From assembly GCA_913049555.1 (NCBI GenBank), contig CAJWYM010000035.1, positions 1 through 39,950 on the forward strand: a stretch of 39,950 bases of DNA, in the 5' to 3' direction. Every line of letters starts with the position of its first letter. Position 1 is the stretch's first letter. A model generated the notes under the pieces. That model did no database searches, was not told the origin of the DNA, and worked only from the letters and a program-made list of their open reading frames with translations. The DNA is from an uncultured Opitutia bacterium (GTDB lineage Bacteria > Verrucomicrobiota > Verrucomicrobiia > Opitutales > CAJWYM01). Both the position numbers and the translations under genes were made by a program. This document shows positions 1 through 39,950 of the stretch, in pieces.

Positions 1-2
1 TT

Positions 3-347
3 GTTCTAAGCGCGATCAATCCATATTCTTCAGAGTCGGTTGGTCAAAATCAACAATCGGCTGATAAGCATTCCACTTCCTCTCTTTCCTACGAAACGTC
101 TCAGAAAATTTTAAGACAAATGGAACGTTTTCGTTCTTCTAATCAGGATACATTTCGATTTACGTTGAATGTCCCAGAGGGCTCGATCACTGTTCGACTA
201 AAGATGATTGGAAAAAAAATTGAAGCCCACTTTATATCTGATTCTCCCGGATTTTCGAAGCAATTAGATGCTGGTTGGAAAAATATTTTAAACACTGCTA
301 AGCAAAACGGCATCGAGCTTGCTTACCCTATTATAGATATTAAATAA
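3..347 (+). CDS. fliK: FliK-like flagellar hook-length control protein, C-terminal end (partial)
   Basis: This reading frame is open to the left edge, so only the last 114 residues are visible. A Ser/Gln-rich linker comes first. It is followed by a domain resembling the Flg_hook (FliK C-terminal) family, with the strand pattern FRFTLNVPEGSITVRLKM, then a helix and the ending GIELAYPIIDI. In the family this domain switches FlhB from hook to filament export specificity, while the missing N-terminal part measures hook length. The gene lies 20 nt before flgD, the usual fliK-flgD order, which supports the call. An internal ATG at 120 exists but is not the natural start, because similarity-compatible linker sequence runs upstream of it. 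Confidence 0.75.
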   Translation, partial: VLSAINPYSSESVGQNQQSADKHSTSSLSYETSQKILRQMERFRSSNQDTFRFTLNVPEGSITVRLKMIGKKIEAHFISDSPGFSKQLDAGWKNILNTAKQNGIELAYPIIDIK

Positions 348-367
348 CTCAAAAAATCAGGCTCATT

Positions 368-802
368 ATGGACATTGCTGCTTTAACATCTGCTGCTTCT
401 AATCAAACTGCATCGACTACAAATTCTGGAAACAGCAACGATGCTGTGAGTGATCTTGGAATGGATCAATTTCTTAAGTTGTTGACTACCCAACTTGCCA
501 ACCAAGATCCACTAGAGCCCATGAAAGATACTGATTTTATTGCTCAAATGGCTAGCATTACTTCATTAGAGCAGATGAATAAGTTTACAAATGTGATTGA
601 AAGCGGAATGAACGATCAATACACCGTTGCTTCTCAGGCTTATCTTGGAAAAGAGGTCACTATGAACAGTGCTGGAGGCGTTGAGATTAAGGGGGTTGTA
701 GATTCTGTTTCTAAAAGCGGTGATGTAATACAGGTGACGGTCAACGGAGTTTCCTATGATATCAAAGAGATTCTTAAAGTTGAACTACCAACTACTAACT
801 AA
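368..802 (+). CDS. flgD: Flagellar hook-capping protein FlgD (short form)
   Basis: FlgD caps the growing hook so that FlgE subunits can polymerise. The conserved N-terminal signature is clear at about residues 33-70: FLKLLTTQLANQDPLEPM, followed by a TDFIAQMASITSLEQM block. The protein is 144 aa, while enterobacterial FlgD is about 230. After the signature there is only a small beta domain starting at YLGKEV, and the long Ig/tudor-like region is reduced. The gene sits between fliK and flgE, as in many flagellar operons. The identification rests on the signature and position and is firm. Confidence 0.93.
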   Translation: MDIAALTSAASNQTASTTNSGNSNDAVSDLGMDQFLKLLTTQLANQDPLEPMKDTDFIAQMASITSLEQMNKFTNVIESGMNDQYTVASQAYLGKEVTMNSAGGVEIKGVVDSVSKSGDVIQVTVNGVSYDIKEILKVELPTTN

Positions 803-822
803 TTAGATTTAAAAACAAACAA

Positions 823-830
823 CAAGGAGG
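823..830 (+). promoter_or_regulatory. Strong ribosome binding site of flgE
   Basis: The sequence CAAGGAGG ends 5 nt before the ATG at 836. It is close to a perfect anti-16S match and one of few strong sites in the window. It fixes the flgE start and fits high expression of the hook subunit. Confidence 0.75.
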
Positions 831-835
831 TTGAA

Positions 836-1684
836 ATGAATGGAGCATTGAGTACTGGTGTAAGCGCACTTAAAAGTTTTTCAAAGGGAATTGAGACGAT
901 TGGTAATAATATTGCGAATGTCAACTCTACAGCTTTCAAGCGATCCAGAGTTGAGTATGCCCAGAATTTTGTGGATACTTTAGAGCGTTCTAGTGCAGCT
1001 TCTGGAAACGGAGAACCCAACACTTCTTCTAGATTGCAAATGGGCGGTGGAGTCCAAATTGATGCGATTTCAACAAATTTCACACAGGGCTCATTTGTTT
1101 CCACCGGAGTAAGCACTGACTTGGCTATTGATGGTAGAGGTTTTTTTAACTTAAGGGAGTTTGACGATGCTGGAGCTGCAGTGGGAACTGACATGTTTAC
1201 TAGATCCGGCAATTTTAGAATTGATGAGGAGGGCAATCTTGTAAATACGGATGGTTTTAGATTGATTGGAACCGATGATACTTTTATCAATGTTGCATAC
1301 ACCCCAAAAACTACCGAAGTTTTAGAATCTGTAGAAATAGATGTCAAGGGACAGGTAAGTTTACTTCTTAGTGATGGCACCACTGACACCACTAAGGGAG
1401 TGGTTCGCCTCCAAAACTTTAGAGACCCGCAAGGCTTAAATGAACAAGGTAAAGGAATTTTCACGAACAACAACAATGATTCTGCAGGGTTGATTGCTGC
1501 AGCACAAATTCCTGGGGACAGCGGACTGGGTTTGATTCGATCTAAAACTTTAGAATTGTCCAATGTCGACCTGACAGAAGAGTTTTCTCAGATGATCACT
1601 ACTCAACGTAGTTTCCAAGCAGGGGCTAGAATCATTACAACCACCGATCAATTGTTATCAGAGGCTGTAAATCTTAAGCGTTAG
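836..1684 (+). CDS. flgE: Flagellar hook protein FlgE (compact form)
   Basis: This is a rod/hook/filament axial protein. The N-terminal bb-rod motif (IGNNIANVNSTAFKRS) lies near residues 22-37. The FlgE/F/G core appears as LAIDGRGFFNL near residue 95, followed by TRSGNFRIDEEGNLV. The C-terminus ends with the family helix: SNVDLTEEF, then ITTQRSFQA, then the terminal EAVNLKR. Placement directly after flgD and the LTEEFSQMITTQR ending favour FlgE over FlgF or FlgG. At 282 aa it is much shorter than the roughly 400 aa enterobacterial hook protein, so the surface-exposed D2-type domain is probably reduced. The start is set by a strong Shine-Dalgarno. Confidence 0.87.
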   Translation: MNGALSTGVSALKSFSKGIETIGNNIANVNSTAFKRSRVEYAQNFVDTLERSSAASGNGEPNTSSRLQMGGGVQIDAISTNFTQGSFVSTGVSTDLAIDGRGFFNLREFDDAGAAVGTDMFTRSGNFRIDEEGNLVNTDGFRLIGTDDTFINVAYTPKTTEVLESVEIDVKGQVSLLLSDGTTDTTKGVVRLQNFRDPQGLNEQGKGIFTNNNNDSAGLIAAAQIPGDSGLGLIRSKTLELSNVDLTEEFSQMITTQRSFQAGARIITTTDQLLSEAVNLKR

Positions 1685-1731
1685 GTAAACCTGTGATTGA
1701 CTAAATTATAATTTAAAAATATCTAATATTA

Positions 1732-2256
1732 ATGAGTGCTGATACTATTGAAGAATTACCAGATTCTGAAGAACCCAAAAAGCCATCTGGTGGTGGCAAT
1801 TTAATACAAACTATTATTGTAGTTTTAATAATTTGCGGGATCAATGGGGGGGTTTTATTTTATCTAGTGAATGGAATGGGGGGTGAAACTTCCGTGGATC
1901 CTGCTGAAACCGTTGAGACTGAGGAAGCGGAAGAATTGCCTGAAGGTCACACTGTTATGCATAAATATGTTTTTGATCCAGTCACTACAAATCTTCATTC
2001 TCCATACAAAAGCAGGCTGATTAAGTTACAATTTACAGCTGAGGGCACGGATCCTCAATTTGAACAAAAGTGCGAGGAAAACCTTCATAAGCTCAAGGAT
2101 GCTACAAATGGAATCTTGCAATCCTTGACCCTTGTTGATGTTCAAGATCCTGGGGTTCGAATCACTCTCAAAACTAGACTTGTCAATAGTTTTGAAAAAG
2201 TTTTGCAGGAAAGACTCATCAAAGAGATTTTCATAACAGACATGGTTATACAGTAA
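1732..2256 (+). CDS. fliL: Flagellar basal-body-associated protein FliL
   Basis: FliL is an inner-membrane protein that surrounds or stabilises the MotAB stator. The 174 aa product has a short acidic cytoplasmic N-terminus, one transmembrane segment at about residues 24-47 (IIVVLIICGINGGVLFYLV) and a periplasmic domain ending in the typical IKEIFITDMVIQ, which resembles the conserved FliL C-terminus. Its stop overlaps the fliM start (TAATG), which suggests translational coupling. Context (flgE-fliL-fliM) supports the family call. Confidence 0.9.
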   Translation: MSADTIEELPDSEEPKKPSGGGNLIQTIIVVLIICGINGGVLFYLVNGMGGETSVDPAETVETEEAEELPEGHTVMHKYVFDPVTTNLHSPYKSRLIKLQFTAEGTDPQFEQKCEENLHKLKDATNGILQSLTLVDVQDPGVRITLKTRLVNSFEKVLQERLIKEIFITDMVIQ

Positions 2257-3275
2257 TGGCTGAGGAATCGGATTCAGTAGAGGTTGATGAAGAGGGTATC
2301 AATCAAAATGAGATTGATAATCTTTTTGGGGATGTGTCCTCAGACGACTTAAATGTAGTTTTAAGATGCGATGGTTCTCGAGTCAAAAATCCCTCTACTT
2401 TGGCTGTTCAGAAATATGATTTTACCAATCCTGTTATTTTTTCTGAAGTAGATCTTCAAAAAGTTAAATCTCGTTCTGAGCATTTTGCTCATTATTTGGG
2501 GGGTCACCTCTCTATGTTTCTTAGGAAGGAGCTTACCCTCCAACTCACTAAATTTGAATCTAATTCATACAAAAATTTTACTAAAGATTTAGGAGAACCC
2601 GCATGCATTCGACTTTTTAAGATGCAAGAAATCAATGGTGTTTGTGTTTTTAACATAAGTCCTAGATTAGCGGTGAGTATTGTTGAAATTCTTCTTGGCG
2701 GGCAAGGTTTGTCCACTACAGACGAAAGAGATCTTACAGACATTGAAAAGGCTTTGATTGATGATGCAGTCAATATTGTTGTTGAAGAATTCTGTAGGCA
2801 GTGGGAAGACGTTTACCCTGTATCCCCAAAAATTATCGGTAGAGAAAGTAGTGGTAGATTTTTGCAAACTTCGCCTAAAGACTCCCTTATGCTTACTATT
2901 GAGATGGAAGCCACATTCGGAGATGTTTCTGGATTCATTACTCTTGGACTCCCTTACTACACCATGAATCCAATTGTCCAGCAATTGGCAGAGAAGGACA
3001 AGGATAACAAAATTTCTCTTGCTGACGGAGCGAAGGTATCTTCTTGGCATTCTTCTTATGACAATATAAATGTTCCAGTGTCTGCTGAATGGGACACATT
3101 CGATCTCAGCATTAATGAAGTTTTGTCATTGCGGGCGGGTGATATTTTAGAGTTACCCAATGAACTAATCTCGAATGTTTTACTTCGGGTTGAAGGTAAA
3201 GTTTGTTTTGAAGGTGAAGTTGGGGTTGAGGCAGACAAAACCGCAATAAAAATTACGCACACGCGAATGGAATAA
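2256..3275 (+). CDS. fliM: Flagellar motor switch protein FliM
   Basis: FliM is the middle C-ring protein that binds phosphorylated CheY and sets the direction of rotation. The N-terminal CheY-docking peptide is visible at residues 15-25 (INQNEIDNLFG, compare the usual LSQ.EIDALL). The middle CheC-like domain follows, and a SpoA/FliN-like domain occupies the last 80 or so residues (about 258-337). The length of 339 aa is normal. The intact docking peptide implies CheY-type control of the motor, although no che genes are in the window. The start overlaps the fliL stop by one base. Confidence 0.95.
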   Translation: MAEESDSVEVDEEGINQNEIDNLFGDVSSDDLNVVLRCDGSRVKNPSTLAVQKYDFTNPVIFSEVDLQKVKSRSEHFAHYLGGHLSMFLRKELTLQLTKFESNSYKNFTKDLGEPACIRLFKMQEINGVCVFNISPRLAVSIVEILLGGQGLSTTDERDLTDIEKALIDDAVNIVVEEFCRQWEDVYPVSPKIIGRESSGRFLQTSPKDSLMLTIEMEATFGDVSGFITLGLPYYTMNPIVQQLAEKDKDNKISLADGAKVSSWHSSYDNINVPVSAEWDTFDLSINEVLSLRAGDILELPNELISNVLLRVEGKVCFEGEVGVEADKTAIKITHTRME

Positions 3276-3284
3276 ATTTATTTG

Positions 3285-3292
3285 AAAGGAAG
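3285..3292 (+). promoter_or_regulatory. Ribosome binding site of fliN
   Basis: AAAGGAAG lies just upstream of the ATG at 3295. It supports this start and the short 82 aa form of FliN. Confidence 0.6.
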
Positions 3293-3294
3293 TT

Positions 3295-3543
3295 ATGGAA
3301 GGTAAAAATCTTGATGTAGTTTTAGATGTTAAAGTAAATGTTACAGTTCAGTTAGGAACTTGTGAGTTGCCTATGAGAGAGTTGGTAGAACTGTCCCCTG
3401 GAACCGTAGTCCAGTTGAAGCAACAGGCAAAAGAACCTGTCGCTCTTATGGCCAATGGTAAACTGATCGCTTATGGAGAAGTGGTCGTAGTTGAAGATAA
3501 GTTTGGTGTTAAAGTAACGGAAGTAGTTGAGTCTGCCGTATAG
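3295..3543 (+). CDS. fliN: Flagellar motor switch protein FliN
   Basis: FliN forms the base of the C-ring and helps recruit the export ATPase complex. The 82 aa product is essentially a single SpoA domain: LDVKVNVTVQLGTCELPMRE, then LSPGTVVQL, then the closing GEVVVVEDKFGVKVTEV. This is the minimal length for the family; E. coli FliN, with an N-terminal extension, is 137 aa. The gene lies between fliM and fliO, the usual order. Confidence 0.95.
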   Translation: MEGKNLDVVLDVKVNVTVQLGTCELPMRELVELSPGTVVQLKQQAKEPVALMANGKLIAYGEVVVVEDKFGVKVTEVVESAV

Positions 3544-3545
3544 CA

Positions 3546-4007
3546 TTGAAACGAATTTTACTTGTTTTATTTATCTGTCTAACTGCTACGTTTCAGTTAG
3601 ATGCAAGTAGCTTCTTGTTAGAGGATAAAGAGAAGTCAGATGAGGTTGCTGAAGAAACAGCTCCTGACAATTTACTGAAATCAAGAAGTGATGCCTCCTC
3701 TCCTTATTTTCTAATCTCAGTCTACGCGTTCTTATTTATAGCTGGGGGCATTGCATTTTATGTTTTGTATAAGAAGAAAATGCTATCTGGTTTTTCAGGA
3801 TTAAATTCCAACAAAAATATTCGAGTTATTGAAACCAGCATGTTAGGAAACCGTCAGTTTTTAGTATTGGCTGAATGTATGAATCGTAAAGTATTGCTTG
3901 GTGTAGGTCCCGGTTTTATCACAAAATTAAGTGAATTTGGCAGTGACCATTCAGAATTTGAAAATTCCTTTAATAAAGAATTGCAGGATTTGGAGAAATC
4001 AGAATGA
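3546..4007 (+). CDS. fliO: Flagellar biosynthesis protein FliO (TTG start)
   Basis: FliO is a small membrane protein that helps assemble the FliP ring of the export gate. The product has a hydrophobic signal-like N-terminus (MKRILLVLFICLTATF), a second hydrophobic segment at about residues 53-75 and a cytoplasmic FliO domain containing NKNIRVIETSMLGNRQFLVL and VLLGVGPGFITKL. The TTG start 2 nt after the fliN stop is chosen because it gives the complete signal segment; no ATG upstream of the hydrophobic stretch is available in frame. The 3' end overlaps fliP by 4 nt (ATGA). Confidence 0.88.
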   Translation: MKRILLVLFICLTATFQLDASSFLLEDKEKSDEVAEETAPDNLLKSRSDASSPYFLISVYAFLFIAGGIAFYVLYKKKMLSGFSGLNSNKNIRVIETSMLGNRQFLVLAECMNRKVLLGVGPGFITKLSEFGSDHSEFENSFNKELQDLEKSE

Positions 4008-4759
4008 AAAAAGTTTTTTCGTATTCATTCCTTTTTATTTATATAATTTCGTTTTTATCCTCTGACTTGTTAGCACAGTCCTCGGGTGGGGGTTCTGGAT
4101 TTTCAATAGATATCAACGGGATCGATGATACCAGAGACTTTGGTGTGGGCATTCAGTTAGTTATAGCCATGACTATTCTAACGCTCGCACCCTCAATTGT
4201 TATCATGATGACCAGTTTTATCCGCATAACGATCGTTTTGGGTTTTGTTAGAACTGCCATTGGTGTCCAAGCGCCTTCCAGTCAAATAGTGGTTGGATTG
4301 GCTTTATTTTTGACGTTTTTTATTATGGCTCCTATTTGGGAGCGAATTTATGACGACGCCATCGTTCCCTACATGGAGGAAGATATGAAGTCCGGAGAGG
4401 CATTGGATGCTGCTACTGGTCATCTAAAAGGGTTTATGATTAAACAGACCCGTGCAGCGGATATAGAATTCTTTATAGAATTGTCTAGACGTGGAAAAAT
4501 GACGGTTGAAGAGTTGCCTTTGACGATTGTTGCGCCCTCTTTTATCATGAGTGAATTGAGAACGGCTTTTCAGATGGGCTTTTTAATATTTATTCCCTTT
4601 ATCATTGTTGATTTTATTGTAGCTTCTTCATTGATGTCTATGGGTATGATGATGATGCCCCCTGTAGTTATTTCTCTTCCATTTAAGATTTTATTGTTCG
4701 TTCTTGTTGATGGTTGGTATTTAATTGTTAAGTCTGTAGTTGAAAGTTTTACAATATGA
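4004..4759 (+). CDS. fliP: Flagellar export gate protein FliP
   Basis: FliP is the main ring-forming subunit of the FliPQR export gate. The 251 aa protein starts with a signal peptide (about residues 1-24). It shows the family motifs MTSFIRITIVLGFVRTAIG, LALFLTFFIMAP and, near the C-terminus, LPLTIVAPSFIMSELRTAF and MMMPPVVISLPFKILLFVL. Length and motif order are normal. It overlaps both neighbours by 4 nt (ATGA), so fliO, fliP and fliQ are probably translated together. Confidence 0.97.
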   Translation: MKKVFSYSFLFIYIISFLSSDLLAQSSGGGSGFSIDINGIDDTRDFGVGIQLVIAMTILTLAPSIVIMMTSFIRITIVLGFVRTAIGVQAPSSQIVVGLALFLTFFIMAPIWERIYDDAIVPYMEEDMKSGEALDAATGHLKGFMIKQTRAADIEFFIELSRRGKMTVEELPLTIVAPSFIMSELRTAFQMGFLIFIPFIIVDFIVASSLMSMGMMMMPPVVISLPFKILLFVLVDGWYLIVKSVVESFTI

Positions 4760-5025
4760 CATTGGAATACGCTGTAGATTTATTGAGCACTTTGTTGCAA
4801 ACAGGCCTAATCTTGGTAACTCCTATTTTAGGAACAGCGATTGGGATTGGTGTAAGTATCAGTTTGATTCAATCTATTACGAGTATTCAAGAACAGACTT
4901 TAACTTTTGTCCCTAAGCTAGTTGCGGTTTCAATGATGATTGTTTTTTCAGCGCATTTTATGCTGACTAAAATGACCGAGTATGCGGTTAGCATCTTTGA
5001 GAAAATACCCCAAATGGCACCGTGA
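4756..5025 (+). CDS. fliQ: Flagellar export gate protein FliQ
   Basis: FliQ is the 89 aa two-helix subunit of the FliPQR export gate, exactly the usual length. The two hydrophobic hairpin helices are visible, with the family segment ISLIQSITSIQEQTLTFVPK between them. It overlaps fliP and fliR by 4 nt on each side. Confidence 0.97.
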   Translation: MTLEYAVDLLSTLLQTGLILVTPILGTAIGIGVSISLIQSITSIQEQTLTFVPKLVAVSMMIVFSAHFMLTKMTEYAVSIFEKIPQMAP

Positions 5026-5783
5026 CAATTGAGGTTACTAACATCGTTCTTGCATTTTTAGTATTTGCAAGATTAGGAGCTTTTTTTATTGGTATTCCTC
5101 TCTTTGGTGGAGAATTCATTCCAGTTCGAATGAGAGTCGCTCTAGGTATTTTTATATCACTTTTAATTCATCAATATATACCGCATGATTTGTCTTTAGC
5201 AAAGCATTATATCGGAGTCATCTTAATAATGATCAATGAGATTTTTATCGGTCTCTACATGGCGATGGCGGTTCGAATTACATTTTTTGTTTTAGAATTA
5301 GCCGGTGAATTGATTTCAACTAGTATCGGATTAGTTACAAGCCAAAGTTTAAATCCTATTACTGGGTCCAACTCGTCTTCAATTGGAACGCTTCTTTTTT
5401 ATTTGGGACTGTTGGTTTTTTTTATTACGGGTATTCACCATGAAGTCTTGCGGGGCTTTGTTAAAAGTTTTGAAATTGTTCCGGTAGGTCAATCGATGCT
5501 TGAAATTAAGAGTATTGATCAATTTGTTAGAGACACTTCGTCCATTTTTTTGGTGGGTTTGTTGATTGCAGCCCCCTTTATTGCCTTGAACTTTATGATC
5601 AATATAACGTTCGCGATCTTAGGAAAAGCTGCACCCAAAGTGAATGTTTTCATCACTAGTTTTGCGGTTCGTATTATTGCAGGTTTCACCCTTTTGGCTT
5701 CATCGGCTGCTTTGATTGTGAGTTATATTGTGAAGAAGTCTGGTCAGTCGGCATTAAATATGCTTGAGTTATTGACTTACTAG
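5022..5783 (+). CDS. fliR: Flagellar export gate protein FliR
   Basis: FliR is the multi-spanning subunit that completes the FliP5Q4R1 gate. The 253 aa product has about six hydrophobic segments. FliR-like motifs include ARLGAFFIGIPLFGGEFIPV near the start, and VTSQSLNPITGSNSSSIGTL in the middle, which resembles the family's DP..g..s..l.. region. It begins with GTG inside the fliQ stop (GTGA overlap), and this start gives the expected N-terminus. The gene is followed 7 nt later by flhB. Confidence 0.95.
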   Translation: MTIEVTNIVLAFLVFARLGAFFIGIPLFGGEFIPVRMRVALGIFISLLIHQYIPHDLSLAKHYIGVILIMINEIFIGLYMAMAVRITFFVLELAGELISTSIGLVTSQSLNPITGSNSSSIGTLLFYLGLLVFFITGIHHEVLRGFVKSFEIVPVGQSMLEIKSIDQFVRDTSSIFLVGLLIAAPFIALNFMINITFAILGKAAPKVNVFITSFAVRIIAGFTLLASSAALIVSYIVKKSGQSALNMLELLTY

Positions 5784-5790
5784 TATCGAA

Positions 5791-6891
5791 ATGTCAGACC
5801 AAGATAAAGAATCGAAGACAGAAGACCCCACCGATAAGAAGCTTTCGGATGCTAGAGCTTCAGGCAATTTTGCAAAAGCTCCTGAGCTGAGCATGGTAAC
5901 AACCCTTGTTGCGACTCTTTTGGTCTTTAGTTATCTTGGCAGTTCTTTTGCTAGTCAAATGAAGTTGATTACAACAAATGTCTTAGCTCATATAAATGAA
6001 TTAGATGTAACTATGGAGGGAATCCAGTTCACTTTAATGAGTTCTTTAACAGGAGTGGTTGGGATTTTAATGCCCCTTATGGGAACGGTTTTGGTTACCG
6101 GAATTATTACCGAAGGATTACAAACCGGTTTTAGATTCACCCCAAAAGTCTTGGGTCTTAAATTTGAAAAATTGAATCCCATCACTGGTTTCAAAAGAAT
6201 TTTTGGCACAGATAGTTTGGTTAATTTCGGCATCGATTTTTTAAAGTTTGTATCGATTGCTGGTGTGGTTGCATTGTTAGTGCTTGATATTATGAAGGAT
6301 CCGATTTTTTTCACCCCTGTTCCTTTGAATCATGTGGGTGAATTTATTTTCGATCTATTTCGTTTGATGTTAATTCGTCTTATCTTTCTATTAGCGATTA
6401 TTGCTATCATTAATTATATTTGGAAGAAACATAAAAACACTCAGGAGATGAAAATGACTAAAGAAGAGGTCAAAGAAGATCGAAAGAGTAAAGAGGTAAA
6501 TCCAGAAATTAAAAACCAGCAAAAAGCGAAAGCAATGCAGATTCTGAGTAAACAGATGATGACAAATGTTCCAACTGCAGATGTTGTGGTTACCAATCCA
6601 ACTCACTTTGCAATCGCTTTAAAATATGAGCGAGGACAGGATAAAGCACCTGTTGTTGTAGCCAAAGGTCAAAATTTATTTGCTCGCAAAATAAAGAGAA
6701 TTGCCAAATCTCATGATGTTCCTATGGTTGAAAATAAACCCGTTGCTCAAATGTTATTTAAATATGGAGTCGTTGGAAGGTCCATTCCTATGGAACTTTA
6801 CCAAGTAGTTGCCGAGATACTAGCCTATGTTTATAAATCGCACAGTTACTATTTCCATCGACTTAAGGCCAGAAGATTGTTAGCTAAGTAG
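5791..6891 (+). CDS. flhB: Flagellar export switch protein FlhB
   Basis: FlhB is the substrate-specificity switch of flagellar export. The 366 aa product starts with the typical QDKESKTEDPTDKKLSDAR, has four hydrophobic segments and then a cytoplasmic domain. The autocleavage site NPTH is at residues 269-272, the same numbering as in Salmonella, within ADVVVTNPTHFAIALKYE. In the family, self-cleavage between Asn and Pro followed by FliK action switches export from hook to filament proteins. The presence of fliK at the left edge of the same operon fits this. Confidence 0.97.
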   Translation: MSDQDKESKTEDPTDKKLSDARASGNFAKAPELSMVTTLVATLLVFSYLGSSFASQMKLITTNVLAHINELDVTMEGIQFTLMSSLTGVVGILMPLMGTVLVTGIITEGLQTGFRFTPKVLGLKFEKLNPITGFKRIFGTDSLVNFGIDFLKFVSIAGVVALLVLDIMKDPIFFTPVPLNHVGEFIFDLFRLMLIRLIFLLAIIAIINYIWKKHKNTQEMKMTKEEVKEDRKSKEVNPEIKNQQKAKAMQILSKQMMTNVPTADVVVTNPTHFAIALKYERGQDKAPVVVAKGQNLFARKIKRIAKSHDVPMVENKPVAQMLFKYGVVGRSIPMELYQVVAEILAYVYKSHSYYFHRLKARRLLAK

Positions 6892-6902
6892 TTTCATCCA
6901 TT

Positions 6903-9092
6903 ATGCAGAGCGTATTAAAAAATTTAGAAGCCCGATTCGGGAAATTTAGCAATCAAACTGACTTAATCTTTGTTCTCTGGTTATTTGGGACGGTTGCTCT
7001 TCTTGTTCTGCCAATTCCTAAAGGCGTATTGGATTTACTTTTAGTGTTTAGTGTTGCCGTTTCTTTGCTTGTTCTGTTGACAGTAATTTATATAAAAAAT
7101 CCCCCTGAATTTTCTGTTTTTCCTACCTTGCTTTTAGCGGTGACCCTATACAGATTGGGATTGAACATAGCTTCAACTCGATTGATTTTAGGGGAAGCGG
7201 ATGCAGGCGCTGTCATCGATGCTTTCGGATCGTTTGTTGTCGGTGGAAATTATATTGTTGGAGCTGTCGTTTTTCTAATTCTGGTCATCATCAATTTTAT
7301 AGTAATTACTAAGGGTGCTGGACGGATTGCAGAAGTGACTGCTCGTTTTACATTGGACGCTTTGCCCGGGAAGCAAATGTCAATCGATGCGGAACTCAAT
7401 GCGGGTCTGATTTCAGAGTCGGATGCTACCCAGAAAAGGATTTCTATTCAGAAGGAAGCCGATTTTTATGGTTCTATGGATGGAGCCAGTAAATTTGTTC
7501 GAGGGGACGCTGTTGCAGGTATATTTATCACTTTGATCAATGTAGTTGGGGGTATCTTAATTGGTGTTTTTCAAAAAGATTATCCCGTAGGGAAGGCCTT
7601 GGAGGTTTATACTCTGTTATCTATTGGGGATGGATTAGTGACTCAAATTCCTGCGATCATTGTTTCTGTCGCTGCGGGGATTTTAGTTACAAGATCCTCT
7701 GAGGAGTCAAATCTTGGAGCATTTGTAGGCAAGCAGTTAACGATTTATCCTAGAGCAATCGCAATTGCGGGTGGAATGTTGTTGGCTTTTGCACTTCTTC
7801 CTGGAATGCCTTTTACTCCTTTTTTCATCTTGTCCGTTGCTTGTTTTTATGCTTCATACCTTTTAAATAAAGTCAAAAAGAAGGAAGAATCAGAGCTTAA
7901 AATACAAGGATTACCAACCGCCGCTGCCTTGCCTGGTGCCAACAATGCAGGTCAGCTTACTGATGGTGGTGGCGATTCCAGTCCAGAAAGTTCTGTTCCC
8001 TCCAATATTCAAAAGGCGATTGAAGTGGATGTGTTTGCCATTGAAATGGGCTATGGCCTTTTAACTTTGGCAGATAGAAAGCGCGGGGGAGATTTATTAG
8101 ATCGAATCACAGGATGTAGGACTAACTTCACAAAAGATATGGGAATGGTGATTCCTACGATTGCGGTGAGAGATAACATCGAACTAGAGGCGAATGCCTA
8201 TCGATTTGTTTTGCGAAACAAAGAAATTGCTGCGGGAACGGTTGTTCCAGATCGTTTCTTAGCGATGGATGTTACTGGCACTGCCAGTGCTTCTCTCAAT
8301 GGGATTGAAACGATTGAACCCGTTTTTGGGTTGCAAGCACTTTGGATCGGGGAAGATGAGAAAACAAACGCTGAGATTTCGGGGTACACAGTTGTAGACG
8401 CATCTTCGGTTATGGTGACTCACTTATCTGATGTTCTGAAAGAAAATGCTCATTTTATTCTTGAAAGAGAAGGCACTCAACAACTGATTGATATGGTCCG
8501 TGATAAAAATGCTACGTTGATTTCCGAATTACTCCCTGATTTGGTAAACGTTGGTTTGATTCAGCGAGTTTTACAGAATCTTTTGAGAGAAAAAATTTCT
8601 ATTAAGAATCTTACTCTAATTTTGGAGACTATTGCGGATTATGCATCGGCAACTAAAAATCCTGATGACTTATCGGAACAGGCACGAAGAAAACTAGGCA
8701 TGTATTTTGTTCCAGAATATGAAAGTGAGCCCAATATCATTCAATCGCTTACTTTGGATCCTGAGTTGGAACAAGTGATGATTTCTCGGGTTCAAAGAAC
8801 CCAGTTTGAGATCGGTCTTGCAATGGATCCTACCTTGACCCAAGCCTTGTTGCAGGAAATGGCTCCTAAAATCAATGAAATGTCTGAGACTGGTTTACCT
8901 CCCCTTATTATCACAGCCGCCGAGTTGAGATTAGCTTTGAAAAGGTTTTTTGAACCTACATTTCCAAGATTGTCTGTTCTCGCTTTTCATGAGTTGCCCA
9001 ATCAAACGGAAGTTCAAAATTATGGAACGATTCAGATCCCTCGTGAATATTTAGGGGTTGCAAATGCCTCTGGACAGGTAGCTGGAGTGTAG
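6903..9092 (+). CDS. flhA: Flagellar export apparatus protein FlhA
   Basis: FlhA is the large nonameric export-gate component that uses the proton gradient and docks chaperone-substrate complexes. The 729 aa product has about eight transmembrane helices in the first 330 or so residues. The FHIPEP family signature is visible at PPEFSVFPTLLLAVTLYRLG followed by LNIASTRLIL. A variable linker rich in Gly/Ser lies around residues 340-370, then the cytoplasmic domain. The length is slightly above the roughly 690 aa norm because of this linker. The start, 11 nt after flhB, gives a normal N-terminus. Confidence 0.97.
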   Translation: MQSVLKNLEARFGKFSNQTDLIFVLWLFGTVALLVLPIPKGVLDLLLVFSVAVSLLVLLTVIYIKNPPEFSVFPTLLLAVTLYRLGLNIASTRLILGEADAGAVIDAFGSFVVGGNYIVGAVVFLILVIINFIVITKGAGRIAEVTARFTLDALPGKQMSIDAELNAGLISESDATQKRISIQKEADFYGSMDGASKFVRGDAVAGIFITLINVVGGILIGVFQKDYPVGKALEVYTLLSIGDGLVTQIPAIIVSVAAGILVTRSSEESNLGAFVGKQLTIYPRAIAIAGGMLLAFALLPGMPFTPFFILSVACFYASYLLNKVKKKEESELKIQGLPTAAALPGANNAGQLTDGGGDSSPESSVPSNIQKAIEVDVFAIEMGYGLLTLADRKRGGDLLDRITGCRTNFTKDMGMVIPTIAVRDNIELEANAYRFVLRNKEIAAGTVVPDRFLAMDVTGTASASLNGIETIEPVFGLQALWIGEDEKTNAEISGYTVVDASSVMVTHLSDVLKENAHFILEREGTQQLIDMVRDKNATLISELLPDLVNVGLIQRVLQNLLREKISIKNLTLILETIADYASATKNPDDLSEQARRKLGMYFVPEYESEPNIIQSLTLDPELEQVMISRVQRTQFEIGLAMDPTLTQALLQEMAPKINEMSETGLPPLIITAAELRLALKRFFEPTFPRLSVLAFHELPNQTEVQNYGTIQIPREYLGVANASGQVAGV

Positions 9093-9130
9093 CTTTTTAA
9101 ACTTTAATGATTAATTTTTCAATATAGTAT

Positions 9131-10297
9131 ATGGCATCCCAGATAAATGAGACAACCGAAGCAGGAGGAGGCAAACGCTTTCGCCTCATTGTAAGCTCCG
9201 CAGAGGAGGCAGTCAAAGTGATCCGTGAAAAATTGGGTGACAAAGCCAAAGTAATCTCAGTGAAGCAGATTGACGGACAGGGGCTCGCTCGTTTTTTGAC
9301 TTCTCCAAAACTAGAGGTGATTGTTACCGTCCCCAATGAAGTGGAACAGAAGGCACCCTCAAAAAATTTCAAAGAAAATAAAGAGAAGCAAGGGACCCCT
9401 GATTTTCTCCCAATAAAATCGGAGAAATCCAATGAACCAACTGCTGGCAATCCAGACTACAAGCCCAAGATGCAAGCTGGAAAGGCTTATCATCCTCAAA
9501 ATGAATCGGAAGAGGCAAAACGATCCAGAGAAGTTATTTTTAAATCAAAAAGTTCTTTGTCTCAAATTTTATCTTCTGCGGGTTTTGATCAAGAATTAAT
9601 GAACCGATTGGAGTCTCACCCTCAGTGGGAGCATATTCAAAAATTACCCATTGCTCATGCATTGTCAGACATTTCTAGTTTCTTAAAAAGTGAATTTTCA
9701 AATTTAAAAGTACTTCCAAGGACAAACAAAGTAGCTTTTATTGGAACTCCTGGCGTCGGTAAAACCACTGCTTTGTGTAAATTATTGGTGAATGAGGTCT
9801 TTTTTAACCAAAATAGAGTTCATGTTTTAAAATTGGACAGCGACGTTCCTAATTCTGATGACGCGCTCAGGGTTTTTTGCGAAGTATTAGGAGTTTCATT
9901 ATGCCGACATTCAGATGAATTGAAGGATGTTTCAGAAAACGATCTGATTTTTTATGATATTCCGGGAGTTTGTTTGGATTCCCAAAATTGGAGTCAGGTG
10001 GGTGAGAAGTTAGATTTGATGGGCATCACATCAAGAGTGTTGGTTTTAAATGCCGCCTACGACAGCGATGTCTTGAAAAAATCCATTCATTTTGGCATAA
10101 AAGCTAAGAGTTCCCACATGATTTTTACTCACGTAGATGAACTCTCAAATCCAACAAAGTTATGGTCTTTTGTCTTTGGTAGTGGTTTGACTTCTTTATT
10201 GCTTTGCCACGGTCAAAGTATAACCGATGATTTTTCAGAAAATATTGTAAACTACTTGTTGACACATACATTTCCTCGTCATTTACTTTCCAACTAA
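9131..10297 (+). CDS. flhF: FlhF-like SRP-family GTPase, divergent
   Basis: FlhF positions the flagellum at the pole together with FlhG. The N-terminal B domain starts at about residue 17 (KRFRLIVSSAEEAVKVIREK), followed by a Lys/Glu-rich linker and a helical N domain. The P-loop GTPGVGKTT is at residues 205-213. The other nucleotide-binding motifs are altered: DIPGV stands where DTAGR is usual, THVDE where TKLDE is usual, and the DTYR..A..QL element is not recognisable. The order flhA-flhF supports the identity. Catalytic activity may be reduced or lost (inference). No flhG follows; a small membrane ORF takes that position. Confidence 0.82.
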   Translation: MASQINETTEAGGGKRFRLIVSSAEEAVKVIREKLGDKAKVISVKQIDGQGLARFLTSPKLEVIVTVPNEVEQKAPSKNFKENKEKQGTPDFLPIKSEKSNEPTAGNPDYKPKMQAGKAYHPQNESEEAKRSREVIFKSKSSLSQILSSAGFDQELMNRLESHPQWEHIQKLPIAHALSDISSFLKSEFSNLKVLPRTNKVAFIGTPGVGKTTALCKLLVNEVFFNQNRVHVLKLDSDVPNSDDALRVFCEVLGVSLCRHSDELKDVSENDLIFYDIPGVCLDSQNWSQVGEKLDLMGITSRVLVLNAAYDSDVLKKSIHFGIKAKSSHMIFTHVDELSNPTKLWSFVFGSGLTSLLLCHGQSITDDFSENIVNYLLTHTFPRHLLSN

Positions 10298-10310
10298 ACC
10301 TATCCCTATC

Positions 10311-10529
10311 ATGATTCACTTTGGCAACCCTATAGTTTTAATAGCATCCTTGTTTGGATTTATATCTTGTTTTTCACTTCGCATGTATCTTGGTGATGAG
10401 CTTCTAAATATGATAATTTTTGGTTTTATAGGCTCTGTGACATTGGGAATTGTTTTTAAGTTATTTTGTGTCTACATTTATAGCATGCAATCAACGGCTA
10501 AAGATACTCCTAAATTAGAAAAAGTTTAG
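10311..10529 (+). CDS. Small two-helix membrane protein between flhF and fliA
   Basis: I do not recognise this 72 aa protein. It has two hydrophobic segments (about residues 5-24 and 31-57) joined by a short loop (SLRMYLGDELLN) and a charged C-terminal tail ending in KLEKV. It starts 13 nt after flhF and ends 37 nt before fliA, inside the flagellar operon on the same strand, so it is probably co-transcribed and membrane-inserted. The slot is where flhG (a MinD-like ATPase) often sits, but there is no P-loop and no similarity to FlhG. A flagellar role is only inferred from position. Confidence 0.55.
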   Translation: MIHFGNPIVLIASLFGFISCFSLRMYLGDELLNMIIFGFIGSVTLGIVFKLFCVYIYSMQSTAKDTPKLEKV

Positions 10530-10566
10530 GAGTTATTATTCATTTATTAGATCTCTATTTTTTCCT

Positions 10567-11370
10567 GTGGTAGAAGAGCAAAAAGTCGAAGAAATCAAGA
10601 TTGAGAAACCCTCTGTTAAATCTGTGCCTTCTATAAGAAGTGCCTATGGGATCACTCAGAGTGACCAGAAGAAAAGAGCTCAACTGATTCAAGATCATCT
10701 TCCACTAGTCAAAAGTGTAGTCGGTAAAATGTTCCCCCTATTACCTAAGAATGCTGAAGTTGAAGACATCTACAGTATAGGGGTTCGGGGTTTGATAACT
10801 GCAGTGAATCAATTTGATCCTAAAAAGGGGAGTTCTCTCGGCACGTATGCTTCTTTCAGAATCCGAGGTGCTATTTTAGATGAGTTAAGGAAGCTTGATT
10901 ACCTACCTCGGGGAGATCGGGCCAAGGCAAAAAAACTTCAAGGGGTCATCGCTCAATTAGAGGCTCGTTTGGGCCGCCCATGCACTCAAGAGGAGGTCCG
11001 AGCTGATTTAAATATCTCTTTAGCAGCCTATCATAAACTTTTAAAAGATACTCAGCCAGTTTATATGATCTCAGTAGATTCTGATCCCAATTCTGAATCT
11101 GGAGGCGATTCTGGTTCTTTGTCTGATATTCTGGCGGATCCGAATGAACAAGATATACGGGATGTTTGCGATCGGAGAGATCATATAAATATTTTAAGAG
11201 ATCGAATTAAGCAGTTGCCAGATCAGCAGAAAAAGATTCTAGTGATGTATTACTACGAGGAAATGAAACTTTCAGAGATTGCTGTTGTGTTTGATTTGTC
11301 CGAAGCTAGAATAAGCCAAATTTTATCCCACACTATCTTGAGTTTGAAATCATTTTTTACAAAAAACTAG
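10567..11370 (+). CDS. fliA: Flagellar sigma factor FliA (sigma-28)
   Basis: FliA directs transcription of late flagellar genes. The 267 aa product has sigma-70 region 2 at about residues 40-112 (HLPLVKSVVGKM, then DLYS-like EDIYSIGVRGLITAV and LGTYASFRIRGAILDELR). Region 3 follows (about 115-165, starting DYLPRGDRAKAKK). Region 4 lies at about 208-262 with the helix-turn-helix EMKLSEIAVVFDLSEARISQ. The region 2 to region 3 junction is characteristic of the FliA/WhiG group. The start is GTG at 10567, and the N-terminal 30 residues are charged and poorly conserved, so a later start cannot be excluded. No flgM (anti-sigma) is present in the window. Confidence 0.94.
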   Translation: MVEEQKVEEIKIEKPSVKSVPSIRSAYGITQSDQKKRAQLIQDHLPLVKSVVGKMFPLLPKNAEVEDIYSIGVRGLITAVNQFDPKKGSSLGTYASFRIRGAILDELRKLDYLPRGDRAKAKKLQGVIAQLEARLGRPCTQEEVRADLNISLAAYHKLLKDTQPVYMISVDSDPNSESGGDSGSLSDILADPNEQDIRDVCDRRDHINILRDRIKQLPDQQKKILVMYYYEEMKLSEIAVVFDLSEARISQILSHTILSLKSFFTKN

Positions 11371-11378
11371 TTTTTAAT

Positions 11379-11386
11379 AAAGGAAC
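11379..11386 (+). promoter_or_regulatory. Ribosome binding site of motA
   Basis: AAAGGAAC lies 6 nt before the ATG at 11393. It supports this start, which gives the normal MotA N-terminal membrane helix. Confidence 0.55.
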
Positions 11387-11392
11387 ACCAAC

Positions 11393-12250
11393 ATGCTTTT
11401 AGGAATAGGTTTAATCATTTGCATCGGAGCTTGTTTAGCTGGATTTGTTATGTCCGGTGGGGCATTAATGACCCTAGTCCATGCTGGGGAAATTTTGATC
11501 ATTTGTGGAGTCGCTTTAGGAATTATTGTTATTTCAAGTCCTGCAGCGGTTTTGAAAAGTATTGTGAATGATTTTATTGTAGCTTTTAAAGGATCTGGGG
11601 GAAGAAAGCAAAGATTCATAGAATTGCTACAACTTCTATACGAAGTATTCTTAGTGGGTCGTCGTAAAGGCCTTATCGCTATGGATGAACATGTCAATGA
11701 CCCAAAAAGCAGCTCTATTTTTTCTAAATACAAAACTTTCTTAGCCGATCAGGATCAAGTTGAATTTTTATGCAATGCACTTAGGCCGCTGATTGATGGT
11801 AAAATCAAGCCAGACCAACTCGAAAGTGTTCTAGCTACAGAATTAAAAGCTAAAACTGCACAAGCAGACCGATCCGTAAAAGCTTTGGATCTTGTGGCGG
11901 ATTCTTTACCAGGGGTTGGGATTGTGGCTGCTGTATTAGGGATCATCAATACGATGTCTGCTCTAGAAGACCCTCAAACAGTGGGTAAAAAAGTGGCTGC
12001 TGCACTTTCAGGAACTTTCTTGGGTATTTTTTTATCTTATGGATTTTTCAATCCTCTAGCGCGTCTTGTAAAATTAAATCAAGAAGCGGAGTTTTTATAT
12101 TACCACATTATTGAAAAATCTGTCTCTAGTTTTGCCAAGGGATTGGCTCCGATCATGGCCGTTGAGATTGGTAGAAGAGCTCTTGATAAAAGCATTCAGC
12201 CAACTGCAGATGAGCTTGAAGAGCTTCTTAAAAATACCAAGTCCAACTAG
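11393..12250 (+). CDS. motA: Flagellar motor stator protein MotA
   Basis: MotA forms the ion channel with MotB and generates torque on FliG. The 285 aa product has the expected two N-terminal helices, a cytoplasmic loop with charged residues (GRRKGLIAMDEHV resembles the family motif RR.G.LaLE) and two further helices. The channel signature LPGVGIVAAVLGI carries Pro173, the same position as the functional proline of E. coli MotA. The gene is followed 26 nt later by motB. Whether protons or sodium ions are used cannot be read with confidence from the sequence. Confidence 0.95.
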   Translation: MLLGIGLIICIGACLAGFVMSGGALMTLVHAGEILIICGVALGIIVISSPAAVLKSIVNDFIVAFKGSGGRKQRFIELLQLLYEVFLVGRRKGLIAMDEHVNDPKSSSIFSKYKTFLADQDQVEFLCNALRPLIDGKIKPDQLESVLATELKAKTAQADRSVKALDLVADSLPGVGIVAAVLGIINTMSALEDPQTVGKKVAAALSGTFLGIFLSYGFFNPLARLVKLNQEAEFLYYHIIEKSVSSFAKGLAPIMAVEIGRRALDKSIQPTADELEELLKNTKSN

Positions 12251-12276
12251 TCTCAACGTATGCAAACAGGGACATT

Positions 12277-13047
12277 ATGAAATCATTAGAAAGATTCGTT
12301 AATCATGGAGGCGCTTGGAAAGTTGCCTACGCTGATTTTACGACTGGAATGATGGCTTTATTTATGGTTTTGTGGATTCTTTCAATGGATGAGGAAGTTG
12401 TGAGGGCTACCACTCGTTACTTTCAAGATCCATACATGGCTGGTGTTCCAAAATCTTCCCCAGTTTCCCAACCCGAGGGTAGAAAAGGCAGCATGGTCGA
12501 TCAAATTATGGGCAGGTCTGATTCTACAATGAAAAATTCTGACGAAACAAGTTCAATCGACATAGCGATCTTGTACCAGATTATGGAAGACTTTTACAGA
12601 CGACTGAAGATCAACGAAATCAAACCCGAAGATCCAATCCAAATTGAAGTGAAAGGGGATCATGTTCGTGTTGTAATGCCTTACAACGATGACAGGCCCC
12701 TTTTTGTCGGGAATACTCCAAAACTCACTAATTGGGGAGTGTATGTAATGCAAGGGATGTCATGGATTTTAGAGAAGCATATTCATTTAGATGTAAGAAT
12801 TGATTCCCACTCAGCGGTTCCGACTGAAAATGAAAACTTTGATCCCTGGGAGCTTTCAATAGCTCAGGGAAATGAGGTTCGAAAAACGCTCAACTATTAT
12901 GGCCTAGAGGGTTCTAGGATGGAGCAGCTCAGTAGTTTTGGAGACAGCATGCCTCTAATTCCCAAATCCACTGAAGAGCCCTTGAATAAAGATTCTAAAA
13001 AGCACAGAAGGCTTGAGCTCAGTCTTGTGATTCGAAAGGACATGTAG
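12277..13047 (+). CDS. motB: Flagellar motor stator protein MotB, with atypical OmpA-like domain
   Basis: MotB anchors the stator to peptidoglycan. The N-terminal signature is clear: HGGAWKVAYADFTTGMMALF with the ion-binding Asp at residue 20, within a single transmembrane helix. A plug/linker follows, then an OmpA/MotB-type domain at about residues 128-252. Two residues that bind diaminopimelate in this family are changed: the GHTD motif reads SHSA (residues 177-180), and the Arg of the S..RA motif is Gln197 (WELSIAQGNEVR). The fold appears kept (WELS, then GDSMPL and RRLELSLV). Context after motA and the N-terminus make the assignment firm; the mode of wall anchoring is uncertain. Confidence 0.93.
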   Translation: MKSLERFVNHGGAWKVAYADFTTGMMALFMVLWILSMDEEVVRATTRYFQDPYMAGVPKSSPVSQPEGRKGSMVDQIMGRSDSTMKNSDETSSIDIAILYQIMEDFYRRLKINEIKPEDPIQIEVKGDHVRVVMPYNDDRPLFVGNTPKLTNWGVYVMQGMSWILEKHIHLDVRIDSHSAVPTENENFDPWELSIAQGNEVRKTLNYYGLEGSRMEQLSSFGDSMPLIPKSTEEPLNKDSKKHRRLELSLVIRKDM

Positions 13048-13067
13048 GACAAAGAGATCGTTTTATT

Positions 13068-13394
13068 ATGCAAAATTTTTTATCAGGCAGAAAGAGAGTT
13101 GGAGATCGTTCCCAAGAATCTAATAAGAAGTCCAAAGATTTTGTTCCTTTGAATTCTTCAATGACTCCCAATCAAGACAATCCTATTGAAGCAGATGCAG
13201 GATCGGATCCTTCCTTATCTGAGGAGAATCCTATTAAAGAGATTTCTCAGGACAAACAAGAAAATAGGGTGGAACTTTCTACAGATGATGGCTCCTACAA
13301 AGTGGAGGTTGTATCCATTGAAGGTTGTGTAGATCGAGTGATTATAAATTGTCCTGAGGGTAAAAAGCTTGTTTTAGAATGTGAATACGATTGA
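13068..13394 (+). CDS. Small hypothetical protein downstream of motB
   Basis: This 108 aa protein is not recognised. The first 65 or so residues are hydrophilic, rich in Ser, Asp, Glu, Asn and Pro and probably disordered. The last 45 residues look like a small beta domain (VELSTDDGSYKVEVVSIEG, then VDRVIINCPEGKKLVLECEY) with two cysteines. There is no signal peptide or membrane segment. It starts 20 nt after motB on the same strand and is the last gene of the flagellar run, so co-expression is likely. Function unknown. Confidence 0.55.
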   Translation: MQNFLSGRKRVGDRSQESNKKSKDFVPLNSSMTPNQDNPIEADAGSDPSLSEENPIKEISQDKQENRVELSTDDGSYKVEVVSIEGCVDRVIINCPEGKKLVLECEYD

Positions 13395-13446
13395 TTCGTT
13401 TTCTACTCGCTTTTTATATTTTATATAAAAAAGTGATTTCTTTCTT

Positions 13447-14931
13447 ATGTTGAGCCAAATTGATTTGTCCAAAAGTCTCCCAAGAGATCAATATAAATGG
13501 GAGAAAAAAGAGTTGTCGTTAAGGTTGGCTGCTTTGCAAAGACAACTCATTGTAGATGGTATTCCAGTAGTGATTGTCCTTGAAGGTTGGGACGGCGTTG
13601 GGAAAGGAAGTTTGATCAACAGTTTGATCTATAATTTAGATGCCAGATCTTATCGTGTTATAGGCAAAGATTTAACTGGAGTAGAAGATTTTTTAATCTT
13701 ACGAAAATACTGGAAAAATATGCCATCTCCAGGAAACATTACACTTTTTGATCGCAGTTGGAACTCTAAAGCAATCGATGAGTTTATTTTGGGAGAGAAG
13801 GCGGATCTTCATAAATTAAATAGGCATTTGAAAAGTGTTAAAGAGTTTGAAAAACAGATTATTGATTCCGGTGTTTGTTTGATTAAGGTATTTTTTCACA
13901 TGGACAGTCTCTCCATTGAAGCAAGATTTGAAGAATGGCTCGCGGAAAAAGAAAGAAAACATTATGTCTCTAAATTAGATCTAAAAAGACATGAACATTA
14001 CGATGCATATTTTTCTTTATATGATAGGATCATCAAGCAAGACTATGTTTCTGGAAACCAATGGCATTTAATCCCAGCACTTGATTTTAACTATGCGGTC
14101 ATCCAATTTGGAGAGGTTTTAGAAAAAAGACTCCAAGTTGCGATCAATCTAAAACGAAACAAACCGATTCTTTCGAAATCTCTTTCTGGCAAACAAAACT
14201 CATTTTCTGGTCAAACCTCTTTGCTTTCAGAGATGGATCTCAATCATTCTTTATCGAAAGAAGATTATAAGTTGGCTCTCAAGGAGAGACAGCGGAATTT
14301 GTTGTTATTGGAGGCTAAAATACGAGAGCTTGGGATTCCTGTAGTTTTACTCTTTGAAGGATGGGATGCGGCCGGTAAAGGAGGAGCTATAAAACGTCTC
14401 ATTAAAAAGCTGGATCCTCGGGGGTACCAAGTCATTCCTGTTGCAGCCCCAAATGCTGTGGAAAATTTATATCATTATTTGTGGCGCTTTTGGATCAAAA
14501 TGCCTCATGAGGGTCAGATTAAAATTTTTGATCGATCTTGGTATGGGCGTCTTATGGTGGAGCGTGTTGAGGGATTTTGTTCCGATTTAGAGTGGCAAAG
14601 AGCTTTTAGAGAGATCAATCAATTGGAGTCTTATCTTGTAAACAGTGGCGTTCATGTTCTGAAGTTTTGGATACAAATTGATAAGGAGGAACAATTAAGG
14701 AGATTTGAGGCTCGTAAGATGGATCCTGAGAAACAGTGGAAAATCACAGATGAGGATTGGAGAAATCGAGACAAGTGGGATGATTATGAGATCGCTGTAA
14801 ATGATATGTTGAGTCTTTGTAATCAAACACAAGCATCCTGGAACTTAATCGAAGGAAACTGCAAATACTATGCAAGGGTAAAAGTATTGGACGAAATTTT
14901 AAAGCATTTTGAAAAACTTTTGAATGTTTGA
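13447..14931 (+). CDS. pap: Two-domain polyphosphate kinase 2 (polyphosphate:AMP phosphotransferase type)
   Basis: PPK2 enzymes move phosphate between polyphosphate and nucleotides. This 494 aa protein holds two tandem PPK2 domains, the class II arrangement known from polyphosphate:AMP phosphotransferase (about 475 aa), which makes ADP from AMP. Domain 1 has Walker A GWDGVGKGS (residues 47-55) and the Walker B-like DRSW. Domain 2 has GWDAAGKGG (305-313), DRSWYGRLMVERVEG and the typical lid segment RFEARKMDPEKQWK. In domain 1 the lid is altered (EARFEEWLAEKERKHY), so by analogy domain 2 is probably the active one. It follows the flagellar operon by 52 nt and converges with csrA. An AT-rich inverted repeat in the preceding gap is too weak to call. 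Confidence 0.88.
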   Translation: MLSQIDLSKSLPRDQYKWEKKELSLRLAALQRQLIVDGIPVVIVLEGWDGVGKGSLINSLIYNLDARSYRVIGKDLTGVEDFLILRKYWKNMPSPGNITLFDRSWNSKAIDEFILGEKADLHKLNRHLKSVKEFEKQIIDSGVCLIKVFFHMDSLSIEARFEEWLAEKERKHYVSKLDLKRHEHYDAYFSLYDRIIKQDYVSGNQWHLIPALDFNYAVIQFGEVLEKRLQVAINLKRNKPILSKSLSGKQNSFSGQTSLLSEMDLNHSLSKEDYKLALKERQRNLLLLEAKIRELGIPVVLLFEGWDAAGKGGAIKRLIKKLDPRGYQVIPVAAPNAVENLYHYLWRFWIKMPHEGQIKIFDRSWYGRLMVERVEGFCSDLEWQRAFREINQLESYLVNSGVHVLKFWIQIDKEEQLRRFEARKMDPEKQWKITDEDWRNRDKWDDYEIAVNDMLSLCNQTQASWNLIEGNCKYYARVKVLDEILKHFEKLLNV

Positions 14932-15024
14932 ATCATTTTTAGCAATTCTCAAGAAAAGCCTATGAACCTTGTTCAATTGTTCCAGTTTATTTCGTCATGA
15001 TGAGTGCGTAGGACTCGTTTCTAA

Positions 15025-15345
15025 TCAATCTATTTGAATAGGAATCTTTTTTGATTCAGGAGCGGGGTTTTGCTTTGCTGCAAACTTTTGAACCAAACCT
15101 TTTGCTGAATTGGCCAAAGTCCCCTTTTTTAACCCTGCCAATGATGGCTTAGTAAGTTTGGAACCGACTGCAGCTGCTTGGTTGGATTCTCGAATAGAAT
15201 CTAAGATTTCTTTGCGAAGAATGGAAATGCTTCTCGGAGCCTGAATCCCTATCTTAACGGTTTCACCCTCGATTTTGGTGATCCGTATTTCAATATTTTC
15301 TCCTATTACAATTGCTTCGTCTGCTTTTCTTGAAAGAATCAGCAT
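15025..15345 (-). CDS. csrA: Translational regulator CsrA with C-terminal extension
   Basis: CsrA binds GGA motifs in mRNA leaders and blocks translation. The first 60 or so residues match the family: [20 protein letters not shown], then [18 protein letters not shown], keeping the Arg of the RNA-binding R.E element. The product is 106 aa, longer than the usual 60-75. The extra tail is Lys/Ala/Gly-rich and basic (about residues 63-106). In the FliW-dependent type of CsrA, C-terminal extensions are known and contribute to FliW binding. The gene overlaps fliW by 7 nt (ATGCTGA), so the pair is translationally coupled and is the last part of the minus-strand flagellar block. Confidence 0.93.
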
Positions 15346-15797
15346 GCGGTTGTTCCTTGCTCAGCGGCTTCAGTCAAAGAGAACCTTGCAGAGTATTTAT
15401 CGTGATTATTGATAATAATCTGCTTACCTCTGCGAGTTCTTCTATTAATAACGAGGGGTCCAACTAAATTTGCAGTGATGTGTTCCCCTTTTTCAGTATT
15501 TCCAAGAGTGACAATATTGAGAATGAACGGAATTTCATCTTCGATAATTTCTAGGTATTCAACATCAGCATCCGGAATTTCTATGATGTAATCAGGAATA
15601 ATGCCATTGGGTTCCAATACAACAAATGCCATACCTTCTGGATGAAGTTCGCGAAGCCACATGAATGGCAATTCCTCTTGATCAAAAACGATTTCCATCT
15701 CCGTAAGATCTGGAAAGCCAAAAAGCCCTTGGGGGAGCTTAAAAACACTGTTTGTGTCTTGAACTTCTGCTTGTTTTAATTGTGCGTCGTATTGCAT
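15339..15797 (-). CDS. fliW: Flagellar assembly factor FliW, CsrA antagonist
   Basis: FliW binds CsrA and, when released by flagellin export, restores or blocks flagellin translation. The 152 aa product shows [11 protein letters not shown] near residues 21-31, then [20 protein letters not shown] and later [20 protein letters not shown] with [19 protein letters not shown], all typical. I chose the ATG at 15797 because it places GLFGF at residues 24-28, matching the position of the GIPGF motif in Bacillus FliW. A TTG at 15818 would add 7 residues and overlap flgL. No good Shine-Dalgarno supports either. Confidence 0.92.
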
Positions 15798-15804
15798 AAA
15801 TGTT

Positions 15805-17346
15805 TTAAATGTAATCAAGTAATGAGTTGCCTAAAAGCCCAGAAGAGGTCTGAAGGGCAACTGTGTAAGCAGTTTGAGCCCGTGTAAGTTTAATCATTGC
15901 TTCCGCAAGATCAATATCCACATCGTTCGAGATTTGTTGTTCTTTTTGTAAAAATAATTGGGATTCGAAATCGGAACTTGATTTGACCCTCAACTGTTTT
16001 CCACTGAGTTCAGCCAATTGTCCTAAAACGTCGTCTTCATAATTTTGTAAGCTACTTTCAATACTAATCATGCTCTCCGGAACTTTGCTGTTGTCACCAT
16101 CCAATGCATTTCTCAAATCCATTAAATTTTTAATTGCGGAAACAAAGGTTGAATTGTTATTGGAATCCAAATGTGCGGATATTTTTGAATCATTGCCTAT
16201 GTAAAATTCCGCAGAATTTGTGTTTCCATCATAACTAACAGCAGCAATTCTATCTTCAGTTGTTATTGTGACACTCGCGCTTGAGTAGTTGCTTCCTGTA
16301 GAATCCACTATAATTTCTGCAAGGCTTCCGCTGATTTGGGAGTTAGCAATCGCCCCGGAACCGGCGGTTGAGCTGAATGAAATTGTAGGAGGGGTATCAT
16401 ACCCCTTGCCGGCGGTCGTTACACTCAGAGCACTGATTATACCGCTAGTATTTCCACTAGCAGAAACCGTTGAAATGGAAACAGAGGCTGTTTGAGCATC
16501 CGAGAGAACATGCTGCCAATTGACTGAACCATCTGTAGCCTCCCCCGAAGTGTGAGATAAAGTCGTAGAACCGGAGGTGCCCGCTTGAGTGGCGCGGTAG
16601 ATGTTGGTCCCCACCATTACTCTATCTCCAACACTGTAGGAGGACGATGCCGTCCATGCAGCTGCAGGTGGCGAAACAGAAACAGTGTCAGTGGTTGCAT
16701 ACCCGCTTCCTCCATTAATCAAATGAAACGTAGGCACACCATTGATAACAGCGGTTGCGGATGCACCACTTCCTACTCCAGCGTTGTCGGCTATCGTCAC
16801 TTTTGGGGGAAGATTGTAATTCGTTCCAGCACTACTAAGACTGATAGCAGTGACGGCACTGCTTACCGTTGAAGCGGAAGCGACAGCACCAGAACCAGAT
16901 TCAGTAGTTTTTACAAATGGTTTTGTACCGGTTTTAGTTCCCGCAAATAGAAAATTTCCCTGAAAAGATGCGTTGGATCGATTGACTGCCTCCTCTAACA
17001 ATTGATCTACTTCTTCTACATAAGCTGAGTAAGAATTTTGGTTCACGCCAGAAGCACCAATTCTAGCTATCTCCATAGCCCGAACATTCAATTCCTGCAG
17101 TTTTTCTAAATTCAGAATACTTGCATTGATGATGTCCTCTGCGTGTCCGTTGTTTCTCCTGTACTGGATGAGTTCTCTCTTTTCAGACTCTAACTTTGTG
17201 ACTCGCCCAAATTTAACACCGTCATCTGAAGGTTTTGTTATTTTCTGATTGGTAGCGACTTGCTCCTGTGCTTCAAGCTGGGCTTTTTGAGCATCTTGAA
17301 TGTTGCGAAGTAGTTTGTCGGTAAGATTTATATTTGTAACTCTCAT
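15805..17346 (-). CDS. flgL: Hook-filament junction protein FlgL with a large central insertion
   Basis: FlgL joins hook and filament. The N-terminal D0/D1 part (residues 1-145) is typical: MRVTNINLTDKLL, KITKPSDDG, and the FlgL-specific FQGNFLFAGTKTGTKPF. The C-terminal D1/D0 part (about 367-513) has AVSYDGNTNSAEFYIG, DIDLAEAMIKL and the ending GLLGNSLLDYI. Between them lie about 215 extra residues, making the protein 513 aa instead of about 300. The insert holds two related Gly/Ser/Thr-rich units with a GxxY..pP pattern, flanking a module with YSVGDRVMVGTNIYRATQAG and DGSVNWQHV, which looks like segments of phage tail and carbohydrate-binding proteins. It probably forms a surface-exposed domain. 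Flagellin is a less likely alternative. Confidence 0.88.
   Translation of the reverse strand: MRVTNINLTDKLLRNIQDAQKAQLEAQEQVATNQKITKPSDDGVKFGRVTKLESEKRELIQYRRNNGHAEDIINASILNLEKLQELNVRAMEIARIGASGVNQNSYSAYVEEVDQLLEEAVNRSNASFQGNFLFAGTKTGTKPFVKTTESGSGAVASASTVSSAVTAISLSSAGTNYNLPPKVTIADNAGVGSGASATAVINGVPTFHLINGGSGYATTDTVSVSPPAAAWTASSSYSVGDRVMVGTNIYRATQAGTSGSTTLSHTSGEATDGSVNWQHVLSDAQTASVSISTVSASGNTSGIISALSVTTAGKGYDTPPTISFSSTAGSGAIANSQISGSLAEIIVDSTGSNYSSASVTITTEDRIAAVSYDGNTNSAEFYIGNDSKISAHLDSNNNSTFVSAIKNLMDLRNALDGDNSKVPESMISIESSLQNYEDDVLGQLAELSGKQLRVKSSSDFESQLFLQKEQQISNDVDIDLAEAMIKLTRAQTAYTVALQTSSGLLGNSLLDYI
16249..16899 (-). other. Region encoding the inserted phage-tail-like domain of FlgL
   Basis: These bases code for FlgL residues of about 150-366. 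Unit 1 (about 168-227) and unit 2 (about 307-362) share the pattern GxxYxxPPxxxxxxxxxGSGA, followed by a second GSxY strand. The module between them (about 230-280) has W, SYSVGD, IYRATQAGTSGS and DGSVNW. Composition is Gly/Ser/Thr-rich, unlike the helical ends of the protein. Confidence 0.7.
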
Positions 17347-17395
17347 AGGATAATCATTCTCTTTTCATTTGAGGGTTTCTTGGTAATGATGTCCC

Positions 17396-17896
17396 TTATA
17401 CGTTGGCTTCTACAGAAACTCCCTTGGAAGCCACTCGTCCCTTTCGATCATAAGTTGCTATTCTATTCTGGGGATTGGCATTGCGTAACACTTGGTCTGT
17501 GACTTCAGACATTTTAACCAGCAATTGTTGATTTTGATTTAATTTTGTCTTAGCAAATTTAATCAAGTCGTTGATTTCCGAAATAATTCCCTCAAACATG
17601 GGTTTGCTGTTGGTTGGAAATACATTCAACATTTCACTCAGTGTGCTTGCTTGGTTTTTACCAGCTTCAATAGCAAGTTGGGTCACAAGTCTTTGCCTAT
17701 TTGTTAAGATTTTTTGGTTCATTTCTATCTGTGATTCAACCGATTTATTCAAGTCCATCAAATCATTGGGTTCACGGGCTAGGATCTTTTTTTGTTGTTC
17801 TACCAGCAAACCCACTAAACCCCCATATTCTTGAAGTTCACTTCTCAAGACTTCTAATAAGGTTTCCCATGGATATGATTCCAAATTGCTGTTCAT
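17396..17896 (-). CDS. flgN: FlgN-like flagellar export chaperone
   Basis: FlgN-type chaperones escort the hook-junction proteins FlgK and FlgL to the export gate. The 166 aa product is almost entirely helical and coiled-coil-like (WETLLEVLRSELQEYGGLVG, LVEQQKKILAREPNDLMDLN) and ends in a short basic tail. The heptad-type helix followed by LVEQQKKIL and LMDLNKSVESQIE resembles the FlgN family, and it lies directly upstream of flgL. Sequence identity to known members cannot be judged by eye, so position carries much weight. The reading frame extends upstream to 18025, but that would run far into flgJ; the ATG at 17896, one base after the flgJ stop, is preferred (17914 is possible). Confidence 0.75.
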   Translation of the reverse strand: MNSNLESYPWETLLEVLRSELQEYGGLVGLLVEQQKKILAREPNDLMDLNKSVESQIEMNQKILTNRQRLVTQLAIEAGKNQASTLSEMLNVFPTNSKPMFEGIISEINDLIKFAKTKLNQNQQLLVKMSEVTDQVLRNANPQNRIATYDRKGRVASKGVSVEANV

Positions 17897-17897
17897 G

Positions 17898-18233
17898 TTA
17901 TTTAATTTTACCATTTTCCGTTTTGGTTTGAAGTTGAACTTGAAGTGCATGAGCGAATCCAAATGAACTGGATTGAGTAATATTATCAGCCAGCGCATCT
18001 GTAAATAAAGAGCGATACATGGCATGTTTTGCCGTGTTTTCTCCTAGAATTCCTTTAAAAATCGGTTTGAGTCCATCTTCCAAATACTGTTTTACTAAAA
18101 CCGTTTCAAATTGTCGGGACATTTCAGCAATCTTTTCATCAGCAGTGATTCCTTTGGCATGAATCATTTCTCGCAGAGCGGTAGTGTCCGATGCGATTGC
18201 GGTTGTGTTCGTGGATGCGATTCCAATACTCAT
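17898..18233 (-). CDS. flgJ: Rod-binding protein, FlgJ N-terminal domain only
   Basis: This 111 aa protein corresponds to the rod-capping domain of FlgJ. The family pattern is visible at ADEKIAEMSRQFETVLVKQY (residues 31-50), then KHAMYRSLFTDALADNITQS and SFGFAHALQVQL near the end. The peptidoglycan hydrolase domain that follows in enterobacterial FlgJ is missing, as in many non-enterobacterial species where a separate enzyme opens the wall. It lies between flgI and flgN, 9 nt after flgI. Confidence 0.87.
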   Translation of the reverse strand: MSIGIASTNTTAIASDTTALREMIHAKGITADEKIAEMSRQFETVLVKQYLEDGLKPIFKGILGENTAKHAMYRSLFTDALADNITQSSSFGFAHALQVQLQTKTENGKIK

Positions 18234-18242
18234 GATACAGTT

Positions 18243-19586
18243 TTAGTTGATGATTAAGTCTGCTTGAATTGCTTTAGCGTTCCGTAGTGATTGCAAAATA
18301 GAAGCCATTTCACGCGTAGTAACACCTAAAGAATTTAAAGCTGAAGTCAGTCTTTCCAAGGTGGGGTAATCATTGATGACTCGAAATTCACCTTTGCCCT
18401 CCGTCACATCTACAGAGGATTCTTTGGTAACTACAGTTCGAGCGCCTCCGCCTTGATCATCCCCTGTAGCTAACGTAGATGCAATTACATCCCCAGATAG
18501 AATCAAACTCCCTTGATTGTCTTTGATTAAATTTCCAGCCAAGTCATACAAAGGAATACTTGGGGAATCGCTTTGCACAACATTTTTTACAAAAATGGTT
18601 TGGCCCGCTTCGTCGAAAATGGGGCTGCTTGTTTTAGTGTTTATTAAAATGGCAGTATTCGAAGCTGCATTAGAAGTTCCTGTAGTGAAAGGGTTGGGTT
18701 GATTGACTTGAATGTCAGGATCAATTTTAATAGAGAGTGCACCGTGACTGATTGCAACTTTTGAAATACGAACGGTTTCGGTAGCAACGATTGTACCTGT
18801 TCTCTCGTTGATGATTATCTTAGCCTTCGTGTCCGGCATAATTTCTAGATTTCCAATAGCTGCTTGGAAATTGGTAGGTTGATTTTCGAAACCTCTTGGG
18901 AGTCGGACTCTCACAGATGCAACATCAATTGCCCTTGCACTTTCTGGAAAAAGTTTATTAATTTCATCCGCTATTCGAACCGCTGAAGTAGCATCATGAT
19001 TTGTAAGAAGTAATTCCAGATGATTGTGTTTGACAACATTAGCAGGAATTTCTCTCTCAACGATTGCCCCATTCGATACAATTCCAACCGTAGGGTGATT
19101 TTTCTGAACGGAAGCGTCTCCTTCGCCACCCCCTCCAAGAAGGAAACCACCTACCGCAATAGGACCTTGAGCGACTGCATAAACCTTGCCATCAGCTCCG
19201 AGTAAAGCAGCTTGTTGAAGCACTCCCCCTTGTAGGGAGGCCGCATCTCCCATAGAAGAAACGTGAACATCGATTCTGGATCCCTCTTTCGCAAATGCTG
19301 GGATGTTTGAAGTGATCATGACCGCGGCAACGTTTTTAGCTTTATCCGCTTTGTCAACATTGATGCCCAGTCGCTTTAAAGAGTTAAGAATTGCCGCTTC
19401 TGTATAGTCAATCCTACCATCTCCTTGACCTGCTAATCCGGTAACAATCCCGTATCCACGGAGTTGATTGTCTCGAGCTCCTTTGTAGTTTGTAATATCT
19501 TTGATACGAGCACCAAAACAAGGGAATACAAGGTAAGTAACAAAAGCTACACCCAATAAAGATTTTAAAAAAAGTTTAATATTCAT
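18243..19586 (-). CDS. flgI: Flagellar P-ring protein FlgI (extended)
   Basis: FlgI forms the periplasmic P-ring around the rod. A signal peptide covers about residues 1-25, followed by the signature ARIKDITNYKGARDNQLRGY and GIVTGLAGQGD. Further family elements are GIVSNGAIVEREIP and, at the C-terminus, LTSALNSLGVTTREMASILQ with ending AIQADLIIN. The protein is 447 aa against about 365 usually. Most of the extra length lies shortly before the C-terminal helices, in the stretch from SSPIFDEAGQTIFVKN to GGGARTVVTKESSVDV. It is 12 nt from flgH and 9 nt from flgJ, so clearly in the same operon. Confidence 0.95.
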   Translation of the reverse strand: MNIKLFLKSLLGVAFVTYLVFPCFGARIKDITNYKGARDNQLRGYGIVTGLAGQGDGRIDYTEAAILNSLKRLGINVDKADKAKNVAAVMITSNIPAFAKEGSRIDVHVSSMGDAASLQGGVLQQAALLGADGKVYAVAQGPIAVGGFLLGGGGEGDASVQKNHPTVGIVSNGAIVEREIPANVVKHNHLELLLTNHDATSAVRIADEINKLFPESARAIDVASVRVRLPRGFENQPTNFQAAIGNLEIMPDTKAKIIINERTGTIVATETVRISKVAISHGALSIKIDPDIQVNQPNPFTTGTSNAASNTAILINTKTSSPIFDEAGQTIFVKNVVQSDSPSIPLYDLAGNLIKDNQGSLILSGDVIASTLATGDDQGGGARTVVTKESSVDVTEGKGEFRVINDYPTLERLTSALNSLGVTTREMASILQSLRNAKAIQADLIIN

Positions 19587-19598
19587 TTTTAACTAATT

Positions 19599-20273
19599 CT
19601 AGAAAGGCCAAAGGAAGCGAGACGCACGGGTTAACCAACCGTCTTTTTGATTTTGAGTTAAATTTCCCTCTGGGATAAATTCTATCTGTGCATTCGCGAT
19701 GTATTGAGAATAAATAGTATTTAAAAGTTGTCTGTCTACACCCCCTGCGGCGGACCTTCCAATGTCATAAGAACGGATGATACCTCTCATAATTCCATAC
19801 TGAGTCTCCCCAGCAACAGAGGTGACCCTCCTTCCTTCAATGACAAGATTGCCATTGGGGAGAACATCTACGACTAAGACACTTGCTTTAGAATCGGACA
19901 ATTCAAATCCGTTGCTCAAAGTTCCGTCCGCTGAAACACTCTGTTTGGTGGTAATATCAGTCTCAGGAAGGCTTCCGTTATGGCTTCCAAGTCCGCTTGT
20001 AGTCACAGGAAAAAGAAACTTGTTTACTGCATTTTGAATCGTTGTATCTCTTTTAGAAGTATTACTTGCAGTCGCACTGACCGAAACTTTTTCACTATTT
20101 ATAACGGTTACAATGTCTCCTACTTGAGTTGCCTGAATATCTGAAAACTGAGAGGACTCGGAGTTTTCCACACGCAACCACAAAGAGTCGGCTGATAGAT
20201 TCGTCCCTAGAAATAGGGTGATCGCAACGACTTGAGTGACTGTTTTAAAAAAATACTTTTGCTGAATTTTCAT
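19599..20273 (-). CDS. flgH: Flagellar L-ring protein FlgH without lipobox
   Basis: FlgH forms the outer-membrane L-ring. The 224 aa product has a hydrophobic signal segment and then the family signature SLWLRVENSESSQFSDIQAT with QVGDIVTVINSEKVSVSATA; later come VLPNGNLVIEGRRVTSVAGE and GIIRSYDIG, and the ending WLTRASRFLWPF. Usual FlgH proteins are lipoproteins with a Cys at the signal cleavage site. Here the signal ends FLGTNLSADSLW and contains no cysteine. I chose the ATG at 20273 because it starts the signal peptide; the frame is open to 20357 but that part would lie deep inside flgA. It overlaps flgA by 29 nt. Confidence 0.92.
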   Translation of the reverse strand: MKIQQKYFFKTVTQVVAITLFLGTNLSADSLWLRVENSESSQFSDIQATQVGDIVTVINSEKVSVSATASNTSKRDTTIQNAVNKFLFPVTTSGLGSHNGSLPETDITTKQSVSADGTLSNGFELSDSKASVLVVDVLPNGNLVIEGRRVTSVAGETQYGIMRGIIRSYDIGRSAAGGVDRQLLNTIYSQYIANAQIEFIPEGNLTQNQKDGWLTRASRFLWPF

Positions 20274-21048
20274 TAATAACCTGTGCTTGAAAATCTTTTT
20301 TTGATTTAATATTTCGTATTGTAATGAGCTCTCCCTTGGAACCATCTTGCATTGCAAGTCCTTTGGTGGAGATTCTGAGAGATCCCTCTCTTGCTAATAC
20401 ATCGACAATCTGACCTTTTCGGATCATGGGTGTGGCTCGGACGTTTTTCCAATAAAGAGGGTAGTCCATGTTGATCGTTTGATAAATTTCAAGCTTTTCG
20501 ATATCTTCTGTGGCGAGAATCAGTGGATTTTGATGCTTTAAGGCATTGACGGTAACGACGTTTACATCTCCTCTTTGGATGCTCTCACCCCTCTTGATTG
20601 GCCTGGCCAGCTGAAACGCTTCTACCCAAAGCTCTGCTTGCACAGGAATTTGCCAATTTCCAACTAATTGCGATCCAGAATTGAGTCTGAAATGAACAAC
20701 CATTCTGGAAGCAATCTTATTGGGGGTGACATTGATCAATCGAACAGACCATTGATCGTTTTCTATTGGAATAGGTTTCCAGTTTCTATCCGGTCTCAAT
20801 GTCAAATCACCAGACTTTTGAAAACGACTTAAAATGATAGATTGTAGACGCTCTATAATTTGGTTTTGAAAAACATAACCCTTTTGATTGCGAGTGTCTT
20901 TCAGTTTAGATTTACCATAAGAATCGTTTGAATAACTGGATCGATCCTTCATCGGAGCAAGCAAGCTGTCTATGTCACCATGTGCAATCATACAGAATAC
21001 CAGAAGAAAGCAAGAGTAGATAGTAACTTGTTTTGCACGGATGAACAT
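20245..21048 (-). CDS. flgA: P-ring assembly chaperone FlgA
   Basis: FlgA is a periplasmic chaperone for P-ring assembly. The product is 267 aa with a signal peptide (about residues 1-24, YSCFLLVFCMIAHG). A divergent N-terminal domain is followed by the SAF/ChapFlgA region: LARPIKRGESIQRGDVNVVT, later ATPMIRKGQIVDVLAREGSL, KGLAMQDGSKGELITIRNI and VINENSAKVFF. These C-terminal motifs are typical. It lies between flgG (8 nt gap) and flgH (29 nt overlap). Confidence 0.9.
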   Translation of the reverse strand: MFIRAKQVTIYSCFLLVFCMIAHGDIDSLLAPMKDRSSYSNDSYGKSKLKDTRNQKGYVFQNQIIERLQSIILSRFQKSGDLTLRPDRNWKPIPIENDQWSVRLINVTPNKIASRMVVHFRLNSGSQLVGNWQIPVQAELWVEAFQLARPIKRGESIQRGDVNVVTVNALKHQNPLILATEDIEKLEIYQTINMDYPLYWKNVRATPMIRKGQIVDVLAREGSLRISTKGLAMQDGSKGELITIRNIKSKKDFQAQVINENSAKVFF

Positions 21049-21056
21049 TCTAGTTC

Positions 21057-21839
21057 TTATCTTTTCAGACCGCCTACTTGACGTAACATTTCGTCCGAAG
21101 TTTGGATGGATTTGGAGTTGATCTCATAGGCTCTCTGCGCAGTGATCATATTAACCATTTCTTCCACCACGTTCACATTGGACATCTCCAAAAACCCCTG
21201 TTGAATCGCCCCGAATCCATTGGCAGCAGGATTTCCCAATTCAGGGGCTCCGCTGGCGTCTGTTTCCGTTAAAAGATTGCCACCAATACTTTTCAGTCCA
21301 CTCGGGTTGTTAAAGCGAGCCAATTGGAGTTGTCCTGCTTGCTGTGAACCACCTGGAGTTTCAACGGTCACCACACCAGATGCAGAAATAAAAATATTTG
21401 TTGCAGTTGGGTCGATTTGAATAGCTTGAGTCAAGGGGAGTCCATCGCTGGTTGTCAGTGCCCCGTTCGGTCCTACTTTGAAAGCGCCGTCTCTTGTGTA
21501 GGCATTGGTTCCGTCTGTTCTTTGAACTTCAAAAAACCCTCTTCCGTCAAGAGCGAGGTCTAAATTATCGCCAGTTTGAGTCATTTTTCCCTGAGTATGA
21601 ACACGGGCTGTGGATACAACTTTCACCCCGTTTCCAAACTCAATTCCAGTGGGTAAAACGTTGCCTGCTCCAGTCTCGCCACCAGCGGATCTTGGGGTGT
21701 GATAAAGTAGGTCTTGAAATTCAGTATTGCTTCTTTTGAAACCGGTTGTATTCACATTTGCGATATTGTTAGAGATCACATTTAAATTCATTTGCTGGGC
21801 TTCCATCCCTGTCGCACCGGAGAATAATGATAAGTTCAT
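21057..21839 (-). CDS. flgG: Flagellar distal rod protein FlgG
   Basis: FlgG builds the distal rod. At 260 aa it has exactly the usual length. The N-terminal motif is SNNIANVNTTGFKRSNTEFQ (about residues 23-42), the core has LDLALDGRGFFEVQ and AYTRDGAFKVGPNGALTTSD, and the C-terminus has GFLEMSNVNVVEEMVNMITA followed by QRAYEINSKSIQTSDEML, the FlgG hallmark. A moderate Shine-Dalgarno (AAGGAAAG) precedes the ATG. It lies 39 nt after flgF. Confidence 0.96.
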   Translation of the reverse strand: MNLSLFSGATGMEAQQMNLNVISNNIANVNTTGFKRSNTEFQDLLYHTPRSAGGETGAGNVLPTGIEFGNGVKVVSTARVHTQGKMTQTGDNLDLALDGRGFFEVQRTDGTNAYTRDGAFKVGPNGALTTSDGLPLTQAIQIDPTATNIFISASGVVTVETPGGSQQAGQLQLARFNNPSGLKSIGGNLLTETDASGAPELGNPAANGFGAIQQGFLEMSNVNVVEEMVNMITAQRAYEINSKSIQTSDEMLRQVGGLKR

Positions 21840-21878
21840 AGTTTTTCTTTCCTTAGTTGATTTTTAAAGTGGTATTAA

Positions 21879-22637
21879 TTACCGAGTGGATCCGAGTGTA
21901 TTGATCGCTTTATTCATTAAAGAATCCATGGCTTGAATTACTTTCGTATTTACTTCGTAGGCCCGACTGACTTGTATCATATTGACCATCTCTTTAATAG
22001 GCTTAACATTACTGTTCTCTACAAACCCCTGAAGGACTTGGATTGTTCCCTCTTCCACAGGATTGGGTCTAGCTTCTTCATCTTTAGCGACAAATCCACC
22101 ATCGACCTTTGTTAAATTTTCAGCAGGGTTTTCAAAAAAGACTACTTTAAGCTCTCCTAGGGGAGTTGTTCCTTGCAAAACTGCTCCGTTTCTATCAATG
22201 GATATTTCTCCTTCGCCTGGGATTGTTTGGACAGAACCATTCGTGCTTTGCACAGGATGCCCAGCATTGTTTACAAGAATCCCCTCGTTGTTTATGATAA
22301 ACTTGCCATTGCGAGTATAGATGGCATCTCCCTCCATTGTATTCAGCACAAAGAATCCATTCCCCCTTAGGGCAACGTCACTTGGACTGTTGGTTTGGAT
22401 AACCTCACCTTGACTAAAATTCAATTGACCTTTAAGGGTAGCGAAAGAGGCTGGCATCTCATTGCTCAAAGCACTTCCAGTTACTTTAGGGTAAACGCCT
22501 GCTTCTACTGCTTCGTAACTGACTTCTGTTTTTTTAAAGCCGGGAACATTACTCGCAGAAATGTTGCTTGAGATAATGTCTTGGTAATTTTGTAGGCTCT
22601 CGAGAGCGCTTGCACTTTGATAAATTCCTATATCCAC
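21879..22637 (-). CDS. flgF: Flagellar proximal/distal rod protein FlgF (GTG start)
   Basis: FlgF is a rod protein. The core has VALRGNGFFVLNTMEGDAIY and TRNGKFIINNEGILVNNAGH; the C-terminus has VENSNVKPIKEMVNMIQVSR and AYEVNTKVIQAMD. The frame is open to a TTG at 22703, but starting with GTG at 22637 gives MDIGIYQSASALESLQ, matching the usual FlgF start (M.rgiY.a), and a length of 252 aa, close to the 251 of E. coli. The region upstream of GTG would otherwise add a non-homologous hydrophobic leader. It is the first gene of the minus-strand flagellar block, divergent from the nitrilase gene. Confidence 0.9.
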   Translation of the reverse strand: MDIGIYQSASALESLQNYQDIISSNISASNVPGFKKTEVSYEAVEAGVYPKVTGSALSNEMPASFATLKGQLNFSQGEVIQTNSPSDVALRGNGFFVLNTMEGDAIYTRNGKFIINNEGILVNNAGHPVQSTNGSVQTIPGEGEISIDRNGAVLQGTTPLGELKVVFFENPAENLTKVDGGFVAKDEEARPNPVEEGTIQVLQGFVENSNVKPIKEMVNMIQVSRAYEVNTKVIQAMDSLMNKAINTLGSTR

Positions 22638-22649
22638 AATTGATGTGAT

Positions 22650-22665
22650 AGCAATTAAAATGCCA
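22650..22665 (-). promoter_or_regulatory. Possible sigma-54 promoter upstream of flgF
   Basis: On the minus strand the sequence TGGCATTTTAATTGCT matches the -24/-12 consensus (TGGCAC-N5-TTGCW) at 9 of the conserved positions with exact GG-GC spacing. Transcription would start at about 22639, only 2 nt before the proposed GTG, giving a nearly leaderless mRNA. This closeness, and the lack of other such sites in the window, keep confidence low. Confidence 0.3.
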
Positions 22666-22716
22666 ATTTTGTTTTCTTTCTTTCTATCTTTTGCCAATTC
22701 CAATAGAAGTTAAGTT

Positions 22717-23502
22717 ATGAAGGTTCGAATTTTACAGATTGATTACAGCGACAATCGTTCCCCTGAAGAAAGACTTCTCTATGTTGTACATCAGATTACA
22801 AAATTCTCGAAAGGAGATTTTGTAATTTTACCAGAAATGTGGCCACTTGGATTCCAAAGTTGTGAGATTTCTAGTAAGTCAATAGTTTGGAGTGACTATG
22901 TGTTAGAAGAATTAAGAAAGGTCGCAAGAGCCCATTCTATTTTGTTGCACTCTGGAAGTTTCATTGAGAGTGAAGGAAAGGATCTTTTCAATACAAGTTA
23001 TATGATAGGAAATTCTGGTGAAATTGTTTCCAAGTATCGGAAAGTGCATTTATTCAGTTTCCAGTCTCTGGAATCTGAAAGTTTTACTCCGGGTCAAGAG
23101 ATTTGTGTGATTGATTATGCAGGATTTCGAATTGGATTGGCCATCTGTTATGATTTACGTTTCCCTGAATTTTTTCGAGCTTTAGTAGAACAAGGAGCGG
23201 AATTGATTGTTGTCACTGCTGCTTGGCCAAAATCTCGATTGGATGCATGGAAATTATTTTGTAAGGCGAGAGCCTTAGAAAATCAATGTTATCTAATTGG
23301 ATGCAATGCTTGCGGTGAAGATCAGGGTCTAGAAATGGGTGGGCATAGCTTGTTTATTTCTCCTCAAGGCAAAGAGTTAACGGTCGCCTCTTTTGGTGAA
23401 ACGATCTTAGATGCTGAGATTGACAAAGGATATTTGTTGAAGGTAAGAAATTTATTTCCCTTTTTAAAAGATCGCAGAAATCCAAGTCTTTTTTTTAAAT
23501 AG
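22717..23502 (+). CDS. Carbon-nitrogen hydrolase (nitrilase superfamily, omega-amidase-like)
   Basis: This is a 261 aa cytoplasmic amidase of the nitrilase fold. The Glu-Lys-Cys triad is visible: Glu40 in DFVILPEMWPLGF, Lys109 in KYRKVHLF, and Cys144 in LAICYDLRFPEFFR. The ending and the FPEFFR motif resemble the Nit2/omega-amidase and YafV group, which hydrolyse alpha-ketoglutaramate or ketosuccinamate, but the substrate cannot be fixed from sequence alone. It is divergent from flgF, with about 79 nt between the two starts, and is followed by a gap of about 227 nt before the cysE-like gene. Confidence 0.85.
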   Translation: MKVRILQIDYSDNRSPEERLLYVVHQITKFSKGDFVILPEMWPLGFQSCEISSKSIVWSDYVLEELRKVARAHSILLHSGSFIESEGKDLFNTSYMIGNSGEIVSKYRKVHLFSFQSLESESFTPGQEICVIDYAGFRIGLAICYDLRFPEFFRALVEQGAELIVVTAAWPKSRLDAWKLFCKARALENQCYLIGCNACGEDQGLEMGGHSLFISPQGKELTVASFGETILDAEIDKGYLLKVRNLFPFLKDRRNPSLFFK

Positions 23503-23729
23503 AACAAAGCGGTTTCCTATAAATTGGACATCTAAATGAGTTACAAGGTGTCTCTTTTGATATTACAGTAGCTTCGGAATTCCTAGGAGCTTCTCAAAAC
23601 ATTTCGCTTGAATTGATTGTGTGTAATCTCAAATTTTTATCCCCACCATTATAATGAATGCGTGAACTTTTATCTTTTGATTCTAGCTTATGATTGCTAT
23701 CTAATTTCAATGCTTCATTATTGAAATTT

Positions 23730-24539
23730 ATGGTTAATATGAAAATATCTCCCATTAAGTTTAAGGCTCTGCAGGAAGAGCTTGTTATTATTTTGGGATT
23801 GGATGGGAGCGAAGTAGAAATCGATCGTTTTTACTTAATTCTAACTGATTTTTTTGGAGCAGAACGAACCAAACAAATTTTTGATAAAATTGTTGAGGAT
23901 GTGGCTTATTTTCGTGATTCAGATCCGGCTTCTAGGCATTATACAGACCATCAAATTTTAAGCATACGTCGTGGAATGTCAGCCATTGCCGCTCATCGAG
24001 TTTTTGAGGAGTTGATCACAGATTCTCCTGACTGTATCTACGGACTAGAGTTGATTGCAAAATATGTCCAAAAGGATACTAACATTGAAATTCATCCTTG
24101 TGCGAAGGTAAAGCATCCATTTGCAATTGATCACGGGCATGGCACCGTCGTAGGAGCCACTTGCTCTATTGGACATCATGTATTTATTTACCATGGAGTT
24201 ACCTTGGGAGCCTCTGGATTGGTCAATAAGGCTGGAAGAAGGCATCCGAAAGTAGGAAACTTCGTCTTCTTTGGAAATGGCTCTCAAGTCCTTGGGCCCT
24301 CAATATTGGAAAATGAAATCCGAATTGCATCGGGATCCTTGATTCGAGATTCTTGGCTTCACTCTGGGGTGACGGTTTCCATGCGCGTCAGAATAGCAGG
24401 GGTTGAAATCCCAGAAAATACTAAAGTTTTTGCTGAGGATCCAGAAAATAGACAGCGATATTGGGTTCAATTGAATGAAGAATCAAAACCTCAATGGGTG
24501 ACGTTCCCTCGTTTCAATGCAAAAGATAAATTGGATTGA
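23730..24539 (+). CDS. cysE: Serine O-acetyltransferase (CysE-type, left-handed beta-helix)
   Basis: CysE makes O-acetylserine from serine and acetyl-CoA, the first step of cysteine synthesis. The N-terminal helical domain contains AYFRDSDPASRHYTD and LSIRRGMSAIAAHRVFEEL, a variant of the family motif around the .yp...A...hR helix. The C-terminal hexapeptide repeats start near NIEIHPCAKVKHPFAIDHGH, with catalytic-type His in DHGHGTVVGATCSIGHHVFI, then HGVTLGASG and HPKVGNFVFFGNGSQVLGP. The product is about 269 aa. The frame is open to a TTG at 23694; the ATG at 23730 (or 23739) is preferred, though no Shine-Dalgarno decides. Confidence 0.85.
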   Translation: MVNMKISPIKFKALQEELVIILGLDGSEVEIDRFYLILTDFFGAERTKQIFDKIVEDVAYFRDSDPASRHYTDHQILSIRRGMSAIAAHRVFEELITDSPDCIYGLELIAKYVQKDTNIEIHPCAKVKHPFAIDHGHGTVVGATCSIGHHVFIYHGVTLGASGLVNKAGRRHPKVGNFVFFGNGSQVLGPSILENEIRIASGSLIRDSWLHSGVTVSMRVRIAGVEIPENTKVFAEDPENRQRYWVQLNEESKPQWVTFPRFNAKDKLD

Positions 24540-24714
24540 TTTCATATTCAACACTGTTAATGTGATATTTATTAACTATGAATTTAGCACCCCAAGTAAG
24601 TTTAGTAATGACAATTTTAACTTTAAATTTTCGTTTCCCGACTGCCAAGAGCCCCGAAATGAGTTTGCTTCAGTAGCTTCTCATTCTGATTAATCCCCAA
24701 CTAAGAAACTTACC

Positions 24715-25359
24715 ATGTCAAAAACAAATAAAAAAGGCGTTCTCATCTCATTTGAAGGTTCAGAAGGATGTGGTAAAACAACGCAAATTCGCAGACTGGC
24801 CAATCGTTGCCAAGATTCAGGGAATGATATTGTGGTGACTCGTGAACCGGGAGGGACAGAAATCGGGGAGGAAATTCGTCATTTGCTCAAGCATACGATT
24901 AAAGGAGAAAGGATGACGCCGGAGGCAGAGCTTTTACTATTTGCTGCCAGTCGAGCTCAACTGGTTCGAGAGCTAATTATCCCCTCTGTGAATGAAGGTA
25001 AAATGGTTTTGTGCGATCGTTATTTAGATTCTACAACGGTCTATCAGGGAGTAGCGCGTCAAATCGCTGAGGACCCAGTTAATAACATCAACTCTTTTGC
25101 TGTTGGAAATATCATCCCAGATTTGACCATAGTTCTGGATGTTCCTGCAGAATTAGGCATGAAGCGAATCAAGAATCGTTTTTCAGACCTTCCAGATCGA
25201 ATGGAGCAAGAAACCATTGAGTTTTACGCGAAAGTTCGGGAAGGATATCTGGTTCTGGCCAATTCTATTCCAGATCGTTTCATAGTGGTAGATGGAACCT
25301 TAAATCAGGACGAAATCGAGGAGAAAATATGGGAAGAAGTGTCTTTGAGATATTTTTAA
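24715..25359 (+). CDS. tmk: Thymidylate kinase
   Basis: Tmk phosphorylates dTMP to dTDP. The 214 aa product has the P-loop FEGSEGCGKTTQ (residues 13-24), the DR(Y/H) region VTREPGGTEIGEEIRHLL, VLCDRYLDSTTVYQG, and the lid segment NRFSDLPDRMEQE. Length is normal. It precedes holB by 16 nt, a common pairing. The gap before it (24540-24714) holds no gene; it has one weak hairpin (AATGAG/CTCATT near 24657-24684) whose role is unclear. Confidence 0.96.
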   Translation: MSKTNKKGVLISFEGSEGCGKTTQIRRLANRCQDSGNDIVVTREPGGTEIGEEIRHLLKHTIKGERMTPEAELLLFAASRAQLVRELIIPSVNEGKMVLCDRYLDSTTVYQGVARQIAEDPVNNINSFAVGNIIPDLTIVLDVPAELGMKRIKNRFSDLPDRMEQETIEFYAKVREGYLVLANSIPDRFIVVDGTLNQDEIEEKIWEEVSLRYF

Positions 25360-25375
25360 TTGGAAGATTTTCTAA

Positions 25376-26287
25376 GTGGATGAGCTTGTAATTAAAACCC
25401 TACGAGATGCGTTTGCTAAAGACCGGCTTCCTCACAGCATCTTATTTTACGGTGAAAACAATCAGATTTTTGACCGAATTTCCCGTTCTTTGTTTCAAGA
25501 TATTTTAAACACTCCATCAGATCCAGCGAGTCATCCCGATTTCTTTTCTCTCTACCCAGATGGAAAAATGCAGATTATAAAGATTGAAAAGATTCGTTCT
25601 CTTATTAAAAAGGTTCAACATACCGCAAACCAAGGGGGCAAGAAAATTGTGGTGATCCATGATGCGGATAGAATGAATATAGAATCTGCGAATGCATTTT
25701 TGAAAACTTTGGAGGAACCTCCTGCAGATACTGTAATTTTCTTATTTACAGCTCGATTGTACTCTCTTCTGGAAACGATTCGTAGTCGTTGTTTAAAGTT
25801 TAAAATTTCTACAGACTCTAAAGCGATCCAATTTGAGGAATGGAAAAGTTGGTTTTCGAAATATGAAGAATGGCTTTTGAAAGTTCACAGTAAATCAAGA
25901 GCCCGGATGGATATTTCTCGTCTAGTGCTTTCCGCCTACGCCCTTATTGCTCGTTTTGATGCTTTAGTGAAAGGGGTCGCTCAAGAAGAATGGGAGCAGT
26001 TAAAAAAGCAACTTCCTGATAATTTAGAGGAGGAGAGCCTTGTAGCAATGGAAATAGCCATAGCTAAAGGCGCAAGGAGCAAAGTTTTAAAAGAGATCGA
26101 GAGGAGAAATCAATTGGTTTTTCAAGGATTGTTGCAGCAGGAACCCCATTTAGATCCACCCATTCAAAAACTTGTAAGAATCACTGAAAATTTAGAAAAA
26201 TTAAATGGACTCATGAGTGTAAATTTACAACCAGCATCCGCATTAGAAAATTATTTTTTACAGGCACTGCGAGTTTGGTCGAGCTAA
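25376..26287 (+). CDS. holB: DNA polymerase III delta-prime subunit
   Basis: Delta-prime is a clamp-loader subunit. The 303 aa product has the AAA+ fold elements: a degenerate P-loop (LFYGENNQIFD, no GKT, as expected for delta-prime), IKIEKIRSLIKKVQ, then KKIVVIHDADRMNIESANAF with LKTLEEPPADTVIFLFT and the sensor/SRC motif ETIRSRCLKFKI. The zinc-binding Cys4 module of E. coli delta-prime is absent. The start is GTG, 16 nt after tmk, with no closer alternative that keeps the LPHSILFYG strand. Order tmk-holB supports the call. Confidence 0.9.
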   Translation: MDELVIKTLRDAFAKDRLPHSILFYGENNQIFDRISRSLFQDILNTPSDPASHPDFFSLYPDGKMQIIKIEKIRSLIKKVQHTANQGGKKIVVIHDADRMNIESANAFLKTLEEPPADTVIFLFTARLYSLLETIRSRCLKFKISTDSKAIQFEEWKSWFSKYEEWLLKVHSKSRARMDISRLVLSAYALIARFDALVKGVAQEEWEQLKKQLPDNLEEESLVAMEIAIAKGARSKVLKEIERRNQLVFQGLLQQEPHLDPPIQKLVRITENLEKLNGLMSVNLQPASALENYFLQALRVWSS

Positions 26288-26468
26288 AGATAAATATTCT
26301 GTGAATATGTAGGTTTTTAATAATTTTATAGTAAGTTCACTATCAAATAATAATCTAATTTCTAGGATTTAAGAATTCTCTCCGAAAAGGGTTGAACCCA
26401 AAACAAGTAAAGAGTTATTCTATTTCAATTTCCTTATCTTTTATGGGAAAAATTTATCTAAAGTAATT

Positions 26469-27551
26469 ATGATTGTTTATTGGGATGTAACTAAAACCGG
26501 TTTTAGCAAAATCAAGTCAGGTATCAATCGTGTCTCTAATTGCTTAAAAGATTCTGTTTCCGCTCAACTTGGGGATGCGGTCGTCCCGGTCTGTTGGAAT
26601 CCTAGGAAGAAAGATTTTGAAACCCTTGATAAATCAAAAAGGAAAGTCGGGAAGGCGGACGAGTTAAGCACATTTGTAACCGTTGAAGTTTTTTGCAACC
26701 AAGAGCGCGATGGTTTTACCGAATGGTTAAAAAATTTCAAAGGGATGACAAATATTGTTTTTCATGATGCCATACCCCTTCAGTTCCCTGAATTTACATG
26801 GCCTCATAGTGTCGCTAGGCATCCTCATTATATGAAAATGTTGTTGGGTTTTGACAATGTATATGCAGTTTCGAACTACAGTCTCAATATCGTAAAAGGT
26901 TATTTATACTGGCTCGACGCTCAGGAGATGCCCCATTGTCAAAGAATCCATTTAGGGGCTGATTTCAATAAATCGTCTCGGGCGATTCCTTCTCTAAAAG
27001 GGAGATCTCGTGAGGTAATCATGACAGGAATCGTAGAACCCAGAAAAAACCAGACCCTCCTTTTAGATGCTGTTGAAATATTGGCAAAAAAAGACTTGGA
27101 TTTTTTAGTTCGATTCATTGGTCGAGTGAATCCAATCTTTGGGAAGCCCATCATTAAGAGAATGAAGGAAATGAAGAAAGCGGGTTATCCAGTAAATTAC
27201 GAATATGCTATTTCAGATGAGCAAATGATGAAATTGTATGATCACGCTTTGATCAGTGTATTTCCATCAAAAACAGAGGGCTGTGGCCTTCCTGTTTTAG
27301 AGTCTATTTGGGAGGGATTGCCAGTGATTGCCAGTGATATTCCTTCGGTTTTAGAAAACGGAAGCGGAGGTGTGCGCTATTTCAAAAACAACAACGCTCA
27401 ATCTCTCGCAGATGCTCTTGAAGAAGTATTGAGTGATGAAACGTCTCTACAGAAAATGTATCAAGATGCTAGTGAGCAGAAACTGCTTTCTTGGGCAGAG
27501 AGCGGGAAATTATTCCTTCAAAAAATTCAAAAAAATCTGCGTAAAGATTGA
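26469..27551 (+). CDS. Glycosyltransferase family 4 protein
   Basis: This 360 aa protein has the GT-B fold signatures of family GT4 (retaining, nucleotide-sugar dependent). The N-terminal half is variable, with VFHDAIPLQFPEFTWP and VYAVSNYSLNIV. The C-terminal half begins MTGIVEPRKNQTLLLDAVE, then the nucleotide-binding EX7E stretch FPSKTEGCGLPVLESIWEG, followed by LPVIASDIPSVLENG. No membrane segment is seen, so it is cytoplasmic. The donor and acceptor cannot be named. It stands alone, with gaps of 181 and 92 nt at its ends, and no polysaccharide cluster is nearby. Confidence 0.85.
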   Translation: MIVYWDVTKTGFSKIKSGINRVSNCLKDSVSAQLGDAVVPVCWNPRKKDFETLDKSKRKVGKADELSTFVTVEVFCNQERDGFTEWLKNFKGMTNIVFHDAIPLQFPEFTWPHSVARHPHYMKMLLGFDNVYAVSNYSLNIVKGYLYWLDAQEMPHCQRIHLGADFNKSSRAIPSLKGRSREVIMTGIVEPRKNQTLLLDAVEILAKKDLDFLVRFIGRVNPIFGKPIIKRMKEMKKAGYPVNYEYAISDEQMMKLYDHALISVFPSKTEGCGLPVLESIWEGLPVIASDIPSVLENGSGGVRYFKNNNAQSLADALEEVLSDETSLQKMYQDASEQKLLSWAESGKLFLQKIQKNLRKD

Positions 27552-27643
27552 ATAGATTCAATACCATCTTCTGATACCATATAGATCGCTTTATTGAATG
27601 GATCTTTTCAGGGTGAAGCAGTTAAAAGCTCTGGACCGTCGAG

Positions 27644-28312
27644 TTACTTTTTTGCAATCATAATCACGAACTCGCCTTTTTTACTTTTTACTTTTAGTTC
27701 ATTAAAAACTTTCTTAGCAGATCCAAAAAGGAAATTTTCATGAATTTTAGTGAGTTCTTTTGCAACACAAATCTCCCGGTCTGGACCCAGACAAAAAATG
27801 AGATCGTCAAGAAACTTTTCGATTCGGTGGCAAGATTCATAGCAAACTAGGGTTCCTGAGAAATCCTTTTGTTCCTTGAAGAATCTATGTCTAGCAGATT
27901 TCTTTGGAGCTAAAAAACCTTCAAATAGAATTCGATCTGTGGGAAGACCAGAAGCGCTGAGTGCTGTGGTAAAAGCAACGGGTCCTGGAATAGGAATGAC
28001 TTTTAAGTTCCTTTTTCTACATTCTCTCACCAAGCGATACCCGGGGTCGCTGATTGCTGGAGTGCCTGCATCACTTACGAGTACAATATTGGAACCATTT
28101 TCTATTTTATCCGCTAACTTTGGAGCTAGAAATTTTTCATTTTCCTCTCGGTAAGAGATCATGTCTTTCTTAATCTCAAGTTTTGATAGTAACTTTCCAG
28201 TGACGCGAGTGTCTTCGCAGGCAAGTTGGTCTGCAAGTTTTAGTGTCTCGATGGCTCTATCAGAAAGATCAGATAGATTCCCGATAGGAGTGGCGAGGAC
28301 GTAGAGCGGCAT
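27644..28312 (-). CDS. rsmI: 16S rRNA 2'-O-ribose methyltransferase RsmI
   Basis: RsmI methylates C1402 of 16S rRNA. The 222 aa product starts MPLYVLATPIGNLSDLSDRA, then LKLADQLACEDTRVTGKLLS, and has the SAM-binding region VSDAGTPAISDPGYRLV with PIPGPVAFTTALSASGLPTD and FEGFLAPKKSARHRFF, all characteristic. It lies one base after pheA (TAACATG) on the same strand, so it is co-transcribed. Length is shorter than the roughly 285 aa enterobacterial form because the C-terminal extension is missing, as in many other bacteria. Confidence 0.95.
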   Translation of the reverse strand: MPLYVLATPIGNLSDLSDRAIETLKLADQLACEDTRVTGKLLSKLEIKKDMISYREENEKFLAPKLADKIENGSNIVLVSDAGTPAISDPGYRLVRECRKRNLKVIPIPGPVAFTTALSASGLPTDRILFEGFLAPKKSARHRFFKEQKDFSGTLVCYESCHRIEKFLDDLIFCLGPDREICVAKELTKIHENFLFGSAKKVFNELKVKSKKGEFVIMIAKK

Positions 28313-28313
28313 G

Positions 28314-29396
28314 TTATTGTTCGATCTCTAAGCTTGAATTTGGGTAACTGCCAAGCCATTTTACCATAGGGTTGGATTGTTCGAGTTCTTGTATCGCTTC
28401 TTGTATAATGGGTTCCTCATAATGCCCAATAAAGTCTATGAAGAAAAAGTAATCCCAAGCTTTCTTTCTGCTGGGTCTGGATTCAATTTTACAAAGGTTT
28501 ATATTTCTCGAACTGAAAGGAGACAGAGCTGCACCGAGAGCCCCTACTTGATCGCTAATAGAAAGAACGATACTCGTCTTATCTTTTCCATTGCCAATTG
28601 GGGTGGAGGATCTTTCGCCAACTATCAGAAATCGAGTAAAATTATCGGATCTATCTTGGATACTCTTCTGAACAATCGGAACATCGAAGCTTTCTGCCGC
28701 TAGAGATCCAGCAATTGCAGCTAACTCAGGATTTCCTTTTGCTATCTGAACGGCTTTTCCAGTTGAGGAGGCCTCTACTAGATCGACCTTTTCAAAATTT
28801 TTGTGGAGCCACTCTCTACATTGTCCAAGAGCTTGGTCTTTGCTATGAACTTGTTTGATTGTGGCTAAAGTGCCCTCGGATATCAAACAATGCTCGATCG
28901 GTAAATATACTTGAGCTACAATTTTAAGATCCGATTCAACCAGCATATCCAGAGTGTGATAGACGGCACCCTCAGATGAATTTTCAATTGGAATGACCCC
29001 ATAATCAGAAGCTCCCGATTCAACATCACTGAAAACATCTTGAATGGTATTGAGAGCTTTGTAGTCCAAGCTGGAGCCAAAGTTTTTGATTGCCGCCTGA
29101 TGGGTGTAGGTAGCCTTGGGTCCTAAGTAAGCAATGATCAGTTTCTTTTCGAGGGAAATAGATGCGGATATAATCTCACGATAAATCCCTTTGATGGAGC
29201 TTTCAGGTAAGTTTCCATCATTGTAATGAAGCACTTTCTGAAAAACTTGCTCCTCTCTGCTTGGAACATACATATCCGCTCCTTGCTTCAACTTAATTTT
29301 ACCAATTTCACCTGCAAGGGCTACTCGTTGGTTGAGGAGTTTGATTATTTCTTGATCGACTGTGTCGATTTGATCTCGAACTTTTTGTAAATCCAT
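28314..29396 (-). CDS. pheA: Bifunctional chorismate mutase / prephenate dehydratase (P-protein)
   Basis: PheA converts chorismate to prephenate and then to phenylpyruvate. The chorismate mutase domain (AroQ) covers about residues 1-85 (MDLQKVRDQIDTVDQEIIKL, LNQRVALAGEIGKIK). The dehydratase domain follows with AYLGPKATYTHQAAIKNFG, GVIPIENSSEGAVYHTLDML and, before the end, DNFTRFLIV. A C-terminal ACT domain carries the ESRPSRKKAWDYFFFID motif that senses phenylalanine. The frame is open to 29501, but the ATG at 29396 gives the canonical chorismate mutase start and a 360 aa protein, so I prefer it. Confidence 0.94.
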   Translation of the reverse strand: MDLQKVRDQIDTVDQEIIKLLNQRVALAGEIGKIKLKQGADMYVPSREEQVFQKVLHYNDGNLPESSIKGIYREIISASISLEKKLIIAYLGPKATYTHQAAIKNFGSSLDYKALNTIQDVFSDVESGASDYGVIPIENSSEGAVYHTLDMLVESDLKIVAQVYLPIEHCLISEGTLATIKQVHSKDQALGQCREWLHKNFEKVDLVEASSTGKAVQIAKGNPELAAIAGSLAAESFDVPIVQKSIQDRSDNFTRFLIVGERSSTPIGNGKDKTSIVLSISDQVGALGAALSPFSSRNINLCKIESRPSRKKAWDYFFFIDFIGHYEEPIIQEAIQELEQSNPMVKWLGSYPNSSLEIEQ

Positions 29397-29583
29397 AATA
29401 CGTATGTCTGTTATCCAAGAAGCAGGCTCATTTTGCAACAAGATATCCCAGTGAAGGGTCATAATTTGTTTCTTTTTGGATGCGTAATAATTGGGGCTCA
29501 ATCAAATAGGGTTAAAAATAATTTTATTTTTAATGTTATGATTTTTGCAATCGTTTGCTTCACTATTGAATGGTTCCTCTAGG

Positions 29584-29620
29584 GGATAAAACAAAGAAGC
29601 CTCCAAGTATGGAGGCTTCT
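29584..29620 (-). terminator. Intrinsic terminator after groEL
   Basis: A perfect 10 bp stem (AGAAGCCTCC at one side, GGAGGCTTCT at the other, loop of 6 at 29605-29610) is followed on the minus strand by TTGTTTTAT. It lies about 45 nt after the groEL stop and should end the chaperone operon before pheA. Confidence 0.85.
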
Positions 29621-29664
29621 CGAATCGAATATAGATTGCTTGAAATAAAGTATGAGGAAACGAA

Positions 29665-31353
<1,689 letters not shown>

Positions 31354-31378
31354 TTAAATGATTGAACATTTTTGCAAG

Positions 31379-31669
31379 TTATCCAATAACTGCAAGGATG
31401 TCGTCTTCGCGAACCAGTTGGTAAGTTTCACCTTCAACTTTAACCTCAGTTCCGCCATATTTGCTGGTCATTACTCTGTCTCCTACTTTAACGTTGAATT
31501 CAGATACAGATCCGTCAGATTCCTTCTTCCCAGTTCCAAGGGCCACAACTTCAGCTTCTTGAGACTTTTCTTTGGCTGCGTCTGGGATAATAATACCTCC
31601 GACAGACTGTTCGCCTTCTTCTTCAACAGATTTTAAGAGTACACGATCTCCTAATGGTTTTACATTCAT
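31379..31669 (-). CDS. groES: Co-chaperonin GroES
   Basis: GroES is the lid of GroEL. The 96 aa product has the typical start [20 protein letters not shown], the mobile loop [20 protein letters not shown], and [18 protein letters not shown] with ending EDDILAVIG. An AAGGA-like ribosome site precedes it by about 12 nt. It lies between dnaK (64 nt gap) and groEL. Confidence 0.98.
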
Positions 31670-31711
31670 ACTTAATTTATTCCTTTTAGTATTTGTTTAT
31701 TGGTTAAAAGC

Positions 31712-31727
31712 GAGGAGTTGCCCCCTC
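31712..31727 (-). promoter_or_regulatory. GNRA-loop hairpin between dnaK and groES
   Basis: On the minus strand GAGGGG-GCAA-CTCCTC forms a 6 bp stem (one G-T wobble) with a GCAA tetraloop, beginning 6 nt after the dnaK stop. GCTTTTAACC follows, too few T residues for a convincing terminator, so it may be an attenuator, a stabilising mRNA element or a processing site. Confidence 0.45.
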
Positions 31728-31733
31728 AAAATT

Positions 31734-33719
31734 TTATTTTTTGTCTTCATCCACAACTTCGAAATCTGCATCTACGACATCGTCGTCTACTTTTGCATTC
31801 TTTGCGTTGTCAGCACCTTTAGCTGGTTCCTTATTTCCAGGGGATCCAGCACCTGCAGCACCAGCCATTCCAGCGATATCCTCGGGACTCATACCTGCAC
31901 CACCCCCTGCAGCATGGACCGCCTGACCCATCTCTTGCATTAGTTGCATGATCGCTTCCTTGGCTTCTTTCATTTCTGTAATCGTGGCCTCCAAATTTTC
32001 TAGGATTTTTTTGCCAGCATCTACTTTTTCTTGAAGTTTTGTTTTTATCTCCTCAGGAAGTTTGTCCCCAAGTTCTTTTATTTGACCTTCCGCTTGGAAT
32101 GTAAGGTTGTCCAATTCGTTGCGAGCTTCGGCACTTTCTTTCCGTGCTTTGTCTTCGGCTGCGTGAAGTTCTGCTTCTTTTTTGAGTCGTTCAACTTCCT
32201 CTTCATCTAAGCTAGAAGACCCGGAAATTGTTATTTTCTGGTCTTTACCAGAACCTTGGTCTTTTGCTGTTACATGCAAAATACCATTGGCATCAATGTC
32301 AAAAGTTACCTCCACTTGAGGAACTCCTCTAGGAGCCATAGGAATCCCTTCTAAGCGGAAATTTCCAAGAACTTTATTGTCATTGGCCATTGGACGCTCT
32401 CCTTGAAGAACTTTAATGTCCACAGCAGTCTGGTTGTCCGCATAAGTAGAAAAAACCTGTGACTTTTTAGTTGGGATCGTAGTATTTCTTTCGATCATAG
32501 CAGTAGATACACCCCCTGCAGTCTCAATTCCCAATGTAAGAGGAGAAACATCTAATAATAGAACATCTTTGACGTCCCCTTGTAAAACCGCTCCTTGGAT
32601 ACCGGCACCAATTGCTACTACCTCGTCCGGGTTGACACCTTTGTTGGGATCTTTTCCTGTCAATTCATTCGCAACCTCAACAACTCTGGGTGCTCGAGTC
32701 ATACCGCCCACTAAAACTAAATTTTCTACTTCAGATGGATCGATTCCAGCATCCTTACAACAGTTGATAAAAGGTTGTTTCGTGCGGTTGTAAAGATCTC
32801 CACAGATTTGTTCTAATTTTGCACGAGTAAAATTTATATTTAAATGTTTCGGTCCACTAGCATCTGCTGTTATGAACGGTAAATTGATATCAGTAGACTG
32901 GGCAGAAGATAAAGCGATTTTGGCTTTTTCAGCTTCCTCCTTCAATCTTTGTAAAGCCATTGGGTCTGAACGCAAGTCGATTCCTTGCTCGGATTTGAAC
33001 TCATCGATCATCCAATTAATAATAGTCTCATCCCAGTTGTCACCTCCTAGCATGGTATCACCGTTGGTAGCTTTCACTTCAAATACGCCATCTCCGATTT
33101 CTAATACTGAAATATCATAGGTTCCTCCACCTAAATCATAGACGGCAATCGTTTCATCGTCTTTTTTATCAAGACCAAAAGCAAGGGATGCTGCAGTCGG
33201 TTCATTGATAATTCTTAAAACTTCCAAACCAGCAATAGCGCCCGCATCTTTAGTGGCTTGGCGCTGAGCATCATTGAAGTAGGCTGGAACTGTAATAACA
33301 GCTTTTGTAACAGGTTCCCCTAAGTATGCTTCTGCATCTGATTTTAGCTTAGCAAGAACCATTGCAGAAATTTGTTCTGGGGCGAAAGACTCCTCTTTCC
33401 CTTCAACTGTGCATTGAATAGCAGCACCCCCATTTTTTCCTTCAACAACGTTGTAGGGAAGATTTTTTGACTCTTCTGCAACTTCGTTGAACATTCTACC
33501 AATCATTCTCTTAGCCGAGAAAATTGTATTTTGTGGATTCGTTACTGCCTGACGCTTTGCAGCTTGTCCTACAAGACGCTCACCGTTTTTTGTAAATGCG
33601 ACTACTGATGGAGTCGTGCGAGCACCTTCAGAATTTGGAATCACTACGGGATCTCCACCTTCTAAAACTGCCATACATGAATTTGTTGTTCCTAAATCTA
33701 TACCAATGACTTTACTCAT
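31734..33719 (-). CDS. dnaK: Chaperone DnaK (Hsp70)
   Basis: DnaK is the ATP-dependent Hsp70 chaperone. The 661 aa product has [20 protein letters not shown] at the start, [15 protein letters not shown] and [18 protein letters not shown] for phosphate and nucleotide binding, then the substrate domain [20 protein letters not shown] and a helical lid. The tail is Gly/Ala-rich and ends with the acidic [15 protein letters not shown], typical of DnaK. The frame is open to 33737, but the ATG at 33719 gives [14 protein letters not shown], the standard start. It is the first gene of dnaK-groES-groEL; no grpE or dnaJ is adjacent. Confidence 0.97.
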
Positions 33720-33731
33720 GCTGAACGTTAT

Positions 33732-33744
33732 GCACATGATGTGC
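33732..33744. repeat. Palindrome in the dnaK leader (GCACAT-G-ATGTGC)
   Basis: Perfect 6 bp inverted repeat around one central base, 12 nt upstream of the dnaK ATG. It could be an operator or leader hairpin. It is not a CIRCE element (TTAGCACTC-N9-GAGTGCTAA). Confidence 0.35.
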
Positions 33745-33784
33745 CAATCACTGAAATAAATAGAATGTTATTAATTAAGAGTGA

Positions 33785-33814
33785 TTTATAATTTTTCAAG
33801 TAATATTTTTTCAA
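33785..33814 (-). promoter_or_regulatory. Predicted housekeeping-type promoter of dnaK
   Basis: On the minus strand TTGAAA (33809-33814) and TATAAA (33785-33790) are separated by 18 nt, close to a sigma-70 consensus. The start of transcription would be near 33778, giving a leader of about 58 nt before dnaK. A second copy of ACTTGAAAAA lies inside the spacer. No CCCCAT-type heat-shock -10 box was found. Confidence 0.5.
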
Positions 33815-33840
33815 GTAGAATTTTTATCTATTGGGACATT

Positions 33841-33890
33841 GACACATTCATTGTGTCTCACTTTTTTAGAATTGGCACAGTTGTGTCTCA
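33841..33890. repeat. Cluster of GNCACA/TGTGNC palindromes with a 10-bp direct repeat
   Basis: GACACA-TTCAT-TGTGTC (33841-33857) and GGCACA-GT-TGTGTC (33874-33887, one mismatch) lie upstream of the predicted dnaK promoter. TTGTGTCTCA occurs at 33851-33860 and again at 33881-33890, exactly 30 bp apart. This looks like a regulator-binding region, but the protein is unknown. Confidence 0.4.
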
Positions 33891-34208
33891 GTGGCTAGTG
33901 AATGGATTCATGAAATATACTTTTAATAGGGTGGTGAGAAGTAAAATTGTCTTTTTGGGCTTAATTCCGTGTTTTAAAATTTCTACTGTTTTTTGAAGAC
34001 AATTAAAACTAATAAAAATCAAAAAACGGTGGATTTTTTCATGATTCCTTACAGTCACAATGAACCATTTTTTTGTATAGGTGCAAACCCCTCTAGCGAA
34101 TCCGTTTGTAGCTTTTTATTCTGTATGGACGATTTGATTCAATTCCTAATACGCTCCTTTTTATCTTTAGTTAGGTAATTAAGGATTCGAGTTTTTTTAT
34201 ACATTTAT
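33891..34208. other. Gene-poor stretch upstream of dnaK
   Basis: About 320 bases, AT-rich, without a convincing reading frame, RNA gene or repeat that I can recognise. A plus-strand ORF at 33781-33996 has no supporting features. A small RNA cannot be excluded by eye. Confidence 0.4.
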
Positions 34209-34238
34209 AAAAAACCATATAAAATGGCATGGTTTTTT
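34209..34238. terminator. AT-rich inverted repeat, possible bidirectional terminator
   Basis: AAAAAACCAT (34209-34218) and ATGGTTTTTT (34229-34238) form a perfect 10 bp inverted repeat around a 10 nt loop. The A-run and T-run at the ends give a terminator-like shape on both strands, although the GC part of the stem is only 2 bp. There is no gene directly upstream on either strand, so its function is uncertain. Confidence 0.35.
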
Positions 34239-34481
34239 CATATTGTAATTATGAATGATGATAATTCAAATTGGGTCTGTTCCTTGATTCATACAAAACA
34301 AGGAGACTTTAGGATGTGCACTCCAAACGATGACTATTTCAAAATTAAGGGATTTGAAAAGGTGATACGACTCTATGGAAATTCGGAGCTTAAAAAATTA
34401 TGGACGCCATGCTCCAAACCGACTGTCGGATCTTTTGTCAGTGATGATTTAGTTCTCCAAAAAGGAAATCTAGTAGCATAG
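34224..34481 (+). CDS. Small hypothetical protein
   Basis: I do not recognise this 85 aa reading frame. Its first ATG lies inside the inverted repeat at 34209-34238, so the ATG at 34251 (76 aa, starting MNDDNSNWVCSLIH) may be the real start; neither has a Shine-Dalgarno. The product is hydrophilic with three cysteines (SNWVCSLIH, FRMCTPND, LWTPCSKP), without a signal peptide or membrane segment. It converges with the ABC transporter gene 34 nt away. It is listed because it is the only plausible frame in this gap, but it may be non-coding. Confidence 0.3.
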   Translation: MAWFFHIVIMNDDNSNWVCSLIHTKQGDFRMCTPNDDYFKIKGFEKVIRLYGNSELKKLWTPCSKPTVGSFVSDDLVLQKGNLVA

Positions 34482-34515
34482 TAAACATTGCTTATCAATT
34501 TTTAAAATCTATCTT

Positions 34516-36273
34516 CTATTCTTTCTTCCATTGGTCATAGGCCTCTTTATATGCATCCAGATTTCTTATAAGATTTTGGTGGGTATTGTCGCCGGCAAGT
34601 TTTCCTTTGTCAAAGAACAAAATTCTAGGTGCCTGCTTTAATAGGTCAATTCTATGAGTTACGAGCAAAGTCGTTCCTAGTTTCTTTTTGGCTCTATTTA
34701 AAATTGTTTCATAGATGACATTCTCGCTTTCTGGTTCTACGGAGGCTGTAGGTTCATCCAATAATAAAATAGTGGGATTTGTAATAAAAGTTCTAGCTAA
34801 ACTAATTCGTTGCCTTTGACCTCCAGAAAGTTTCAAGCCATTTTGGCCAACATGAGTGTCGTATGCTTTTGGCATATTTTTGATGAATGAATCTGCGTTT
34901 GAGGATTGAGTGGCAAGGTAGATTTTTTGCGCATCTATTTCTTGTTTGGCATAACGGATGTTTTCATCAATTGTACCATCAAACAAGTAATTTTCCTGCC
35001 CAACTAAACCCATTGGGGTTCTGAGGCTTTTTAAGGCAAAGCTTTTAATTGGTGTGTCATCTACTAAGATCTCCCCAGAGGTGCAGTCATAAAAGCGTGT
35101 AATTAGATGAATTAAAGTGCTTTTCCCTGATCCGCTACTGCCTGCAATAGCAACAAATTCATTTGGATGGATTGTAAAGGATACATCTTTAAGTACTGGT
35201 TCTCCTTCTGGATAATTGAAGTGGACATTTTGGAAGGTAATTTTGCCAACAATAGATGAGCTTTCGTTTTCTTCAGGACCCATTATTTCTATGGGTTCCC
35301 GCAGTAATGTCATGACTCTTTTCGCAGCAGCCCTGGCTCTTTGAGCAATGTCACTTGTTTGGGCAATCGTTCGAATCGGACTTTGCAATCTCCACCAAAA
35401 TCCTCGGTAGGCAAGGAGGGCTCCAATTGTAAAATGAGTATCTCCATTTAAGATTAGCCATCCTCCAACCCCTAACATGATTAAATTGTTAATAAAGCCA
35501 AAACTTGAGATTAGGGGCATAAGAGTATTACGCATCCGACTGGCTTGAATGCTAGATTGGTAAAATTGATCTGCTTTTTTATCAAATGCTTTTTGTTCGA
35601 GTGTCTCTTGAGTAAATATTTGAGTAATCGTAATTCCTGCCAACCGATCTTGAACAAAGGAACCGATGTTTCCTAATTGTTTGCGAACCGCTTCGTATAC
35701 AGTTTTTACTCTTTTATTATAATATTTTATGAAAATAAAAGCAAAAGCTAAGGGTAAAATGGAAAGAGATCCTACTAGTGGGCTGATCCATAGAACCATA
35801 GCCGCAACAATAATAAAAGTGACAACCTCCTCTAATAAACTTGTAAATCCCTGTAAAACAGATTGCTCCATTGCATCAACATCACTTGTTATTCTAGCTA
35901 CAAGCTCTCCAGTACTAGAATTTTTATGATAGTTCAGCGATTGAGCTTCAAATTTTCGAAAAATATTGGATCTTATATCTCGGATAAAAGCTTGGCCTGA
36001 TCTTTCAAGTAAATAACTATGAATTGCATGTAATAAAATCCCTATAAAATAAGTAGCACTCATTAGGATTAACCAATAAAAAAGACTTTTTTGGCTTAGA
36101 GAGGATTCTATCAATCCATCTGCTACCCAGCCCCAGACCAAGGGGTGAAAGTTTGTAAGAGGAACGGATAAAATTAACAAAGTGAGTGAGACAAAAAGAC
36201 TGATTTTGTAGATCCTTAGGAATTTCCAAACTTCTTGGATAATTTCTCTATTTGTCAAATCCGTATCTTTCAT
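34516..36273 (-). CDS. ABC transporter, fused permease and ATP-binding protein
   Basis: This 585 aa half-transporter of the MsbA/MdlB/LmrA type has an N-terminal six-helix membrane domain (about residues 20-320) and a C-terminal nucleotide-binding domain. Walker A is GSSGSGKST, the signature is LSGGQRQRISLARTF, and Walker B is TILLLDEPTASVEP; the Q-loop (VGQENYLFDG) and the H-loop His (VTHRIDLL) are present. One Walker B detail differs from the common form: DEPTASVEP instead of DEPTSALD. It probably acts as a homodimeric exporter of a lipid or hydrophobic compound; the substrate is not predictable. It stands alone, with a divergent promoter region shared with nadE. Confidence 0.92.
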   Translation of the reverse strand: MKDTDLTNREIIQEVWKFLRIYKISLFVSLTLLILSVPLTNFHPLVWGWVADGLIESSLSQKSLFYWLILMSATYFIGILLHAIHSYLLERSGQAFIRDIRSNIFRKFEAQSLNYHKNSSTGELVARITSDVDAMEQSVLQGFTSLLEEVVTFIIVAAMVLWISPLVGSLSILPLAFAFIFIKYYNKRVKTVYEAVRKQLGNIGSFVQDRLAGITITQIFTQETLEQKAFDKKADQFYQSSIQASRMRNTLMPLISSFGFINNLIMLGVGGWLILNGDTHFTIGALLAYRGFWWRLQSPIRTIAQTSDIAQRARAAAKRVMTLLREPIEIMGPEENESSSIVGKITFQNVHFNYPEGEPVLKDVSFTIHPNEFVAIAGSSGSGKSTLIHLITRFYDCTSGEILVDDTPIKSFALKSLRTPMGLVGQENYLFDGTIDENIRYAKQEIDAQKIYLATQSSNADSFIKNMPKAYDTHVGQNGLKLSGGQRQRISLARTFITNPTILLLDEPTASVEPESENVIYETILNRAKKKLGTTLLVTHRIDLLKQAPRILFFDKGKLAGDNTHQNLIRNLDAYKEAYDQWKKE

Positions 36274-36485
36274 TTTTATAAAAATCAGAGAGTAAAGTCG
36301 TAGGCTAAATCATTAAGTAGTACGCAATAGAATTCTATTATTATTAAATGAAAGCAAATAACGAGCTTCTAAATCTCATAGATATTTTAAAAAAGAATAA
36401 AACCTTTTATTGATTGCTGATTTCAGAAGTGAATTGCAACAGAATTTTATTTTGCTTCTGTTCTTAGATTTATAATAATCAAATT

Positions 36486-38117
36486 ATGAAAATTGGAATA
36501 GCTCAAATCAATACAATCGTTGGGGATATTGAGGGAAACCGAAGTCTAATACTTGAGGCTTATAAAGATCTCTGCTCTGAAGGGGCTGAACTTGTCCTAT
36601 CCCCAGAATTAGCAATTTGTGGATATCCTCCTAGGGATTTATTGTTTAAAAGTGAATTTGCTCTCAAGAACGAACAGGCATTGGAATCAATCGCTGGAGA
36701 AGTAGGCGAAGTCCCTTTAATTACAGGTTGGGTCGAGAAGAATTATGCTCCAAGTGGGAAACCATTTTACAACAGTGTCTCCGCCTGCTCCAATGGGAGA
36801 ATTTTATTCACATCTCACAAATGTCTTTTACCTACTTATGACGTATTTGATGAAAATCGTTATTTCGAATCTGGAAAAGAGCCCATACTGATTCAATTAG
36901 CCGGCAAAAAGATTGCGATTACAGTATGTGAAGACATTTGGAACCATCCCTCAGTTAAAACGAGAAATCACTATTCGAGAAATCCATTGGAGAGCTTAGA
37001 GGGTAAGAAAGTGGATGTATTGTTGAATTTATCTGCAAGTCCTTGGCATTTAGGCAAAGAAGATCTGAGAAATAAAATCTTGCATGACATCGCAAAGAGC
37101 TACGAATGTTCCGTCGTTTATTGTAATTTGGTTGGAGGCAATGATGAGTTGATCTTTGATGGTCATAGTTTAGCGTATAATTCTACTGGGGATTGTGTTG
37201 CTGAGTTGAAGGCTTTTGAACAAGAGCTTCGAGTCATTGATACGGAATCCAAAGGATTGAATGGGCCCCCAATAAGAGAAATAGAATCCATTGAAAAAGC
37301 ATTGACTATGGGGCTTCGCGACTATTCTCATAAAAGTGGATTTAATAAGGCATTGATTGGATTGAGTGGTGGGATTGATTCTGCGGTTACGGCTGTTTTA
37401 GCTGTAGAAGCACTCGGTTCTGAAAACGTGATTGGGATCAGTTTGCCCTCTACCATTTCCAGTGAACATAGTCGGGTGGATGCTGAAAAATTGGCTAAAA
37501 ATTTGGGCATGGAGTTTCATACGGTTCCTATTGAAAAACTTGTCAACGCAGCAGAAAATAGTTTAGAGAATTTATTTATTGGAAGAGAAAAGGATGTTAC
37601 TGAGGAGAACATTCAGGCAAGGAGTCGAGGACTAATTATGATGGCTTTGTCCAACAAATTAGGAGCATTATTACTTACGACCGGAAATAAGAGTGAGTTG
37701 GCAGTGGGTTACTGCACTCTATATGGCGATATGTGTGGTGGGCTTGCTGTGATCTCTGATTTGGCTAAAATGAAAGTGTTCGAATTGGCAAGGTTTATGA
37801 ATCGCAATAAAGAGGTGATTCCTGTAAACACAATCGAAAAACCCCCTTCTGCTGAATTAAGACCGGATCAAATCGATGAAGACTCTCTTCCTTCTTACGA
37901 GATTTTAGATGAAATCCTAGAAATGTATGTAGAAGAATTTAAGTCTTCTGAGGAAATTATTAAGAGTGGATTTGAGGATCCAGTTGTGAGAGATATTATA
38001 AGGAAGGTAGACCTAAACGAATACAAAAGAAAACAGGCGGCTCCAGGGCTCAAAATCACACCCCTTGCGTTTGGAATTGGAAGGAGAATTCCATTGGTGC
38101 AAAAGTATATTAGCTAG
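36486..38117 (+). CDS. nadE: Glutamine-dependent NAD+ synthetase
   Basis: NadE amidates nicotinic acid adenine dinucleotide to NAD+. The 543 aa protein has an N-terminal glutaminase domain of the nitrilase fold with triad residues Glu41 ([15 protein letters not shown]), Lys112 ([11 protein letters not shown]) and Cys148 ([11 protein letters not shown]). The C-terminal synthetase domain has the P-loop SGGIDS at residues 294-299, [38 protein letters not shown] and [19 protein letters not shown]. Both active sites look intact. The 212 nt gap to the divergent ABC gene has a TATAAT at 36471-36476 but no good -35; AACAGAA/TTCTGTT (36438-36444/36456-36462) is a small inverted repeat there. Confidence 0.96.
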
Positions 38118-38421
38118 AGAAAACAAGAAAGGTCTAATTGGGCTTCTTGGGAAAGTAGATTCTAAAAGGGGAATGAACCCATTCGTGTGGAGTAAATTAT
38201 TTTGAAAAAAGATCCCTAAATCTATTCGAATTTTAATGAATTTGACTGGCAATTTAGTTCAAAATTAAAATTGTGAAGATTCTATTTTTATTCCAAGTTT
38301 GATTTTATAACTAGTTGGATGCATATTCATAAGATTGTTAATATCCAAGAGAGCACTGATACAAGCTCAGTTCTTTTTAACGACTCGCCTCCCTAATTTC
38401 TTTTAATCTACCCTTTTTATT
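38118..38421. other. Intergenic stretch after nadE
   Basis: About 300 AT-rich bases without a credible gene, RNA, terminator or repeat. A minus-strand frame at 38013-38252 overlaps the nadE end and is a shadow. Confidence 0.5.
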
Positions 38422-39564
38422 ATGAGATGGATCCCTTATTATTTATTTATTTTTATGAGTGTTGAATTCGCTTTTGCGATCCAACCAGATCGCGTAGTTC
38501 CTTACAAAAATTTCGGAGATTCAAGTTTAAAGTTAGATATTTATTATCCTAACAATCAAAAACCGGAAACCGGTTCGGCGGTTATGCTCTTTTATTTTGG
38601 AGGTGGTTGGAATGGAGGATCTACGAGTGCCTTTGCCAAACAATCTAAGTATTTATCGAGCCGAGGAATCGTTTGTATTTGTGTGGAATATCGAACGAAA
38701 AAAAGCCATGGAGTCGACCCCTTTGAGTGTGTTAAAGATGCCAGATCCGCTTATCGTTTTGTTTATGAGAATGCAACGGATCTTGGGATTGATCGGGATC
38801 AAATTTTAACGGGTGGTGGGTCTGCTGGGGGGCATTTGGCAGTTGCCTGCTCAACGGTCAATACAATCAATGATGTTGCCGACGACCTGAGTATCCCAAT
38901 CGAGCCAAAAGCTCATGTTTTGTTCAATCCGGTTTATGACAATGGCCCTGGAGGATATGGGCATGATCGGGTGGTTTCTAACTGGAAGGCATTTTCTCCA
39001 TTACACAATATAAATGCTCAAATGCCGCCAACTTTAGTGATGTTTGGAGATCAGGACAAATTAATGAAAGTTTCCAAAATGAAAGAATTTAAGGTGAAAA
39101 TGGAATCTGTAGGAGTTCGTAGTGAACTTGTCTTGTATGAGGGTCAAGCGCATGCTTTTTTTAACAAAGCGAAGTATTCAGAAACAGTTTTGGAAATGGA
39201 TCAGTTTCTGCAATCCCTTGGATACTTATCCGGACCTGCTACGATCAAAATTTCAAAAGCTGAACCTATGGGCGATCTAGAAGTTGAAAAATACAACAAA
39301 GCTCTCATAGATGCAGTGAAGCAAGGAAATATTGGTAAAGTCTCCGAATCATTAGATCATGGAGCTGATATTCATGTCAGATTCCAAAATGAGAATACGC
39401 CTTTGCACCTGGCAATTGTAAAAGGGAATTATGAAATGGTGAGGACATTGGTTGAATTCGGAGCAGATATTGGTATTGAAAATAAATATGGAACGGACTC
39501 TTTAGAATTAGCAATTAAAAGAAAACAAAACGAAATTGTTGATTATTTAAAAAAACAAATGTAG
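38422..39564 (+). CDS. Secreted alpha/beta-hydrolase (esterase/lipase-like) fused to ankyrin repeats
   Basis: The 380 aa product has a signal peptide (about residues 1-19, cut near FAFA). The hydrolase domain follows (about 25-268): the oxyanion region is FYFGGGWNGGS, the nucleophile Ser134 lies in GGSAGG, Asp210 or Asp212 (VMFGDQDKL) and His244 (EGQAHAFF) complete the likely triad. This is the BD-FAE/hormone-sensitive-lipase-like pattern. After a short linker, residues 291-378 form about 2.5 ankyrin repeats (ALIDAVKQGNIGKVSESLDH, TPLHLAIVKGNYEMVRTLVE). The combination in one secreted protein is unusual. A sulfatase gene ends nearby, so a role in polysaccharide or ester breakdown outside the cytoplasm is possible but only inferred. 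Confidence 0.8.
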   Translation: MRWIPYYLFIFMSVEFAFAIQPDRVVPYKNFGDSSLKLDIYYPNNQKPETGSAVMLFYFGGGWNGGSTSAFAKQSKYLSSRGIVCICVEYRTKKSHGVDPFECVKDARSAYRFVYENATDLGIDRDQILTGGGSAGGHLAVACSTVNTINDVADDLSIPIEPKAHVLFNPVYDNGPGGYGHDRVVSNWKAFSPLHNINAQMPPTLVMFGDQDKLMKVSKMKEFKVKMESVGVRSELVLYEGQAHAFFNKAKYSETVLEMDQFLQSLGYLSGPATIKISKAEPMGDLEVEKYNKALIDAVKQGNIGKVSESLDHGADIHVRFQNENTPLHLAIVKGNYEMVRTLVEFGADIGIENKYGTDSLELAIKRKQNEIVDYLKKQM

Positions 39565-39693
39565 CGCTTTCATTTAAAACAGAAGTTATTTCTAAACTTC
39601 ATATTATTTGTTCATTTTGCTGCTAAGGATAGGGGTAATTTTTTTAAACCGTTGGATTGATTCATTAATCCAGACTTCCCCATTAGAATTTTG

Positions 39694-39721
39694 CTTGATT
39701 CTCATTTTCAAATGGATCAAG
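39694..39721. terminator. Imperfect hairpin between the hydrolase and sulfatase genes
   Basis: CTTGAT (39694-39699) pairs with ATCAAG (39716-39721), and inside it CATTT pairs with AAATG around TC. It lies 32 nt after the sulfatase stop in a convergent gap. No T-run follows on either strand, so termination is only a possibility. Confidence 0.3.
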
Positions 39722-39752
39722 AGGATTAAATCTTTGAAAATTTAAGACTATT

Positions 39753-39950
39753 TTATTGATTGAGTGACTTTTCGAGAACTTTCCATCCTCGAGTATCCTC
39801 ATGAAGAATGGAGGTCATTTTGAGTAAAATATCCAAGTAATCTTTGTTTTTGGCTAGATTTTCGCTTTCATAAGGATCCAATGCGTAATCGAAGAGATCT
39901 TTGCCAACAACCTTTTTAGTTTTTAGATCAATCCACTCAATGTAGCGATA
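39753..39950 (-). CDS. Sulfatase, C-terminal end (partial)
   Basis: Only the last 65 residues are in the window; the gene continues past the right edge. The visible part is YRYIEWIDLKTKKVVGKDLF, then DYALDPYESENLA, and a final helix ending in VLEKSLNQ. The pattern YRY.EW...t...v..eLyD...DP.E..Nla is the C-terminal signature of arylsulfatase/iduronate-2-sulfatase-like proteins (family PF00884). The active-site Cys/Ser, which would be near the N-terminus, is outside the window, so activity and substrate cannot be judged. Such sulfatases are numerous in marine Verrucomicrobiota and Planctomycetota that use sulfated polysaccharides. Confidence 0.85.
   Translation of the reverse strand, partial: YRYIEWIDLKTKKVVGKDLFDYALDPYESENLAKNKDYLDILLKMTSILHEDTRGWKVLEKSLNQ

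Follow-up and report, generated by a model that had tools for sequence, protein, structure and literature searches.

What does a flagellar junction protein do with a large block of residues that does not belong to its core, and where does such a block come from? This question is raised by the window, a stretch of 39,950 nucleotides from an uncultured marine Opitutia bacterium, in which the hook-filament junction protein FlgL carries ~217 additional residues in its middle. Much work exists on the variable domains of flagellins; the ring at the junction mostly passes for a passive adaptor. A sequence-only reading of the same DNA had described an insertion resembling phage-tail and carbohydrate-binding modules, and had proposed that it is displayed on the surface and binds there. 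It was right on the place and on the resemblance, while its interpretation is half supported, namely with respect to the modules.

FlgL identity and the reality of the insert

The profile match of the protein to FlgL lies marginally above the threshold: TIGR02550 reaches a total of 129.3 bits (cut-off 127.2), spread over two stretches, the best of which covers residues 2-155. Flagellin_N matches at residues 9-139, and residues 1-147 of Campylobacter jejuni FlgL (9gsx) align with residues 1-146. Both flanks (residues 1-148 and 367-513) can be aligned as FlgL to the proteins of relatives, and the insert had thus been placed correctly at 16249-16899 (residues 150-366). On the same strand the genes follow each other in the order flgH-flgI-flgJ-flgN-flgL-fliW-csrA, of which flgN, fliW and csrA were named by eye (Table 1). 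Flagellin profiles find their genes elsewhere in the genome, mainly on contig G000:C43, and flgK lies on a separate contig (G000:C4:29809-31140); thus the window protein is FlgL and not a misnamed flagellin. Its core is intact and the insert is in frame. At the window locus flgK does not adjoin flgL (window 17346-17396), unlike in those loci of families f2, f3, f5 and f18 that were read.

The insert spans residues ~147-366 and contains a ~40-residue repeat four times, as one pair on either side of a single ~56-residue module. These units are of the small, probably beta-stranded kind that marine cyanophages have in their tail and baseplate proteins. It is rich in Ser, Thr, Ala and Gly and contains no Cys. 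The window comes from a draft genome of 102 pieces, of which it is one contig, and in such a genome assembly or binning might create a chimeric ORF. We consider the probability of such an artefact negligible: the same 513-aa ORF recurs in the independent MAG contig PBSV01000041.1 with one residue different (N248H), and both contigs are 99.5% identical over 6 kb, across the insert as well, and most differences within the ORF are synonymous. Consequently, the insert is not an assembly artefact and this explanation was rejected. The second contig (L031) belongs to the window's species, yet was assigned to the bin of a genome from a different family (MAG NP78 = G269), probably as bin contamination. 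The NAD synthetase of G269 is only 59% identical to that of the window.

Table 1. Features of the flgL locus in the window, and the enlarged FlgLs of the sister family
Feature	Position	Strand	Basis
flgL, hook-filament junction protein, 513 aa	15805..17346	minus	ORF; TIGR02550 above cut-off
N-terminal FlgL core, residues 1-146	16909..17346	minus	24-49% identity to relatives
Repeat pair A, residues 147-222, two GxxY...PP...GSGA units	16681..16908	minus	cyanophage-gp7 HMM
Middle module, residues 228-283, phage-tail type, likely CBM5/12-like fold	16498..16665	minus	viral-module HMM
Repeat pair B, residues 293-360	16267..16470	minus	cyanophage-gp7 HMM
C-terminal FlgL core, residues 367-513	15808..16248	minus	23-41% identity to relatives
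flgN-like chaperone gene, directly upstream of flgL, start codon uncertain	17396..18025	minus	ORF, gene order, sequence by eye
fliW, overlaps flgL end	15339..15818	minus	ORF; named by eye (sequence, gene order)
Giant FlgLs of family f2: L032, L033, L067-L073, L075-L081, L086-L096			

Virion repeats around a phage-tail module

Repeat and module fragments were misaligned by MAFFT when put into one alignment, and the two folds were therefore predicted separately. An AF2 model of the whole insert was poor (pLDDT 38) and was left out of the Foldseek search.

The repeats were examined with an HMM built from 69 repeat units of cyanophage gp7, containing no bacterial sequence. In the window FlgL this profile detects four such units (residues 147-184, 180-222, 293-323 and 319-357) with a total of 71.1 bits, while the best of 500 shuffled inserts scored 9.4 bits. 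The sequence-only reading had recognized two related repeats around a central module; two pairs are now confirmed. In viral contigs, one site of gp7 shares 35-47% identity with pair A, and a different one 32-38% with pair B. Virion proteins of the PHROGs collection match the window protein with E values down to 2e-16. Judged by these profile matches, the four repeats are homologous to gp7-type virion repeats. The known counterpart is thus the T4-like baseplate wedge protein gp7 of cyanophages (Kyanoviridae), which shares the repeat unit at two sites (32-47% identity); its repeats sit in virion genes of 19-22 kb, whereas those of the window sit in a flagellar protein.

The middle module, at residues 228-283, reaches 55.5 bits with an HMM that contains viral modules exclusively (best of 1040 shuffles: 10.6), and the closest solved relative is the tailspike of cyanophage Pam1 (PDB 7eea, E 1.3e-6). 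The core of the AF2 model has a pLDDT >90, and Foldseek, run on this module, returned 7eea as significant match (TMq 0.67, rmsd 1.6 A, 40% identity). Many predicted phage tail fibres match the fold as well. In addition, the module is 49% identical to a stretch within gp18 tail sheath proteins of cyanophages, where it likewise lies inside a tube-forming protein (L212:2925-5327, L213:2922-5327). We regard the phage-tail homology of the middle module as firm, with the difference that in gp18 and Pam1 it is part of a virus tail and here of a flagellum. The resemblance to phage tails that had been noticed by eye is thus borne out by virion proteins of the PHROGs, gp7, tail sheath and tailspike alike.

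The resemblance to carbohydrate-binding modules is a more divided matter. After Pam1, the Foldseek list continues with the chitin-binding domains of chitinases and of chitin deacetylases, at probabilities of 0.6-0.99 but E values of 0.2-1.5, which are not significant. The module shares with CBM family 5/12 the motif W...Y..GD.V...Y.A, and on the basis of the model a CBM5/12 fold is likely. However, membership in the Pfam family does not hold: the score of 18.2-20.5 bits stays below the gathering cut-off of CBM_5_12 (PF02839), which is 26.2 bits, and the second half of the module is a different one (SHTSG..DGSVNW). In chitinases, the chitin-binding CBM5/12 domains have two exposed Trp residues (WW) following the YxA strand. 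In the middle module this pair is absent, and YRATQAGTSGS, without any aromatic residue, is found at that place. Because of the Pfam score and the missing Trp pair, chitin binding is not implied. Of the proposed CBM5/12 resemblance, a likely fold (hits with E > 0.1) is retained and the family is not.

FlgL in relatives and the giant inserts of family f2

Elsewhere in the order, FlgL of most families has ~300 residues and only a linker of 6-27 residues at the site of the insert; linkers of 63-144 residues in L053/L083, L062 and L082 are the exceptions. As had been asked, the region does vary, and strongly so, among the aligned FlgLs of the order. The earlier idea that other modules fill the place of D2 stands as far as an insert is indeed there, but not as a replacement of D2, given the short linkers of most relatives. 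No NCBIfam family matches the insert alone, and phmmer of the insert against the PDB finds no FlgL. By these comparisons the insert is a gained domain and not a replaced D2. An ordinary D2/D3 domain present in all relatives, or the lack of any structural match, would have spoken against the original interpretation; we found neither.

The more surprising part, absent from the earlier reading, concerns a whole family. It is the sister lineage, f2: each of its 27 FlgLs for which the matches listed contain both ends has 645-1213 inserted residues at the site used in the window. With 936-1500 aa they are the longest of all FlgLs compared. Shorter f2 frames end at contig ends where examined, and a rare short f2 FlgL may exist. 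A Pfam scan of seven of these proteins gave a CBM_5_12 match, weak or better, in every one and above the cut-off in three. Towards their C-terminal end, the f2 inserts contain one copy that resembles the window repeat, for which the gp7 phage profile yields 5.7-18.4 bits per protein, in 21 of the 27 above all 1040 shuffles.

One gain or several

In a tree of the FlgL core only, the window (family f1) is sister to f2 with moderate support (87/70), while the insert-free family f18 branches outside (92/73). This placement suggests, as simplest reading, a single ancient gain before the split of f1 and f2, followed by growth to 650-1200 residues in f2. Alternatively, both lineages might have taken popular extracellular modules independently into the same site of FlgL. 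The limited support of the sister relation points in this direction, as do the different order and number of modules and a repeat HMM trained on f2, which gives no signal for the window repeats. The shared insertion site, the presence of both module types in each lineage and the sister position in the core tree argue against it, and we see independent gains as a possibility that deserves to be kept in mind without being favored. The homology of the f1 and f2 inserts is likewise not proven, because the f2 repeat is weak against the phage profile and the f2-trained profile misses the window.

Origin of the modules

A direct capture from a cyanophage-like virus would explain the make-up of the insert, with pairs A and B stemming from two gp7 sites and the middle module from a tail protein. 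The identities to separate gp7 sites reported above fit such a scenario, as do a top viral repeat score of 42.9 bits and the matches in the phage database, almost all of which are cyanophages. With E 10, tblastn of the insert found 316 records in the phage collection, nearly all of cyanophages, while none remained at E 1e-5. Scans of viral contigs with the raw insert gave no relatives, whereas those with phage-derived alignments did; profile searches are thus the sensitive route to viral relatives. The GC content of the insert (0.50 vs 0.37-0.40 in the FlgL ends) might be taken as a further hint. However, third positions differ less (0.40 vs 0.32-0.34), and the excess mostly reflects the abundance of Ser, Ala, Thr and Gly, so it is not convincing as a sign of recent transfer. 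Furthermore, the low identities imply that any such event would be old, and many Opitutia and further Verrucomicrobiota possess the repeat as well, in large proteins of secreted or surface type (best score 39 bits). Bacterial and phage scores being similar, the donor cannot be polarised, and we consider a direct viral capture unlikely. Among the large proteins of this kind that carry the GxxY repeat in other Opitutia are L038, L039, L041 and L042; in L039 and L041 the repeat is N-terminal, straight after a signal-like segment.

A putative collar at the hook-filament junction

In Salmonella, the distal layer of the hook-filament junction consists of 11 FlgL subunits, which lack the bulky D2 of C. 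jejuni FlgL (PMC12221982). FlgL of Xanthomonas campestris possesses a variable, exposed D2, which in an assembly model decorates the ring and whose function was untested there, while Bacillus cereus FlgL has no D2 (PMC6155364). The D2 domains of X. campestris (a beta-sandwich) and C. jejuni are, like the window insert, variable and follow the N-terminal core, and they point outward, as the insert probably does too; the insert in contrast is composed of phage-virion repeats and a CBM5/12-like module and shows no sequence match to them. By analogy with these solved FlgL structures (PMC6155364, PMC12221982), from which we infer surface exposure, the insert would be a decoration domain on the outward side of FlgL, where other bacteria carry the variable D2. 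That it is an exposed decoration is quite probable. If the ring comprises 11 subunits as in Salmonella, 11 copies of the insert would stand at one fixed place per flagellum, and an exposed decoration collar at the junction, presumably of 11 copies, is in our view the best explanation overall and a likely one.

What such a collar does is less certain. Most likely it would offer surfaces to which particles, polysaccharide or chitin-like material can bind; stiffening and shielding of the junction would be the alternative. Binding is a reasonable hypothesis because CBM-like modules are found in f2 and the same modules in phage tail proteins. As a claim of its own, putative binding of glycans or surfaces by the collar is tentative. 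On the other hand, the insert might be neutral or structural filler, an ordinary hypervariable D2 that does no more than add bulk, stabilise the junction or provide variation in antigens and for escape from phages. D2 of FlgL varies and is missing from some species (PMC6155364), the composition of the insert with its small residues and without Cys would suit such a role, and the gp7-type repeat serves as structural padding in virion proteins. Against filler speak the retention of very long inserts in f2, several of which hold CBM5/12-like modules above the Pfam cut-off, and the expense of up to 1200 residues in every subunit, which suggests some benefit. We regard filler as conceivable and as somewhat improbable. 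One might speculate further that the junction became a binding collar, with modules gained once and then expanded in f2 to FlgLs of 936-1500 aa, giving 11 adhesive arms; this full scenario is doubtful at present.

Foreign domains in flagellar axial proteins are known, as is a variable FlgL D2; the make-up in the window and in f2 is new. In flagellinolysin a protease occupies the hypervariable region of flagellin (PMC5595980). There, the carrier is a flagellin present in thousands of copies and the domain an enzyme, while here it is FlgL, present as a ring, and no enzyme. Among the papers searched, none described FlgL with carbohydrate-binding inserts. Phage-tail-type modules in the junction ring, with up to 1200 extra residues in f2, suggest that the junction has a further function and that phage tails and flagella draw on a common set of parts. 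For work on glycan or particle binding, the window insert offers a concrete protein fragment.

Two further observations touch on f2. Flagellin-like ORFs of ~945-1035 aa occur in this family (G293:C35, G273:C3, G237:C85, G285:C58, G249:C32, G026:C58), which suggests that enlarged flagellins are present there as well. Within PHROGs, phrog_28924, a family of 769 residues without functional annotation, aligns with the FlgL N-terminus and the C-terminus of f2 FlgL, and is thus a flagellin/FlgL-like protein in a viral set.
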